DNA of 64,000 bases, from the NCBI GenBank assembly GCA_902536065.1, contig CACAVZ010000002.1:1-64000 (forward strand), written 5' to 3'. Positions 1 to 64,000 of this stretch are shown here, piece after piece. Every line of letters begins with the position of its first letter. Position 1 is the stretch's first letter. Position numbers and translations under genes: made by a program. The notes under the pieces are model-generated. The model did no database searches. It was not told where the DNA came from and saw only the letters and a list, made by a program, of their open reading frames with translations. Source of the DNA: an uncultured Synechococcaceae cyanobacterium (GTDB lineage: Bacteria > Cyanobacteriota > Cyanobacteriia > PCC-6307 > Cyanobiaceae).

Positions 1-695
1 TCAGGAAATTAAATCTTAAAGAGTCATTGCCCTCAGATATATCAAATTTAAATATTGCTATTCTTTCAAAAAAAAAGGAAAATTATTCGAACAACAATCT
101 TCCTCTATTCGGAATCAATGACAATGTTTTTAAGACTTTTGATGATAGACCAAATTTATTAACTAAAAGGGAAGTTCGCATTCAAATATTAGCTGCTTTA
201 GAGCTTCCAAGAAATGGTGTCATTTGGGATATAGGAGCAGGTTGTGGGTCAATTGGTTTAGAGGCACTAAAGTTAAGGCCTAATTTGGATTTGTTTTGTT
301 TCGATAAAAGGATTGGTTCAAAGTCATTAATACTAGAAAACTCAAAAAGGCTTGAAGTTAAACCAAAATTTATTTTTGAGGAAGACATAAATTACACCTT
401 GAATACGAGGAATTTAAGTTCTTTTGAAAACCCTAATAGATTAATAATTGGAGGATGTGATAAAAAAACTAAACTCCAGATTATTAATAAAATTGGGCAA
501 GATATGGATATTGGAGACATTATCGTTATACCAATAATTAATATTCAAACCATTAAAGAATTGAGAGAGGAATTGGAATATAAAAATTTCAAAACAAATT
601 TAAATTTAATTCAGACCTATAAAAGCTTAAGTATTGCGGAGGGAATGAGACTAGAACCAAATAATCCTGTTTTTCTATTAAAAGGGAAAAAATAA
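1..695 (+). CDS. cobL: Precorrin-6Y C5,15-methyltransferase, C-terminal part (cut by window edge)
   Basis: This is the end of a cobalamin-pathway methyltransferase. The visible part is the CbiT-like domain, which methylates the corrin ring at C15 with decarboxylation. The SAM-binding motif IWDIGAGCGSIGLEAL lies about 65 residues after the TTG at 27, preceded by a TKREVR segment typical of CbiT domains. The frame stays open upstream of that TTG to the window edge, and the upstream residues look like the tail of a CbiE domain, so the TTG is probably internal and the gene begins outside the window. It converges on nadK. cobD/cbiB of the same pathway is at 55756-56781. The bifunctional CobL assignment is an inference because the CbiE half is not visible. 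Confidence 0.85.
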   Translation, partial: RKLNLKESLPSDISNLNIAILSKKKENYSNNNLPLFGINDNVFKTFDDRPNLLTKREVRIQILAALELPRNGVIWDIGAGCGSIGLEALKLRPNLDLFCFDKRIGSKSLILENSKRLEVKPKFIFEEDINYTLNTRNLSSFENPNRLIIGGCDKKTKLQIINKIGQDMDIGDIIVIPIINIQTIKELREELEYKNFKTNLNLIQTYKSLSIAEGMRLEPNNPVFLLKGKK

Positions 696-708
696 ATTCA
701 AATAATTG

Positions 709-1617
709 TTATTTATCAGGTTTAGCCACATGGGGTAAACCCCAACCAAGTTTATTTCTTAAAACTTGGAAAAATTCGTGATCTTCAAGTCTAATAAATT
801 TTACTGAGTGTTTACTTTTTCTTATTAAAACTCTATCTTCAGGCCAAACATAACAGCCAGCATTTCCATCAACAACCATAACTAACCTTTCAGGAGTTGC
901 CGGGAAAACAGTTACTGGCTCTGAATCATTAAAAACCAAAGCTCTAGATGCCAATGAATGTGGAGCAATTGGAGTTAATTGCACGACTGGGCAATCAGGC
1001 GTAATTACTGGGCCTCCAGCACTTAGAGAATAAGCAGTGGATCCAGTAGGAGTAGATAAGATTACTCCATCAGCTGAGATATCCACAGGAGCATGTCGCC
1101 CTATAGAAATCTCAAAATGACACATACTTGTCAGAGGTTCTCTATGAAGAGCCATCTCATTTAGGCAAAGAGATTCCCATCTCCTCTGATCATTCCTCAT
1201 TACACTAATAATAAAGCAAGTTCTTTCTTCAATATCCCAATTCCCAGTAATGATTTTATCTATTGCTTGATCTAGATTTGATAAATAAGCTTCTGCAAGA
1301 AAACCTAGATGACCAGTATTTATTGTAAGGATTGGAATTTTGGCAGGTGCTGTTTGCCTTGCTGCTGAAAGCACGGTTCCATCTCCGCCAAGAACAATTG
1401 CAAATTCCATTGACGAGTCAAAACCCTCTGGAACACAATTCGTATATCCCAAAGGACGAACATGTTGATCAGGATTAGCAAATCCAACCATTCCGCCAGA
1501 GCTACTAACTCTTACAACTTCATAATTGGATTTTTCCAATTTTTTCTGAACAGAACTTGCAGTTTTAACAGCAAGTTCTTTCCCATCATTCACGATTAGT
1601 CCTGCTTTACGTACCAA
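709..1617 (-). CDS. nadK: NAD kinase
   Basis: This cytosolic enzyme phosphorylates NAD to NADP. The 302-residue product has the GGDG diacylglycerol-kinase-like motif at residues 77-80, NTGHLGFL at 100-107, NEMALHR at 153-159 and the conserved [16 protein letters not shown] run near 188-203, all diagnostic of the family. The start is TTG, directly preceded by an in-frame stop, so no longer start is possible. It is followed 14 bases later by the end of cobL on the other strand. pheS lies upstream on the same strand with a 71-base gap. Confidence 0.97.
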
Positions 1618-1688
1618 TCAAAAAATCTAAAACTAAGACTATCTTAAACTAATTTGCTGGACAAACCTAATTTAAAGTTTCACTTTTA

Positions 1689-2696
1689 TTAGAACTGTTC
1701 TAGGAATCTGAGATCATTTGTATAAAATTTTCTGATGTCATCAATTTGATGCCTTACCATACAAAATCTTTCAACTCCTAATCCAGCTGCGAAACCGGTC
1801 CATTTTTCAGAATCTATTCCTAATTTTTCTAAGACCTTTGGATCTACCATTCCGCATCCCATTACTTCTAACCATTTACCTTTCCATTGAACATCGACTT
1901 CTGCCGAAGGTTCAGTAAATGGGAAATAACTAGCTCTAAATCTTACAGGAATATCTCCAAAAAAGGTCTTTAAAAATGTAAGAACTGTTCCTCTTAAATG
2001 ACTAAAATTAATATCTTGATCGATACATAAAACCTCAACTTGATTAAATACAGGAGAATGAGTAGCGTCTACTGCATCTCTCCTATAAACTCTCCCTGGG
2101 GCAATAATTCTGACTGGAGGAGGATTTTTCTCTAAGTATCTTATTTGAACAGGAGAAGTATGGGTCCTTAAAAGTCGATTTTCATCTAAGTAGAAAGTAT
2201 CCTGCATATCTCTTGCGGGATGATTTTTGGGTATATTGAGAGACTCAAAATTATAAAAATCAGTTTCTATTTCAGGGCCACTTTCAACTGAGTAACCTAA
2301 ACCACAAAAAATATCTACAATTTCATCTTGTGTTGAAATTAATGGATGTTTATTCCCAGATGGTGTTCCAATTGAAGGGATAGTTACATCAATTTTTTCT
2401 ATTTTAATCTTTTTATCTAAGGCTTCACTATTTAGTTGATTTTTTCTTTCAGTTATTAATTCTTGCAAATTTATCTTTATTAAATTTGCCTTCTGGCCAA
2501 CAACTGGTCTATCAGTAGCAGATAATTGACCCATTGTTTTTAAGATAATTGACAAATCACCCTTTTTCCCTAATAAGGAAACTCTCAATTGATCCAGTTC
2601 TTCGTGAGTATTAGAATTTTCTATATTATTTTTTGCTGTAATAGAAAGATTATTTAGTTTTTTTTCAATCTGACTTAATGATTCAATTTGACTCAC
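1689..2696 (-). CDS. pheS: Phenylalanine--tRNA ligase alpha subunit
   Basis: This is the catalytic subunit of the alpha2-beta2 phenylalanyl-tRNA synthetase. At 335 residues it has normal family length. An N-terminal coiled-coil region (about residues 1-90) precedes a class II synthetase core with [24 protein letters not shown] and the terminal [12 protein letters not shown] (motif 3). The start codon is GTG. pheT is not in this window, as is usual where the two subunit genes are separated. It is divergent from surE with a 68-base gap that must hold both promoters. Confidence 0.97.
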
Positions 2697-2764
2697 TGAT
2701 ATAGTAAAAATAAGTATTTATTTATATTACTTAAATATCGTCCATAAATAAAATGTATTGATTA

Positions 2765-3574
2765 ATGAAACCGTTAAATATATTAATTAGCAATGATGAT
2801 GGTGTTTTTGCCACAGGGATTAGAGCATTAGCAAAATCAGCACAAAAAAGGGGACACAATATAAAAGTAGTATGCCCTGATCAAGAGAGATCAGCTACAG
2901 GTCACGGTCTTACTTTACAATCTCCATTAAGAGTTGAAAGAGCAGACGAATTATTTGGAGAAGGAATTGAAGCTTGGGGATGTTCTGGCACGCCTGCTGA
3001 TTGTGTCAAATTAGCACTATCTGAACTATTGGATAATAAACCTGATCTAATTCTATCTGGAATAAATCACGGGCCTAATTTAGGGACAGATATTTTCTGT
3101 TCAGGCACTGTTGCAGCAGCCATGGAAGGCACTTTAGAAAATGTTCCTTCCATGGCAATAAGTGTTGCTAGTTTTAAATGGAAGAATTTTGAATTTGCTG
3201 GAGAAATTGCAATGAATATTGCCGAACAAGCAATTAACGATATATGGCCAGCTTCACTTCTTTTAAACTTGAATATACCCCCTTGTGAGAAAAGCAAAAT
3301 AAAAGAATTAGCCTGGACAAGATTATCAGTAAGAAAATATAAAAATCAATTTTCCAAAAGGGAAGACCCAAGGGGTGATGATTATTATTGGTTAGCAGGT
3401 GAGGTAGTTTTAGATCTCAAATCAAAAGGTTATGGTCCAAAAAACTGGCCCAGTGACGTATCTCAAATACAAGAAAATAAAATATCACTTACACCTGTAG
3501 AACCAGATTTATTTTGGAGGGGTAATTTAGAAGACTTACCTAGAATTAATAATTCATTTGTAAATCCTTCTTAA
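2765..3574 (+). CDS. surE: 5'/3'-nucleotidase SurE
   Basis: This metal-dependent phosphatase acts on nucleoside monophosphates. The start [18 protein letters not shown] carries the Asp pair that binds metal (residues 11-12). It is followed by [19 protein letters not shown] and [18 protein letters not shown], all typical of SurE. Length is 269 residues, normal for the family. The 3' end overlaps the convergent membrane-protein gene by 21 bases. Confidence 0.96.
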
Positions 3575-4087
3575 AAGCCATAAAGAAAAGCAAAGTCCAA
3601 AGAAATGAGCAGCAATAACTTGTGTGTTACTGAGAACTGACAATATTTCAAGTCCAGTAATTGGGATATCAGATGTCGCTGTTATCAATTGTCCAGTTGT
3701 CTGAGAGGATGCTTGTATAAAAAGGGCGCCCATAAGAGCTTGATATCCAATTAATCCAAACAAAACTCCTATTAAATCGACTATAAGACCTCTTTTTATT
3801 AATTTACTAGTTTGTCCTCTTGAAGGTCTTGCGTTACTTGCGATTGCTCTACCCGTTCTAACTATTAACCAACCTTGCCAAAGACTAAAAAGTAGTAAAA
3901 TCAAGGAAATTGTTGTAAGTGATAGCCCAGGCGCTAAGCCAAGCTGTCCTTCGCTATTATTAACAACATTAGAAAAAAGCAAAACAGCTGCAACAACAAC
4001 ACCTAAAATGGATTGAACCCAAAATCGTATCCATCCAACACGCCGCATTCCAAATGAAAGGGACTGAAAATCAATTTTGTCAGACAT
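3554..4087 (-). CDS. Cyanobacterial multi-pass membrane protein (DUF3611-like)
   Basis: This 177-residue protein has about four hydrophobic segments (near residues 20-42, 55-75, 100-125 and 150-172). The soluble N-terminus includes [15 protein letters not shown]. The pattern resembles the DUF3611 family of cyanobacteria and plastids, but I recognise it only by general likeness. The function is unknown. The stop lies inside the 3' end of surE. It is divergent from ribF with a 68-base gap. Confidence 0.75.
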
Positions 4088-4155
4088 TCATTTGATTGAA
4101 TAAATTGTAATCTATTCAAATTTGCCATCAAAATCATAAAATTGCACGAAATCTG

Positions 4156-5079
4156 TTGATCTCTTTAATATCGCCATCTGAAGTTAATAATCCCACTTCA
4201 ATAGCTATTGGTAGTTTTGATGGGCTTCATGCCGGCCACAGAAAATTAATAAAAAGTGTTGTTGAAGACAATCTATATACCCCAACAATTGCAAGCTTCT
4301 GGCCTCATCCAAGGGAGGTTCTATACAAAGAGACACGCCTTAGACTTGATTTACCTGAAGAAAAACTACCTATTCTTGAAGATCTCGGGATTGAACAATT
4401 AGTTCTAATTCCTTTTAATAAGGAATTATCTAAATTAAGTGCAGAAAGATTTGTAAGAGATATTTTGATAAATCAACTACAAGCAAAAAACATTTCTGTA
4501 GGTGCTAATTTTAAATTTGGTTTTAAAAGAAGTGGAGACATAAATACTATAAAAAATATTATTAAAGATACCGATGTAAAACTGAAAATTACTCCAATTT
4601 TGGAAGATAAAGAAGGTAGAATAAGTAGTAGTAGAATAAGAGATTTATTAGAGAAAAGTGATCTGAAAAATGCTTTCAAAATTCTTAATAGGCCTTATAG
4701 TTTTAATGGAAAGGTTGTCAAAGGTAAAGGCATTGGAAAAAGTATAGGGTGGCCCACCGCAAATCTTGAAATAGATGGCAGAAAATTTTTACCTGGGGAG
4801 GGAGTCTACGCAGCATGGACGACCATAGAAAATTCCAACCAAAAAATTGAATCTATTATGAATCTTGGCTCTCAACCAACAATAAATCCTTTATTACCAT
4901 CTGCGGTTGAAGTTCATTTAATAAATAAAGATATAGATCTATATGGTTTAAATCTATCTATAGAACCAGTTGAAAAGCTTAGATCTCAAATCAAGTTCAA
5001 TAATATCCAGCAACTTTCTAGTCAAATTAAAAATGATAGAGAGAATGCCCTAAGAATTTTTAAAAACTACAAACAATAA
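4156..5079 (+). CDS. ribF: Bifunctional riboflavin kinase / FAD synthetase
   Basis: The enzyme converts riboflavin to FMN and then to FAD. The N-terminal adenylyltransferase half has GSFDGLHAGHRKLI with the HxGH nucleotide-binding signature at residues 25-28 and a SSSRIRDLL motif near 155. The C-terminal kinase half starts with GKVVKGKGIGKSIGWPTAN, which carries the PTAN motif. Length is 307 residues, normal for bacteria. The start is taken as TTG at 4156 because no ATG fits the conserved N-terminus. thiE follows after 7 bases, so the two are probably co-transcribed. Confidence 0.96.
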   Translation: MISLISPSEVNNPTSIAIGSFDGLHAGHRKLIKSVVEDNLYTPTIASFWPHPREVLYKETRLRLDLPEEKLPILEDLGIEQLVLIPFNKELSKLSAERFVRDILINQLQAKNISVGANFKFGFKRSGDINTIKNIIKDTDVKLKITPILEDKEGRISSSRIRDLLEKSDLKNAFKILNRPYSFNGKVVKGKGIGKSIGWPTANLEIDGRKFLPGEGVYAAWTTIENSNQKIESIMNLGSQPTINPLLPSAVEVHLINKDIDLYGLNLSIEPVEKLRSQIKFNNIQQLSSQIKNDRENALRIFKNYKQ

Positions 5080-5086
5080 CTTACAA

Positions 5087-6142
5087 ATGCTGAATTCCAA
5101 TAATACAAGCGCCGAAGATTTTAGAATTTATCAAATTATTGACGCTAATCTAGATAGAGCTAGAGAAGGACTAAGAGTACTAGAGGATTGGGCTAGATTT
5201 GGTCTAGGCAAAGATACATATGTTGAAAAGATTAAAAATTTTAGACAAATTTTAGGAAAGAATCATTTAGAAATTTATAAACAAAACAGGAATAAAATTG
5301 AGGACCATTCCAAAGGACTTACTCATTTTGAGCAATTTAATAGAAAAACACCTGAGCAAATAATAAGTTCAAATGCAGGCAGAGTTCAAGAAGCATTAAG
5401 AGTAATAGAAGAATTTTCTAGGATACACAATGAAAAACTTTCAAAAATTGCTTCAGAAATTAGATATGAAATTTATACACTAGAGATTGACTTATTAAAT
5501 TTAAGTAAATTTAATAAGTCCGAGGAAATATTGAAAGCAAATAATTTATATGTAATAACTGATCAAAAGGAAAACTTAATAGAAATAATAGAGGATGTAT
5601 TGATTGCAGGAGTAAAAATTATTCAACATAGATTCAAGACGGGAACTGATAAAGATCATCTTCTTGAAGCAATTCAGATTAAAAATCTATGTAAAAAATA
5701 TAATTCTTTGTTCATCATTAACGATAGAGTTGATATAGCTCTAGCATCAGATGCCGATGGCGTTCATCTTGGGCATGATGATTTAGATTTAAAAATCGCT
5801 AGAAAATTATTAGGGTATTCAAAAATAATTGGTATAAGTGCAAACAATGAAATTGATATTTCTAATGCTGTAAAAGCTGGTTGTGACTATATTGGAATAG
5901 GACCAGTATTTAAGAGTTTAACGAAAAAGAACAAAAACCCCTTAGGTATTGAAAAAATTAAAACATTAACAAAAGATCTAAATATCCCATGGTTTGCTAT
6001 CGGAGGCATTACTTCAAATAATATTTCAAATTTAAAGAAATATGGTTTTAAAAAGTTTGCCTTAGTTTCGCAATTAATGAATTCTAAAGATCCTAAAGAA
6101 GAAGCTATTATGATCTTAAAAGAATTGTCTCATGAAAATTAA
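5087..6142 (+). CDS. thiE: ThiD2-ThiE fusion: HMP-phosphate kinase-type domain plus thiamine-phosphate synthase
   Basis: Residues from about 146 to the end form a thiamine-phosphate synthase TIM barrel: QHRFKTGTDKD, INDRVDIALASDADGVHLG, GCDYIGIGPVF and WFAIGGITSNN. This part couples HMP pyrophosphate to thiazole phosphate. The first 140 residues, beginning IYQIIDANLDRAREGLRVLE, match the ThiD2 domain found fused to ThiE in cyanobacteria. ThiD2 is described as an alternative HMP-phosphate kinase. The stop overlaps the start of thiS by 11 bases, indicating translational coupling. The ThiD2 assignment rests on recognition of the N-terminal motif. Confidence 0.93.
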   Translation: MLNSNNTSAEDFRIYQIIDANLDRAREGLRVLEDWARFGLGKDTYVEKIKNFRQILGKNHLEIYKQNRNKIEDHSKGLTHFEQFNRKTPEQIISSNAGRVQEALRVIEEFSRIHNEKLSKIASEIRYEIYTLEIDLLNLSKFNKSEEILKANNLYVITDQKENLIEIIEDVLIAGVKIIQHRFKTGTDKDHLLEAIQIKNLCKKYNSLFIINDRVDIALASDADGVHLGHDDLDLKIARKLLGYSKIIGISANNEIDISNAVKAGCDYIGIGPVFKSLTKKNKNPLGIEKIKTLTKDLNIPWFAIGGITSNNISNLKKYGFKKFALVSQLMNSKDPKEEAIMILKELSHEN

Positions 6143-6341
6143 GGTAAACGGAGAGGAAAAAAGAATTGAACTCGATCCCAACAATGCTCTACTATCATCT
6201 GCGCTATTTTTAATGGGATATAAACCTAATACAATTGTTGTCGAATTGAATAATTTAATTATTAATTCTACTAAATGGGAAAATGTGAAACTTAAAGATG
6301 GAGATAATTTAGAAATCGTGTCAATAGTTGGTGGTGGTTAA
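6132..6341 (+). CDS. thiS: Sulfur carrier protein ThiS
   Basis: This 69-residue ubiquitin-like protein carries sulfur for thiazole ring formation. It begins MKIKVNGEEKRIEL and ends in GGG. The C-terminal di-glycine, which is adenylated and thiocarboxylated, is therefore present at the very end. It overlaps thiE by 11 bases, and the pair forms a thiamine biosynthesis unit. About 108 bases without a gene follow. Confidence 0.95.
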   Translation: MKIKVNGEEKRIELDPNNALLSSALFLMGYKPNTIVVELNNLIINSTKWENVKLKDGDNLEIVSIVGGG

Positions 6342-6449
6342 GAAAATACTTATATATTAAAAATCTTCATAATTTTTTAAGTTTAGACTTGAAATATTTA
6401 TCAAATTTTTTCATTTTTCGTTTTATATTTTTATTACTTAAATAAAACT

Positions 6450-6617
6450 ATGAAAGAAAAAACTGATAGTAATTCAAGTTCTTTGAAATGGGAGCAAAAT
6501 GGTGAGTTAGCCCATAAAGATTTATCGGAGTTATTAGAAAGATTAAAGAATGTTGAAAGTGAGGATACCTTTTCGGAGTTATCTAGATTAGGTACAAAAT
6601 TAGAAATAAAAGATTAA
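6450..6617 (+). CDS. Small acidic protein, function unknown
   Basis: A 55-codon ORF begins ATG and encodes a charged, probably helical product with SELLERLKNVESEDTFSEL in the middle and no membrane segment or signal peptide. It sits between thiS and the next tiny ORF, in the same direction. The absence of competing ORFs in this gap and normal codon use support it as real. I recognise no family. It could be a lineage-specific picocyanobacterial small protein. Confidence 0.55.
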   Translation: MKEKTDSNSSSLKWEQNGELAHKDLSELLERLKNVESEDTFSELSRLGTKLEIKD

Positions 6618-6682
6618 ATTTGTTACTTTGATCTTGTTTTTATAAAAATTTATACCAAATTATAATTACAGAATAAAAATAA

Positions 6683-6814
6683 ATGCCAAAAAGATTTCCA
6701 GAGTGGGTAAACACCGAAGTCGTAGTTAAAGCTATCAAAATGAGGGAAGAAGGAATGCTTTCTAAACAACTTAATCTCTGGATAGAAAATCTATTGGAGA
6801 TTCAAAAAAAATAA
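6683..6814 (+). CDS. Small protein, function unknown
   Basis: A 43-codon ORF encodes MPKRFPEWVNTEVVVKA followed by an amphipathic stretch (KMREEGMLSKQLNLWIENLL). The product is soluble and slightly basic at the N-terminus. It ends 10 bases before the stop of the convergent larB-like gene. I know no family for it. Support comes only from an intact reading frame filling the gap and protein-like composition. Confidence 0.5.
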   Translation: MPKRFPEWVNTEVVVKAIKMREEGMLSKQLNLWIENLLEIQKK

Positions 6815-6824
6815 TTTTTTATAC

Positions 6825-7481
6825 TCAGGTAATCATCTTCAATATTCTTAATGCTGCCATTGCTGCTCCATAACCATTATCTATATTCATAACTGTTATC
6901 CCAGGAGAACAGCTTGCCAACATGCTTTTTAGGGCTGTTTCACCATTCTTACTGACTCCGTATCCCACTGAAACAGGAACTGCAATAATAGGTTGAGGTA
7001 ATAATCCCCCAATAACGGTTGCTAAAGCACCTTCCATGCCTGCACATACGATTAAAACATCAAATTTTTTTATTTCTTCAATCTGACTAAACAAACGATG
7101 AATTCCTGCTACTCCGACATCTATAAATGATTGGCAATTTACTCCATTTGTCTCTAAAGCCAATTTTGCTTCTAAAGTTACTTTTAAATCACTTGAACCT
7201 CCAGAAATTATTGCTACTTTTTTCTCCAAAAAATTTTTTTCAACATTATCTCCAATAATCAAGCAATTAGCCTCCTCATAAAATTTTGCATCTTGATATG
7301 AATTTAATAAATACTCGGCTTTATCTTTTTGAATACGGGTAATAAAAACTATTTCGTTTTTCTCTAAGACTTTCTTACATAATCTATTTAATTGATCTAT
7401 ATTTTTATCTTCTCCCCAAATTGCCTCGAATAGTCCAAGTCTTTCTCTCCTTTGAAAATCAAATCTTATATCGATATTCAT
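6825..7481 (-). CDS. larB: LarB-like protein (AIR carboxylase fold; nickel-pincer cofactor pathway)
   Basis: This 218-residue protein has the PurE-related core: ISGGSSDLKV, CAGMEGALATVIGGL, PVSVGYGVSKNGETAL and NIDNGYGAAMAALRIL. This matches LarB rather than PurE, because it has the N-terminal extension and the GMEGAL pattern. LarB carboxylates nicotinate adenine dinucleotide in the first step of nickel-pincer nucleotide synthesis. Its ATG overlaps the stop of the upstream 146-residue gene by 4 bases, so the two are coupled. No larC, larE or larA is in the window. The role in this organism is inferred from the family. Confidence 0.85.
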   Translation of the reverse strand: MNIDIRFDFQRRERLGLFEAIWGEDKNIDQLNRLCKKVLEKNEIVFITRIQKDKAEYLLNSYQDAKFYEEANCLIIGDNVEKNFLEKKVAIISGGSSDLKVTLEAKLALETNGVNCQSFIDVGVAGIHRLFSQIEEIKKFDVLIVCAGMEGALATVIGGLLPQPIIAVPVSVGYGVSKNGETALKSMLASCSPGITVMNIDNGYGAAMAALRILKMIT

Positions 7482-7918
7482 CCTTGAACGTATAATTCTC
7501 CCTCGTGAATTAACTGAAAAGGATTTTCATTTATATTCAATGCTTTTCTAACATTATTTTCAAAATTTGTTTGTACCTTATTTACTTCTTCAGATGGTAT
7601 TTTTTTCCATAATTGCTTGTTTTCCCAACTAACCAATATCAAAGCCTCTTCATTATCCTTATCCCAAAAAATTTGTCTCCCCAAGAACCCATCTTGTTTA
7701 ATTAACCATGGTTCCCAAACATTCTTCTCGGCCTCTAACCATTGTTCTTTAAGTTCAGCAGGTATTTGAAGCCTCAGTTCCTCAATCACCTGACCTTTTT
7801 GATAATTATGCATAGGTAGTGCGTATAAATCATGAAGATTACTTTGGGATACTAATACTGAAAACGTAATTAGTACGAAAAATATTTTTTTAATCAAATT
7901 TCGTAATATATACTTCAT
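7478..7918 (-). CDS. Secreted or membrane-anchored cyanobacterial protein (TIGR03792-like)
   Basis: The 146-residue product starts with a basic region and a hydrophobic stretch (residues about 9-25), consistent with a signal peptide or anchor. A soluble domain follows with WLEAEKNVWEPWLIKQDGF and GRQIFWDKDNEEALILVSW. That pattern resembles a small cyanobacterial family of unknown function that I recall as TIGR03792. The fold is probably a dimeric alpha/beta barrel. It lies 1 base after ispF on the same strand and overlaps larB by 4 bases, making an ispF - this gene - larB unit. Confidence 0.7.
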   Translation of the reverse strand: MKYILRNLIKKIFFVLITFSVLVSQSNLHDLYALPMHNYQKGQVIEELRLQIPAELKEQWLEAEKNVWEPWLIKQDGFLGRQIFWDKDNEEALILVSWENKQLWKKIPSEEVNKVQTNFENNVRKALNINENPFQLIHEGELYVQG

Positions 7919-7919
7919 T

Positions 7920-8423
7920 TCAATCAGTTTTCATTAGGAGGACTACAGAATGGCAACTTATTCCTTCTTCTCGTCCTTCAGGACCTAAGGTTTCATTAGT
8001 TGTTGCTTTTACGCTAACTGAATTTTTTTCCAAATTAGTGGCTTTAGATATATTCTCCTTCATAAATTCTATATAAGGCAAGAGTTTAGGTCTTTCAGCA
8101 ATAATCACATTATCAATATTTATTATCGCCCAACCTTTTTCTTTAATTAATTTAACCACCTTAGATAATAAGAGGAGGCTATTAGCATTTCGCCACTCTT
8201 GATCTGAAGGCGGAAAATATTTTCCTATATCACCTAATGAGAGTGCACCTAAAATTGCATCCATTATTGAATGCGCTAATACATCCGCATCACTATGACC
8301 ATCAAGACCTAGCCGATTTGGATGAGTCAATTTAACACCTCCAATAATTAGGTCCCTCCCTTCAGTAAGTCTATGGATATCATAACCATTACCTATTCGA
8401 AAACTTGGCATGAATTTTTTCAT
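7920..8423 (-). CDS. ispF: 2-C-methyl-D-erythritol 2,4-cyclodiphosphate synthase
   Basis: This enzyme closes the cyclodiphosphate ring in the MEP isoprenoid pathway. [11 protein letters not shown] at residues 9-19 supplies Asp15 and His17 of the zinc site. [11 protein letters not shown] at 41-51 supplies the third ligand, His51. [17 protein letters not shown] closes the protein. Length is 167 residues. A second in-frame ATG five codons in ([10 protein letters not shown]) may be the true start. It is the last conserved gene before the AT-rich accessory block that begins at 8585. Confidence 0.97.
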
Positions 8424-8584
8424 AACAGAGGTTTACAAATATAAATTTATACATTTATTTTAGATTAGCATAACAAATTTATATCTTAAATTTATTCTAA
8501 AATAGAAAACAAAAAACATTATTCTGGAAAAAAAATTTTTCAAAAATTTCAGGTTATCATATTTATAAATATGTAAATAAATAT

Positions 8585-10195
8585 ATGAAAAATAAAGTTT
8601 ACATAATAATAAATCCTGATTATTACGTTAGCCAATGGCAATATAAATGTATAAATAAATTAAAAAACTATGATTTAGTTTTTCTATTAGCAAAAGAAAT
8701 AAAAAGCAAAAAATATAGGCCAAATAAAAGCAAATATATCAAACATCTTTTTTATTACCTTATCAATTTAATTTCAATAAAACAGAAAAAAATCAAAATA
8801 GATCCTTCCAGATTCGAAAAAGCATCTATAAAAGAAATTAACTTTATAAGAAAAAATAATTCATGGGAAGAACTAACAGTTAAGTCAATAGATCAAATTA
8901 TAAATGGATCGCCCCTATTCATTTATAAATGCGGAATGGGTCTATTATATATAAATAATAAATTAAAAAATATACCAATTATTTCTCATCATCATGGAGA
9001 TCCCAACAAATTTAGAGGGCGTCCTGCTGGTTTTTATGAAATGCTTAAAGGTGAGAAGAAGATGGGACAAATTGTTCAGTTATTGACCAATGATTTAGAT
9101 GCTGGAAAAATTCTATTTTTTGCAGAGACAAAAATTTATCCTTGGTCTTATAAAAAAACATTGAGAGAATGTTTTTACATATCTCCAATAATTTTTGAAA
9201 AGGCATTAATTAATCTAGAAAAAGGAATTTTTATAGATAAAAAATGTGATGGCATAAACTATAAATTACCGTCTAACCTTTTAAGTATAAATTTTATCTT
9301 TTTAGAGATATTAGAATTAATCAATAAACTTTTTTATGGCTTATTTTACGAAAAGTTCTGGCAAGTTGGTTTTTTTGAAAATTTTTCTTTAGCATTAATA
9401 AATGAATCCCAAGATTTAATTAAATTTATTTATTCATTATCAAATAATTTTAAATCACTAAAAATTTGCAATGGATATAGTTTTTTTGCAGATCCATTCA
9501 TATTAGATTCAAATATTATTGTTGAAGGATTAAATAAGATTTCTGGAAAAGGAGATTTACTTTTAATAGATATAAAGAAAAACAAAGTAATCCAAAAATT
9601 AAATTTTAAGAATAAGCATCTTTCATACCCGTATACAAAATCATTTTCTGATATTTTATACGTGTATCCAGATTCAGGCTCTCTTAATAAACCTATTTAC
9701 TTTAGAGGTAAAAAAAATTCTTCTTTAGAAATACTTTCTTTTAAGAATTTCATACAAGGATTAATTGATCCGTCAGTAATTGAGAATGATGGTTTATTTT
9801 ATTTATTTGCTAATTATACAAATGAAAACTATGTACTTCGCTTATGGGTTTCTACAAATCCTAATTTTGATGATGCATATGAGCACCCTAACTCTCCAAT
9901 ATGCATAACTCCAGAAGGGGGAAGATCAGGAGGTAGGGTATTTAAATTTAAAAATAAATTTTATAGATTTGGACAAGATTGTACTAATGAATATGGAAAT
10001 GGTTTAATTCTTTTTGAAATTAATCAACTTACTGATAGCAATTTTTCAGAATGCATAATATCATCTATCAAATTTAAAAATAATTTCAAAGGTCCTCATA
10101 ATATGGATTTCTCAAATAATTTATTAACCTGGGATTTCTATGAAGAGAAATTCAATATTTTTGCAGGATTAAGGAGGATATTAAATAAAATTTAG
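8585..10195 (+). CDS. Formyltransferase-like domain fused to a GINT1-type beta-propeller
   Basis: The 536-residue protein has two parts. Residues about 110-215 look like the formyltransferase core: SHHHGDPNKFRGRPAGF (134-150) stands where other formyltransferases have N-x-H...RG, and NDLDAGKIL (169-177) supplies the conserved Asp at 172. The usual catalytic Asn is replaced by Ser134, while His136 and Asp172 are kept. From about residue 298 a second domain starts FFADPFILD and continues with repeated blade-like segments such as SVIENDGLFYLFANY and GPHNMDF. This resembles the five-bladed propeller of glucosamine inositolphosphorylceramide transferase proteins. A role in acylating or building an amino-sugar glycan is inferred. 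It converges on the flippase gene and is very AT-rich. Confidence 0.7.
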   Translation: MKNKVYIIINPDYYVSQWQYKCINKLKNYDLVFLLAKEIKSKKYRPNKSKYIKHLFYYLINLISIKQKKIKIDPSRFEKASIKEINFIRKNNSWEELTVKSIDQIINGSPLFIYKCGMGLLYINNKLKNIPIISHHHGDPNKFRGRPAGFYEMLKGEKKMGQIVQLLTNDLDAGKILFFAETKIYPWSYKKTLRECFYISPIIFEKALINLEKGIFIDKKCDGINYKLPSNLLSINFIFLEILELINKLFYGLFYEKFWQVGFFENFSLALINESQDLIKFIYSLSNNFKSLKICNGYSFFADPFILDSNIIVEGLNKISGKGDLLLIDIKKNKVIQKLNFKNKHLSYPYTKSFSDILYVYPDSGSLNKPIYFRGKKNSSLEILSFKNFIQGLIDPSVIENDGLFYLFANYTNENYVLRLWVSTNPNFDDAYEHPNSPICITPEGGRSGGRVFKFKNKFYRFGQDCTNEYGNGLILFEINQLTDSNFSECIISSIKFKNNFKGPHNMDFSNNLLTWDFYEEKFNIFAGLRRILNKI

Positions 10196-10214
10196 AAAAT
10201 TTCTTCAAAAAAAT

Positions 10215-11522
10215 TTAAAATTTTAAGATTGAATTTAGGATGAATGAAGACTTTACATTTAATAATTTAAGAGATTTCTTCCAAAGTGCAAATCCTCTTA
10301 TAAAGCTAGCAATAAAAAATGCAATAGCAGCTCCGTTTATGCCAATTACTGGTATTAATAAAAAATTTAATATTATGCCAACAAACAATGAGATTCCACA
10401 CCACTTGCAAGCAACTTTTTCATTACCTGTCATATTCATAATTGATCCGATAGGTCCAAATATTGAATTAAAAAATGGAGAAAGAAGAATTAAAAAAAAA
10501 GTAATTTTTGGTATTAAGAAATCAGATCCAAAATATAAAATTACAAATTTTTTATAAAAAAGAAAAATAATAGTAGAAAAAAATATTGCGAAAATACTTA
10601 TAAATCTATTACTTCTAAGAGCGATATTTTGTATTTCATGAAAATTATCAGATATAAAACTTTTCGCGATTCTTGGCTCTACGATTTTATTACTTGCATG
10701 TAATGCCAAACCAGTTATTGAAGAAATTTGAAATGCTAACTTATAATTTCCAACAATTTCAGGTTCACTAAATATTCCTAAAACAATTAAAGGTAATATG
10801 TTGTTAAGTAAAGCAAAACTTTCAAATAGTATTAATGGAAATGATTCTCTAATGTCTTTAAAAATAATATTTTTTATATTTTTTATATTTACTCTAGCCC
10901 ACGAAACCAAACCATTTGTTGAAGATAAAGTATAAAGCAAAGCCAAAACAGATGAGGCACTATATAAAATAATTGAAGTTGAATGGCTATTGAGTTTATA
11001 AATCCATTCAAATGAAAAAATAAATAAAATAAAAATTATATTAGGTATCATATTACCTAAAACCTGACCCTTAATTTCTTTCCCGGAGCTTCTAATAATT
11101 GAAGTAAGTGAGTTATTAATAGATAATGCAGGAACAATTGAGATCATTCCAAATAAAACTAAGTGATATTTATCATTTAATAAATTTGGAAATAGAAAAT
11201 TTAAAAAAAATATAAATAAACTTAAAACAAGCAAATAAGTCGTAACTAAATATAAATTTACATTGATCAAATTATTAAATTCATAACTTTTATTAGTCTT
11301 TATATAGGAAGATTTTCTTAAAATAAAATAAGGATATCCTACTAAAAAAGGTAAGCCTAAAAATTTTAATAGAGAAACTATAAATATATACTTACCAAAA
11401 TAAATTGCTCCTAATAGCCTAGCCAAAGCAAATACCAAATAAAATTCAAAAAATTTAATTAAAATATTTACAAAGAAACTTAATAAAATATTTTTTCTTA
11501 AGTTTATATTTTGACTTAACAT
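10215..11522 (-). CDS. Polysaccharide flippase of the MOP/Wzx superfamily
   Basis: This 435-residue integral membrane protein has about 12 hydrophobic segments spread over its length. The N-terminus (NILLSFFVNILIKFFEFYLV, then ARLLGAIYFGKYIFI) is typical of Wzx/RfbX flippases, which move lipid-linked oligosaccharides across the inner membrane. GPIGSIMNMTGNEKVA and INGAAIAFFIASF near the C-terminus are also characteristic of the superfamily. It lies 15 bases downstream of a glycosyltransferase on the same strand, forming a two-gene leftward unit. Substrate unknown. Confidence 0.85.
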   Translation of the reverse strand: MLSQNINLRKNILLSFFVNILIKFFEFYLVFALARLLGAIYFGKYIFIVSLLKFLGLPFLVGYPYFILRKSSYIKTNKSYEFNNLINVNLYLVTTYLLVLSLFIFFLNFLFPNLLNDKYHLVLFGMISIVPALSINNSLTSIIRSSGKEIKGQVLGNMIPNIIFILFIFSFEWIYKLNSHSTSIILYSASSVLALLYTLSSTNGLVSWARVNIKNIKNIIFKDIRESFPLILFESFALLNNILPLIVLGIFSEPEIVGNYKLAFQISSITGLALHASNKIVEPRIAKSFISDNFHEIQNIALRSNRFISIFAIFFSTIIFLFYKKFVILYFGSDFLIPKITFFLILLSPFFNSIFGPIGSIMNMTGNEKVACKWCGISLFVGIILNFLLIPVIGINGAAIAFFIASFIRGFALWKKSLKLLNVKSSFILNSILKF

Positions 11523-11537
11523 AAACTAACCTAGATT

Positions 11538-12509
11538 TTATTTATGCTTTAAAAATGCAAAAAGCTTTATCAAATCTAATATTATTGATATCACAAAGAA
11601 TTTACTAAATTCAATTAAATTAAATTTGAATATTTTTACGTTTTTTTTAATTGGCAGTATCAACATTCTATAAGTAAAGTAAAATAAAAAAATTATTGAG
11701 ATCATTATTTTAGATACATGTGGCAAATAAAGAAGACTGTTTTTATCCCAGTTAGCAACTTTATCATTCCAACTAAAAGCTAATAATAAAGAAAAAGTAA
11801 CTGAAAAAGAGTAATAAAGTATTCTTTGACTATAAAATTTTGGATTACCAGTATTTTTTGCATATTTGTACCATTTTTTACATAATTCAAAAAAATTCAT
11901 TCCTTTTAATCCAATATATTTACAAGGAATAACTTCTGGTTGCATCATTTCAGGATAAAAGGATTTTGATCTATTTATCCATTCTGCATCTTCCCCACTT
12001 CTAATTTTTGGAATAAAATAACCAATTTCTTGCAATAATTTTTTTTCGATTAATGTACCTTGAAAAGAACTTAATGGATTGTTACCATAAGTAGCTGAAA
12101 TAAAACATTTTTCAAATTCATTAAGGCCAATGAACTTGACCTTCCCTAATATCCCTCTTAAATTTTTATTTTCCAAAACTCTTATAGAGTTAGAAAGCCA
12201 ATTTGAATCAGGTAAAGGATGCGAATCCAAAAAGCATATATATTCACAAGTGCTTTTAGAAATACCAATATTTCTTGCTTCTCCAGGCATAATAATTTTT
12301 TCTAAAATTATAAATTCTATTTTAATTTTTAAGATTTGATTTAGTTCTAAAACTTCTTGCCTTTCTTCTTTGTTAACAACTCCAGAGATCACACATATAA
12401 TTTCTTTTAACTGATTAACATTTTGATCAAGATTTGAAAATAATATTTTCAATTCATTTAAGTCTTTAAATATCGTTCCAATTACTAAAGAAATATTTTT
12501 TTTATTCAT
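11538..12509 (-). CDS. Family 2 glycosyltransferase with C-terminal membrane segments
   Basis: The 323-residue product has a GT-A fold N-terminal half. Its acceptor-side signature is MPGEARNIGISKSTCEYI, followed by FLDSHPLP, where the DxD metal motif is D-S-H. A later SGEDAEWINRS segment probably supplies the catalytic base. Two or three hydrophobic helices (about residues 225-245, 262-282 and 300-318) anchor it to the membrane. It is divergent from the GT4 gene at 12650 and directly upstream of the flippase. The sugar it transfers cannot be told from sequence. Confidence 0.82.
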   Translation of the reverse strand: MNKKNISLVIGTIFKDLNELKILFSNLDQNVNQLKEIICVISGVVNKEERQEVLELNQILKIKIEFIILEKIIMPGEARNIGISKSTCEYICFLDSHPLPDSNWLSNSIRVLENKNLRGILGKVKFIGLNEFEKCFISATYGNNPLSSFQGTLIEKKLLQEIGYFIPKIRSGEDAEWINRSKSFYPEMMQPEVIPCKYIGLKGMNFFELCKKWYKYAKNTGNPKFYSQRILYYSFSVTFSLLLAFSWNDKVANWDKNSLLYLPHVSKIMISIIFLFYFTYRMLILPIKKNVKIFKFNLIEFSKFFVISIILDLIKLFAFLKHK

Positions 12510-12593
12510 ATGATCAATAAAAATGGTTTAAAAATTATTTATATTAATTAATTTCTAATTCTCCTAAAATTTTAAAGCAGCATTAGTCCATAT

Positions 12594-12599
12594 TATACT
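12594..12599 (+). promoter_or_regulatory. Candidate -10 element for the GT4 gene
   Basis: TATACT lies about 50 bases before the ATG at 12650, in the 140-base gap between divergently transcribed glycosyltransferases. No clear -35 hexamer is seen. The call rests on match to the TATAAT consensus only. Confidence 0.35.
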
Positions 12600-12649
12600 A
12601 AAGTAGCTAATGATAAAATTTAAATTTATTTGAAAAGAAATAATTATTT

Positions 12650-13819
12650 ATGAGGGTCTTATATTTTTCTCCAGATGGGATATTAGATGACTTAGGACAA
12701 AGCCAAATTTTACCTTATGTTTATGGTCTAAATGAGAGAGGATATAAATTTATTATTTTTAGTTTCGAAAGATTTGATAGGAAGAAAGAAGAAATATTAT
12801 CACAATCTAGGATCTTAGAATCAAAAGATATTATTTGGTATCATCTGCCATTTTATCCTAAAAAATATAATAGATTTCTTAGATTTATATTTGGAGCAAT
12901 TAAGTTAAATTTAATTTTTAGAAAACATAAGATAAATTTAATTCATATAAGATCTATAAATGCTGGTGCTATATTTCTTTTATCAGGATTAAAATGTCGA
13001 ATCTTATATGATATTAGGGCTTTTGCTGGACAGTTGGGTGATTATGGTTTACTAAAAAATTCCTTTTTATTAAAATCTTTTGTTTTTTTTGAAGAAATAC
13101 TAATAAAAAAATCTCAAGGAATTGTAGTACTTGATCAATCAGGTTTAGATTATTTAAATAGCAATTACAAATTAAATATACCTATCAAAATTATCCCAAC
13201 CTCTACAAATATCAGAAGATTTAACATCCCCAAAGGTCACAAAACTAAAAACAAAAAACAAATAAAGTTTGTCATGATAGGGGGAGCTAAATTTCCATAT
13301 TTGCCAAAAAAAGCACTTCTTTTTGTAAAAATCTTATTAAGAAATAACATAGATTGTACATTAGACATCATAAATCAAAGACATCATGAATTTATAAATG
13401 AAGTTATTAAGGAAGTTAAATTCCCAACTGATAAAGTTAAAGTATTCGGAATAAAATCGCACGAAAAATATAATTTGCTTCCTATATATGACTGCGGTCT
13501 TGTCTTTATTCATACTGGAAGTTGGATTAGAATGTCATCGCCAACAAAAATTGGAGAATATCTTGCTTCAGGATTACATGTAGTTGGTCTTGAAGGTATC
13601 GAAGTACTTGAAAGATTAGCAAATAGTACTCAGTCAGTTGATAACTTGCCAGAAAATTTTGAAAATAAAAATTTTAATAAAGAGAAAATTTATGAAATTG
13701 TAAATAAAATCAAAGATATAGGGAGAAGGGAAAAATCAGTAAAATTAGCAAAAAAATTATATGATTTAAATTCAGCTTTAAATAAATATTTATTACTCTA
13801 CAAAAGTATCCTAAATTAA
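12650..13819 (+). CDS. Family 4 (GT-B) glycosyltransferase
   Basis: The 389-residue protein begins RVLYFSPDGILDDLGQSQIL, the usual opening of GT4 enzymes. The late nucleotide-sugar-binding motif is SPTKIGEYLASGLHVVGLEG, near residues 302-321. It is soluble, with no membrane segments, and probably acts on a lipid-linked glycan at the cytoplasmic face. It stands alone between the divergent GT2/flippase pair and the CofD-like operon (124-base gap). Donor and acceptor are unknown. Confidence 0.88.
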   Translation: MRVLYFSPDGILDDLGQSQILPYVYGLNERGYKFIIFSFERFDRKKEEILSQSRILESKDIIWYHLPFYPKKYNRFLRFIFGAIKLNLIFRKHKINLIHIRSINAGAIFLLSGLKCRILYDIRAFAGQLGDYGLLKNSFLLKSFVFFEEILIKKSQGIVVLDQSGLDYLNSNYKLNIPIKIIPTSTNIRRFNIPKGHKTKNKKQIKFVMIGGAKFPYLPKKALLFVKILLRNNIDCTLDIINQRHHEFINEVIKEVKFPTDKVKVFGIKSHEKYNLLPIYDCGLVFIHTGSWIRMSSPTKIGEYLASGLHVVGLEGIEVLERLANSTQSVDNLPENFENKNFNKEKIYEIVNKIKDIGRREKSVKLAKKLYDLNSALNKYLLLYKSILN

Positions 13820-13943
13820 AAGTACTTTTTATTAAACTTATTCAACTAAAAAATTTTTTTAAAGTATTATTCAAAAGATCTTTAAATATAGTTTATGTCT
13901 GCTAAATTAAATTTGATTAATTTTTAGAAAATTATAAAAATAA

Positions 13944-15164
13944 ATGTTAAATATCACAGTTATCAATGGTGGAAGAGGAGCATCAAACCTAATACCAAAG
14001 CTCCTGGAAAAATCTCACATAAATCTTACCTCAATTGTTAATGCATACGATGATGGCAAATCAACTGGCGAAATAAGAAAATTTTTCAGTATGCTTGGCC
14101 CTTCAGATATTAGAAAGGTGCAGCAATTAATGTTACCTTCTAATGATAAAAATTTTTCTAGTTATCAAAGACTTTTCAATCATAGATTTCCAGAAGGAAT
14201 TAATAGAAAAAAAGTCTTTGAAGAAATTATTAATTATTTAAATAATCAAAATGCGACTTTAGTTGGCGAAAAAATAGATTCTGAATTTGTAAATGGACAT
14301 TTAAAACATTTTCTAAAAATATTTCTAAAAACTTTAAATTCAATAGAAAAATTGAAAGGAATTGAATTTAATTTTTCTGATTGTTCAATTATGAATTGCA
14401 TTTATGCAGGAGCATTTCTTTCCTTTAATAGGAATATTGCTGAATCAACTTTATTTTTCGGCGAATTATTTAATTTAAGAGGAAACGTAATTGCTACAAG
14501 CACTGAAAATAAATATCTTGTAGCACTTAGAGAAAATGGCGAAATTCTTTATAGCGAAGCAGAAATTGTAGAGCTCAGATCAAATGTAAGAATTGAAAGA
14601 ATATTTTTATTAGATTCACCATTATCAAAAAAATCTTTTGAAAAATTCAATCCAGAAGAAAAAAGATATTATTTAGAGCAACATAATTGCCATGTGCCAA
14701 TATCTCAAACAGTTACTTACGCTCTTAAACAGGCTGATGTAATAATTTACTCTGCGGGAACTCAACATTCTTCTCTTTATCCAAGTTATATAAGTACTGG
14801 GTTATCAGAAACAATCGCAAATAATAAAAAAGCCACAAAAATATTTATTACTAATATTGGAGCAGATTATGAGACTCCTCAATATAAAGCATCAGACTAT
14901 TTATTAGGAGCATTTAAATATCTAAATCTAACTGATTCAAGAAATTATAGAATGGAAGAACTATTTGATTATGTATTTATAAATAAAGGAAAAAATTCAG
15001 AATCATCTTCTTACGTTAGGTATGATGAAGAAAGTTTTAAAGATATTAAAGTAAAAAAAATAATAAAAAATTTTGAATCGATTAATTCTCCTGGAAAACA
15101 TGATGGCTATTTATTAACTGAAGAAATTCTAAAATTGCATAGATTAAAGCATAGTAATTGGTGA
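13944..15164 (+). CDS. CofD/YvcK-like phosphotransferase in a glycan operon
   Basis: The 406-residue protein has the CofD superfamily layout. INGGRGASNLIPKLL at 7-21 stands for the GGTG loop. NAYDDGKSTGEIRKFF at 33-48 gives the DDGGSSG-like motif with Asp36-Asp37. GPSDIRK follows at 52-58. A distal QADVIIYSAGTQHSSLYPS stands for the usual GPGSLYTSI segment. CofD transfers a phosphorylated three-carbon unit from a nucleotide donor, and YvcK relatives bind UDP-sugars. It leads a rightward operon: the next gene starts 3 bases after its stop, and the set ends in a nucleotidyltransferase. Coenzyme F420 synthesis is unlikely here, because no other F420 gene is visible and the context is glycan assembly. 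The function is undetermined. Confidence 0.78.
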   Translation: MLNITVINGGRGASNLIPKLLEKSHINLTSIVNAYDDGKSTGEIRKFFSMLGPSDIRKVQQLMLPSNDKNFSSYQRLFNHRFPEGINRKKVFEEIINYLNNQNATLVGEKIDSEFVNGHLKHFLKIFLKTLNSIEKLKGIEFNFSDCSIMNCIYAGAFLSFNRNIAESTLFFGELFNLRGNVIATSTENKYLVALRENGEILYSEAEIVELRSNVRIERIFLLDSPLSKKSFEKFNPEEKRYYLEQHNCHVPISQTVTYALKQADVIIYSAGTQHSSLYPSYISTGLSETIANNKKATKIFITNIGADYETPQYKASDYLLGAFKYLNLTDSRNYRMEELFDYVFINKGKNSESSSYVRYDEESFKDIKVKKIIKNFESINSPGKHDGYLLTEEILKLHRLKHSNW

Positions 15165-15167
15165 AAA

Positions 15168-15800
15168 ATGAAAATTTCTGAGAAAATAAAAAATACAAAA
15201 TTTTTGATTTTTGATTTTGATGGAACGATTGCGAATACATCCCCAATTCATGAAAAAGCATTTAAAGAAGTATTCAAACCTTATAAACTTCTCTTTAAAT
15301 ATGAAGAAATTGCTGGTCAAAGTACTAGAAAAGCTTTTAATCATATCTTAAAAAAATATAATATAAATCTATCTTCAACAAAAGTAGATGCATTAATATC
15401 TAAGAAACAAGAGTTAGTTAGAGAAAATATATCTTCTAATTCAAAATTAAAACCGCTACCTTTTGTAAGAGAATTTATTCAAAAATATCATCAGGATTAT
15501 TTTATGGGAATAGCTTCATCAGGTTCAAGAAAAACTATTGATATTGCTCTAAGAAGATTAGAGTTATACGATTTTTTTAAGATCATCTTATGTGCAGAGG
15601 ATGTGATTGAATCTAAACCTTCTCCAGAAATATTTCTAAAAATTATTTCACTAGGCAATTTCACTAAAGAGGAATGTTTGATTTTTGAAGATTCTCAAAA
15701 CGGATTTAAGGCTTCTAAAGCAGCTAATATTCCTTTTATAGATGTTACAACTTACCCCTTTAAAAAAATCCTAGAGGAATTTAATAATTTCCATGAATAA
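15168..15800 (+). CDS. HAD-superfamily phosphatase (phosphoglucomutase-like subfamily)
   Basis: The 210-residue protein has the HAD motifs in order: LIFDFDGTIAN with nucleophile Asp16 and Asp18; GIASSGS with Ser117 or Ser118 as motif II; SKPSPEIF with Lys150; and FEDSQNGFKASKAANIP with Glu174-Asp175. A helical cap lies between motifs I and II, as in beta-phosphoglucomutase and phosphoglycolate phosphatase relatives. It starts 3 bases after the CofD-like gene and overlaps the next GT2 gene by 8 bases. The likely substrate is a small sugar- or polyol-phosphate used by this operon. Confidence 0.88.
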   Translation: MKISEKIKNTKFLIFDFDGTIANTSPIHEKAFKEVFKPYKLLFKYEEIAGQSTRKAFNHILKKYNINLSSTKVDALISKKQELVRENISSNSKLKPLPFVREFIQKYHQDYFMGIASSGSRKTIDIALRRLELYDFFKIILCAEDVIESKPSPEIFLKIISLGNFTKEECLIFEDSQNGFKASKAANIPFIDVTTYPFKKILEEFNNFHE

Positions 15801-16710
15801 TATCAAAACAGTTGCAATTATAGTTACTTATAACAGATCCGAGTTGCTAAAAAGATGTTTAATAAACCTAAAAAAGCAGACTAAAAAAGTTGATAAAATC
15901 TTAGTAATTAACAACGGCTCAACCGATGATACTCATGAAGTCCTAAAAGATTTTGAAATAGATTCAATTAAACAAGCAAACTTAGGATCCGCAGGGGGAT
16001 GGAATACAGGATTGAAATATGCATTAGATTATGGTTTCGACGCAGCATGGTTGATGGATGATGATGGATATCCTGATAAAAACGCTTATCAAATTCTTAA
16101 AAATTCTTTTACTAAAAATATGTCTTGTATTTCATCAGTAGTTGTTAATGAATATGATAAATCTCAATTTGTATTCCCTTATCCACTTTTTAATAAAAAT
16201 GGAATGCCAAAGATAGGATTCAATATGACGTCTATATCATTAGTAAGTAACCTGCAAAAATTTTGTAAAAATGATCTATATCCTTGGACCCAATTATTTA
16301 ATGGAGCTCTAATCTCTATTGAGACTGTAAAAAAAATAGGCAATGTAAATCAAAATTACTTTATTTATGGTGATGAAGTTGATTATTTGTTCCGTTTAAG
16401 AAAAGAAGGAAAAATATTCTCTCATGCTAAAGCTATTCATTATCACCCCAAAATATACAATAGACCTTACAATAATGTTCAAATTTTTTATTTTCTTAGG
16501 AATAGTATTGTTAACTACAAAAAATATTATGACAAAAAATTACTTAGAAGTACTTTAGGAATTATTTATTTACTATTTAAAATTTATCAGAAAAATAAAA
16601 GCCTTAGAAAAATTTTTTCACTTTTAATCGGGAAAGATAGAGAAATTTTTTATAGTAGTATTTCACAGGGGCTTAGAAATAAATTAGGAATAAATCATGA
16701 AATCAAATAA
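15793..16710 (+). CDS. Family 2 glycosyltransferase, rhamnosyl/galactofuranosyl-transferase type
   Basis: The 305-residue GT-A enzyme has AIIVTYNRSELLKRCL at residues 8-23, VINNGSTDDT at 38-47, ANLGSAGGWNTG at 62-73 and WLMDDDGYPD with Asp89-91 as the metal motif. The NLGSAGG and WLMDDDG pair is typical of the group containing rhamnosyl- and galactofuranosyltransferases. A YGDEVDYLFRLRKEG segment follows, probably carrying the catalytic Asp/Glu. Its start overlaps the HAD gene by 8 bases and its end overlaps the nucleotidyltransferase by 14 bases. No UDP-galactopyranose mutase or dTDP-rhamnose gene is in the window. Confidence 0.85.
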   Translation: MNNIKTVAIIVTYNRSELLKRCLINLKKQTKKVDKILVINNGSTDDTHEVLKDFEIDSIKQANLGSAGGWNTGLKYALDYGFDAAWLMDDDGYPDKNAYQILKNSFTKNMSCISSVVVNEYDKSQFVFPYPLFNKNGMPKIGFNMTSISLVSNLQKFCKNDLYPWTQLFNGALISIETVKKIGNVNQNYFIYGDEVDYLFRLRKEGKIFSHAKAIHYHPKIYNRPYNNVQIFYFLRNSIVNYKKYYDKKLLRSTLGIIYLLFKIYQKNKSLRKIFSLLIGKDREIFYSSISQGLRNKLGINHEIK

Positions 16711-17443
16711 TAAAATTGGAGTTTTAATAGCAGCGGCTGGGAAAGGAACAAGAGCAAAGCTTAATTATCCAAAAACACTTTTTAAAATAAATGGCAAAGA
16801 AATATTACTAAGTATTCTTGATATAACTATTGATTATGATCAAAAACCAACGATAATAGTGAGTCCAAAAGGTGAAAATGATATAAATAATTTTCTATCA
16901 GAATATTCAAAAACTTGTAATTTAGTTATTCAAAAGGTAGCAAAAGGTATGGGTGACGCAGTACTACAATTTAAAAGGTCACCCTCTTTTGAACTTTCCG
17001 AAAATATTTTACTAATTTGGGGAGATATTCCTTTTATTAAAAAAGTTACTGTAAAAAAAATGGTTGAAAGACATTTTGAAAATGATAATACTTTTACCTT
17101 CGTATCTGCTAAAACAGATAAAGCTTATACAAGAGTAAATAGAGATAAGAATGGAAACATAATTGAAATACTAGAAACTAGAGAAGAAAACCTTCCAATT
17201 GAAAATGGTGAAAGAGATGTGGGTTTATTTATATTTAAGAAAAAGGAGATTTTTGATTTATTAAAGTTAAATCTATCAAAAAAATATAGTTCCAAAACAA
17301 AAGAACATGGATTTTTGTACTTGGTATCTCATCTTGTAAAAAATGGTTTTAAAGTTGAAGGTCTCAAAATAGCAAAAGGTGAAGAATTAATTTCTCTTAA
17401 TAAGATTTCTGATTTAGAAATTCTCAACAAAAAAGATTTATAA
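16697..17443 (+). CDS. Nucleotidyltransferase (sugar-1-phosphate NTP transferase type)
   Basis: The 248-residue protein opens VLIAAAGKGTRAKLNYPK (residues 9-26), the GxGTR...PK nucleotide-binding signature. It continues with LIWGDIPFI, the Asp that binds metal. It resembles the catalytic domain of GlmU or other sugar-phosphate pyrophosphorylases and lacks the left-handed helix acetyltransferase domain. It overlaps the GT2 gene by 14 bases and closes the four-gene operon. The most economical role is making the nucleotide-activated donor used by the CofD-like or GT2 enzyme. The exact substrate is unknown. Confidence 0.85.
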   Translation: MKSNNKIGVLIAAAGKGTRAKLNYPKTLFKINGKEILLSILDITIDYDQKPTIIVSPKGENDINNFLSEYSKTCNLVIQKVAKGMGDAVLQFKRSPSFELSENILLIWGDIPFIKKVTVKKMVERHFENDNTFTFVSAKTDKAYTRVNRDKNGNIIEILETREENLPIENGERDVGLFIFKKKEIFDLLKLNLSKKYSSKTKEHGFLYLVSHLVKNGFKVEGLKIAKGEELISLNKISDLEILNKKDL

Positions 17444-17530
17444 AATTAATTATTTTTTTTTAATAGATAATTAAATTTATATTGCTGAAAATTATTTTCA
17501 TCTATTTTTAATATTTTGGATAAAAAAATA

Positions 17531-18241
17531 TCAGTCAAATTTATGTTTACCATAATCTTTTTCTTCATTAAGAATATCTGGTCTTCTTTCAGCTGTTCTT
17601 TGTCTCATTTTTTTTTCCCTCCACAAATGTATTTCCTTATGGTTACCGCTAAGTAAGATATCAGGAACTTTCATGCCTCTAAAGTTGGCGGGTCTTGTAT
17701 ATTGTGGATATTCAAGCAAAGGAGAATTATGACTTTCATCCACTAAGGAGCTTGGATCACCAAGAGTTCCAGGTAATAACCTAGTCAATCCGTTAATAAT
17801 TGATATACAGGGTATTTCTCCTCCAGAGAGAACATAATCGCCTATAGATATCTCTTCATCAGCCAAACATCTAATCCTTTCATCAAAACCTTCATATTGG
17901 CCACATATAATTATTATTTGATCCAAAGAGGTCCATCTAACAAGATCCTTTTGCTTTAGTACTTTTCCCTGAGGAGTCATCAACAAAGTTTTACTTTTAG
18001 GTGATTTTCTAATTGATTCATATGCCTTATAAATGGGTTCAGGTTTTAATACCATACCTACGCCTCCTCCATAAGGCTTATCGTCTACTTGCCTATATGA
18101 ACCTTCTCCGTATTCTCTTAAATCATGTAAATTTACTTTAATCAAATCCTTATCTAAAGCTCTTGTTATTACCCCTAAATTATTTATTAATTCAAAAGCT
18201 TTAGGGAACAATGTAATTACATCAAAATTAAAACTACTCAT
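17531..18241 (-). CDS. trmD: tRNA (guanine-N1)-methyltransferase
   Basis: This enzyme methylates G37 of tRNAs to prevent frameshifting. The 236-residue product has [12 protein letters not shown] at the start, [25 protein letters not shown] and the trefoil-knot SAM site [18 protein letters not shown]. It is the first conserved gene right of the accessory block. Its start codon is adjacent to the end of era, so era and trmD form one unit. Confidence 0.97.
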
Positions 18242-19153
18242 TTAGAAATCTTCCTCATAACCATACTCAATTAGCCTTGATTCTTTTTTTCTCCAATTGG
18301 GAACAACTTTCACAAACAACTCTAAGTGAACTGGACCATCAATTAATTTTGACATATTTGATCTTGCTGACTGACCAATCATTTTTAACATTGAACCTTT
18401 CTTTCCAATAAGAATGCCTTTTTGAGTTGATCTTTCAACAATAATAGTAGCCAAAATAGCTGTAAAAACTTTGCCATTTTTTCTTTTCATTTCCTCTCTC
18501 TTTTCTATCTTTACTGCGACACTATGAGGTACCTCTTCTCTTGTATTGTTTAATACCTGCTCTCTTACTAAATCAGATAATAAATTATCTAATGGTTGGT
18601 CGCAAATCGTATCTTCACCATAAAGTTTTGGTCCCTCTGGAAGAAAATTAAGTGCCATATCGACTAGTTCAGAACATCCCTCTCCTTCAGAAGCACTTAC
18701 AATTTGAAAGTTTATATTAATCCCAAAAAATCTTCTATATTGATCTAATCGTAAATTCCTAAATTCTTTATTAACCAAATCCCACTTGTTTAATGCCACA
18801 ATAAACTCAGTTTTATTTGCGATTAGAAAGTTCAAAATATATTCATCACCTCTACCTGGTTCTTCACTTGAATCGATTACAAAAATTACCATATCAACTC
18901 CATTAATTGCAGATTTTGCGTTTTTTACTAATATCTCTCCAAGTCGATGATGAGGTTTGTGAACACCTGGCGTATCAACAAAAATTATTTGCCCATTGTC
19001 TGTAGTAAGTATTCCTTTTAATTTATTTCTAGTAGTTTGCGCTATTGGAGAAGTAATTGTTATTTTTTCTCCAATCAATTTATTTATTAAAGTTGATTTA
19101 CCGACATTTGGCCTTCCTAGTAAAGTTACAAACCCAGATCTATAATTGGCCAA
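18242..19153 (-). CDS. era: GTPase Era
   Basis: This essential GTPase binds 16S rRNA during 30S assembly. G1 is GRPNVGKS at residues 13-20, G3 is DTPGVHKPHH near 60 and G4 is NKWD near 120. The C-terminal KH domain has GILIGKKGSMLKMIG, followed by a conserved hydrophobic-basic tail. Length is 303 residues. The start is TTG, just before MANYRSGFVTLLGRPN. It abuts trmD without a gap and is divergent from the 175-residue gene at 19192. Confidence 0.97.
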   Translation of the reverse strand: MANYRSGFVTLLGRPNVGKSTLINKLIGEKITITSPIAQTTRNKLKGILTTDNGQIIFVDTPGVHKPHHRLGEILVKNAKSAINGVDMVIFVIDSSEEPGRGDEYILNFLIANKTEFIVALNKWDLVNKEFRNLRLDQYRRFFGININFQIVSASEGEGCSELVDMALNFLPEGPKLYGEDTICDQPLDNLLSDLVREQVLNNTREEVPHSVAVKIEKREEMKRKNGKVFTAILATIIVERSTQKGILIGKKGSMLKMIGQSARSNMSKLIDGPVHLELFVKVVPNWRKKESRLIEYGYEEDF

Positions 19154-19191
19154 AGACTTTTAATGTATCAATAATAAAATTCTGATCAAAA

Positions 19192-19719
19192 ATGGAAAAA
19201 AAAACCATAAATTTTAAAGAAGCTACGTTCACGCAAGCAATAAACATATCCGCACAATGGTGCAAAGAGTGGGGTGAAGATTTACTCAGCGAAGAGGTTT
19301 TAGCAGATAGAATCGCCGAGCTAACGAAAACAAGAAATGGACTCAGAGGATTTTTTGCATACGCTTTATCAGATAAAGATTGTTTTTTGTTAGATAAACT
19401 TCCTTTTTCACTAATTTACAAACTAAACGAAGGTGGTGATGCTGTAACAGAAATAGTAGTAAAAAATTTAATAATGAGTTCCGCTCAAATTATTATTCAT
19501 CGAAGAGATAATAATCGTGAATATGAGATAACATCGGAAAACGTTTCAGATAGATGTAAGGCTATTCTAAGACTGCTAGAAACTAAGTCAGTTACAAAGT
19601 CTGTCAATCAAGTCCTCAGAGACTTAGATGATATGGGCAATAGTTTTGATAATTCAGTAAAATATGACTCCGAGCAAAAGGAATTCATAAAAAAACAAAT
19701 TCTTGATATCGCCCAATAA
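19192..19719 (+). CDS. Conserved cyanobacterial protein of unknown function
   Basis: The 175-residue soluble protein begins with a helical segment (TQAINISAQWCKEWGED), followed by LTKTRNGLRGFFAYALSDKD and a probable alpha/beta core with AQIIIHRRDNNREYEI. It has no membrane segments. It is monocistronic, and a strong hairpin terminator follows immediately. The length and composition suit a conserved core-genome protein, but I recognise no family or function. Confidence 0.75.
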   Translation: MEKKTINFKEATFTQAINISAQWCKEWGEDLLSEEVLADRIAELTKTRNGLRGFFAYALSDKDCFLLDKLPFSLIYKLNEGGDAVTEIVVKNLIMSSAQIIIHRRDNNREYEITSENVSDRCKAILRLLETKSVTKSVNQVLRDLDDMGNSFDNSVKYDSEQKEFIKKQILDIAQ

Positions 19720-19720
19720 A

Positions 19721-19758
19721 AAAGCGTAGAAATAAATCTACGCTTTGGGTTATTTTTT
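19721..19758. terminator. Bidirectional Rho-independent terminator
   Basis: A perfect 10-bp stem (arms 19721-19730 and 19737-19746, six-base loop) is flanked by T-rich sequence to the right and A-rich sequence to the left. It therefore can stop transcription of both the 175-residue gene (+) and the Bax-inhibitor-1 gene (-), which converge here. Confidence 0.88.
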
Positions 19759-19770
19759 TACGGAATTTGT

Positions 19771-20508
19771 TTAGTCTCTTCTTCCACCGCCTTGGAGTGC
19801 AATCATTAATCTCAATATAAAAACAAAAAGATTTATATAAGTTAAATACATACCTAAAGCCCCTGCAAGGTATTGATCATCATTATATCTTCTTGGCATT
19901 GTGTAGAAATCAACGAAAGACATTGCAACGAATAAGACAGTTCCAAATCCTGCGATTATCAATTCGAGTCCTGAACCACCAAAAACTCCTGGAGCAAAGA
20001 ATCCTCCAATTAATTGGACAAACATTGCTATAAGCAGTCCTATCAATCCGAGACCAACTACACCACTTAGTGCTTGGCCAACACTATCACTCATTCTTTG
20101 ACCAGTGTAAGAGGCAATAACGAAAGTTATACCAGTAGCCAAGGCAGCTGTTCCTACCGAACCAATACCAATTGTTCCTATTGCTAAAGCAACTATTCCA
20201 CTTAAGGTGAATCCAGTTAACAAGCTAAATCCTGTTAGTAAAGGCAAGGCCTTTGCATTGTTTGCATTATTTGCAGCGCTTGTAGCTATAAAAAACAAAA
20301 TCAATTCTGCAATTAATGCAACTATTGAAAGAGGCTGGAAAAGACCAGGATTTGTTGCTATGAGTGAGACACCTGCTAAAACACCTAAAGAGGTTAGAAC
20401 CATACCTCCACCTACATAGGGTAAGGCTTTTTGAACAACATTAGGTCCAACAATTGAACTAGTTTGTGCTTCACGAATAGCTTGATTAAAATTACTACTT
20501 GCTGGCAT
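19771..20508 (-). CDS. Bax inhibitor-1 / YccA family membrane protein
   Basis: The 245-residue protein has a soluble N-terminus with REAQTSSIVGPNVVQKALPYVGG reduced to its core QTSSIVGPNVVQKALPY, then about seven hydrophobic helices. The C-terminal GMYLTYINLFVFILRLM is the hallmark end of the BI-1 family. Homologues are calcium-leak or stress-related channels, but the role in cyanobacteria is not established. It stands alone, with phoH upstream on the same strand after a 73-base gap. Confidence 0.88.
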   Translation of the reverse strand: MPASSNFNQAIREAQTSSIVGPNVVQKALPYVGGGMVLTSLGVLAGVSLIATNPGLFQPLSIVALIAELILFFIATSAANNANNAKALPLLTGFSLLTGFTLSGIVALAIGTIGIGSVGTAALATGITFVIASYTGQRMSDSVGQALSGVVGLGLIGLLIAMFVQLIGGFFAPGVFGGSGLELIIAGFGTVLFVAMSFVDFYTMPRRYNDDQYLAGALGMYLTYINLFVFILRLMIALQGGGRRD

Positions 20509-20581
20509 TTTTTTTATTAGATATGTTTTTATTCTACTTGATTTTTAAAATTTCAGGGTACGGATCTCCAGAGTTATAAAT

Positions 20582-21538
20582 TTATTGATAAGCATCAATA
20601 ATTTTCTGAACTAAAGGATGACGAACTACATCTTCAATACTTAGATAACAAAATTTTATACCTTCAGTTTCAGAGAATATTCTTGATGCTTCGACAAGGC
20701 CGCTTTCTTGATCTTTTTTTAAGTCAATTTGAGTAATATCTCCATTTACCACCATCTTTGATCTTGAACCTAATCTTGTTAAGAACATCCTCATTTGAGG
20801 ACAAGTTGTGTTTTGTGCTTCATCTAAAATAACCAAAGAGTTATCCAAGGTTCTGCCTCTCATAAATGCTAATGGTGCAACTTCAATAATTCCTTTTTCG
20901 ATTAACGAATTTGTTCTATCAAATCCGAAAATACTATGTAAAGAATCAAAGAGGGGTCTTAAATATGGATCTACTTTTTGTTGCAAATCTCCAGGCAAAA
21001 ATCCCAAACTTTCGCCAGCTTCTACGGCTGGTCTTGTTAGAACAATTTTTTCAATTTTTTTCTCGTTCAATAGTCTTGCTGCGCAAACAGTTGCCAAAAA
21101 TGTCTTACCAGTTCCAGCTGGACCAATTGCAAAGGTTAGGTCAAAGTTTTCGATTGATTCAACATATTCTTTTTGCCTTATAGTTCTTGGTCTTAAGTAT
21201 CTTCCTTCTTTGGAACGGGCAAGAACTTTTTTCCCTAGTTCAGCGTGCGATGAAGACTCTCCCATATTTAAAGAACTTAGTGCGGCCCTAAGATCTACTT
21301 CTGGGACTTCTAACCCTTGTTCCCAAATTGGTCTTGTCAGCTCTACTAATGCTGATGCTCTCTCAATCTTAGATATGACACCGTTCATCTCAAGTTGCAA
21401 GCCTCTAATGGTTAAAGAAACTCCTGTTAGAGACTCAAATTTTTTTAAAAAAGAATTCCCAGGTCCTGATAATGCTGTAGCGGCATCAGAGCTTGGCAAA
21501 TCTAATTTGAAGTGACCAGTTTTGGAAACTTCTTTCAT
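20582..21538 (-). CDS. phoH: PhoH-like ATPase
   Basis: This 318-residue P-loop protein has a KH-like N-terminal domain. Walker A is GPAGTGKT at 139-146 and Walker B is LVILDEAQN at about 235-243, followed by PQMRMFLTRLGSRSKMV. The family is linked to phosphate starvation and RNA handling, though the biochemical role is not settled. The order phoH - rpsP - ffh on one strand, with 36- and 53-base gaps, suggests a shared transcript with translation genes. Confidence 0.95.
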   Translation of the reverse strand: MKEVSKTGHFKLDLPSSDAATALSGPGNSFLKKFESLTGVSLTIRGLQLEMNGVISKIERASALVELTRPIWEQGLEVPEVDLRAALSSLNMGESSSHAELGKKVLARSKEGRYLRPRTIRQKEYVESIENFDLTFAIGPAGTGKTFLATVCAARLLNEKKIEKIVLTRPAVEAGESLGFLPGDLQQKVDPYLRPLFDSLHSIFGFDRTNSLIEKGIIEVAPLAFMRGRTLDNSLVILDEAQNTTCPQMRMFLTRLGSRSKMVVNGDITQIDLKKDQESGLVEASRIFSETEGIKFCYLSIEDVVRHPLVQKIIDAYQ

Positions 21539-21574
21539 TTAGTTCTTTTACAAGGATAAAAATATATCAAAGCT

Positions 21575-21940
21575 CTAGCTTTCAGCTTCATTACTATCGC
21601 TTTCTGATTTACTACTATCACTTTCTTCATCTTTAACTTTGGCTTTAGCTGCTTTTTCCTTTTCTAACTTTGCCTTACCGATAGCAATTGAGGGTCTTTC
21701 TTTTTTTTCTATTAACCCTCCCTTTTCTAATAAAGTCCTTACAACATCAGTTGGCTGAGCACCTTGTGTAAGCCTTGTTCTTAAAGCTTCAGTATCAAGC
21801 CTGGTTTCCTTAGTTCTTGGGTTATAAAAACCTAATTCTTCTAAAGGTCTGCCATCTCTTCTGGAAGTACTATTGCATGCAACAATTCTGAAACTTGCCT
21901 CTTTTTTCTTTCCAAAGCGCTTAAGGCGCAATTTAATCAT
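21575..21940 (-). CDS. rpsP: 30S ribosomal protein S16 with acidic tail
   Basis: The first 80 residues are a standard bS16: [20 protein letters not shown], then [15 protein letters not shown]. After about residue 95 the protein carries an extra low-complexity tail rich in Lys-Ala and then Glu-Ser-Asp ([19 protein letters not shown]), giving 121 residues against the usual 80-90. The tail probably lies on the ribosome surface. It lies between ffh and phoH on the same strand. Confidence 0.97.
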
Positions 21941-21993
21941 CTTAAATAAATCCGTTTTAATAATAATATCATTTAAAGGTAAAAGTTTAGAAA

Positions 21994-23418
21994 TTACAAA
22001 TCTGCAAATCCTTTTTTCTTCTTATTACTTTTTTGTTTTTTCATTGGTTTATTACTGCCCATTCCTCCCATTCCTCCCATTCCTCCCATTCCTGGCATTC
22101 CTCCCATTCCTGGCATTCCTCCATTCGACATTTGTTTCATGAACCCTCTCATTCTTTGGAAATCAGCTAATACTTTATCTACATCTTTTGCTTGATATCC
22201 ACTCCCTTCCGCAATCCTCTGTCTTCTTGAAGGCTGGGCAGCAAGAACCTCAGGTTTTTGTTTCTCCTCAAGAGTCATTGAAGAGATCATAGATTCTATT
22301 TTCTTCAGTTGATCTTCTCCATCTTTTATCATCCCATCATCGATTTTATTCATTCCAGGTATCAATTTTATTAATCCTCCAAGTGATCCCATTCTTTTAA
22401 TTAATCTCATTTGCTTAACAAAATCATTAAAGTCGAAAGTTGCTTCTTGAAGTTTCTTTTGCATAGCTTCTGCATCAGCAAGCTCAACTTCCTTTTGAGC
22501 TTTTTCCACAAGTGTCAATACATCGCCCATTCCTAAGATTCTGCTAGCCATTCTTTCTGGATGGAATGGTTGTAGTGCTTCAATTTTTTCTCCTACACCT
22601 ATAAATTTGATTGGTTTCCCACTTATCTTCCTTATTGATAAAGCAGCTCCTCCTCTTGAGTCACCATCTAACTTAGTGAGTATTGCACCTGAAATTCCTA
22701 CTTTTTCGTGAAATGACTTTGTCAAATCAGCGGCTTCTTGCCCAATCATTGAATCCACAACAAGCAAAACTTCATCAGGCTTAGAAACTTCTTTAATACG
22801 AACCATTTCACTCATCATTGAATCATCAATTTGCAATCTTCCTGCAGTATCAATAATGATCGAGTTAAAATTATTTTCACTCGCATAAATTAATGCATCC
22901 TCTGTTATCTCTTCAGGCTTACTACTTGTTTCTTTTGATGAAAATACTTCCAAGTCATATTGACTGCCTAACGTTTTCAATTGCTCAACAGCTGCTGGTC
23001 GATAAATATCTGCAGCCACCAAAAGAACTTTTTTATCTTTTTCCTTCAGATAAAGACCTAATTTTCCTGTCGCAGTTGTTTTACCAGCACCTTGAAGTCC
23101 AGCCATTAAAATAACAGTAGGACTATTTTCATTTTCGTTCAATGGAGAATTTTCATTCCCCATAATGTTTATTAATTCTTTATTTACAACTTCTATAAAT
23201 TTTTGACCTGGGTTTACCCCCTTAACCACTTCTTCTCCAATAGCTTTATCTTTAACATCTGAAATAAACTCTTTTACTACCGATAAACTAACATCTGCAT
23301 CTAGCAGTGCTCTTTTCACATCCTTCAGGGCATCATTAATATTATTTTCACTAATTTTTGCTTCGCCTCTTAAACCCTTTACTGCGTTTTCAAAGCGTGA
23401 TGAGAGTTCATCAAACAT
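21994..23418 (-). CDS. ffh: Signal recognition particle protein Ffh
   Basis: This is the SRP54 GTPase that targets membrane proteins co-translationally. The N domain spans residues 1-95. The G domain has [14 protein letters not shown] (107-120) and [12 protein letters not shown]. The M domain has [20 protein letters not shown] and [12 protein letters not shown]. The last 50 residues are a Met-Gly-rich repeat tract followed by a Lys-rich end. The tract is encoded by seven 9-nt tandem units. The partner SRP RNA is at 49991-50084 in this window. Length is 474 residues. Confidence 0.98.
22060..22122. repeat. Seven 9-nt tandem repeats within ffh
   Basis: Seven direct units of CATTCCTCC or CATTCCTGG run without interruption. 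On the coding (minus) strand each unit encodes Gly-Gly-Met or Pro-Gly-Met, giving a (G/P)GM7 tract at the end of the Ffh M domain. Unit length is a multiple of three, so copy-number change keeps the frame. Confidence 0.95.
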
Positions 23419-23465
23419 TTTTAAAAAGTAATTTTAATTATTATAAATGATCTCGATGTTTATAC

Positions 23466-25571
23466 TTAAGCGCCGCTTATAAAATCAACTAATTTCCATG
23501 ATTTATTTGCAAAACCCAAAATATATTTAACTTTCAGCGGATTCAATGATGTTTCATTAATTAATTCTCCTGAATTCTTAATTATTCTCTCAAGATAATT
23601 TAATTCAACCAAAACTACTAACCTAGAAGATGTTTGTGATACCAAATCTATTTTCTTTATTTGAGAATTTATTTCTTTATAAATTTCTTTTTTGATATCA
23701 TTTTGTCTTTCTTCGATTGTTCTATCAATCAAGCCATTACTAACAATCTTAGAAAGGTTAATTTCATTGTTTCCAGCTAAATAATTACTTTTACTTAAAA
23801 GCCACATATTAATTAAATTCTTTATCTCTTCTAGAGAAGGGGAAGCTGTAGTGATCTCTTCAACTTTAAAAAAATTATTTGCATTAGGATTAATAATATT
23901 GTTCTTATTTTCATTAAAAGTGTTTGTTTTAATTTCTTGAAGAATATCTTTCTTACTATCCTTTTGATTAATATCTGCAGATATTAAAGGTTTATCAGAA
24001 ATAGCTTTATCCTGCATTGATTTTTTAAAGTTATTCCTTAAAAATCCTATTCCAATACCAAATGTAAATAAGATCAAAAATGCATAAAGATAAATTAAAT
24101 AAGGTGACCGACTAATAATCTCTTTGTCATCCAAAAACTCACCAAAAGTAAACTTTAATTCAGCAAATTTTTCAATAAAGTATTTATAGAAATCTATTGG
24201 TTTATTCTTAAAAATTTCTTTATTGAATTTGTTTTCTTTAATATCGCTCTTTTCATATTCTTGTTTGATACCGCCTGGCCAAGGCAAACCCTTTTCATCG
24301 ATATTGTCTAGTCTTCTATCAAAATCCTTAGGATTATTTGTAGAAGATTCTTTTTTAATCTTTCTGTTTTGAAGATTTTGTTTAATTGAATTTTTATTTG
24401 ATTTCTTCTCAAATTTCTCTATAAATGCTTGAATTTCACTATCTTCAAACCAAGAGTTTAAATCCACATCTTTCGATTCGATATCTCTATAACCGACTAA
24501 AACATCACTTTCTAACCAATTTTTACAGAAAATACATATCGCTTCTAACTTATTTCCTGAATAGTTATTTAGCCAATCTCGTAATTCTTCATCAGAACTA
24601 CTAGAAAACCTTGCAGTGGCCTGATCAATATCTGCCAAAAGCAAGTCCAAACAACCAATAAGAGGCATTGAATCAAGACCAAATATATTTAGTTTCTTTA
24701 AAATCCTCCTCGCCTCAAATAACTTTTCAGGCTTTCTTCTTGAGAAACCAATTGCAGTCAAAGATAGAAAAGCTAAAAATCCTGCTTCCAATGACCCTCT
24801 TTTTTGCAATTCAAGAAACAAATCTATTTGTTCCTGAACTGTCAAATATGGTCTTATTTGTTGAAAAAAAGCTTCGAATTCATTTTGATTTAAATAATCA
24901 CTATATTCAGATTTATTATTACCTTCCAAACCCCCTCTTTTAATTATTAAATTTTCCAACATCATTAAACCTTTATTATGAGAATCTTGATCACTAAAAT
25001 CCCTACTTAGTAGATCTAAAATCCTGTAAGGGAGTAGAGAAACCAGGTCTTCTTCAAGTTCTTTCCTTCTTTCTCCAAGCTTTCCCATCCTTTGAAGAAG
25101 TTGTATCCCCTCTTGTAAAAAGTCTGAAGCATTAGAATATAATCTAAGCTGTTGTTCTTGTATTGCAGAATCTCTAGCTGTTAAAGCAGCCAATAAAGTT
25201 AAATCGGCTTCTCTACTACTCCCTAAAGCTGGGGTTTGTGGAGGCTGCAAAGCTTTTCTAGTAATTTTGAAAGCTTCTTTTGGAGAGCCAGATTCCCAGA
25301 GAAGTATTAATCCTGCCACCTCTCTATTTGATGAAAATTCCAATCCAGATGCTCCATTCAGTAACAAATTTTCGTACTCTCTTCTACTTTCCGGATCTGT
25401 AAGTAAATCAGCAGTTAAGCGAAGCAACTCTGATCTTTGCGTTAAAACTTCGTAAGTAAATCCTTGATCGGGTGTTTTATCTAATCTTAATTGAAACGCC
25501 CTTAATATTTCCTCAGACGTTGCAGAGGGGCTTACGCCAATTAAACGAAAATGATCTAAAGGAAGTTCCAA
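23466..25571 (-). CDS. ftn2: Cell division protein Ftn2/ZipN (ARC6-like)
   Basis: The 701-residue protein has an N-terminal J-like region, PLDHFRLIGVSPSATSEEIL, that lacks the HPD of true DnaJ. A long helical cytoplasmic region and a charged linker follow, then one membrane helix at about 488-508 and a C-terminal periplasmic domain (from about 590) with LINMWLLSKSNYLAGN, as in ARC6. This architecture defines Ftn2/ZipN/ARC6, which anchors the FtsZ ring to the membrane in cyanobacteria and plastids. The start is TTG. ftsZ and ftsQ are also in the window (47957-49975). It is divergent from pdhA. Confidence 0.93.
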   Translation of the reverse strand: MELPLDHFRLIGVSPSATSEEILRAFQLRLDKTPDQGFTYEVLTQRSELLRLTADLLTDPESRREYENLLLNGASGLEFSSNREVAGLILLWESGSPKEAFKITRKALQPPQTPALGSSREADLTLLAALTARDSAIQEQQLRLYSNASDFLQEGIQLLQRMGKLGERRKELEEDLVSLLPYRILDLLSRDFSDQDSHNKGLMMLENLIIKRGGLEGNNKSEYSDYLNQNEFEAFFQQIRPYLTVQEQIDLFLELQKRGSLEAGFLAFLSLTAIGFSRRKPEKLFEARRILKKLNIFGLDSMPLIGCLDLLLADIDQATARFSSSSDEELRDWLNNYSGNKLEAICIFCKNWLESDVLVGYRDIESKDVDLNSWFEDSEIQAFIEKFEKKSNKNSIKQNLQNRKIKKESSTNNPKDFDRRLDNIDEKGLPWPGGIKQEYEKSDIKENKFNKEIFKNKPIDFYKYFIEKFAELKFTFGEFLDDKEIISRSPYLIYLYAFLILFTFGIGIGFLRNNFKKSMQDKAISDKPLISADINQKDSKKDILQEIKTNTFNENKNNIINPNANNFFKVEEITTASPSLEEIKNLINMWLLSKSNYLAGNNEINLSKIVSNGLIDRTIEERQNDIKKEIYKEINSQIKKIDLVSQTSSRLVVLVELNYLERIIKNSGELINETSLNPLKVKYILGFANKSWKLVDFISGA

Positions 25572-25719
25572 ACAAATATCCTATTGAAAAATCTTAGACA
25601 AATTTTATCAATTTAAAAATTTTTTTCATTGGGTCTTACAGAGTTATTAAAAAAATTCATGAAAATCGACCTTCACAGCTTAGAATGTTAACAAATCAAA
25701 ACTTCATTAAGGTATTTTC

Positions 25720-26757
25720 TTGGAAACACACGTAGAGAGAATCTCAAATCTTCAAAACACAAAAAAAGCTGAATTAGATCGGGAAACTGGATTATTTCTT
25801 TTTGAAGATATGACGCTTGGTAGAAGATTCGAAGATAAGTGTGCTGAAATGTACTATCGGGGGAAAATGTTTGGTTTCGTTCATTTATATAACGGTCAGG
25901 AAGCTATAAGTACAGGGGTAATTGGAGCCATGAAAAAAAAACACGATTGGTTTTGTAGTACATACCGCGATCATGTTCATGCGTTAAGTGCAGGTGTTCC
26001 CTCCTTTGAAGTAATGAGTGAGCTTTTCGGTAAAGCTACAGGTTGTAGTAAAGGCCGAGGGGGGTCAATGCACTTATTTTCAAGAGAGCACCACTTATTA
26101 GGAGGATACGCATTTATTGGAGAAGGAATTCCAGTTGCTTTAGGGGCAGCCTTTTCAAGTAAATATAAAAAGGAAGTTGCTGGGAATATTAATAGTGACG
26201 CAGTAACCGCAGCATTCTTTGGAGATGGAACTTGCAATAATGGACAGTTTTTTGAATGTCTAAATATGGCCCAATTATGGAAATTACCCATAATTTTTGT
26301 TGTTGAAAATAATAAATGGGCTATTGGCATGGCTCACGATAGAGCAACTAGCAATCCTGAGATCTGGAGAAAAGCTTCTGCTTTTGGGATGCATGGTGAG
26401 GAAGTTGACGGGATGGATGTATTAGCGGTAAGAGAAGCAGCACAAAGGGCAATTGAGCGGGCCAGAGCGGGAGAGGGTCCAACACTTCTAGAATGCTTGA
26501 CTTATAGATTCAGAGGACATTCTCTTGCAGATCCAGATGAATTAAGGTCTGAAAAAGAGAAGGATTTTTGGGGAAAAAGAGATCCTATAAAAAAATTAGC
26601 CCTAGAAATGATTGATAAAGGATTTGCAACGGAAGAAGAATTAAAAAGTATTGAAAAGAAAATAGATAAAGAGATATCAGAGTCCGTTAAAAATGCTTTA
26701 GAAGCACCTGAACCCCCTTCTCAGGAGTTAACAAAATATATTTGGGCTGAAGATTAA
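25720..26757 (+). CDS. pdhA: Pyruvate dehydrogenase E1 component alpha subunit
   Basis: This subunit binds thiamine diphosphate in the PDH complex. [19 protein letters not shown] (from about residue 166) and ending VVENN near 195 is the TPP motif. [13 protein letters not shown] and RGGSMHLF are typical of E1-alpha. The start is TTG at 25720, supported by an AAGG Shine-Dalgarno-like element 7 bases upstream. Length is 345 residues. The E3 subunit gene is at 35290-36729. The gene ends directly against the stop of the convergent sigma factor gene with no gap. Confidence 0.96.
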
Positions 26758-27699
26758 TTAAATACCACTAGGTAATTTTCTTGTTAAATTTCTTAATTTT
26801 CTTAATGCCTTCAGTTCAACCTGTCTAACTCTCTCCCTAGAAACTTCCAATAATCTTCCTATTTCAGCGAGGGTGTGTCTTTCATTACCATCTAGCCCAA
26901 ACCTTAATTTAAGGACATGTTGCTCTTGCTCACTTAGGTGTGTCAACCACTTACCGAGTTGCTCTTGATGCATTTTTTGTTCAACTTTATCTAAAGGCTC
27001 TTCATTATTACTATCAGCGATTAAATCACCTAAAAAGCTCCTTCCATCATCTCCATTAACTGGAGCATCTAAACTACTTGTTGATAGAGCTTGTCTTAAA
27101 ACAGAATCTAATTCTTCAACATCAATTTCCATTGCTTCTGCAATTTCAATTCTGCTTGGCATTGCACCAAGTTTATGCGCTAAATCCCTACTCACTTTTC
27201 TTATCGAGGCTAATCTTTCACTTAAATGAACTGGCAAACGAATTGTTCTTGATTGACAAGCAATTGCTCTTGTCATACTTTGCCTAATCCACCAAAAAGC
27301 GTAAGTAGAAAACTTATATCCTCTTGTAGGATCAAATTTTTCAACAGCCCTCTCCAAACCAAGGGAACCTTCTTGAACTAAATCTAGAAGTTCAAGGCCT
27401 TTACCTTGGTATTTTTTTGCCACACTAACAACTAATCTTAAATTAGCTTTCATCATTCTATCTTTAGCTCTTCTGCCAATTCTTATTACTCTTTTTTGCT
27501 TTGTTGTAAATTCATTAATTTTTTCATTTAATTGTCCATCTTCAGTAAGGATCATCATTTTCTGGACTTGATTACCTAACTCAATTTCCTCAGCAGGAGT
27601 TAACAAAGGTACTCTACCAATGTTTTGTAAGTACCAACTTATTGGATCATTACCTCTTCTTTTAGGTGTTTCTGCTTTAATTGGTATTGATGAGACCAT
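26758..27699 (-). CDS. RNA polymerase sigma factor, sigma-70 group 2
   Basis: The 313-residue factor has region 1.2 (DPISWYLQNIGRVPLLTPAE), region 2 with KKYQGKGLELLDLVQEGSLG and YKFSTYAFWWIRQSMTRAI, region 3, and region 4.2 with HTLAEIGRLLEVSRERVRQV. It lacks the long region 1.1 of the primary sigma, so it fits a group 2 (non-essential, primary-like) sigma of cyanobacteria. Such factors usually respond to light or nutrient shifts. Which member it is cannot be decided from this window. Confidence 0.93.
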   Translation of the reverse strand: MVSSIPIKAETPKRRGNDPISWYLQNIGRVPLLTPAEEIELGNQVQKMMILTEDGQLNEKINEFTTKQKRVIRIGRRAKDRMMKANLRLVVSVAKKYQGKGLELLDLVQEGSLGLERAVEKFDPTRGYKFSTYAFWWIRQSMTRAIACQSRTIRLPVHLSERLASIRKVSRDLAHKLGAMPSRIEIAEAMEIDVEELDSVLRQALSTSSLDAPVNGDDGRSFLGDLIADSNNEEPLDKVEQKMHQEQLGKWLTHLSEQEQHVLKLRFGLDGNERHTLAEIGRLLEVSRERVRQVELKALRKLRNLTRKLPSGI

Positions 27700-27839
27700 T
27701 TTTTGACCTGTGTAAGGTACTAAAACTCTCCTATACTTTTATGGAAATAGCCAAATATTTAATGTACGCTTCAGATTTCAAGTAATATTTGTATACTTAT
27801 GTGTTTAAAACTATAAATAACTCTCTTAAATTGTTTCTT

Positions 27840-29405
27840 TCAAGATATTTGTCTCATTTTTTCATTTCTCATTAATTTTGACAATTCGTCACCAATAGCA
27901 GAAGAATTTGACCCTTTTTTGCACTTTGATGCAGCAAATGAATGCAAAAGTACGTATTTAGCAAAAAAATCTGTTGTTATATTTCTGCAGACAGTTAAAT
28001 CAATCGCAGAACTACCAGCTATAAATCCAGATAAAAGATCGCCCAATCCAGCTCGAGCTGTCTGAGAATCGGTTCCAAAAAGTTGCCAAACTTTTTTATT
28101 ATCCGCAACTATGCTATTAGCTCCCTTAAATAGAATACTAATGTTAAATTCTTTTGCTGCATAAAGAGCTAGCTCTAAATTGCTATCAGATTTGATATGA
28201 GGGAATAACCTTCCAAATTCTTTGCTATGTGGTGTAATCCATGTTTTAAATTTTCTCTCTAAAAAGAAATTTGACCCTAACTTAGATTCCGAAATTCTAT
28301 TAAGTGCATCAGCGTCCAAAATCAATAATCCCTCAAAATCAATTAAATAATTTTTTGATTTTTGCCAATCATTATTATCAACACCTATTCCTGGCCCTAC
28401 AACTAACGAATCGTACGCACTTAGATCAATATTATTTAATGCACTAAATAATGATGCATTACCTTTTTGATCACATTGCATAGTACCTTTTAAAACTATT
28501 TCTGGAGCATATTGCCAAATAGATTCGGCGACCAACTCAGGCAGCACCGCAGAGATAAAACCTGCTCCACTTGATATGGCCCCTTTCATTGCCAAGTATG
28601 CAGCACCAGGATATTTTTCACTTCCGGCTATTATTAAAGTTCTACCTCTTTGATATTTGTTGGAATTTTTTGGTAAAGAAGGTAAATCAATATTTTTTAT
28701 ATCTTTGTAAGTAACCTTAAAAATCTTTTTATCAATTTTGGAAAGCTTACTAGTAGGTATCCCAACATCTATATGGTGCAATTCTCCAATAAAAGGTAAA
28801 GCAGAATCTTGGGTCAACCCAATCTTATAAAGACCAACGGCCAAGGTATAGTCTGCCTTAACTGCGTCATCTAAAAAAGGCTCTCCTTTATCAGGACATA
28901 ATCCTGTTGGAATATCAATACTTATTACGTTTCCAGATTTTTTATGAAATTTTTGATTAAAAAGTTTAATTAATTTATCATCAACTTTTCTTTTTTGATT
29001 ATTACCAAAAACGGCATCAATCCAGAGCTCTTTCCCATTTGCATCAGGAGGCTCTACTAATTTTATGACACCAATAGATGTAAGATAATTAAGATGGTTA
29101 TTTGTTAATGTTTTTTTTATCGGAAATGGGCACCATATCTGAACATAAAAACCTTTCAAAAAAAGCTCTCTAGCTATTACTGCACCATCCCCGCCATTAT
29201 GCCCAGGACCTATAAAAACAGTTATTCCATTCTTGAGAAGAGGTTTCTTTTTTAAGAGCCATCTACTAATCTGGATACCAGCTTTTTCCATCAATGCTTC
29301 TTGTGGCATTCCATCAGAAAACATTTCTTTCTCTAATATCAACATTTGCTTTGAATCAACAATTAAATGTTCAGAGTCAATTGTTGGCCATACAATTTCG
29401 TTCAT
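27840..29405 (-). CDS. nnrDE: Bifunctional NAD(P)HX epimerase / ADP-dependent NAD(P)HX dehydratase
   Basis: This enzyme repairs hydrated NADH and NADPH. The N-terminal YjeF epimerase domain has FIGPGHNGGDGAVIARELF at residues 65-83. The C-terminal ribokinase-like dehydratase domain has AGSEKYPGAAYLAMKGA, VVGPGIGVD and the ATP-site motif ARAGLGDLLSGFIAG. Length is 521 residues. It is divergent from mnmA with a 46-base gap. The gene is often annotated as yjeF-type sugar kinase. Confidence 0.94.
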   Translation of the reverse strand: MNEIVWPTIDSEHLIVDSKQMLILEKEMFSDGMPQEALMEKAGIQISRWLLKKKPLLKNGITVFIGPGHNGGDGAVIARELFLKGFYVQIWCPFPIKKTLTNNHLNYLTSIGVIKLVEPPDANGKELWIDAVFGNNQKRKVDDKLIKLFNQKFHKKSGNVISIDIPTGLCPDKGEPFLDDAVKADYTLAVGLYKIGLTQDSALPFIGELHHIDVGIPTSKLSKIDKKIFKVTYKDIKNIDLPSLPKNSNKYQRGRTLIIAGSEKYPGAAYLAMKGAISSGAGFISAVLPELVAESIWQYAPEIVLKGTMQCDQKGNASLFSALNNIDLSAYDSLVVGPGIGVDNNDWQKSKNYLIDFEGLLILDADALNRISESKLGSNFFLERKFKTWITPHSKEFGRLFPHIKSDSNLELALYAAKEFNISILFKGANSIVADNKKVWQLFGTDSQTARAGLGDLLSGFIAGSSAIDLTVCRNITTDFFAKYVLLHSFAASKCKKGSNSSAIGDELSKLMRNEKMRQIS

Positions 29406-29451
29406 AATGAATACAAAGCAATTGAAAAACTGTTCAAAATTTTAAACTTCC

Positions 29452-30609
29452 ATGTTAAAGACACAAAAGGATAAAAAATTAGAGAACTTTTTTTCTTCTA
29501 ATAATAAAACTAAAAAGAAGAAAAATATTATTGTAGGTCTTTCCGGAGGTGTAGATAGTTCCCTTTCAGCGGCTCTTCTTGTAGAAAGAGGCTGGAATGT
29601 TGAGGGACTAACTCTTTGGCTAATGAAAGGACAAGGCTCCTGTTGTTCTGAAGGATTAGTAGATGCTGCTGGCCTTTGTGAAGATTTGGGAATTAATCAT
29701 AAAATAATAGACTCAAGAGAAATTTTCGAAAGAGAGGTAATTAAAAAAACTACTGAAAGCTATGAGAAAGGATTTACTCCACTTCCATGTTCTATGTGCA
29801 ACAAGAATGTGAAGTTTGAAGAGATGCTTAATTATGCAATAAACAAAAAAGACTTTACTCATATTGCGACTGGACATTACGCAAGAATAAAAAAATCATC
29901 TTATGCTAAAACACTTGATTGCAAGAGCTTTGTATTTAAGGACTTCCTTCTTCTCAGAGGTGCTGACGAAAACAAAGACCAAAGTTATTTCCTCTATTCT
30001 CTTTCACAAAAAGTACTAAGCAGATTAGAGTTTCCTCTTGGTGAAATGAAAAAAGAAGAAACAAGAAAGGAAGCCCTGAGATTAGGCCTTAGAACTGCTC
30101 AAAAACAAGAAAGTCAAGATTTATGTTTAGTTGAGCATTACGGATCAATGCAGATATTTATCGACAAACACATTGAACCCAAAGAAGGTGAAATTGTACA
30201 TGTAAATGGGAAAGTTCTTGGAAAGCACAATGGTATTCAGCATTTTACGGTAGGTCAAAGAAAAGGTTTGGGCATCGCTTGGCCGGAACCTTTATATGTA
30301 AAAAGTTTGGACAGGGTAAAAAACATAGTTTATGTAGCAGATAAAAGTGATCTATTCAATAGAGAAGCGATTATTAATAAGGTTAACTGGGTTTCGATCG
30401 AAGAACCTAAACAAGAGATAGAAGTAGAAGCACAAATCAGATATAGAAGTCATCCTGTAAAAGGCATATTAATTCCTTTGAAAAATTTAGATGATCCATC
30501 TAAAACATATAAATTAATTTTTGAAAAAAGCCAAAGTTCGGTAACACCCGGACAAGCTGCAGTTTTTTATAAAGGAGAAATTTTATTGGGTGGCGGATTA
30601 ATTAATTAA
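29452..30609 (+). CDS. mnmA: tRNA-specific 2-thiouridylase
   Basis: This enzyme adds sulfur to U34 of Lys, Glu and Gln tRNAs. The PP-loop is GLSGGVDSS at 29-37. LPCSMCN (Cys113, Cys116) holds the catalytic cysteine, and QESQDLC carries the second cysteine that forms the persulfide. ATGHYARI and [10 protein letters not shown] are family motifs. Residues 1-25 are a Lys/Asn-rich extension. Length is 385 residues. The 3' end overlaps convergent lnt by 8 bases. Confidence 0.96.
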
Positions 30610-32089
30610 TTTTCCAAAAGAAATTTAATCCCATAAAAAATATAAATAATAACAAAATAGGCTTATCTCCAAATTTTGTATAGAAGGTCTTATCGGATGA
30701 AAAATTAGGGAAAACTACTTTATTTTGCTCCACATTTAAATCTAGAAGTTGAATTATTTCCCCATTATCTTTAACTAAACCCGAAGGACCAGTGTTTGAT
30801 ACAAGTAGATTATCTTTTTTATTTTCAATACTTCTCAATCTTGCCAAAGACAGGAATTGATCATAAAGCTTAGTTGGATAGGGATCTAAATTTGCTGCAG
30901 TTATTATTAATTTTGCACCGCTATTAATAGCCTTTCTTATTTTCAATCCATCACTAATTTCATAACAGATAGCCACTGCTAGAGGTTGTGTAAATTTAGG
31001 ATCAAAAAATCTTGAATCAGAGCCTGGTTGAATTCCTCCTACTGCAGATAATCCTCTTGAAAAACTATCTAGAAATCTAGGTATTTTTTCTCCTAATGGG
31101 ACAAGTCTATTTTTATCTATAAATGAGGTAAAAGATTTGTCTCCAATTTGAAATCCCAGTAAAGAACTTCTTAACTCATTATTAGAATTTCTAAAACCTC
31201 CTGCCAAGGTATTAACCTTAAAACCTTTAGGTGAATAAAAATTATTGTATAGAGTTCCTTCAGGAGCAACAAGAAGTTTTGCTTGATTGGCTAAAGCATA
31301 CTTTTGAGCGATAGATTGTTTTTCTTTAATATATTCACTATCTATTTTTAATTTTTCTCTTGTTGGGAGGTTGGTTTGCCAAACTGCCACAGGATATTCA
31401 TAATTTCTTTTAATTGGCGTTGTTAACCCCCCAAATAGATGTAAGAAAAAAATAATAAAAAGTCCGAAAATAAATATTTTTTTAAAATGAAGTTTTCTTC
31501 TCCATCTACCGTGACTAAAAAATATCCAAAATCCAATCAATATTTGTAATACGCATAAACCACTTGCGCCAATCCATCTTGCCAAACCTGCAAGATAAAT
31601 ATCACCTGGGACAAGACTCTCGCCTAAACCTATCCAAAAAAAAGGTGTTTGAGAAAGTATCAATTCACCAATTCCCCAAGTCAAAGACAAAAAAAATACT
31701 TTTACGGTTAAAGGTAATATTTTCATTTTAAAAACATCCTCTTTCCACAAAATAATTTCAACTAACAAACCCCATAAATAAACTAATAACCCACCCAAAA
31801 AAGCACAAAATAATAATATTAAAATGGTAATTACTAAACTGGCAAGCAATGAAAAACCAAGCCATGTTAATGGATGAAGATCATAAAGCCAAGAATGACT
31901 TATCAAGATAAAGAAAAAACCCCAACAAAAATTTGCTATCCTTCTTTCACTTCCCTTCCATAAAATAAATAATGATATCGGCATAAAAATCAGCCAAAAA
32001 TGTGTTGCAACAGATATTCCTCCTAAAATGCCACCTAAACATGGGTAAAAATATTGTTTTAAACTTTTAACTTGAGTTGGAATTAACAA
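30602..32089 (-). CDS. lnt: Apolipoprotein N-acyltransferase
   Basis: This membrane enzyme adds the third acyl chain to lipoproteins. The 495-residue protein has several N-terminal membrane helices, then a nitrilase domain whose catalytic triad is visible: Glu in VAPEGTLY (about 275), Lys in PLGEKIPRF (about 334) and Cys in AICYEISDG (about 373). One more hydrophobic segment closes the C-terminus ([14 protein letters not shown]). The start is TTG. The gene is divergent from the FKBP gene. Confidence 0.93.
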
Positions 32090-32174
32090 TCTAAAATTTC
32101 AAATTTAATTTAAAATCACCCATTTATTGTACCTTTATTCTGTAGTATTAGTTTTAGTAACTTTCAAAATCTAG

Positions 32175-32747
32175 GTGAAAGAAGTCTTTATCAGTTTTGC
32201 AGTTTTTGTTTTTTGCGTTTCATTAACTATCTTCAGTCAATTTAATTCACCTCAAGTTGTTAATGCTGCTGAATCAGAAAATCAATTAATTCAACAAAAG
32301 CCTCTTGCAAAATCATCAAATATTTCAAATAACAATTTATTTGAACTAGACCCATCAGATCCAAATCCTATACTTTTCGCTATGGCAGAAGAAACACCAT
32401 CAGAAAGCAATTCAAGGACTACAGAAAGTGGTCTAATTATTGCAGATATATTAAATGGGGAAGGAGATGAAGCTAGTGCTGGGCAAACAGTTACTGTTAA
32501 TTACACTGGAACTTTAGAAGACGGGACACAATTTGATACCAGTATCGGAAGAGCTCCATTCAGCTTTCCCTTGGGTGCTGGACGAGTAATAAAAGGTTGG
32601 GACGAAGGTGTAGCAGGCATGAAAGTTGGAGGTAAAAGAAAATTGACAATACCTCCGGAACTTGGATACGGATCGAGAGGAGCAGGAAATGTAATACCTG
32701 CTAATGCGACTTTAATATTTGAAGTTGAATTATTAAAAGTCAATTAA
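32175..32747 (+). CDS. FKBP-type peptidyl-prolyl cis-trans isomerase, exported
   Basis: The 190-residue protein starts at GTG with a hydrophobic signal/anchor ([19 protein letters not shown]). A linker follows, then a full FKBP domain from about residue 85: [37 protein letters not shown] and [19 protein letters not shown]. It is therefore a periplasmic or thylakoid-lumen foldase. It is placed 78 bases upstream of sodN on the same strand, but there is no evidence that they share a transcript. Confidence 0.95.
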
Positions 32748-32825
32748 ATTAAGTAAGAAAAATATCCAAGACTTTTCAATTTAGTTAATCTCCAAGTAGT
32801 ATATATACAACATTAAATATCTGAA

Positions 32826-33299
32826 ATGCTAAGTAAATTCATCAATCCTTTTCTAAATAAAAATTCCCCAATGCCTGTCCATGCTCACTGTGACGGTCCT
32901 TGTGGTGTTTACGACCCAGCATCTACGAGAGTCGCAGCTGAAGCAGTTTTATCAATGACAAAAAAACTTATTGCATTAGAGGCTCCTTCTAGCACTGATT
33001 CAGCCGAGTGGGCTGCATACAGTAATACATTTTCTAGATATGTTGCTGTTAAAGAAGAGCAGGCAAAAGAAACAAAGAAAGAAATTCTAATTTTATGGAC
33101 AGATTACTTTAAACCAGTTCATTTGGAAACTTATCCAGACTTACATGAAACCATTTGGAAGGCGGCCAAATTATGCAGTGCATGCAAAGTTAATATTGAC
33201 TTAGCTCAAGCTGAAGAACTTATGAGCTTTGTAGAAAAGATTCATAGTATTTTCTGGGCTTCAAAAGGAAGATCAGATGCTTTTGTAAAAGCTAGTTAA
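32826..33299 (+). CDS. sodN: Nickel superoxide dismutase precursor
   Basis: The nickel hook HCDGPCGVYDP begins at residue 21. Mature NiSOD starts at this His, and His1, Cys2 and Cys6 bind nickel. A 20-residue propeptide ending MPVHA must be removed first. The rest is the four-helix bundle (WAAYSNTFSRYVAVKE, ILILWTDYFKP, AAKLCSACKVNIDL). Length is 157 residues. The maturation protease gene follows immediately, and a His-rich nickel permease lies on the opposite strand. This cytosolic, iron-sparing SOD is typical of open-ocean picocyanobacteria. Confidence 0.98.
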   Translation: MLSKFINPFLNKNSPMPVHAHCDGPCGVYDPASTRVAAEAVLSMTKKLIALEAPSSTDSAEWAAYSNTFSRYVAVKEEQAKETKKEILILWTDYFKPVHLETYPDLHETIWKAAKLCSACKVNIDLAQAEELMSFVEKIHSIFWASKGRSDAFVKAS

Positions 33300-33304
33300 T
33301 CATA

Positions 33305-33700
33305 ATTATTTTCAAAAGTTTTTTTGATTTCATTTTATTTTTTTTAGGTTTAAGAAAAACTGCCATTATTAGTGGTGAATCGATGTTTCCTTACCTAAAA
33401 GAAGGGGACATTGTATTTTTTAAAAAATATAAAAAAGATATATCAATACTTAAAAATCGACAAATAGTTATCTTTAATCATCCAACTAAAAATAAAAAAC
33501 TTATAAAAAGAATAAATTCAGTAAATCAAAATAACATTGAAGTTATTGGCGATAATATTGAATTTAGCGAAGATAGTAATAAATTTGGATTAATTAATAA
33601 CGAAAAAATAATTGGGATTGTCACCTCTAAACTAATCACCCCTAAATTAAAAAATATTTTAATTCAAAAAAATAGAAGCACTTCTTTGAATCCAAAATAA
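33305..33700 (+). CDS. sodX: NiSOD maturation protease, S26 signal-peptidase-like; start uncertain
   Basis: The protein is a small S26 peptidase: SGESMFPYLKEGDIVFF with the catalytic Ser just before Met, IKRINSV with the general-base Lys, and IGDN. It is expected to cut the SodN propeptide. The first ATG (33383) is the Met of SGESM and would remove the catalytic Ser, so translation must begin upstream. The frame is open from 33296 and encodes a hydrophobic helix (KSFFDFILFFLGL) then RKTAIISGE, but contains no ATG, GTG or TTG. I place the start provisionally at ATT 33305, just after the sodN stop. Its 3' end overlaps the convergent permease by 42 bases. Confidence 0.8.
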   Translation: MIFKSFFDFILFFLGLRKTAIISGESMFPYLKEGDIVFFKKYKKDISILKNRQIVIFNHPTKNKKLIKRINSVNQNNIEVIGDNIEFSEDSNKFGLINNEKIIGIVTSKLITPKLKNILIQKNRSTSLNPK

Positions 33701-34330
33701 TCCCAAAGAAAAGGAAAGCCCTCCTGCTACAGCTATTAATCTTTTAATAAATTTTTGACTTGCTTTAAAGGTGGTAAAAGATATTAAACAAGTAAAAAGA
33801 TTCATACTTATTAGTGAACCAATCAAATATGAAATCAAATATAAGCAAGCGCTTGTTAAAGGTAGTGCTAAAGCAGGAAGAACAGCAAGAAAATGTGAAC
33901 CTCCAGCTATACCATGTAGCAAGCCTAAACCCGTCAAAGCATGTGAGTGCTTATTATTATTTTTTTGTTCCTTAATATGAAAGTGAAAGTGACGATGGGC
34001 AATTCCATTTTCATGCTTATGGGAATGCGAGTGGATACTTAATTGAAAAGAATTTTTTATAGCAAATACTCCAACAATTAGAAGAGAAATTCCAACTAGG
34101 AGTTCGGCAATATTAGAAAATTTGTTTAATGGCGTAATATCCTTAATAAAAATCGTTAGAAAAGCTAATAAGAGGATACCTGAAGAGTGTCCTAAGCCCC
34201 ATGAGAAACTATTTTTAAGAGCTTTTTGGGGATTATTAATGGCTGCTGGTATTATTGCAATTAAATGATCAGCGCCACTAACTACATGCACAAATCCTGC
34301 AACTATACCTGTTAAAATTACAGCCTGCAT
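33659..34330 (-). CDS. Probable nickel permease with His-rich loop (HupE/NiCoT-like)
   Basis: The 223-residue membrane protein has about six helices. The first contains GFVHVVSGADHLIAIIPAA, a metal-transport motif of the HupE/nickel-cobalt transporter group. A cytoplasmic or lumenal loop (about residues 105-130) is packed with His, including HSHSHKHENGIAHRHFHFH. A second signature is GLGLLHGIAGGSHFLAVLPA. Location next to sodN and sodX suggests nickel import for NiSOD. Cobalt cannot be excluded. The 3' end overlaps sodX by 42 bases. Confidence 0.82.
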   Translation of the reverse strand: MQAVILTGIVAGFVHVVSGADHLIAIIPAAINNPQKALKNSFSWGLGHSSGILLLAFLTIFIKDITPLNKFSNIAELLVGISLLIVGVFAIKNSFQLSIHSHSHKHENGIAHRHFHFHIKEQKNNNKHSHALTGLGLLHGIAGGSHFLAVLPALALPLTSACLYLISYLIGSLISMNLFTCLISFTTFKASQKFIKRLIAVAGGLSFSLGLFWIQRSASIFLN

Positions 34331-34390
34331 ATATGATCAGTTCAACTCATTTATTCAATTTTACATTTATAGCACGATTTGAAGTCAATA

Positions 34391-35278
34391 TTAAATTGAA
34401 TTAAATAATTTCTTGAAAGATTGTTCAATATCAGTTTCTTTCATAAAAGTTTCACCAATTAATACGCCCATGATTCCTATAGATCTAAGCGATTCTAAAT
34501 CTCCAGCACAATTAATTCCAGATTCACTTATAGGAATAATATTTTGTTTTAAAAATATATCTGCATATTTGTTCATCAATTCTATTGACGTTTTCAAATC
34601 CGTTTTAAAAGTCTTTAAGTCCCTATTATTTATTCCAATCAAATTAAAAGATTTTAACTTTAAAATCCTTTCTAATTCATTAGAGTTATGGACTTCAACA
34701 AGAACACTCATCTTTAAATTATCAGCTATTTTCTTTAAATAAATTAAATCGTCATCACTTAAAATCGCAGCGATTAATAATATTGCATCAGCACCAGATA
34801 CCCTTGCTTTATAAATCTGATAAGCAGAAATAATAAAATCTTTGCAGAGTAGAGGAAGATTAGTTGATCTCCTTACAGTTTCGAGTATTTCATAACTACC
34901 TTGAAAAAACCTTTTATCAGTAAGTACAGAGATACATGATGCACCTAATCCTTCATAACAAATAGCTATGTTTTCAGGGTTAAAGTTTTTTCTAATAACT
35001 CCTTTACTCGGACTAGCTTTTTTTATTTCAGCAATAACACCTGGTTTTATTTTTGACTCTAAAATATTTTTATAAAAATCTTTGGGAGTAGGAAGTTTTT
35101 CAATCTTTTTGATGAGATCTTCTAAAGAGACTATTTTTTTAAAATTCTTGATTTCAATATCCTTGTGCCATACAATTTCTTCAAGAATATTTTTTGCTTG
35201 TGCTTCTCTATGAGGTACAGCATATTCTAAATTTTCTACCCTTACTGTTGGATTTGGTGGCCTGCGTCTTATCTCCAT
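34391..35278 (-). CDS. trpC: Indole-3-glycerol phosphate synthase
   Basis: This enzyme makes indoleglycerol phosphate in tryptophan synthesis. TIM-barrel motifs appear in order: [61 protein letters not shown] and GVLIGETFM. The 295-residue length includes a 30-residue N-terminal extension ([20 protein letters not shown]) typical of cyanobacterial TrpC. It lies 11 bases downstream of lpdA on the same strand. Confidence 0.97.
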
Positions 35279-35289
35279 TTATTTAGGTA

Positions 35290-36729
35290 TTATTTTATTT
35301 GAGATGCCGCTTGTTTATATGCGACCTCAACTACTTCACTGAGGGTAGGATGAGTATGAACTTCTTTTGATAATTCAATTACATCTTGATTCCTTGCAAT
35401 AGCGTTCGAAATTTCTTGAATTAAATCAGCTGCATGTAATCCAAATATATGAGCACCTAATACTTTCCCATTATCTTTATTGAATATCAACTTTAGCAAT
35501 CCATCACTCTCTAATTCAGCCAATGCTTTTGAATTAGCCTTAAAGAAACTTTTGACAACTCCCAAAGAAAAATTTTCTTTTGCAGATATCTCTTTAGCTT
35601 CAATTTCAGAGAGACCAACTGAACTTATCTCTGGGTGAGTAAAGGTTGCTGCTGGGATACTTTTATAGTTAATTTCGACATTACCACCGCAAATATTATC
35701 AACAGCAATAGTACCCTGCGCTGCAGCTGTATGGGCAAGCATTAGTTTGCCCGTTACATCTCCAACAGCCCAAATGTTAGGTATTATTCTATCGCCATTC
35801 TTAACTCTCATTTGATCATCTATAGGAATGAAACCTTTTAATGTTTCGATACCAACCGACTCAAGATTTAAGTTATTACTATTAGGACTTCTGCCAGTTG
35901 CAACTAGTACAGCGTCAACTTCTAAAGTTTCAACAACTTCCTTAGATTTTGCATCCGTCAGTTCTATTTTTACAGGGCATCCTGGTGTTATTTTTGTCGC
36001 AAAGACATTTGATTTTGTGTCTATATCTCTTGCTTGAATAAGGTTTTTCTTAGCAATTTTAGTGATGTCTGGATCAAATGTTGGCATAATAATTTCCATA
36101 GCCTCTATCATGGTGACTTCACAACCAAGCGCGGTATAAACATCAGCAAATTCTAGTCCTATGTATCCGCTTCCAATTATTGCTATCCATCTTGGAAGCC
36201 ACTCAAGTTTAACCGCATCATCACTAGTAAATACAGTCCTATTGTCCAAAGTTATTCCACGGGGAACAAAAGGAGAAGAACCTGTTGCTATAACAATATT
36301 CTTACATGTAAAAATTTTATCAATTCCGTTTTTATCTCTTACACCTACTTTCTGATTTCCTTCAATTCTTCCAATACCCAAAATAATTTCGACTCCACTC
36401 CTTTTAAGAGTTTTTGTTAAATTTTCTCTAACATTTAAAACTAAATTATTTGCATGATCTGCAATTTTTGATCTCTCAAACCTTACTGGTGAAGCATGTA
36501 TACCAAATTTAGCTAAATGTTCATAATCAGCTATTTCTCTAACTTTTCCACTTGCAGCTAAAAGAGCTTTAGATGGAACACAACCCTTGTTAACACAAGT
36601 GCCTCCCATATCTGAAGATTCTACTATTGCGACTTTCAGTCCCTTACCAGCAGCATGTTTGGCGGCGTCAAAGCCTCCATAGCCTGCTCCTATAACAATT
36701 AAATCAAAATCAAAACTTGAATCAGTCAC
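35290..36729 (-). CDS. lpdA: Dihydrolipoamide dehydrogenase (E3)
   Basis: This FAD/NAD disulfide oxidoreductase is shared by the pyruvate dehydrogenase and glycine cleavage complexes. The FAD-binding IVIGAGYGGFDAA is at residues 11-23. The redox pair is GGTCVNKGC with Cys45 and Cys50. The NAD site is IIGSGYIGLEFADVY, and the C-terminal HTHPTLSEVV holds the active-site His-Glu. Length is 479 residues. It sits in a leftward run: SpoU methyltransferase, lpdA, trpC, with 6- and 11-base gaps. Confidence 0.97.
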   Translation of the reverse strand: MTDSSFDFDLIVIGAGYGGFDAAKHAAGKGLKVAIVESSDMGGTCVNKGCVPSKALLAASGKVREIADYEHLAKFGIHASPVRFERSKIADHANNLVLNVRENLTKTLKRSGVEIILGIGRIEGNQKVGVRDKNGIDKIFTCKNIVIATGSSPFVPRGITLDNRTVFTSDDAVKLEWLPRWIAIIGSGYIGLEFADVYTALGCEVTMIEAMEIIMPTFDPDITKIAKKNLIQARDIDTKSNVFATKITPGCPVKIELTDAKSKEVVETLEVDAVLVATGRSPNSNNLNLESVGIETLKGFIPIDDQMRVKNGDRIIPNIWAVGDVTGKLMLAHTAAAQGTIAVDNICGGNVEINYKSIPAATFTHPEISSVGLSEIEAKEISAKENFSLGVVKSFFKANSKALAELESDGLLKLIFNKDNGKVLGAHIFGLHAADLIQEISNAIARNQDVIELSKEVHTHPTLSEVVEVAYKQAASQIK

Positions 36730-36735
36730 TTTTAT

Positions 36736-37596
36736 CTACGTATTAGAGGTGTATGCGACTCTTTTTCGTTCTAGTAATAACGGAACTGCAACGCAAGCCA
36801 CATTCAATGATTCTACAAGCTCACTATGCGGAATTGTAATTGTTTCATTAAAAGCTTCTAGAATTTTTTTATGAATACCTTGACCTTCATTACCCAAAAT
36901 TAATGCGGTACGTCTAGACCAATCAACTTCCCAGTAAGGTTTTGAAGGTTTTTTTGAACTTTTATTATGGCTGCTAGTAGAGAAAATATTAAATCCTACA
37001 TTTGATAATTCAGACAACGACTTAAGTAAAGAATTTATTATTTCTTGTTCTGTACCCTCATATCTTTGAAATGGGAGGTGAAAAACTGCACCAGTTGATG
37101 CTCTTAATACTTTTTGGCTTAATGGGTGCGCGCCTCCAGCTAAAAAAATTGCATTAACACCCCCAGCTAAAGCAGTTCTAAAAAGATTACCCATATTCCC
37201 AGGATCTTGAATCCTATCGAGAACAAGAACAAAATCATCTTTACTATTTAATTGATAATTAGGTATCGATGAAATTTTTACTAATGCTGCGATACCATCT
37301 GGATTAACTGTTGAAATCACAGAAGCTAAAACTTCTTCTGAGACCAAAAATATTATTGATTGATCAAACTGTTTACTAAGATTTTGGTTCTTTTTTAACC
37401 ATTTTTCAGTAACTAAAATTTTGCAGGGAGAATTTCCAGAATTCAATAATTCCTCTATAAGATGAGTACCTTCAATACAAAAAAATTCCTTTTCTTTGCG
37501 AGAGGATCCTCTTTTAAATGATCTAAATCTCTTAACTAGATTATTGTTTTTACTAGTTATTTTTAAAGAAGTATTTTCTATGAGTAATTCAAAAAT
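36736..37596 (-). CDS. SpoU/TrmH-family RNA 2'-O-methyltransferase; start uncertain
   Basis: The C-terminal SPOUT domain has DPGNMGNLFRTALAGG, ALILGNEGQG and SLNVACVAVPLLLERKR (motifs 1-3), so it methylates ribose in rRNA or tRNA. The nearest standard start, TTG at 37446, would delete the substrate-binding N-terminal domain. That domain is clearly encoded upstream in frame: LKITSKNNNLVKRFRSFKR and FFCIEGTHLIEELL. The open frame reaches 37605 but has no ATG, GTG or TTG before that TTG. An ATT at 37596, preceded by an AAGAGA purine run, is my provisional start. The target nucleotide is not determinable. Confidence 0.82.
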   Translation of the reverse strand: MFELLIENTSLKITSKNNNLVKRFRSFKRGSSRKEKEFFCIEGTHLIEELLNSGNSPCKILVTEKWLKKNQNLSKQFDQSIIFLVSEEVLASVISTVNPDGIAALVKISSIPNYQLNSKDDFVLVLDRIQDPGNMGNLFRTALAGGVNAIFLAGGAHPLSQKVLRASTGAVFHLPFQRYEGTEQEIINSLLKSLSELSNVGFNIFSTSSHNKSSKKPSKPYWEVDWSRRTALILGNEGQGIHKKILEAFNETITIPHSELVESLNVACVAVPLLLERKRVAYTSNT

Positions 37597-37766
37597 TTTG
37601 TTCTCTTATACATTTTAATTCTATAAAACTTTTGAACAACAATTTTTAAAATTTAATATCCTAAAACCGAATAACAAATTTTACTTTAAATTAATATTCA
37701 AGACGTTACATTCGGTGGACTAACTTATTTTCGTTTGTCATCATGAATCTAATAAATTAAGTCTTA

Positions 37767-39137
37767 ATGATTTGCTTAAGCAAAAAGAAGTCATATCTTA
37801 AATCACAAAATTTAAAGATTTTTGGCCAAGGCAAATTAAATGGAATCGTTGAAATAAGTGGTGCGAAGAATTCGGCCTTAGTTTTGATGGCTGCATCATT
37901 ACTTACAAATGAAAGAATAGTTCTTCAAAATGTTCCTCGTCTTACTGATATTGAGAAAATGGGCAATATCCTTAGAAACCTAGGAATTAATTTAATTGAA
38001 AAAAACAATAAATTAGAGATAGATTCACAAAATATTTCTATTAAAGAACTACCATATGAACTTGTTAATGGACTTAGAGCTAGTTTCTTTTGTATTGGTC
38101 CACTATTAAGTAAATTTGGAGAGGCTAAAGTCCCATTACCTGGGGGGTGCAATATTGGTTCAAGGCCAATAGATGAGCACATTAAAGGGCTCAAATCATT
38201 AGGAGCGGAAATTCTTATTGAAGAAGGAATTGTCAAAGCAAAAATAAAAGGAGAGAGAAGTAGATTAATTGGCACCCATATCAAACAAAAATGTCCAAGC
38301 GTAGGAGCGACTGAAACCTTAATAATGGCAGCATCACTAGCAGAAGGAAGAACTATCATTGAAAATGCTGCAAGAGAACCTGAAGTTCAGGATTTATGCC
38401 ACATGCTTAATAAAATGGGAGCAAAAATTTACGACTCTGGTAAAGAAAAAATAATTATTGATGGTGTCAATAAACTTGGTGGTTGTATTCATAAAGTAAT
38501 ACCAGATCGAATAGAAGCTGGAACTTTTTTAATAGCTGCGGCGGCGACCTCCTCTTCAATAACGATTTCTCCTGTGATTCCTAGTCATCTAGAAGCTGTT
38601 ACGAAAACTCTTCAAAAGAGTGGTAGTAAAATTACTATTGAAGGTAATTCAATAACAATAAACCCTAGAGAGCTTAAAGCAGTAAACATTAGTACTGCAC
38701 CTTTTCCAGGTTTTCCAACTGATCTACAGGCCCCATTTACAGCTCTAATGACGATAGCTAATGGTGAATCAAAAATAACTGAAACAATTTTCGAAAACAG
38801 AATGAATCATGTTCATTTACTTAATAAAATGGGTGCAAATATAACATTAAATAAGAACGTAGCTTCTATCAAAGGTGTAAAAAAAATTAATGGTATGGAT
38901 ATAGTTGCCTCAGATTTAAGGTCATCAGCTGCATTAATAATTGCTGGAATTATAGCTAAAGGTAGTAGTAGGATCTACGGTTTAGAGCATTTAGATAGGG
39001 GTTATGAAAATTTTGAATCAAAATTAAAAATATTAGGAATCAAAATATCTAGAGAATTTAGGAAAAGAGCCTTATCCAGCAAAGAATATAAGATTGCTTC
39101 TGATACTGATGATATTCCCAAAAGTGATGCTGCTTGA
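37767..39137 (+). CDS. murA: UDP-N-acetylglucosamine 1-carboxyvinyltransferase
   Basis: This is the first committed step of peptidoglycan synthesis. The catalytic loop LPGGCNIGSRPID contains Cys128, the residue targeted by fosfomycin. GAKNSALVLMAASLL at 32-46 has the conserved Lys34-Asn35. Later motifs include DRIEAGTFLIAAA and PGFPTDLQAPF. Length is 456 residues, slightly long because of a C-terminal tail (SSKEYKIASDTDDIPKSDAA). It is monocistronic, between the SpoU gene (divergent) and the intergenic region before tRNA-Leu. Confidence 0.97.
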   Translation: MICLSKKKSYLKSQNLKIFGQGKLNGIVEISGAKNSALVLMAASLLTNERIVLQNVPRLTDIEKMGNILRNLGINLIEKNNKLEIDSQNISIKELPYELVNGLRASFFCIGPLLSKFGEAKVPLPGGCNIGSRPIDEHIKGLKSLGAEILIEEGIVKAKIKGERSRLIGTHIKQKCPSVGATETLIMAASLAEGRTIIENAAREPEVQDLCHMLNKMGAKIYDSGKEKIIIDGVNKLGGCIHKVIPDRIEAGTFLIAAAATSSSITISPVIPSHLEAVTKTLQKSGSKITIEGNSITINPRELKAVNISTAPFPGFPTDLQAPFTALMTIANGESKITETIFENRMNHVHLLNKMGANITLNKNVASIKGVKKINGMDIVASDLRSSAALIIAGIIAKGSSRIYGLEHLDRGYENFESKLKILGIKISREFRKRALSSKEYKIASDTDDIPKSDAA

Positions 39138-39157
39138 AATGTAAAAAAAATTTATTT

Positions 39158-39268
39158 TTAAACGTAAGCAATATTTAAGAGTGAAATACAACCTAAAAAT
39201 ATTAGTAACAGTACTAAAAAGCGATTAGACCAAATTCTATTTAAACCACTAAACTTAAATTCATTCAT
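39158..39268 (-). CDS. Tiny single-helix membrane protein, function unknown
   Basis: A 36-codon ORF encodes a short charged head (NEFKFSGLNRIWSNR), one hydrophobic helix (FLVLLLIFLGCISLLNIAY) and nothing more. Its ATG overlaps the stop of the upstream 35-codon ORF by 4 bases (ATGA), a classic translational-coupling arrangement. The size and layout recall small subunits of photosynthetic or respiratory complexes, but I cannot assign it. It lies 20 bases beyond the murA stop on the opposite strand. Confidence 0.55.
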   Translation of the reverse strand: MNEFKFSGLNRIWSNRFLVLLLIFLGCISLLNIAYV

Positions 39269-39372
39269 ACCCAGCTTCCACTATTAGATCCAAAAGCTGT
39301 CAAGGTAGTGACTGCAACAAAAAGATAAGGAACAAATTTTAAAGATAAATTTTTGGTTTGAATTTTCGACAT
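39265..39372 (-). CDS. Tiny hydrophobic protein coupled to the next ORF, function unknown
   Basis: A 35-codon ORF encodes SKIQTKNLSLKFVPYLFVAV followed by TTLTAFGSNSGSWV. It has a basic N-terminus, one probable membrane-spanning stretch and a polar end. The last codons overlap the ATG of the following tiny ORF. The paired, overlapping structure in an otherwise non-coding gap is the main reason to believe both are real. I know of no matching family. Confidence 0.55.
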   Translation of the reverse strand: MSKIQTKNLSLKFVPYLFVAVTTLTAFGSNSGSWV

Positions 39373-39421
39373 TTTAATTTTTCTTTTACCATAACACAAT
39401 ATTACTAATTATGAAGTTATT

Positions 39422-39449
39422 TACCAAAAAAAAAGGGATATTTTTGGTA
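39422..39449. repeat. Inverted repeat, 9-bp arms
   Basis: TACCAAAAA (39422-39430) and TTTTTGGTA (39441-39449) are perfectly complementary, separated by 10 bases. It lies 50 bases upstream of the tiny minus-strand ORF pair and could be an operator or a transcript hairpin. Confidence 0.6.
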
Positions 39450-39629
39450 GTTAGTCACAATAATGTGTCATAAATGTTTAAAACTTTTATAATTTTTCTT
39501 AATTATTGTTGGCAAATCCAATAAAAATAGCATTTTATTTTTTTCAAATTGCCTTTAACTAATAACAAGTCTGGCCTGGGAAACTCTTCCCTAACCACCA
39601 AACGCATAGTCAATAAAATGATTCTTGTT

Positions 39630-39635
39630 ATAATA
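39630..39635 (+). promoter_or_regulatory. Candidate -10 element for tRNA-Leu and argD
   Basis: A perfect TATAAT lies 28 bases upstream of the mature tRNA 5' end. No convincing -35 is seen. Because argD begins 5 bases after the tRNA, this promoter may serve both. Confidence 0.45.
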
Positions 39636-39663
39636 AAAAGGTTCATTATTTATCAAAAGCCTT

Positions 39664-39745
39664 GGGAGCGTGGTGGAATTGGTAGACGCACCGCACTCAA
39701 AATGCGGCACCTTCGGGTATGTCGGTTCAAGTCCGACCGCTCCCA
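39664..39745 (+). tRNA. trnL-CAA: tRNA-Leu (anticodon CAA)
   Basis: The acceptor arms GGGAGCG (39664-39670) and CGCTCCC (39738-39744) pair fully. The anticodon stem CCGCA/TGCGG encloses loop CTCAAAA, giving anticodon CAA, which reads UUG. A long variable arm (class II tRNA) and the T-loop TTCAAGT are present. Length is 82 nt, with no encoded CCA. The argD start codon follows after 5 bases. Confidence 0.97.
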
Positions 39746-39750
39746 CTTTG

Positions 39751-40926
39751 ATGAATACTTATAGTCGATTCGATATATCTTTCAAAAAAGGAAAAGGTTG
39801 TTGGCTCTGGGACAAAACAGGTAAAAAATATCTTGACGCAGTTGCTGGTATAGCAACTTGTAGTCTTGGCCATAGCGATAGAGTTTTAAGAAGAAGGCTA
39901 TCAAGTCAACTAAAAAAAATTCAACATATTTCTAATCTCTACAAAATTGAAGAACAAGAACAATTAAGTAGAACTTTAACGAATATGAGTTGTGCTGAAA
40001 GCGTTTTTTTCTGCAATAGTGGCGCAGAAGCAAATGAATCAGCTATTAAATTAATTAAAAAATTTGGAAATATAAGAAGTAAAGGTAAAGAGTCAATTAT
40101 CCTCGCAGCAGAGTCCAGCTTTCACGGCAGAACATTGGCAGCCTTGAGTGCGACTGGTCAACCAAAATATCAAAAAGGTTTCGAACCAATGATTCAAGGG
40201 TTCAAATTTTTTAAATTTAACAATTTTGATTCTGTAAAAAAATTATTTGAAGAGTGTGAAAATAATGATCAAAAAATTTCGGGCGTTTTAGTTGAACCAA
40301 TACAAGGAGAAGGCGGCGTAATTCCTGGAAGTAAAATATTTTTTAAAAGCCTGAGAGAAATATGTGATAAATATAATTCTCTTCTCATCTTAGATGAGGT
40401 CCAAAGTGGAGTAGGTCGAACTGGAAAAATGTGGGGTTATGAAAATTTAGGAATCGAACCTGATGGATTCACCCTTGCTAAAGGATTAGGAGGAGGTCAT
40501 GCAATTGGAGCATTATTGGTAAAAGAAAAAGCCAACATTTTTTCTCCGGGAGATCATGCAAGCACTTTTGGAGGGAACCCATTCGCCTGTAAAGCTGCCC
40601 TAACTGTATTAGAAGAAATAAATAGAAGAAATATTATCAATAATGTTTATCTAAGAGGGGAACAATTAAGTGCTGGGTTTGAAGAATTGTCAAAAAAATT
40701 TCCAAATATTATTAGCGGAAAAAGAGGTTTAGGTTTAATACAAGGTCTTGTGATCAATGATGATTATGCTGATGCAAAAAAAATTACATTAAAAGCTTTT
40801 GATAAAGGATTACTGGTAGTTCCTGCAGGAGGAAATGTTGTAAGGATTGTCCCGCCATTAGTTATATCTCGAAAAGAAATTAATATTCTTTTGGATAAGC
40901 TAAATTCAATTTTTGAAGAGTTATAG
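39751..40926 (+). CDS. argD: Acetylornithine aminotransferase
   Basis: This PLP-dependent enzyme acts in arginine synthesis. The conserved opening NTYSRFDISFKKGKGCWLWD fixes the start at ATG 39751. The longer open frame upstream is only read-through of the tRNA gene. Other motifs are FFCNSGAEANESAIKL, SFHGRTLAALSATGQ, LLILDEVQSGVGRTGKMW and the Lys in LAKGLGGGHAIGALL that binds PLP. Length is 391 residues. There are only 5 bases between the tRNA 3' end and the start codon and no Shine-Dalgarno. folC follows after 11 bases. Confidence 0.96.
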   Translation: MNTYSRFDISFKKGKGCWLWDKTGKKYLDAVAGIATCSLGHSDRVLRRRLSSQLKKIQHISNLYKIEEQEQLSRTLTNMSCAESVFFCNSGAEANESAIKLIKKFGNIRSKGKESIILAAESSFHGRTLAALSATGQPKYQKGFEPMIQGFKFFKFNNFDSVKKLFEECENNDQKISGVLVEPIQGEGGVIPGSKIFFKSLREICDKYNSLLILDEVQSGVGRTGKMWGYENLGIEPDGFTLAKGLGGGHAIGALLVKEKANIFSPGDHASTFGGNPFACKAALTVLEEINRRNIINNVYLRGEQLSAGFEELSKKFPNIISGKRGLGLIQGLVINDDYADAKKITLKAFDKGLLVVPAGGNVVRIVPPLVISRKEINILLDKLNSIFEEL

Positions 40927-40937
40927 CAATTTAAATT

Positions 40938-42170
40938 TTGAAAAATGCAAATTTAAAAATTTTTGAATTATTATCTCCTAAATATGAAAGGGATAATATC
41001 AAGTTAGGTTTATCAAGAATTAAAAAAGCACTTCAAGAACTTGGTAATCCCTGCAAGAATATCCCTGCGATTCAGATTATTGGAACCAATGGAAAAGGAT
41101 CAATCGCGGCATATTTAGAAAGTATACTTTTTGAAGCTAAAAGGAATTTCGGTGTAACGACATCTCCTCATCTTTTGGATGTATGCGAGAGGATTAGAGT
41201 TAATAAAAAAAATATCAATAAAACTGATTTTGAAAAAATCTATAGATTAATAGAAAAAAAATTTTCAACATTTGAATTAACTCCTTTTGAAATAATAATT
41301 TGCTGCGCACTAAATTTTTTTGACCATAAAAAAGTTGAATTACTCATTCTTGAAGCTGGCTTAGGAGGAAGATTAGATGCAACAACAGCACATAAATTAA
41401 GACCAATCATTGCTATAGGGAATATTGGCTTAGACCATAAAGAATTTCTTGGAGATACGATTGAAAAAATTGCCGAAGAAAAATTGGCAGTTATTGAAAA
41501 AAACTCAATTGTCATCTCATGCAATCAAAATAGTCAAGTTGAAAATTTAATAACCAAAAAAGTCAAAGAGGTAGGAGCAGAAATTATTTGGAAAGATTCA
41601 ATTTCAAACAGCTATGAGATTGGATTAAAAGGAATTTTTCAAAAGCAAAATGCTTCGGTAGCTGTTGGAGCAATTGAAGCGCTGAATAATTTGGGATTTA
41701 ATATAAAAGAAAAACACATATCTGAAGGTCTTAAAAAGACAACTTGGAACGGAAGGCTAGAAATAATAAATTATTTCAACAAAGAAATTCTTGTAGATTG
41801 TGCGCATAATTATCCTGCCGCAAAAGCACTCTCTAATGAGCGAAGCAATTGGGAGAATGAAGATAAAGGAATTTATTGGATTTTAGGTGTCCAAAGACAA
41901 AAAGATATTTACGCAATATTAAAAACACTTCTAAAGAAAAATGATCGCTTATTACTTGTGCCAGTTCCAAACCAACCTAGTTGGCAATTAAATGATCTCT
42001 CTCAGATTAAAGAAATTGACTTTCAAAAAATAATTGAATTTAAAACATTTGAACTTGCCATTGAGTATTTATTTTCCCTAGAAAAATGGCCAACTAATCA
42101 TCCTGTTTTAACAGGTTCTATTTTTTTAGTTGCTGAATTTATTAAATTTGCGAATAAAGAAAAATGTTAG
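40938..42170 (+). CDS. folC: Folylpolyglutamate synthase / dihydrofolate synthase
   Basis: This Mur-ligase-type enzyme adds glutamate to folates. The P-loop IIGTNGKGSIAAYL lies at residues 47-60. LLILEAGLGGRLDATT and IGNIGLDHKEFLGDT follow, and NGRLEII and DCAHNYPAA belong to the C-terminal domain. The start is TTG. Length is 410 residues. The stop overlaps the convergent FAD oxidase by 4 bases. Confidence 0.95.
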   Translation: MKNANLKIFELLSPKYERDNIKLGLSRIKKALQELGNPCKNIPAIQIIGTNGKGSIAAYLESILFEAKRNFGVTTSPHLLDVCERIRVNKKNINKTDFEKIYRLIEKKFSTFELTPFEIIICCALNFFDHKKVELLILEAGLGGRLDATTAHKLRPIIAIGNIGLDHKEFLGDTIEKIAEEKLAVIEKNSIVISCNQNSQVENLITKKVKEVGAEIIWKDSISNSYEIGLKGIFQKQNASVAVGAIEALNNLGFNIKEKHISEGLKKTTWNGRLEIINYFNKEILVDCAHNYPAAKALSNERSNWENEDKGIYWILGVQRQKDIYAILKTLLKKNDRLLLVPVPNQPSWQLNDLSQIKEIDFQKIIEFKTFELAIEYLFSLEKWPTNHPVLTGSIFLVAEFIKFANKEKC

Positions 42171-43519
42171 ATTTTAAATTGTTCTTTTACTTCCCAACCT
42201 TCCAATTTTCCTGGATTTAATAACCCTTTAGGATCAAATCTTAATTTTGCTTTTACTTGATCTGCATCCACAACTCCAAGACCTCCGCCTTCAACTGTTA
42301 AAACATGAGGATTAAAAATAAAAGCACCAAGTTTCTTACAATCTTCCATTATTTCATTTAATTCTTTTGCCCCATTCCACTTTAATACAGGCAGAGCCGC
42401 TAATCGCGGTGATCCTTGTTGAGAAACTGCTTCTAAATGCCAAAGAACTTTTTTACCCCATTTTTTTCTCAAAAAATTAATTAACTCTAGTTCATTATTA
42501 AGTGGCAAAAGCATCTGTAAATACGTCCAATTTTTATCCCTAGACCTCATATGAAGAGTTGTATGATTCCATACGACTTCAGAAATTCCATTCACGAGCT
42601 TTTCTTCTTCACCAAGTAGGGTAGATTCAACTTTAAATTTTTTACAAATTAGCTCGATTGTTTTTATTCCTCCAAGAGTAGATTGAATTAATATCTTGTG
42701 ACTTCTCGATTTACTTTTAAACCATTTTGGCATTTGATCTACAACTTCATCTTCAAGAATTGCTCCTAATTTGAGATTAATTGCTGAGCTAGTAAGAGTT
42801 TTTAATATATCTATTGTTTTTTCAAATTCAATACAGTCGATAACTAATGAGTACCACTTACGTTTGATATCAGTAGCAAGTAATAAAGAAGTAATTATTC
42901 CATTTGTCCCATAAGCATGATTTAGAGGTTCGGATTCTTCAGCATCAAATTTTAATAATGCAGGTTTTTTATTCATCGTTACTGCCTCTAAACCTATAAG
43001 ATTTCCTGGATCTCTTAAAAATCCCCACTTAATGGAACCAATACCTCCTGATCCACCTGCAATAAAACCTCCAATTGTTGCAGTTTTCCAAGTACTAGGA
43101 AGTAACCTTAATTCCCTCCCATATTTCTCTAATTGTTTATTTAAATCCCCCATAACACAGCCAGACTGAACTTTTACAAAGCCTGTATCTGGATCAAATT
43201 CTTCTAACTTATTAAATTGACTCATCTGCATTACAACTCCTTTGAATAATGGGACAGCTTGTCCATAATTACCTGTACCTGAACCCCTTAAAGTAAGTGG
43301 GATAGATAATTCCCAACAAATTTCTGCTACTTCCTTTACCGCTTTGTGATCACTAGGTCTTACAACTAAATCAGCAATACATTCGTCTAACTTTTCAGTA
43401 AGGATTGGAGAGTAGTTATAAAAATCTTTTGAAAGTCTTTTTACATCAGATTTATTTTCAATGATCTCTAAGTTTTTGACTTCTCTAAATTTTTCTATAA
43501 ATTTAAGTTTTGAAAACAT
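42167..43519 (-). CDS. FAD-linked oxidase (glycolate/lactate dehydrogenase-like)
   Basis: The 450-residue protein has the PCMH-type FAD domain: VVRPSDHKAVKEVAEI, then LTLRGSGTGNYGQAVP and TIGGFIAGGSGGIGSIKWG. A C-terminal substrate domain ends DQVKAKLRFDPKGLLNPGK, the usual C-terminal signature. It resembles GlcD/GlcE oxidoreductases, which in cyanobacteria oxidise glycolate or D-lactate. No iron-sulfur subunit gene is adjacent. It lies 38 bases downstream of the deaminase-like gene on the same strand. Confidence 0.85.
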   Translation of the reverse strand: MFSKLKFIEKFREVKNLEIIENKSDVKRLSKDFYNYSPILTEKLDECIADLVVRPSDHKAVKEVAEICWELSIPLTLRGSGTGNYGQAVPLFKGVVMQMSQFNKLEEFDPDTGFVKVQSGCVMGDLNKQLEKYGRELRLLPSTWKTATIGGFIAGGSGGIGSIKWGFLRDPGNLIGLEAVTMNKKPALLKFDAEESEPLNHAYGTNGIITSLLLATDIKRKWYSLVIDCIEFEKTIDILKTLTSSAINLKLGAILEDEVVDQMPKWFKSKSRSHKILIQSTLGGIKTIELICKKFKVESTLLGEEEKLVNGISEVVWNHTTLHMRSRDKNWTYLQMLLPLNNELELINFLRKKWGKKVLWHLEAVSQQGSPRLAALPVLKWNGAKELNEIMEDCKKLGAFIFNPHVLTVEGGGLGVVDADQVKAKLRFDPKGLLNPGKLEGWEVKEQFKI

Positions 43520-43557
43520 TAATAAAATTTTTTATGCTTTGTATATAAATTAGCCAA

Positions 43558-44793
43558 TTAGCAATATAAATCGCCTTTTATAAATACTTTTCTCTTTAAA
43601 TTGCTCGAAAAAACATCTGCCCATCTTTGTGCATCTAAAATCACAAAATCAGCAGGACAACCTTTTTTAATTAAACCATCCCATTTTAAATTTAATAATC
43701 TGCTTGGAGCTAAAAAAATAGAAGATAGGGTCATTCTCTCCCAGGGATTTAGTTGAAGCATAGGCATCGAGCAAGACAACGTGTAAAAAGGGTCAAAATT
43801 ACCAAATGGGTACCAAGGATCTTGAACGTTATCACTACCAAGAGATACATCCACATGTGATTTTTGTAATTGCTTTATTGGCGCAACTGGTCTTTTTAAT
43901 GAAGTAGTTTTATTACTTCGGTTGAGCAGCCAAAAATTTGTTAGGGGTAAGGCAATAACCTTAATATTTTTCTCAGCCATTTTTTCCCCTAAATTTAAAA
44001 TCTCTCTATTACTTAATGAAATAAGACTACTCAAATGACTACAAGTGATCGGAACACTATTAATATTTAAATTTTCGATTGTTTCTAATAAAACTTTTAT
44101 TCCCGCTCCAGGTTCAATAATTGATTCATCTATATGCAAATCAATTTCTAATTTATATTTACTCGCAAGAAGAAGTATCTTTGCTAGAAATTTTCTTATA
44201 TCTTTTTTATTAAAAGGGGGTACAATAACTCCTCCCAAAATGCCTCCATTAGAGGAAAATATTTTTGCCAAATTTTCTCCATCAGTTGTATCCCAGAATT
44301 CCAATGGAGCTAGAGAAACGTATTGTAAAGTCAACTCAGATGAAAATTTTTTTTGTAATTTAAAAAGTTCAATCCAAATATCAATAGATTGACCTTTGTA
44401 TGTATCAATATGACTTCTAATTGCTCGGTATCCATTTTGTATGGCAAGTTTTAATGATTTCTCAACTCTTTCAAGAACCTTATCTGTAGTTCTAGTTTTA
44501 TGTTCTTCAAAATTTACTGATAATGCTCCTCCATAGTTTGATTCCAGATTAGGAAAGTCTTCCCATGTAAAAGATTTATCAAAATGCGAATGAGTTTCAA
44601 CAAATCTTGGGAATAAAATGTTTTTTGGTTTTGTAATTTTATTTTTTAAAGGCTTTAACTCAGAAACAAATCCATCCTCCCAACTAATGTAAACCGAACA
44701 TAAATCCTCTACATCGATAATGAGGTTATCTATATCTTCTATTAAACAAAGGCTTCTGGGAATAAGAACCTCAGCTGTGCCGGAATTACTCAA
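43558..44793 (-). CDS. Cytosine deaminase-like amidohydrolase
   Basis: The 411-residue metal-dependent hydrolase has the order of motifs seen in CodA: FVETHSHFDKSFTWEDFP (HxH and Lys), AIRSHIDTYKGQSIDIW, EIDLHIDES, TCSHLSSL and SLGSDNVQDPWYPFGNFDP. The DNVQDPWYPFG segment is characteristic of the cytosine/isoguanine deaminase branch. The substrate is probably a nucleobase or a related pterin or hydantoin. The start is TTG. It probably shares a transcript with the FAD oxidase that follows. Confidence 0.85.
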   Translation of the reverse strand: MSNSGTAEVLIPRSLCLIEDIDNLIIDVEDLCSVYISWEDGFVSELKPLKNKITKPKNILFPRFVETHSHFDKSFTWEDFPNLESNYGGALSVNFEEHKTRTTDKVLERVEKSLKLAIQNGYRAIRSHIDTYKGQSIDIWIELFKLQKKFSSELTLQYVSLAPLEFWDTTDGENLAKIFSSNGGILGGVIVPPFNKKDIRKFLAKILLLASKYKLEIDLHIDESIIEPGAGIKVLLETIENLNINSVPITCSHLSSLISLSNREILNLGEKMAEKNIKVIALPLTNFWLLNRSNKTTSLKRPVAPIKQLQKSHVDVSLGSDNVQDPWYPFGNFDPFYTLSCSMPMLQLNPWERMTLSSIFLAPSRLLNLKWDGLIKKGCPADFVILDAQRWADVFSSNLKRKVFIKGDLYC

Positions 44794-44920
44794 ATTTTTA
44801 AATTTTCTTTTATTTTAAATCATAAGAAACTTTAATGAATTAGAAAATAATTCAAATTTCTCTAAAAGATAAAAATAACTATGAAAAATTACCCTTGAGT
44901 TGTTAAATTTATAAATGTGA

Positions 44921-44994
44921 GGCGGGCGTCGCCAAGTGGTTAAGGCAGCGGCTTGTGGCGCCGCTATTCGGGGGTTCGAATCCCCTCGCTCGCC
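44921..44994 (+). tRNA. trnH-GTG: tRNA-His (anticodon GTG)
   Basis: The acceptor GCGGGCG pairs with CGCTCGC. An extra G at -1 pairs with C73, the identity feature of tRNA-His. The anticodon loop TTGTGGC gives GTG, and the T-loop is TTCGAAT. No CCA is encoded. It lies between the deaminase-like gene (divergent) and miaB. Confidence 0.98.
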
Positions 44995-45066
44995 CTCAAA
45001 AATATTGCAGCAAAATTATTTAACTTGTAATTTTGAATTAAAGAATCATAAAAAATTCCTAGCAAA

Positions 45067-46461
45067 GTGCTAACAAAAACAAAATCAGACGAAAAAAAAA
45101 CTCAGAAGAATTCAACTACTGGCAGTTATTGGATAACCACATTTGGATGCCAAATGAACAAGGCTGATTCTGAGAGAATGGCTGGGACACTAGAGAAAAT
45201 GGGATATACCAGAGCAGATAATGAATTAAATGCCGATTTGGTCTTGTACAATACATGCACTATTAGAGATAATGCAGAGCAAAAAGTTTATAGCTTTCTG
45301 GGAAGACAAGCAAAAAGAAAGCACAAAACACCTAGCTTAAAACTTGTTGTTGCAGGTTGTCTTGCTCAGCAAGAGGGAGAATCCTTACTAAGAAGAGTCC
45401 CAGAACTTGACCTAATAATGGGTCCTCAACATGTAAATAACCTTGAGAATCTTCTGGGGAAAGTTGATTTAGGAAATCAAGTTGCTGCTACAGAAGAAAC
45501 CTTCATTTCCGAAGATATAACAAGTGCCAGAAGAGAAAGCTCTATTTGTGGCTGGGTTAATATCATCTATGGTTGTAATGAAAAATGTTCATATTGTGTA
45601 GTCCCCTCTGTCAGAGGAAAAGAGCAATCAAGATATCCAAATGCCATAAAAAGTGAGATCCAAAAATTAGCTGATGATAATTTTAAAGAAATTACTCTTT
45701 TGGGTCAGAACATTGATGCTTATGGAAGAGACCTTCCAGGGACTACGAAAGAGGGGAGAAAAGAGAATACCCTAACTGATCTTTTGTATTATATTCATGA
45801 TGTTAAAGGAATTCGCAGAATAAGATTTGCAACTAGTCATCCAAGATATTTTTCAAAAAGATTGATTCAAGCTTGTTATGAACTTGATAAAGTCTGTGAG
45901 CATTTCCATATCCCCTTCCAAAGTGGAAATGATGAAATTTTAAAGCAAATGTCAAGAGGATATTCTATTAAAAAGTATAAAAATATTATCGAGAACATAA
46001 GGTTATTAATGCCAGATGCATCAATCACAGCTGACGCGATAGTTGCTTTCCCAGGAGAAACCGAACAACAATATCAAGATACATTAAAGTTAATCTCAGA
46101 AATTGGCTTTGATCAGGTGAATACAGCAGCATACTCTCCAAGACCAAATACGCCTGCAGCAGTTTGGACGAATCAACTTTCGGAAGAGGTAAAAAAAGCT
46201 AGATTACAGGAAATTAATTATTTGGTCGAGAAAACTGCTAGGAGTAGGAATCAAAGATATATCAATAATATCGAAAGCGTTTTAATTGAGGGTTTAAATC
46301 CAAAAAATTCCTCTCAAATTATGGGTAGAACTAGAACAAATAGATTAACTTTCGTAGAGATTCCCAAAAACATTAACTTTAATTTTTCGTTAGGAGATGA
46401 GATAAATGTCAGGATAAATGAAGCAAGACCTTTTTCTTTAACAGGAGAACTTTCTTTATAA
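45067..46461 (+). CDS. miaB: tRNA-2-methylthio-N6-dimethylallyladenosine synthase
   Basis: This radical-SAM enzyme thiomethylates A37 of tRNA. The N-terminal cluster-binding domain has [14 protein letters not shown] (Cys28), [10 protein letters not shown] and VVAGCLAQQ. The radical-SAM CxxxCxxC is Cys170, Cys174 and Cys177 in [17 protein letters not shown]. The TRAM domain is at the C-terminus, including [12 protein letters not shown]. Length is 464 residues. The start is GTG. ddl follows 10 bases after the stop. Confidence 0.97.
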
Positions 46462-46471
46462 ATTTTTTTAA

Positions 46472-47539
46472 ATGATAGGGGGAAAGAAAAAATGTATTGG
46501 GTTAATATTTGGCGGGTATTCCAATGAACATGAAGTATCGATATCCTCTGCAAAAACAGTTTTTCAAGCATTTAATACGCAAATAAATAAAGAACGCTTT
46601 ACAGTTAAAGCCTTTTACATAAACAAATATGGAGATTGGCTTGATAGTGATATTTCAGAAAAAGTCCTAATTGGTGAAATTGAAAACTATAAAACAAAAA
46701 AACAAGGAATGTTTAATCAAGAAAAAATTAACTTCCTTGACGGAATTGAATTTCAAAATATTGATGTTTGGTTTCCTCTTCTACATGGATTTAATGGAGA
46801 AGATGGATCAATTCATGGCTTAATTAGATTCACAAAGAAACCTTTAGTCGGGTGCGGAATTATTGGCTCTGCACTTGGAATGGATAAAATATTGATGAAA
46901 ACAATTTTCTCAAATCTTAATCTTCCACAAGTTAATTATCTAATTTTTCAAAATGAAGATCTCAACGATAAGAAAGTAAAAAATAAAATAATTAATCAAA
47001 TTTTAAAAAAATTAAAATTTCCTGTTTTTGTTAAACCATCGAACTCTGGATCATCACTTGGCATCTCCAAAGTCAAAAATGAATCGGAAATATTACTAGC
47101 ATTAGAAAAGGCTCGGGAAATAGATCCAAGAATCTTAATAGAGGAAGGGTTAGAGGTAAGGGAGATTGAATGCGGAATAATTGGGAATTCAGAACTCTTA
47201 ACCTCTGAGATAGGCGAGGTAAATTACGAAAGTGATTGGTATGATTACGATTCAAAATATCACTCAAATAATAAAATAATTATCCCAGCCGAAATAGATT
47301 CTAAAATCACAAAAGAAATTAAAGAAATTGCTATTAAGAGTTGTAGAGCACTAAATATTTTCGGTTTTGCAAGAGTAGATTTCTTTTTAGAAAAATCTTC
47401 AAATAAAATTTTACTAAATGAAATAAATACAATTCCTGGTTTTACAAAAAACAGTATGTTTCCAATGCTTTGGGAAGCTTCAGGTTTAAAAATTGAACAA
47501 CTTGTGGCTAAACTGGTAGATATATCTTTAGATTTGTAA
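46472..47539 (+). CDS. ddl: D-alanine--D-alanine ligase
   Basis: This ATP-grasp enzyme makes the D-Ala dipeptide of peptidoglycan. GLIFGGYSNEHEVSISSAKT opens the protein. FPVFVKPSNSGSSLGISKV binds ATP, and FARVDFFLEKSS with LLNEINTIPGFTKNSMFP supplies the metal ligands. Length is 355 residues. It belongs to a rightward chain miaB - ddl - small membrane protein - ftsQ - ftsZ with gaps of about 10 bases or overlaps up to ftsQ. Confidence 0.97.
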   Translation: MIGGKKKCIGLIFGGYSNEHEVSISSAKTVFQAFNTQINKERFTVKAFYINKYGDWLDSDISEKVLIGEIENYKTKKQGMFNQEKINFLDGIEFQNIDVWFPLLHGFNGEDGSIHGLIRFTKKPLVGCGIIGSALGMDKILMKTIFSNLNLPQVNYLIFQNEDLNDKKVKNKIINQILKKLKFPVFVKPSNSGSSLGISKVKNESEILLALEKAREIDPRILIEEGLEVREIECGIIGNSELLTSEIGEVNYESDWYDYDSKYHSNNKIIIPAEIDSKITKEIKEIAIKSCRALNIFGFARVDFFLEKSSNKILLNEINTIPGFTKNSMFPMLWEASGLKIEQLVAKLVDISLDL

Positions 47540-47549
47540 TTTAAATCAA

Positions 47550-47960
47550 ATGTTGCATGGACTACTTTGGTTACCATTACTTTTAATCTTCATTTTATTA
47601 ACTGCACTTGGATGGTTAGAAAGAAGAAGGCAAAATCTTTTTAGAAGTTGGGCAAGAGATTCTGAACTGTGCAAGTTGGATAGTTCAGGTGCAGCTTCTT
47701 TAAAAAATGGGGAGTTAAAGTGGAGCGCATTTGAAGCTGGTAAATTTGAAGAAAAAGATTGTTTTACAATCAAGAAACTGGAATTAGTTGAATTAATGGC
47801 ACTTACTTCAGGTGAAGCCCCCCTAACAAGTGAATCTCAAGGTAAGTGCAGGTTAAGATTAGTTGGGGATGGGAAAGAGATGGATGTACCATTTTCAGAT
47901 GCAGAGCAAGCGAGAGAATGGATGGACCAACTGATGGAAAAAGCTCGATGTGATTTGTGA
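47550..47960 (+). CDS. Small membrane-anchored cyanobacterial protein, function unknown
   Basis: The 136-residue protein has one N-terminal helix (LLWLPLLLIFILLTALGWLE) followed by a soluble domain containing CRLRLVGDGKEMDVPFSDAE and a helical end. It lies between ddl and ftsQ, overlapping ftsQ by 4 bases, in a division/cell-wall cluster. This context suggests a role in envelope growth, but I know no characterised homologue. Confidence 0.75.
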   Translation: MLHGLLWLPLLLIFILLTALGWLERRRQNLFRSWARDSELCKLDSSGAASLKNGELKWSAFEAGKFEEKDCFTIKKLELVELMALTSGEAPLTSESQGKCRLRLVGDGKEMDVPFSDAEQAREWMDQLMEKARCDL

Positions 47961-48682
47961 AAAACAAAAAAGGAATCAAAAATAGAAGCTTTTTTTTTCT
48001 AATTTTATTTTTATTTTTAACAAGCCTATTAAGCATAAAAACACTCAAAAAAGTTGATCCTCAGGACATTAGGATTTCTGGTAGTGAATTATTTTCGCAG
48101 AATGATGTGATAAAAAATTCATCTTTAAATTTTCCTATCCGATTAATTTTTGTTGAAACTAATTTGTTAGAAAAAGAGTTAAAGCAAAATTTATCTCTCA
48201 AGAATGTTTCGGTAAGCAGAGAACTATTTCCTTTTGGTTTGAAAGTTCATATTAATTCAAGAACTCCAATAGCTTACGGTGAGAGAATATTAAACGACGA
48301 AAAAATATTAGGCTTTATTGATAAAGATGGAATTTTTATAAATAAACAAAATGTTGATGAAAAAAATTTGAGCAAATTAAATATAAAAGTTTTTGGATGG
48401 AAAGAAAAATTTAAAAAAATATTATCTGAAATTTTAAATGCTCAAGAGAATTATAATTTAGAGATAGTTACAATAACCTTTTCACCAAATGGATTTATAA
48501 CTGTTGAGGAAAAAGATTTAAAAACAATACTCCTTGGATTTAATCCAAATTTAATCAACTATCAACTAGTAATAATTAATAACCTTAAAAATGAATTTAA
48601 GAAAAATAACTTTTCAAAAAAAATAGGTAAAATTGATCTCACTGATCCAAATAAGCCTAAAATAAAAGTGTTCAAACCCTAA
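47957..48682 (+). CDS. ftsQ: Cell division protein FtsQ
   Basis: The 241-residue bitopic membrane protein has a short basic cytoplasmic N-terminus, one helix (FFFLILFLFLTSLLSI) and a POTRA-type domain with DIRISGSELFSQNDVI and VSRELFPFGLKVHINSRTP. Position directly before ftsZ supports FtsQ. It starts with GTG and overlaps the upstream gene by 4 bases. Sequence divergence is high, as is usual for FtsQ. Confidence 0.88.
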   Translation: MKNKKGIKNRSFFFLILFLFLTSLLSIKTLKKVDPQDIRISGSELFSQNDVIKNSSLNFPIRLIFVETNLLEKELKQNLSLKNVSVSRELFPFGLKVHINSRTPIAYGERILNDEKILGFIDKDGIFINKQNVDEKNLSKLNIKVFGWKEKFKKILSEILNAQENYNLEIVTITFSPNGFITVEEKDLKTILLGFNPNLINYQLVIINNLKNEFKKNNFSKKIGKIDLTDPNKPKIKVFKP

Positions 48683-48752
48683 TATTTGGGATTAGATTTA
48701 AAAAAAATATTTTTTATTATTTAAGTGCTAGCAAGGGTTTTACCTTCAAAAC

Positions 48753-48775
48753 AAATATTTATTAAATAAATATTT
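48753..48775. repeat. Perfect inverted repeat upstream of ftsZ
   Basis: AAATATTTAT (48753-48762) and ATAAATATTT (48766-48775) are exact complements with a 3-base loop. It lies 84 bases before the ftsZ start, in the only sizeable gap of the division cluster. It may be a weak transcript hairpin or a protein-binding site. Confidence 0.55.
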
Positions 48776-48859
48776 AAGGATTTTCCTCAACAAATTCCTA
48801 CAGATTAGCTTAGTAAGTTCATAATGCAACCAATATAAGTATTAGATCCTTATTAAGAG

Positions 48860-49975
48860 ATGAGCTTCGGTAACAATCCAAACTTTAATCAATCAAAAGA
48901 CATCTTTCCAAGTCAGAATGCCAAAATTGAAGTAATTGGTGTTGGGGGTGGTGGAAGTAATGCCGTAAATAGGATGATAGACAGTGATCTTGAAGGTGTT
49001 TCATTCAGAGTCCTCAATACTGATGCGCAAGCTTTACTACAATCCACTGCAGAGAGAAGGGTTCAATTAGGTCAGAACTTAACAAGAGGCCTTGGAGCTG
49101 GAGGTAATCCAAGTATCGGTCAAAAGGCTGCAGAAGAATCAAGAGATGAGCTTCAACAATCACTAGAAGGATCCGACTTAGTATTTATCGCAGCAGGAAT
49201 GGGAGGAGGTACTGGCACAGGAGCAGCTCCAGTTGTTGCTGAAGTGGCGAAGCAAAGCGGTGCATTAACCATAGGCATAGTAACTAAACCTTTTTCTTTC
49301 GAAGGCAAAAGGAGAATGCGTCAAGCAGAAGAGGGAATTGCAAGATTAGCAGAAAATGTTGATACTCTTATAGTGATACCAAATGATCGATTAAAAGAAG
49401 TTTCCGCAGGTGCTTCTATTCAAGAAGCCTTTAGAAATGCAGATGATGTTTTAAGAATGGGAGTAAAAGGTATAAGTGAAGTAATTACCCGCCCAGGCGA
49501 GGTTAATCTTGACTTTGCTGATGTGAGATCAGTGATGACTGAAGCTGGGACGGCTCTCCTTGGTATGGGGACAGGATCTGGTCGATCTAGAGCTATAGAG
49601 GCTGCTCAAGCTGCAATTAATAGTCCATTACTAGAAGCAGGGAGAATTGACGGAGCAAAAGGTTGTCTTGTGAATATAACTGGAGGGATAGATTTGACTC
49701 TTGACGATGTGAACTCAGTTGGAGAAGTGATTAGTGATGTCGTTGATAAGGATGCGAATATAATAGTTGGTCAAGCGGTTAATGAAGCTATGGAAGGGGA
49801 GATACAAGTTACAGTCATTGCAACAGGCTTTGACACCAATCAACCATTAAAGCAACAAAGCATTAAAAATAGATTATCTAATCAATCTTTCTATAATATT
49901 TCCGATAATAAAGACACTGGAGCAAATATTCCAGAATTCTTGAGATTAAGACAAAATAAAAAAGATATAAATTAA
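48860..49975 (+). CDS. ftsZ: Cell division protein FtsZ
   Basis: This tubulin-like GTPase forms the division ring. [19 protein letters not shown] binds nucleotide, [16 protein letters not shown] is the tubulin signature, and [17 protein letters not shown] carries the T7 loop region. Length is 371 residues. The C-terminal end [16 protein letters not shown] contains the IPxFLR core of the conserved tail that binds partners such as Ftn2/ZipN. A 177-base leader separates it from ftsQ, so it probably has its own promoter. Confidence 0.99.
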
Positions 49976-49990
49976 TACGTAAAATGGAGT

Positions 49991-50084
49991 GACTCGGTTA
50001 TCTCGCCTGCCTCAAGCATCCCTTGTGGCTGCTACCTTCCGGTCCTGACCAGGTTTAGGCGTTAAAACCGCGAAAGGCCGAGTC
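49991..50084 (-). ncRNA. ffs: Signal recognition particle RNA (4.5S type)
   Basis: On the minus strand the conserved apical hairpin GGTCAGGACCGGAAGGTAGC (complement of about 50031-50050) with its GGAA tetraloop is present. Terminal arms GACTCGG and CCGAGTC close the molecule at 49991-49997 and 50078-50084. Length is about 94 nt, the short bacterial type. It binds the Ffh M domain (ffh at 21994-23418). It is transcribed towards the end of ftsZ. Confidence 0.97.
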
Positions 50085-50131
50085 AGAACCATACTAGCAA
50101 TTCTTGATTAAAAAAGATACATAAATTTATT

Positions 50132-50905
50132 ATGTTACCCTCAGACCTAGTTAATTATAAAAAAAAATCTCGCAAAATCATTGCACTAACTGCTTGGGAC
50201 TCCATATCAGGATCTATTGCAGAACAAGCAAATGTTGATCTCGTTCTAGTAGGAGATTCATTAGCAATGGTCTGCTTAGGATACAAATCAACATTGCCAA
50301 TAACTTTAGAAAACATAATTTATCATACTAATGCTGTTTCAAGAGGATTTAAGAAAAAAATTGAGGAACAACCTCTAGTCGTTTCAGATATGCCTTTTCT
50401 AACTTACCAATGTGGCGAGGATAAGGCTGTTGAGTTTGCAGGGAAAATCATTCAGAGCACTTATGCAAAAGCTGTAAAAGTGGAGGGAGCTGAACCAGAA
50501 ATACAAAAAGTTATTTCTAGATTAATAAGAATGGGAATCCCTGTTATGGGTCATATAGGTCTTACACCACAAAGCTATCTAAATATTGGATTAAGAAAAC
50601 AAGGAGAAAGCTTAGCAAGTCAAGAAAGGATTAAGAAAGAGGCTTCAATTCTTGAAGAATTAGGATGTTTTTCAATAGTTCTTGAACATATTCCTGATTT
50701 GCTTGCTAAGGAAATACAAAATTCTTTAACAATTCCCACAATAGGTATCGGCGCAGGTAATTATTGCGATGGGCAAGTAAGAGTTACTGCAGATTTATTA
50801 GGCCTCAACGATGATCAACCCCCATTTTGCCATCCAATTATCCAAGGAAAGAAATTATTTAAGGATAAATTAAAAGAATGGGTAGACTCTGAAAGACTTA
50901 GTTAA
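50132..50905 (+). CDS. panB: 3-methyl-2-oxobutanoate hydroxymethyltransferase
   Basis: This first step of pantothenate synthesis makes ketopantoate. Motifs include ALTAWDSISGSIAEQA, LVGDSLAMVCLGY, VKVEGA, PVMGHIGLTPQSY and PTIGIGAGNYCDGQV. Length is 257 residues, normal. The 3' end overlaps the convergent hemW remnant by 8 bases. Confidence 0.97.
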   Translation: MLPSDLVNYKKKSRKIIALTAWDSISGSIAEQANVDLVLVGDSLAMVCLGYKSTLPITLENIIYHTNAVSRGFKKKIEEQPLVVSDMPFLTYQCGEDKAVEFAGKIIQSTYAKAVKVEGAEPEIQKVISRLIRMGIPVMGHIGLTPQSYLNIGLRKQGESLASQERIKKEASILEELGCFSIVLEHIPDLLAKEIQNSLTIPTIGIGAGNYCDGQVRVTADLLGLNDDQPPFCHPIIQGKKLFKDKLKEWVDSERLS

Positions 50906-52122
50906 TCTCATCCCACCACTTAAACATAGAAACAAGAACTTGATTACTAAGTTCCATGCCATTAGGCTCACTTAAAAAGAATCTATTCCCCTTTCTTACT
51001 AGTAGTCCACTTTCAAGAAATCTTTCCCACTCTTCAACCAATTTACTGAAGTTGCTTTCAAATTTTTTGTTTTCCCAGTTTTGTTCTTTAAACACTTCTT
51101 TGATATCTATACCCTCTTTGAGTCTTAATCCCAACATTATTTTCTCATCAAGTTCTTTATAAACAAACTCCTTATTAGTAAGGGATACATCTAAATTAAA
51201 TTCGTCTTGTCTTGTTACCCATTCTTTATATTCTTTACTAACTCTTGGTCTAGTAAACTTTCCCCCCCCAAGGTGAACTAGTAGAACCTTGACCAAAACT
51301 CCACCAGCCTAAACCACTCCAATAAACTCTATTATGTCTCGACTGATGTCTCGGAAGGCAATAGTTTGAGATTTCATATCTTGAATAACCTGAGTTTTTC
51401 AAAATTAAATGTGTTGATTCACTATTCCTAAAAGCCTCATCGTCACTTGGGAGTTTTAATTTGCCTAAGTTAATTAATTTTTTAAAAACAGTGCCATTTT
51501 CAATATTTAAATCGTAAATAGATAGATGAGGTGGTGAAAATGAAATTGCTTTTTTTAAGTCATCTTGCCATTCTTTAAATCCACTTAGCGGCAAGTTTTG
51601 AATTAAGTCTAAACTCCAGCTTTTTATTAAACCGGAATCATATTCTCTCTTCAACCATAAACAAGATTTCTCTGCATCTTCTTTCAAATGACGCCTTCCC
51701 GACTTTTGAAGTATGTGATTATTAAAACTTTGTACTCCAAGACTAAATCTATTTATCCCAGCATTTATGAATCCGAAAAGATCATCTTGAGTAAAACTTG
51801 CGGGATCAACCTCCATAGTGATTTCAGCACCATAATCAATTCCATAATTTTCTTTAAAAAGATCAACTAATTCTTTGATTTGGGCAGGATCTAAAATTGA
51901 TGGTGTACCACCTCCAATATAAATTGTTGATAGAGGTGATTTATGCTTAATTGACAATATTTCTTTATATAAGAATTGCAAATATTCTTGAACTGTTTTA
52001 CTTCCATAACCTTTTAAAGTTTCAACTTCGTTTCCTAGTGGAATTACTGCAAAATCACAATAAAAACACCTTCTGTGGCAAAAAGGAATGTGCACATAAG
52101 CACTTCTTGGAAACTTATACAT
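50898..52122 (-). pseudogene. hemW: HemW-like radical-SAM heme chaperone, frameshifted at a G8 tract
   Basis: The first frame (from ATG 52122) encodes 290 residues with radical-SAM cysteines in PFCHRRCFYCDFAV (Cys15, 19, 22), YIGGGTPSIL, and RHNRVYWSGLGWWSFGQG. It stops at 51250, soon after a run of eight G on the coding strand (51262-51269). The second frame continues the family sequence without a break (KFTRPRVSKEYKEWV to SMFKWWDEIN, ending 50898). With seven G instead of eight the two frames join into one protein of about 407 residues, the normal HemW length. The gene may be a recent pseudogene, a slippage-corrected gene, a phase-variable gene or a sequencing error. The family was formerly annotated as oxygen-independent coproporphyrinogen oxidase. 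Confidence 0.85.
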
Positions 52123-52218
52123 AATTTAAATTCATTTTTAAGCTCCAAAAAAGTATTAAGGATCGTAAAAAATAAAATCCTTATTTACTCAATTAATAAA
52201 TCCTAGTAGATTATAGAT

Positions 52219-53328
52219 ATGACTGATATCTTAGTATTAATTTTATTTGTATTGTCTGGGGCTGCTTCAGGGTGGCTTGGTGTTGATTTATTGCCAGTAG
52301 ACATACTCAAACAGGTATCTAATGTAGAAGGTTTTAGAATTGTTTTAGCAATAATTGGTTTTTTTGTAGGATTAGCAGCTGGTTTTGTATTCCTTCAACT
52401 TAGAAAGACTTTTCTTGATCAAATAAGAACAATGCCTACGGACTTGCTAATAAGTAGGTCAGTTGGATTAATTTTAGGATTACTTGTTGCGAATCTCCTA
52501 CTAGCTCCAATACTATTAATTCCCTTCCCTAGAGAGGTTTTTTTCGCAAAACCATTAGCAGCTATATTAAGCAACATTTTCTTTGGTGTACTTGGTTATA
52601 AGTTGGCAGATACCCATGGAAGGACATTATTAAGATTATTCAACCCTAATAACACTGATGCATATCTTGTCAATGAAGGGATTCTCCCTGCTGCAAGTCC
52701 AAAAATTCTAGATACTAGCGTAATTATTGATGGAAGAATCAATGGTCTATTAAGTTGCGGCTTATTGGAAGGGCAATTAATTGTTGCTCAAAGTGTAATT
52801 GATGAATTACAAACTTTAGCTGACTCAAGCAGTAATGAAAAAAGGTCGAAAGGCAGAAGAGGTCTCAAGTTATTAAAAGAATTAAGAGATTTATATGGGA
52901 GAAGACTTGTAATAAACCCAACAAAGTATGAAGGTAATGGGGTTGATGAAAAACTCCTTAAAATTACGGAGGATATGACAGGAACTTTAATTACGGCTGA
53001 TTATAATCTCTCTCAGATCGCTGAAGTTAAAGAATTAAAAGTTATGAATTTGAGTGATTTGGTTATTGCTTTAAGACCAGAAGTACAACCAGGAGAGTCA
53101 CTTAACATAAAAATCGTAAGAGAAGGCAAAGAAAAAATGCAAGGTATTGGATATTTAGATGACGGTACGATGGTAGTTATTGATGAAGCGAAGAACTTTG
53201 TTGGAAGTAGATTAGATATTGTCATCACAGGAGCATTACAAACTCCTACTGGAAGAATGGTCTTTGGAAAACTAATAAATAATCCTGAGTCAAACAAATC
53301 TTTTAAATCACCAGCGACACAGGGCTAA
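52219..53328 (+). CDS. Membrane-anchored PIN-TRAM domain protein
   Basis: The 369-residue protein has about four N-terminal helices (residues about 1-125). A PIN ribonuclease domain follows with LDTSVIIDGRINGLL, VIDELQTLADSS, KSKGRRGLKLL read here as RSKGRRGLKLL, and TADYNLSQIA, which supply the acidic residues. A C-terminal TRAM RNA-binding domain ends the protein (MQGIGYLDDGTMVVIDEAKN). The layout matches the YacL family. A role in RNA processing at the membrane is inferred. It is upstream of clpR by 31-40 bases. Confidence 0.88.
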   Translation: MTDILVLILFVLSGAASGWLGVDLLPVDILKQVSNVEGFRIVLAIIGFFVGLAAGFVFLQLRKTFLDQIRTMPTDLLISRSVGLILGLLVANLLLAPILLIPFPREVFFAKPLAAILSNIFFGVLGYKLADTHGRTLLRLFNPNNTDAYLVNEGILPAASPKILDTSVIIDGRINGLLSCGLLEGQLIVAQSVIDELQTLADSSSNEKRSKGRRGLKLLKELRDLYGRRLVINPTKYEGNGVDEKLLKITEDMTGTLITADYNLSQIAEVKELKVMNLSDLVIALRPEVQPGESLNIKIVREGKEKMQGIGYLDDGTMVVIDEAKNFVGSRLDIVITGALQTPTGRMVFGKLINNPESNKSFKSPATQG

Positions 53329-53368
53329 ATCTAGCTAGAATCAGTTCAATCTTAATTTTGTGATACAA

Positions 53369-54031
53369 ATGACTGTATCTGCACCTTATTACGGCGAAAA
53401 CACCGTTATGAGGACTCCGCCCCCAGATCTCCCCTCTCTTTTACTGAAAGAGCGAATTGTTTATCTTGGTTTACCATTATTTTCAGATGATGATGCGAAA
53501 AGACAACTAGGAATGGATGTTACTGAGCTAATCATTGCTCAACTTCTTTATTTAGAGTTCGAGGATCCAGAAAAACCAATCTATTTCTATATCAATTCAA
53601 CTGGGACAAGTTGGTACACTGGCGACGCAGTAGGTTTTGAAACAGAAGCTTTCGCTATCTGCGACACAATAAGTTACATTAAGCCTCCAGTACACACGAT
53701 ATGTATCGGACAAGCAATGGGGACTGCTGCAGTTATTCTTTCATCTGGCACTAAGGGACAAAGAGCCGCTCTTCCACATGCTTCTATTGTTTTGCATCAA
53801 CCTATAAGCGGAGCAAGAGGTCAAGCAACCGATATCCAAATAAGAGCTGAGGAAGTTTTGAAAAATAAAAAATCAATGCTGGATATTTTATCTCGTAATA
53901 CTGGGAAGACCATCCAAGAACTCTCAAAAGACTCTGACAGGATGAGTTATCTCAACCCACAAGAAGCCCTAGAATATGGAGTTATCGACAGAATACTCAC
54001 AAGTCAAAAAGATCTACTAAATAAAATTTAA
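53369..54031 (+). CDS. clpR: ClpR, catalytically inactive ClpP paralogue
   Basis: The protein has the ClpP fold, but the active-site Ser is replaced. CIGQAMGTAAVILSSG has Gly118 where ClpP has Ser, while His143 in VLHQP is kept. This defines ClpR, which forms mixed rings with ClpP3 in cyanobacteria. I start it at ATG 53369. A GTG three codons upstream (53360) is an alternative. Length is 220 residues. clpP3 follows after 24 bases in the same operon. Confidence 0.94.
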   Translation: MTVSAPYYGENTVMRTPPPDLPSLLLKERIVYLGLPLFSDDDAKRQLGMDVTELIIAQLLYLEFEDPEKPIYFYINSTGTSWYTGDAVGFETEAFAICDTISYIKPPVHTICIGQAMGTAAVILSSGTKGQRAALPHASIVLHQPISGARGQATDIQIRAEEVLKNKKSMLDILSRNTGKTIQELSKDSDRMSYLNPQEALEYGVIDRILTSQKDLLNKI

Positions 54032-54055
54032 CACTCACAAAACTATTTTAAAATC

Positions 54056-54667
54056 ATGCCAATAGGAACTCCAAGCGTGCCTTACAGACTTCCAGGAAGT
54101 CAATACGAAAGATGGGTCGATATATATACAAGGCTAGGTGTTGAAAGAATTCTTTTTCTTGGTCAAGAAGTGAATGATGGTATTGCTAATAGCCTTGTTG
54201 CACAAATGCTTTATCTAGATTCTGATGACAATTCCAAACCTATCTATCTCTACATAAATAGCCCAGGAGGATCAGTAACTGCTGGCTTGGCAATTTATGA
54301 CACTATCAAATACGTAAAAAGTGATGTAGTAACCATATGCGTCGGCCTCGCAGCCTCCATGGGAGCGTTCCTATTGGCCGCTGGTACAAAAGGTAAAAGA
54401 GTTGCTTTGCCCCACAGCAGAATAATGATTCATCAACCCCTAGGAGGGACATCTCAACGCCAAGCAAGTGATATTGAAATAGAAGCTAAGGAAATTTTAA
54501 GAATTAAAGATATGTTAAACATGTCTATGGCAGATATGACAGGCCAATCATTTGAGAAAATTGAAAAGGATACTGATAGAGATTATTTTCTAAGTGCGGA
54601 AGAAGCAAAAAATTATGGATTAATTGATAGAGTAATTACACATCCAAGCGAAGCAAATCGGTCTTAA
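54056..54667 (+). CDS. clpP3: ATP-dependent Clp protease proteolytic subunit ClpP3
   Basis: This serine protease subunit has [17 protein letters not shown] with Ser101 and [11 protein letters not shown] with His126. The third residue, Asp, lies in the following helix region. Length is 203 residues. It pairs with ClpR upstream to form the ClpP3/R core that works with ClpC. The ClpP3 name is inferred from the adjacency to clpR. Confidence 0.95.
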
Positions 54668-54778
54668 ACTTTCTAAATTAATTTTTTAATTTTAATTTTT
54701 TAAATTAATAATTTTTTTGGTTTATTGCCACCTTAATGTCTAAAATATTAATTATCAAATGCAAAGAAGCTACAACTA

Positions 54779-55768
54779 ATGACCCAACTCTTTTACGACA
54801 CTGATGCAGATCTAAGTCTTTTGAATAATAAAACAATTGCGATTATTGGATATGGATCACAAGGTCATGCACATGCCCTAAATCTTAAAGATAGCGGTAT
54901 GGATGTAATAGTTGGATTATATAAAGGAAGTAAGTCTGAAAGCAAAGCTATTAGCGATGGTCTACAAGTCTTTAGTGTTTCTGAGGCTTGCGAAAAAGCA
55001 GACTGGATTATGATTCTCCTCCCAGATGAGTTTCAGAAAGATGTTTACCTTAAAGAAATAGAACCAAACTTAAAAGAAGGAAAGATATTAAGTTTTGCTC
55101 ATGGCTTCAATATAAGATTCGGACTTATCAAACCGCCTAGTTTTGTGGATGTTGTAATGATTGCCCCAAAAGGACCTGGACACACTGTTCGCTGGGAATA
55201 TCAGAATGGTCAGGGGGTTCCAGCATTGTTTGCAGTAGAGCAGGATTCTTCTGGAAATGCAAGATCATTAGCGATGGCTTACGCAAAAGGGATAGGCGGA
55301 ACGAGAGCTGGGATACTTGAAACAAACTTCAAAGAAGAAACAGAAACTGATTTATTTGGAGAACAAGCAGTTTTGTGCGGAGGATTATCAGAACTCGTCA
55401 AATCAGGCTTCGAAACTCTTGTAGAAGCCGGCTATCAGCCTGAACTTGCTTACTTCGAATGCTTACATGAGGTGAAACTTATTGTAGATTTAATGGTGAA
55501 GGGAGGCTTATCTCAAATGAGAGATTCCATCTCTAATACTGCAGAATATGGAGATTATGTAAGTGGTAAAAGACTCATAAATGGTGAGACAAAGAAAGAA
55601 ATGCAGAAAATTCTAAAGGATATTCAAGATGGAACTTTCGCAAAGAATTTTGTGGAAGAATGCGATAAAAACAAACCCTTCATGACAAAGTTAAGAGAAG
55701 AGAACTCAAAACATGAAATTGAGAAAGTAGGTAAAGGTCTGCGCTCGATGTTCAGTTGGCTGAAATAA
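54779..55768 (+). CDS. ilvC: Ketol-acid reductoisomerase
   Basis: This class I KARI makes dihydroxy-acids in valine and isoleucine synthesis. The NADPH site is [40 protein letters not shown] and [20 protein letters not shown] carry the metal-binding acidic residues. Length is 329 residues, the short class I form. The 3' end overlaps cobD by 13 bases. Confidence 0.98.
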
Positions 55769-56781
55769 ATTTATTTTTAATATTTCTTGGGTCGATTGGT
55801 TTTGATTTATTGATCGGCGATCCAAGATTCTTAATCCACCCTGTTCAAGTAATTGGCTTTTACATAAACAAAATATCTGATTACCTAAAAAATAATTTTG
55901 GAGAGAATAAAAATATATTGTTTTGGGGTGGTTTCTTTATAGCTATATCCACTATTGGAATGAGTTTTGCTTTGGGAAAATTGATAGAGCTAAGTTATGT
56001 GCAATCAAGAAATCGCTTTTTTGTAGGATTATTAATTTTTTTTGGACTATCAAGTTGTATTGCTACTAAGGGACTTATTTCAAGTGTGAAAGAGATTGCA
56101 AAGCTAACAGAACTAAAGGAATTTAATAGCCAAAAAAAGAAAATAATCAAAGAGAAGGTTCAAAGAATAGTAAGTAGAGATGTAAGTTCATCTTCTATAA
56201 AACATCTCTTGAGATCAAGTGCCGAGAGCCTTACCGAAAATTCTGTTGATGGAATATTTGGGCCATTATTTTGGATTTTTATTGGAATTATTTTTATGAA
56301 GTTATCAATTTTTTTACCAGGACCTTTGTCACTTGGTTTTTCTTATAAAGCCATAAGTACTTTAGATTCAATGATAGGTTACAAATATGATTATTTTAGG
56401 TATATGGGTTTTTTCAGTGCAAAAATCGAAGATATTTTTACTTTTATCCCTTCAAGATTAGTTTTAATCACTTTACCTTTAGTTAACTCAAAAGTTAATG
56501 AGTATGGATCAATTATAAAAAAAAGTTATCTTGATGGTAAAAAATATGATTCGCCTAATGCTGGGATTTCAGAAGCTATATTTGCCTATATTTCCAATAT
56601 TAAATTGGGAGGTAAAAGTAAATATAAAAATGAAATTATTGAAAAGCCAATACTTAATGTGAATGGAGATGATTGTACTGAAGGAAAAATCAATTTAATT
56701 TGTCAATTAATTTTGAAATTACAATTTTTATGGATAATAATTTTTGTCTTAATTTATTTTTCAATTTCGAGTCTAATCTAA
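55756..56781 (+). CDS. cobD: Adenosylcobinamide-phosphate synthase (CobD/CbiB)
   Basis: This membrane protein attaches aminopropanol phosphate in cobalamin synthesis. [19 protein letters not shown] is the N-terminal signature. [31 protein letters not shown] and the Asp/Pro-rich region near [14 protein letters not shown] are typical. It has several hydrophobic helices. The start is TTG, overlapping ilvC. Length is 341 residues. Together with cobL at the left end it shows de novo corrinoid synthesis. Confidence 0.94.
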
Positions 56782-56824
56782 TAATAAATTAACTTAAAAA
56801 CCATTAATATAAATAAAAAACTTT

Positions 56825-57070
56825 ATGCAAGAAAAGGACTCTTTAATGGAAAAACAAAATGATGATTTTACTGATAAGCCATCCTCCGATAATGAAGACT
56901 CAAGATGGGTAGATAATCAGGGGGATGAAGTAAAGAATGTTTTTGGATTTAATAGCAGCGCTGAGCTTGTTAACGGTAGAGCAGCTATGATTGGCTTCCT
57001 AATGCTCATATTAACCGAGTTGGTTTTTAGGGGCAGACCTGTGACTTCTTCAATTTTTGGTATCAATTAA
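56825..57070 (+). CDS. hli: High-light-inducible protein (Hli)
   Basis: The C-terminal half has SAELVNGRAAMIGFLMLILT, the chlorophyll-binding Hli/ELIP signature (AExxNGRxAMxGF). It is a single-helix thylakoid protein that protects photosystems in excess light. The 81-residue form has a 40-residue acidic N-terminal extension. A second Met at residue 9 is an alternative start. The next small membrane protein starts 2 bases after its stop. Confidence 0.93.
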   Translation: MQEKDSLMEKQNDDFTDKPSSDNEDSRWVDNQGDEVKNVFGFNSSAELVNGRAAMIGFLMLILTELVFRGRPVTSSIFGIN

Positions 57071-57072
57071 AA

Positions 57073-57285
57073 ATGGAAGAAAAAAAATCCAATCCAATAA
57101 AAGTATTTTTATACATATCTGTATGGGTAATAATTTGGGGAACATTAGGTTCTTTCATAGATTATCCTCTTTATAAAAATAAAATTTACTTAGAAGGAAG
57201 CATATATCAGTATCTTACATTCATAATTACAGCAATAATATCCATAATTAGTGCAAAGTTTTTTTATACAAAATTTGATTTATAA
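57073..57285 (+). CDS. Two-helix small membrane protein coupled to Hli
   Basis: The 70-residue protein has two hydrophobic helices (about 10-27 and 46-62), a basic N-terminus and a polar loop with DYPLYKNKIYLEGSIY. It begins 2 bases after the hli stop and is surely co-transcribed. This suggests a thylakoid role alongside Hli, by context only. No known family recognised. Confidence 0.75.
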   Translation: MEEKKSNPIKVFLYISVWVIIWGTLGSFIDYPLYKNKIYLEGSIYQYLTFIITAIISIISAKFFYTKFDL

Positions 57286-57543
57286 AAATTTGTACCTAAA
57301 TTTCTTAATAATTTTAGCTGGTTCTTTGTTCTCATTTGACTCGTAAAGTATCCACTGATGTGTCTCAGTATCATGATCGCAACCATAATTCCCAGATGAG
57401 TTATCGTAACCTGCAAGATATGAATGACAATTCTGATCTGCCTCAAAAGCAGAATCATAACCTGTTAAAAAATATATCAAAAATAGAAGGGTTACTAACA
57501 AAAAAAATACTTGAAAAACTAAATTTACTACCTTCATAAGCAT
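57280..57543 (-). CDS. Small membrane-anchored or secreted protein, function unknown
   Basis: The 87-residue product has an N-terminal hydrophobic helix (VVNLVFQVFFLLVTLLFLIY) and a soluble C-terminus with two Cys (QNCHSYLAG and NYGCDHDTE) and THQWILYE. The pattern suits an exported domain that could form a disulfide. Its end overlaps the convergent two-helix gene by 6 bases. I recognise no family. A Met two codons further in is a second possible start. Confidence 0.68.
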   Translation of the reverse strand: MLMKVVNLVFQVFFLLVTLLFLIYFLTGYDSAFEADQNCHSYLAGYDNSSGNYGCDHDTETHQWILYESNENKEPAKIIKKFRYKFL

Positions 57544-57597
57544 TTCTAAAATTTAAATATATCATTTAAAAAATATTTTTTCGATCTAAAAATATTG

Positions 57598-57852
57598 TTA
57601 ACGACCAACATTAAATACAAAGTCATGGAATTCTTGATTCTTTAAATAAAGAATGACTAGCAATATCAAAATCAAGTTTAAGCCTAATACTATTGATCCA
57701 AAAATATTTATTTGTTTTTTACCTGGCAGAGTATATGTAAATTTCTTGCCTTTAAGAAAACCAGCTAAGCCTTTTTTTTCTTTTTTTGTTTCTTTTATTT
57801 GAGTATTTTGAGTATTATTCTTATCTTCATAATCAGAAAAACCTTTTACCAT
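57598..57852 (-). CDS. Small single-helix membrane protein, function unknown
   Basis: The 84-residue protein has a charged N-terminal half (KETKKEKKGLAGFLKGKKFT), one helix (IFGSIVLGLNLILILLVILY) and a short tail. It is one of a run of small leftward genes between hli and HU. No family recognised. The intact frame and normal composition support it as coding. Confidence 0.65.
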   Translation of the reverse strand: MVKGFSDYEDKNNTQNTQIKETKKEKKGLAGFLKGKKFTYTLPGKKQINIFGSIVLGLNLILILLVILYLKNQEFHDFVFNVGR

Positions 57853-57906
57853 TACAAATTAAATAACAAATTTATAATATTCCAAAAAAATAAATTATTT
57901 TAATAA

Positions 57907-58218
57907 TTAACAATTTTTAATCACATATGGGATCATTAATGAAATTCTCTCATTTGAGGAATTTTTATAAAAATAAGCTTCAATAATTGCCGACTGCATC
58001 CCCAATAAGCTTGATTGACATTTGAATTTATTTTGATCATATACAAGTAATTGAAGTTTTTCTATTTCAGAAAATAACTTTTTACAAACTTGGGCTTGAG
58101 AATCTTTAATACAATAACTTGCTTCTTTTAAAATCTTGGATTTTGTTGGAATTGTTTCTGCCATAACAAAATTAGATAACAACAAAAATTTTAGTAATAA
58201 AAAAGTTAAATATTTCAT
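57907..58218 (-). CDS. Small secreted protein with four cysteines, function unknown
   Basis: The first 20 residues (KYLTFLLLKFLLLSNFVMAE) form a typical signal peptide with probable cleavage after VMA. The mature part has Cys in SYCIKD, QVCKKLF, FKCQSS and the terminal KNC, so two disulfides are possible in the periplasm or lumen. It is 103 residues long. No known family. It lies leftward of HU with a gap holding the HU terminator. Confidence 0.68.
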   Translation of the reverse strand: MKYLTFLLLKFLLLSNFVMAETIPTKSKILKEASYCIKDSQAQVCKKLFSEIEKLQLLVYDQNKFKCQSSLLGMQSAIIEAYFYKNSSNERISLMIPYVIKNC

Positions 58219-58295
58219 TACTTCTTAAGACTTCAAAATTTGAGATACCTTTTTAATAGTTTTGGTCATTTAGCTACTTTCATTTTATTGAAATT

Positions 58296-58323
58296 AAAAA
58301 AAAAGATGCCCTAAAAGAGCACC
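58296..58323 (-). terminator. Rho-independent terminator of HU gene
   Basis: On the minus strand an 8-bp stem (two G-U pairs) with a 3-base loop (58305-58323) is followed by nine T (58296-58304). It lies 33 bases past the HU stop codon. Confidence 0.85.
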
Positions 58324-58355
58324 TTGGCACATAAAGAGGAAATAGATTAAAAAGA

Positions 58356-58631
58356 TTACCCTTGAACTCTATCCTTAAAAAGTTTACCTGCAGAAAATGT
58401 TGGAACTCTTTTAGCAGGTATTGCTATTTTTTCGCCTGTCTTAGGGTTTAATCCCTGTCTTGCAGAACGATCTCTTGGCTCGAAAGAACCGAATCCTAGT
58501 ATGGAGACTTTTTTGCCTTCCACTACTGAATCAACAATAGTTTCAATAGCTGCATCAACAACTAAAGAAACATCCGTTTTTGTGAGCTCTGTACGAGCAG
58601 CAACAAGATTAACTAAATCAGCTTTGTTCAT
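58356..58631 (-). CDS. hup: DNA-binding protein HU
   Basis: This 91-residue histone-like protein has MNKADLVNLVAARTELTKTD at the start, VSILGFGSFEPRDRSARQGL and NPKTGEKIAIPAKRVPTFSAG, which covers the DNA-binding beta arm. A longer open frame would begin at TTG 58664, but the family start MNKADLV sets the start at ATG 58631. It is transcribed alone, with its own terminator and a long leader. Confidence 0.97.
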   Translation of the reverse strand: MNKADLVNLVAARTELTKTDVSLVVDAAIETIVDSVVEGKKVSILGFGSFEPRDRSARQGLNPKTGEKIAIPAKRVPTFSAGKLFKDRVQG

Positions 58632-58723
58632 TGAATTGTTTGTAAAGCGGAAATTTAAAGACAAGAGTTTTAATCAAGCCTAAAAACCTCGAACTTAAAT
58701 ATCATATGGAGCAAATACAAATA

Positions 58724-58741
58724 CGGCAACCGAAAATGCCG
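58724..58741 (-). promoter_or_regulatory. GC-rich hairpin in the HU leader
   Basis: CGGCA/TGCCG arms with an 8-base loop sit next to a GGCGGCGC run (58741-58748). This is the only GC-rich patch in this gap. A minus-strand TATAAA (58754-58759) would place the transcript start a few bases upstream, making the hairpin the 5' end of the HU mRNA. Confidence 0.4.
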
Positions 58742-58753
58742 GCGGCGCAAAGC

Positions 58754-58759
58754 TTTATA
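58754..58759 (-). promoter_or_regulatory. Candidate -10 element for HU
   Basis: TATAAA on the minus strand lies 123 bases before the HU start codon. No good -35 is visible. The long leader it implies contains the GC-rich hairpin. Confidence 0.35.
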
Positions 58760-58835
58760 CAAAAATTTAGGACATTATTAACTTAATTGTTAATTTTTAT
58801 AGCCGTGCATTTTTCTTATATAAAAAAGATCCTCT

Positions 58836-58931
58836 TTGAGTAAAAAAAAGCCAAAACCATTGTTATCACTAAATAAAACCAAAAAAAATCCAACTTTATT
58901 TATCAAAAAGAAAAAAGACAACGGGGAATGA
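58836..58931 (+). CDS. Possible small Lys-rich basic protein
   Basis: A TTG-started 31-codon frame encodes SKKKPKPLLSLNKTKKNP, then TLFIKKKKDNGE. About 12 residues are Lys. It has the look of a small RNA- or ribosome-associated basic protein, but A-rich DNA also produces Lys-rich frames by chance, and no strong ribosome-binding site precedes it. Confidence 0.35.
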   Translation: MSKKKPKPLLSLNKTKKNPTLFIKKKKDNGE

Positions 58932-59256
58932 CTTTAAGAATTTAAGCAATTATTATGTTTTATTAATTTTCAGATATATTTCCTTCTCATCACATGAAAA
59001 AGCATAATTTGTATTTTGAAATCAAGAAAAATCTGTTTTTCTCATTATTAAATTTTCCCTCTAAGTCTATTTATGCACTTAATAGCCGGATGAATAAATT
59101 GTAATTCATTAAAAAATTAATTCTCTCTAAGATCTAATAAAGTTGATTAGTGAAACCTTAAATTTGATTTTTTTTTGGAATTTTGCATCTATTATTCAAA
59201 TATCAGTAATTTAAATAAATTATCTAAATATTTAACTAATCAATGATAAAGAGAAA

Positions 59257-61275
59257 GTGACTCATATAAAAAAAGGTAAGCCATTTCCTTTAGGAAGTTC
59301 TCTTACTTCACAAGGGGTTAATTTTTCCCTAGTAGCCACAAATGCAGAATATGTAGAAATTTTATTGTTTGAAGAAGAGGACTCTATTTCGCCAAAAAGT
59401 ATATTGAAACTAGATCAGCAACATAATACAGGTCCCTACTGGCACGCGGAAATAAAAAATCTTAATGAAGGTTGTATTTATGCTTATAGAGTAAAACAAA
59501 AAAATAATGAAATTAATAATAACTATGAAAAAAAAGTATTACTTGATCCATGCTCAAGGGGTATTACGGGATGGGGAAGTTATAAAAGGGGAAATGCATT
59601 GAAAACGCATGAAAATACTAATTCTTGTCTTAAAAGCGTTGTTTGCGATAGAAAATTATTTAATTTTAAGGATTATCCAAGACCTAAACATTCTTGGGAA
59701 GAAACAATTATCTACGAACTCCATATCCAAGCCTTTGCTGAACCAACTGATGAAAATGAAAGTTGTTTCAAGAAATTTTTAAAAAAAATTCCGTATCTCA
59801 AAGAACTCGGTATTACAACAGTTGAATTACTTCCAATTTTTTGTTTTGATCCAACTGATGCACCAAATGGTTTAGAGAATTTTTGGGGTTATAGTCCAAT
59901 CAATTGGTTTACCCCTCATTTTGAATATCTTTCGAATGAGTCCGCCGAAAAAAATAGAGAGGAATTTAGAAGATTAGTAGAGGAATGTCATAAAGCAGAT
60001 ATTGAAGTCATCTTAGATGTTGTCTACAATCACACGTCTGAGGGGGATTCTCAAGGTCCTGCAATATCTTGGAAAGGTATAGATGAAAATCTTTATTACT
60101 TTATAGGAAAAGATAAAAATTATCAGGACGTCTCTGGGTGTGGTAATACCATTGCAGCAAACAGAGGATTAGTTAGAAAACTAATAATTGAATCTTTAAA
60201 ATGTTGGGCGAGTGAATTTGGAGTAGATGGTTTTAGATTTGATTTAGGGATTGCCCTATCAAGAGGAGAAAATCTTTCGCCACTGGAAAATCCTCCAATT
60301 TTTGAAGATATAGAATGTGAACCAGAACTTATCGACATCAAATTAATTAGTGAACCATGGGATTGTGGTGGTTTATATAAATTAGGTGATTTCCCATCCA
60401 AGAATACTTTCACTTGGAATGGTCTTTTTAGAGATGACTTGCGGAAATTTTGGAAAGGGGATAAAGATACAGCTTGGAAAATGAGCGATAAAATAAAAGG
60501 TACTCCATCGATTTATAAAAAAGAGAATATTTTCCCAAAATCAATAAATTTCATCACTTCACATGATGGTTTCACTTTAAAAGATTTAGTAACTTTCAAT
60601 AGAAAACATAATTTTGCCAATCGAGAACAAAATAGAGATGGTGATAACCATAACAATTCTTGGAATCATGGTACGGAGGGACCAACTACAAACGAATTAA
60701 TAAATGATTTAAGAAAAAGGCAACAAAAAAATCTTATTCTTAGTTTACTTATTTCTAAAGGTGTTCCAATGATACTTATGGGTGATGAGATAGGAAGGTC
60801 ACAAGGTGGTAACAATAATTCTTGGTGCCAAAATAATTTATTGGGCTGGATGAATTGGGAACATGGTCAACAAGATTTGGAATTATTAGAATATTTTAAA
60901 TACGTTATTAAAATCCGAAAAAAACTAATAAATATTTTTAATCCATCATTCTTCCCTAACAGTCAACCCAACCTAAAGATTCCAACATATCATTGGCATG
61001 GAACAAAGTTAGATAGACCCGATTGGAGTAGTTGGTCTCACACAGTTACATTTAGCATCAATAAAGGCAATACCAATCCTCTCGTCTGGATAGGTTTAAA
61101 TGCATACACAAAAAGTATCGATTTCCCCTTGCCGAAATGTAAACATAATTGGTTAAAAGTTATTGACACTAGTATGAATGATACTTTTGAACCCTTAACT
61201 ATTAATGAAAAATTTGTTTCAATAAAGAGTAGAAGCTCTTTATTAATTATTTCAGAGGAAGTGTTTGGGGTCTAA
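59257..61275 (+). CDS. glgX: Glycogen debranching enzyme (isoamylase type)
   Basis: This GH13 enzyme cuts alpha-1,6 branches of glycogen. A CBM48 domain opens the protein (GKPFPLGSSLTSQGVNFSLV). The catalytic barrel has DVVYNHTSEGD, VDGFRFDLGIAL (nucleophile Asp, about residue 329), LISEPWDCGG (acid Glu, about 366) and FITSHDGFTLKDLV (about 432). The loop DGDNHNNSWNHGTEGPT is typical of GlgX/isoamylase. Length is 672 residues. The start is GTG, with an AAAGAGAAA purine run just upstream. A tRNA gene converges on it. Confidence 0.96.
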   Translation: MTHIKKGKPFPLGSSLTSQGVNFSLVATNAEYVEILLFEEEDSISPKSILKLDQQHNTGPYWHAEIKNLNEGCIYAYRVKQKNNEINNNYEKKVLLDPCSRGITGWGSYKRGNALKTHENTNSCLKSVVCDRKLFNFKDYPRPKHSWEETIIYELHIQAFAEPTDENESCFKKFLKKIPYLKELGITTVELLPIFCFDPTDAPNGLENFWGYSPINWFTPHFEYLSNESAEKNREEFRRLVEECHKADIEVILDVVYNHTSEGDSQGPAISWKGIDENLYYFIGKDKNYQDVSGCGNTIAANRGLVRKLIIESLKCWASEFGVDGFRFDLGIALSRGENLSPLENPPIFEDIECEPELIDIKLISEPWDCGGLYKLGDFPSKNTFTWNGLFRDDLRKFWKGDKDTAWKMSDKIKGTPSIYKKENIFPKSINFITSHDGFTLKDLVTFNRKHNFANREQNRDGDNHNNSWNHGTEGPTTNELINDLRKRQQKNLILSLLISKGVPMILMGDEIGRSQGGNNNSWCQNNLLGWMNWEHGQQDLELLEYFKYVIKIRKKLINIFNPSFFPNSQPNLKIPTYHWHGTKLDRPDWSSWSHTVTFSINKGNTNPLVWIGLNAYTKSIDFPLPKCKHNWLKVIDTSMNDTFEPLTINEKFVSIKSRSSLLIISEEVFGV

Positions 61276-61287
61276 AAAAATTCTAAA

Positions 61288-61358
61288 AGCGGGCGGCGGG
61301 AATCGAACCCGCATCTTCAGCTTGGAAGGCTGAGGTTTTACCACTAAACCACGCCCGC
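61288..61358 (-). tRNA. trnG-TCC: tRNA-Gly (anticodon TCC)
   Basis: On the minus strand the acceptor GCGGGCG pairs with CGCCCGC, the anticodon loop CTTCCAA gives TCC, and the T-loop is TTCGATT. The discriminator is T, as in other tRNA-Gly. Length is 71 nt, with no encoded CCA. Confidence 0.98.
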
Positions 61359-61419
61359 ATTAAGTAATAGAATTACCATTGCAATAATACATTATCAAGC
61401 AATCAACAAAGTAAAAAGA

Positions 61420-62817
61420 TTGGAAAACTCACACTCGAAAAAAAAGATTACTAGATCAACAACAAGATTAATGTTTTCTTATGGGTTGGGAGATGCAGGC
61501 ACAGGTTTAGTAGCGACGCAATTTGGTTTTTTTCTGTTCAAATTCTTTATTTCTGCTGGTTTACCAGTAATAATTGCAGGTTCATTATTAATGTTAATAA
61601 AGATATGGGATGCAATAAATGATCCGTTAATTGGATGGTTAAGTGATCGTACTAAATCAAGATGGGGGCCTAGAATCCCATGGATGGTAGTAGCATCTGT
61701 TCCTCTTGGTTTCTCTTTGGCTGCGATATGGTGGACACCCACTGGTTCCGTGCTCACCAAGACTATTTACTATGCCATAATTTCCATAATCGTAATGACT
61801 GCTTATACAAGTATTAATCTCCCATTTGCAGCTCTATCAACTGAAATTTCTGAAAAAACAACAATAAGAACAAGACTAAACGCATCTAGATTTACTGGCT
61901 CAATAATTGCAGGACTAACTGGTTTAATAATTGCAGGAGTTGTATTGGGTTCTGAAGGATCAGTAAATAATGAATATTTTTTAATGGGTAAAATAAGCGG
62001 ATGTATTGCAGTTGCTGCAACATTGATTTCTTGTTGGGGTTTGGCTCCATTCGCAAAAAAAGCAAGAAGGCCTTCCGGTAAAGTTGAAGCTATAACACTT
62101 CAATTCAAAAGGATTTTCAGAAATAAAAAATTTTTAAAAGTTATTACGCTTTATATTCTTCTCTGGTGCGCCTTACAATTAATGCAAACAGTAGCTTTAA
62201 TCTATGTAGAGGATGTACTGAATGTGCCCACATATATTGCGAAGTGGATCCCGATACCTTTCCAAATTAGCGCTTTAGTGGGTTTACAAATATGGGCCAG
62301 AGTATCAAATAAATTGAATAGGATTACAGCATTAAATTATGGGGCAATTTTATGGATTATTTCATGTACTGCGGCTTTATTTTTACCTTCATTATCAAAA
62401 ATTTCAGGAGTTGGAGATAGTTTATTCCAAAATGCCGGCAACATATTTCTGTTCATTCTTTTAATTTTCATAATCTGTCTTATTGGCATTGGAGCTTCAA
62501 CAGCTTTTCTTATCCCTTGGTCACTTCTTCCTGATGCAATAGACGAAGACCCTGAGAAACCGGCAGGATTATATACTGCCTGGATGGTACTTATTCAGAA
62601 GATTGGTATCGCGTTTAGTGTTCAATTATTAGGATTTTTATTGTATTTATCAGGTTATCAATCATGCTTTGTTGATAAAGATGGTCTAAATATTATTGAA
62701 CAATGCTACTCAGCACAATTAACTATTAGATTATGTATTGGATTTATACCCTCAGTATTAGTAATAGTTGGTCTTTTAATCATGAGAAAATGGGATCTAA
62801 AATTAATTACAAACTAA
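61420..62817 (+). CDS. GPH-family sugar:cation symporter (MFS)
   Basis: The 465-residue protein has about 12 membrane helices. SYGLGDAGTGLVATQFGFFL and WDAINDPLIGWLSDRTKSRW are the signatures of the glycoside-pentoside-hexuronide:cation symporters (MelB relatives). IPWSLLPDAIDEDPEKPAGL is the conserved late motif. It probably moves a sugar or glycoside across the inner membrane. The location after glgX suggests a link to carbohydrate use. The start is TTG. Confidence 0.88.
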   Translation: MENSHSKKKITRSTTRLMFSYGLGDAGTGLVATQFGFFLFKFFISAGLPVIIAGSLLMLIKIWDAINDPLIGWLSDRTKSRWGPRIPWMVVASVPLGFSLAAIWWTPTGSVLTKTIYYAIISIIVMTAYTSINLPFAALSTEISEKTTIRTRLNASRFTGSIIAGLTGLIIAGVVLGSEGSVNNEYFLMGKISGCIAVAATLISCWGLAPFAKKARRPSGKVEAITLQFKRIFRNKKFLKVITLYILLWCALQLMQTVALIYVEDVLNVPTYIAKWIPIPFQISALVGLQIWARVSNKLNRITALNYGAILWIISCTAALFLPSLSKISGVGDSLFQNAGNIFLFILLIFIICLIGIGASTAFLIPWSLLPDAIDEDPEKPAGLYTAWMVLIQKIGIAFSVQLLGFLLYLSGYQSCFVDKDGLNIIEQCYSAQLTIRLCIGFIPSVLVIVGLLIMRKWDLKLITN

Positions 62818-62826
62818 TATAAAGAT

Positions 62827-63582
62827 ATGTATTACCTAAATTTTTTCAAAAGACTTCTAAGTAGCTTAATCATTGGAGGGCAAGCAATAAATTTTATCTT
62901 TAAGGGAAAAATTTCCAAAAATGATCTCTTTGACCAACTTATGGAGTCAGGTCCTGGCAGTTTATTAATTGTATTAATTACTGGAATTGCCGCAGGTACA
63001 GTTTTTAATATTCAAGTTGCATCACAACTTACAAGTATGGGGGTTTCAAGTGAAATTGGAGGATTATTAGCAGTAGGCATGGCAAGAGAAATGGCTCCTC
63101 TTCTTACTGCTACTTTAATGACTGGAAAGGTTGCCACTGCTTATGCTGCTCAACTGGGCACTATGAAAGTCACAGAACAAATTGAGGCAATAACCATGTT
63201 AAAGACCGAACCAGTCCAATATTTGGTAGTCCCAAGGTTACTATCGATGGTAATAATGTCTCCAATACAGTGTCTTTTGTTTTTATCTGTAGCTTTATGG
63301 AGTGGACAAATTTGGAGCACAATTTTTTATAAAGTTCCTCCAATAGTTTTTTGGACATCTGTAAGATCAGGTAATGTGAGTTTAACCAGTACCGACTTAA
63401 CTTCAATGTTAATAAAATCTGTAGTGTTTGGATTACTTATTTCAATCATTGCTTGTGGATATGGACTCACAACCAAGGGAGGTCCAAAAGAAGTTGGGAC
63501 AAGTACTACAGGCGCAGTTGTAATGACTCTCGTTATTGTATCTTTAATGGATGTATTACTAACGCAAATTTTATTTGGATGA
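62827..63582 (+). CDS. MlaE/YrbE-type ABC transporter permease
   Basis: The 251-residue permease has the MlaE layout with about five helices. GPGSLLIVLITGIAAGTVFN, GLLAVGMAREMAPLLTATLM and GTMKVTEQIEAITML are characteristic. These transporters move lipids between membranes (the TGD1 relative does so in plastids). The ATPase and substrate-binding subunits are not in the window. It overlaps the next gene by 8 bases. Confidence 0.93.
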   Translation: MYYLNFFKRLLSSLIIGGQAINFIFKGKISKNDLFDQLMESGPGSLLIVLITGIAAGTVFNIQVASQLTSMGVSSEIGGLLAVGMAREMAPLLTATLMTGKVATAYAAQLGTMKVTEQIEAITMLKTEPVQYLVVPRLLSMVIMSPIQCLLFLSVALWSGQIWSTIFYKVPPIVFWTSVRSGNVSLTSTDLTSMLIKSVVFGLLISIIACGYGLTTKGGPKEVGTSTTGAVVMTLVIVSLMDVLLTQILFG

Positions 63583-63991
63583 TCCTATGTTTAATACTAA
63601 ATCAGAAAATGAGGAACCAGTAATAATATCTCCTTCATTTCAGTTGCCAATCATTCTAATAGTTTTAAGTTTTATGCTTTTGTTTCTGAATATTGGTTCT
63701 TTGCCAACAATAGTTTTTGCCTCTTTTAGCTTTTTTTTATTACTTCAGTCTTTCACCTTAAGAATAAAAATAACAAATGATGATTTTATCGTTTTACAAT
63801 TAGGGAAAGAGATTAGAACTTTTCCATTCAAGAATTGGATATCATGGAAATTCTTTTTCCCTGTAATCCCAGGTATTTTTTATTTTAGAGAAAAGTCCAG
63901 TCCTCATTTATTACCAATTTTATTTAATCCAAAGCAATTAAAAGATGAGCTATTAAAAAAAGTTGACTCCCTAGAAATTAAAAATTCCTAA
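63575..63991 (+). CDS. Small membrane protein (DUF3119-like)
   Basis: The 138-residue protein has two close hydrophobic helices (about 27-70) followed by a soluble C-terminus with LQLGKEIRTFPFKNWISWKF and LPILFNPKQLKDEL. The start is TTG 63575, overlapping the permease by 8 bases. An ATG four codons later is possible. The pattern and position after an MlaE permease recall the cyanobacterial DUF3119 family. The coupling suggests a part in lipid transport. Confidence 0.75.
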   Translation: MDDPMFNTKSENEEPVIISPSFQLPIILIVLSFMLLFLNIGSLPTIVFASFSFFLLLQSFTLRIKITNDDFIVLQLGKEIRTFPFKNWISWKFFFPVIPGIFYFREKSSPHLLPILFNPKQLKDELLKKVDSLEIKNS

Positions 63992-64000
63992 AATTCAGAC

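What the first reader, a model, noticed from the sequence alone, without database searches (positions are those of the whole stretch)
13944..17443. Four-gene CofD-like / HAD / GT2 / nucleotidyltransferase operon: possible phosphodiester glycan-decoration system
Seen: four overlapping or near-touching genes encode a CofD/YvcK-fold protein, a HAD phosphatase, a GT2 enzyme and a sugar-type nucleotidyltransferase. Known: CofD uses a nucleotide-activated three-carbon donor (made by a nucleotidyltransferase) to form a phosphodiester, and YvcK binds UDP-sugars. Inference: here the nucleotidyltransferase may make an activated donor, and the CofD-like enzyme may transfer the phosphorylated unit onto a glycan. 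The HAD protein would control the precursor pool. A CofD relative embedded in a surface-glycan cluster is not a standard arrangement. Its usual GPGSLYTSI segment is altered to SAGTQHSSLYPS.
Basis: partly seen in the sequence, partly recalled or inferred. Interest (0 to 1): 0.75.

Follow-up and report, generated by a model that had tools for sequence, protein, structure and literature searches.

The report
CofD-HAD-nucleotidyltransferase sugar-donor module
In a marine cyanobacterium, a set of genes that recurs as a unit in distant bacteria and, in altered form, in phages likely makes an unusual activated sugar that a neighbouring enzyme would attach to the cell surface, and it seems to stand in for a well-known sugar-converting enzyme.

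Summary
The four-gene operon is real and recurs. In the window and 11 relatives (Prochlorococcus, Accumulibacter, Burkholderiales, SAR86, a deltaproteobacterium) the CofD-like gene always has the nucleotidyltransferase (12/12), usually the GT2 (11/12) and the HAD (10/12). The CofD-like protein scores below the YvcK and GAK cut-offs and lies outside YvcK in a tree. Two related forms carry the same trio: a CofD::GT2 fusion and a phage CofD::HAD fusion near DNA glycosyltransferases. Key nucleotidyltransferase residues are shared by all three forms. The GT2's best NCBIfam match is the galactofuranosyltransferase GlfT1. Of 14 genomes with the cassette, one matches the mutase Glf, which makes GlfT1's donor; three sampled genomes with a GlfT1-like GT2 but no cassette all have Glf beside it. 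A published Mycoplasma capsule of pure glucofuranose has CofD-family and nucleotidyltransferase genes beside its synthase (PMC11658790). I infer a Glf-independent route to an activated, probably furanose, sugar. No enzyme was assayed; the CofD step is the least certain.

The parts
13944..15164 (+). CofD-like enzyme, 406 aa, of a distinct clade (signature N33, Y35, T41, G52, S54, K58, D146, T273, S276, D308)
15168..15800 (+). HAD hydrolase of the beta-phosphoglucomutase-like subfamily, 210 aa; D16, D18, S118, K150, D175 invariant in 10 aligned (window and nine relatives)
15793..16710 (+). GT2 glycosyltransferase, 305 aa; best NCBIfam match GlfT1 galactofuranosyltransferase (below cut-off); D89-D91 invariant in 11 aligned (window and ten relatives)
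16697..17443 (+). GlmU-type nucleotidyltransferase without the acetyltransferase half, 248 aa
12650..13819 (+). GT4-type glycosyltransferase upstream of cofD; a member of the same BLAST cluster lies upstream in 10 of 11 relatives (in L003 with two genes between), so a likely fifth member

Best explanation
The CofD-like, HAD and nucleotidyltransferase genes form a conserved module that is predicted to build an activated, probably furanose-type, sugar, which the neighbouring GT2 enzyme would add to a surface glycan. Proposed order (inferred): the CofD-like enzyme puts a phosphate on the anomeric carbon of a sugar phosphate, which would lock the ring form; the HAD enzyme removes the other phosphate; the GlmU-type nucleotidyltransferase joins the sugar-1-phosphate to a nucleotide; the GlfT1-like GT2 uses the product. 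The module would thus replace UDP-galactopyranose mutase (Glf). Shown here: conserved linkage, predicted fold, conserved residues, fusions, and the Glf contrast. Inferred: every reaction, the furanose ring and above all the CofD step.
For: (1) Linkage: CofD+NT in 12 of 12 cassette loci, HAD and NT directly after CofD in 3 of 3 resolved fusion loci, NT near CofD in 26 of 27 phage groups at 90% identity. (2) In phages a HAD-type part follows CofD in the same protein (motif residues kept in 12 of 12 aligned; PF08282 matched in the pieces of L047 and L061 and in P0280, not in those of L059, L060, L087), and in L087 that part is joined to NT instead, which suggests that it acts between the two; the Pfam family differs from the bacterial HAD (PF13419), so the activity rather than one protein is kept. 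(3) In 42 NTs of the three forms G15, R19, K26, W108, D110, Y144, N235 are the same in 42 and D174 in 41, which points to a shared soluble product although the final acceptors differ. (4) The GT2 family matches GlfT1 in 12 of 12 cassette genomes and none of the 12 has Glf. In the genus, a GlfT1-like GT2 occurs in 6 of 265 genomes: the five with CofD (5 of 266) plus one whose cassette runs into a contig end. In the class of G152, 4 of 274 genomes have such a GT2: G152 with its cassette, and three without, all three with Glf beside the GT2. Contrast 1 of 14 against 3 of 3, Fisher p 0.006, genomes not independent. (5) Glucofuranan locus of M. fermentans (PMC11658790, section 2.2 read). (6) Phages encode donor-sugar enzymes near DNA modification: TH1_063 was shown to be a UDP-xylose pyrophosphorylase (PMC12838424, passages); RB69 is proposed to make UDP-arabinose (PMC6024577, passages).
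Against: No enzyme of the module has been assayed. The known reaction of the fold is transfer of a phospho-unit from NDP-X (CofD/FbiA) or, as reported, uridylyl transfer (GlmR), not anomeric phosphorylation. In M. fermentans the authors call the CofD pieces pseudogenes, yet the polymer is made, so CofD may not be needed there. G686 has the cassette and two weaker Glf matches (3.9e-25 with one stop inside, 9.7e-22) about 28 and 36 kb away. The GT2 scores 111.5 bits against a GlfT1 cut-off of 330. Many genomes are incomplete drafts (G000 71%), so absences of Glf are soft; 'no cassette' in the three other genomes means no CofD match at E 1e-40. HAD is missing from the L011 and L012 loci. The GlmU glutamine (Q79 here) is kept in the 16 bacterial NTs but in none of 26 phage ones, and D37 of CofD is Asn in 20 of 27 phages, so the phage substrate may differ. 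Phage partners are mostly T4-type beta-glucosyltransferases, which in T4 use UDP-glucose, a pyranose donor (recalled); four of 27 phage groups showed neither DNA glycosyltransferase in the flanks. Three non-cassette genomes are a small sample.
Confidence: 0.45

Rival explanations
1. One reading: the nucleotidyltransferase makes NDP-X and the CofD-like enzyme transfers phospho-X (for example sugar-1-phosphate) to a hydroxyl of the glycan or glucosylated DNA, releasing NMP, as CofD does with LPPG; the HAD makes or trims X-phosphate.
Against: Would need one conserved active site to serve polysaccharide and DNA acceptors; gives no reason for GlfT1-like GT2 without Glf; the M. fermentans polymer carries no other substituents.
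Confidence: 0.25
2. The CofD-like protein is a UDP-sugar-sensing regulator or helper, as YvcK/GlmR was first described, and HAD+NT alone make the donor.
Against: The clade has its own conserved residues absent from the YvcK rows (for instance K58 and D308: 58 of 58 against 0 of 9); fusions to HAD or GT domains and spread across phyla and phages fit an enzyme better.
Confidence: 0.12
3. The CofD-like enzyme acts on the acceptor-bound sugar with the HAD as a two-step transferase (as gPRT plus PRP add ribofuranose from PRPP).
For: Known HAD-fused two-step furanose systems in glycan loci (PMC11127046, PMC10299916, passages).
Against: As described in the passages seen, those systems use PRPP and no nucleotidyltransferase is named, whereas NT is the most constant partner here.
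Confidence: 0.08

Closest known systems
YvcK/GlmR (UPF0052; 2hzb, 2o2z, 2ppv)
   Different: Separate clade; TIGR01826 97.8 bits against cut-off 196; the Asn changed with two Asp in the inactive Listeria GlmR3 mutant (N198, PMC10128056 passages) falls on S281, Ser/Thr here (my mapping through); different neighbours
F420 enzymes CofC/FbiD + CofD/FbiA
   Different: NT is GlmU-like, no CofC Pfam match among its hits; no F420 CofD model among the NCBIfam matches; 12-16% identity
Glf + GlfT1 (galactofuranose)
   Same: GT2 of the same broad family; four Glf-linked homologues are 25-29% identical to the window GT2
   Different: No Glf match in 13 of 14 cassette genomes; CofD-HAD-NT in its place
M. fermentans glucofuranan locus (PMC11658790)
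   Same: CofD-family pieces and a nucleotidyltransferase beside a polysaccharide synthase
   Different: Synthase-type GT2; CofD reported split; sequences not compared here
Phage donor-sugar modules of RB69 and Thanatos (PMC6024577, PMC12838424)
   Same: Phage nucleotidyltransferase near DNA glycosylation
   Different: The Thanatos text does not hold the word CofD; the RB69 text was not searched for it; no sequences compared
GDP/ADP-heptose route (kinase, HAD GmhB, nucleotidyltransferase; recalled)
   Same: Proposed logic: phosphorylate C1, strip the other phosphate, activate
   Different: CofD-fold instead of a sugar kinase

Membership tests
YvcK/GlmR (TIGR01826) | Score over the curated cut-off (196 bits) | tested here: not met
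   97.8 bits
YvcK/GlmR (TIGR01826) | Falls inside the YvcK clade | tested here: not met
   Nine cyanobacterial YvcK form their own group 100/100; cassette group 100/99
GAK-system CofD (TIGR04357) | Score over the cut-off (340 bits) | tested here: not met
   103.9 bits
F420 CofD / 2-phospho-lactate transferase | PF01933 domain and CofD fold | tested here: met
F420 CofD / 2-phospho-lactate transferase | CofC partner (PF01983, accession recalled) | tested here: not met
   At E 0.01 the NT matched other NTP-transferase models only
F420 CofD / 2-phospho-lactate transferase | Falls in the clade of F420 CofD | not tested
   No F420 CofD was in the tree
F420 CofD / 2-phospho-lactate transferase | Transfer of 2-phospholactate to Fo | not testable with these tools
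   -
GlmU-type uridylyltransferase fold | Fold and active-site Lys, metal Asp and Asn | tested here: met
GlmU (bifunctional) | C-terminal acetyltransferase half and cut-off score | tested here: not met
   248 aa only; 98.6 bits against 366.85
GlfT1 (NF050113) | Score over the cut-off (330 bits) | tested here: not met
   111.5 bits; relation, not membership
GlfT1 (NF050113) | Glf, the maker of its donor, in the genome | tested here: not met
   0 of 12 cassette genomes; G639 none, G686 two weaker matches

The most novel reading that the evidence does not exclude
A second, Glf-independent biosynthetic route to nucleotide-activated furanose sugars exists, built on a CofD-fold sugar phosphotransferase, a HAD phosphatase and a GlmU-type nucleotidyltransferase; bacteria use it for surface glycans and phages have adopted it, with HAD fused to CofD, to put such sugars on their DNA.
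Probability: 0.3. Interest if true: 0.88.

Novelty: new variant of a known kind. Interest (0 to 1): 0.76.

Why it matters
The family is large and unstudied: protein searches scored 1274 relatives of the window CofD at E 1e-3 (the 120 listed are 55-99% identical), 2010 of the fusion form (the 120 listed are 645-716 aa) and 498 of the phage form at E 1e-10; the unlisted rows may include other CofD families. In the papers searched I found one remark on it, for Mycoplasma. If the module makes an activated furanose, it answers how furanose glycans are built where Glf is missing, explains a glucofuranose capsule whose route is unknown, adds sugar-donor chemistry to the CofD fold, and links bacterial glycans with phage DNA modification. 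It gives a simple testable rule: a GlfT1-like GT2 has either Glf or this module beside it.

Tried and rejected
Rejected: ordinary YvcK; F420 synthesis; chance neighbourhood. A warning on labels: the label COFD2xx next to COFD5xx-6xx is the NT, because L087 (HAD-NT fusion) merged the two BLAST clusters. Pfam found no family for the fusion's C-terminal part; a profile comparison supports a DPM/GtrB-like GT2 (hhalign probability 94.9, E 4.5e-8, 169 columns, against three GT2s of the same loci that I recognised by eye). PDB profile searches gave YvcK structures and otherwise only insignificant rows. Scans that found no relative: viral contigs with P0361 and with the fusion alignment. INPHARED phages: LR756500, and two Staphylococcus phage records at 22% identity that I did not follow; searches with two phage proteins gave LR756500 only, so I know of no cultured phage with the module. 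Plasmid matches were other CofD families, 20-27% identical. Paper searches with no match; one search listed six, of which one (PMC11658790) proved relevant; one search found only that paper; one search listed one paper (listing only).

Rows dropped: the tree left out L067, L071, L074, L091, L092 (near-copies or truncated) and used a chosen part of the proteins (7 and 12); phage and fusion rows were cut to their first 390/420 residues; nine of the 29 YvcK loci L014-L042 entered. The NT count left out four near-copies. The control left out L045.
Full report
WHAT IS THERE. The window holds four + strand genes, 13944-17443, overlapping or three bases apart: CofD-like (406 aa), HAD (210), GT2 (305), nucleotidyltransferase NT (248). 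Pfam and NCBIfam place them as CofD (PF01933), beta-phosphoglucomutase-like HAD, a GT2 whose best NCBIfam model is GlfT1 (111.5 bits, cut-off 330) and a GlmU-like NT. To the left lie a GT4, another GT2, a flippase-like protein and a GINT1_N/formyltransferase-like protein, then housekeeping genes; to the right trmD- and era-like genes (recognised by eye). G+C is 0.268 in the four genes and 0.260 in 6800-17443 against 0.328 to the right, as for an island. In the genus 5 of 266 genomes hold this CofD at E 1e-40, so it is accessory. Named relatives with 74-77% identity are Prochlorococcus (L002-L004).

RECURRENCE. Eleven loci from named genomes plus the window: NT 12 of 12, GT2 11 of 12, HAD 10 of 12; a GT4 of one BLAST cluster lies upstream of cofD in 10 of the 11 relatives (in L003 with two genes between). 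L011 lacks HAD; L012 lacks HAD and GT2 and has a methyltransferase, but its genome has one GlfT1-like GT2 elsewhere on the contig. Further neighbours, each checked on one member, are an AsnB-like amidotransferase, an EpsG-like polymerase, a UDP-sugar dehydrogenase and a TviC-like epimerase, so these are surface-polysaccharide clusters.

A SECOND FORM. In the class of G152 (369 genomes) four matched at E 1e-40: G152 and three with a 648-700 aa protein, CofD at the N-terminus (32-33% identical). Its C-terminal part is DPM/GtrB-like GT2. In all three the next genes are HAD and NT. A fourth locus (L095) has NT (E 1.4e-45) and HAD-like sequence beside the CofD frame, but its frames overlap and I did not resolve it. 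A protein search scored 2010 relatives, the best 120 all 645-716 aa.

A THIRD FORM, IN PHAGES. Scans of IMG/VR gave 3 and 31 loci; the three are contigs that recur among the 31. With the jumbo-phage record LR756500 (L047) there are 32 loci, one truncated; the other 31 form 27 groups at 90% identity. The protein is CofD followed by a HAD-like part (D-x-D-x-T and GD(E)..GND residues invariant in 12 aligned). Single pieces match PF08282 (L047 E 1.7e-5, L061 E 1.7e-4); the L059 and L060 pieces matched nothing and the L087 piece no HAD model; the metagenomic P0280 matches PF08282 (24.3 bits, cut-off 20.9). NT lies near it in 26 of 27 groups, mostly as the next gene; L062 has none in the flank. A T4-type beta-glucosyltransferase (cluster assigned by BLAST, two members checked against PF09198) or TAGT (two members checked) lies in the flanks of 23 of 27, thymidylate-synthase-like genes in 9. 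In L087 the CofD is alone (338 aa) and the HAD-like part is joined to NT (444 aa). P0361 joins a processive GT2, CofD and HAD-like sequence in one protein of 1006 aa (Pfam listed GT2 and CofD, the HAD part is by motif).

THE GLF TEST. GlfT1 of mycobacteria uses UDP-galactofuranose, made by Glf (established knowledge). If the module supplies the donor instead, cassette genomes should lack Glf and other GlfT1-like genomes should have it. Twelve cassette genomes: GlfT1-like GT2 in 12, Glf in 0. Genus: GlfT1-like in 6 of 265 at E 1e-20, namely the five with CofD and G639, where NT, GT2 and a piece of HAD run into the contig end. Class of G152: 4 of 274, G152 itself and G172, G418, G421; the latter belong to the set by their handle numbers and gave no CofD there at E 1e-40. 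These three have Glf (E about 1e-72) beside the GT2 (G421 with one gene between). Against: G686 has the cassette and two weaker Glf matches about 28 and 36 kb away, one with a stop. Over all, 1 of 14 cassette genomes against 3 of 3 others, Fisher p 0.006; genomes are related and many are incomplete, so the p-value is only a guide. G149-G151 are the same genomes as G607, G604 and G567 (same match coordinates) and were counted once.

LITERATURE. PMC11658790 (section 2.2 read whole, other passages): M. fermentans PG18 makes a beta-(1-6)-glucofuranose homopolymer without other substituents; [quoted passage not shown] I did not compare sequences. It is the only held paper with both 'CofD' and 'glycosyltransferase'. 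PMC12838424 and PMC6024577 (passages) report that phages encode, or are proposed to encode, donor-sugar enzymes near DNA glycosylation. PMC7253369, PMC5482804, PMC10128056, PMC8764529 (passages) give the known chemistry of FbiA, YvcK/GlmR and CofC/CofD. PMC11127046 and PMC10299916 (passages) describe other furanose systems with HAD phosphatases.

READING. Shared residues in CofD and NT across loci that end on polysaccharide or, probably, on phage DNA speak for a shared soluble product used by a locus-specific glycosyltransferase; the phage differences (Q79, D37) allow a different sugar there. The HAD part, joined to CofD in phages and once to NT, probably stands between them. The GT2 and the Mycoplasma polymer point to a furanose. 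From this I propose CofD-like (anomeric phosphate) - HAD - NT - GT. The CofD step is inferred by elimination; the CofD-type transfer of a phospho-sugar to the acceptor is the main rival. Everything chemical is untested.

Noticed in passing
P0361 (metagenomic protein, 1006 aa): One protein joins a processive GT2, CofD and HAD-like sequence, a natural fusion of a polysaccharide synthase with the module.
   Followed up: partly
L052-L054, proteins of 648-700 aa: CofD fused to a DPM/GtrB-like GT2 whose aspartate motif is altered to E/D-S-S-G; large uncharacterised family.
   Followed up: partly
L064, L069, L071, L078, L085, L088; L005, L012: A methyltransferase gene (cluster with one member checked in phages) recurs near the module in phages and in two bacterial loci, perhaps modifying the same sugar.
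   Followed up: no
L043 (Acaryochloris plasmid pREC4, 7983-9080): A lone CofD-family protein groups with the phage form (long branch) and lies beside an oppositely oriented 'nucleotide-binding protein' gene, without an NT match.
   Followed up: no
window 8585-10195: 536 aa protein with formyltransferase-like and GINT1_N parts in the same island; role unknown.
   Followed up: no
G686:C4:60685-61311 and 69053-69676: Two weak Glf-family matches, one with a stop, in a genome that also has the cassette.
   Followed up: partly
L005-L008, L010-L012: An AsnB-like amidotransferase of about 650 aa (one member checked by Pfam) recurs in seven of eleven cassette loci.
   Followed up: no
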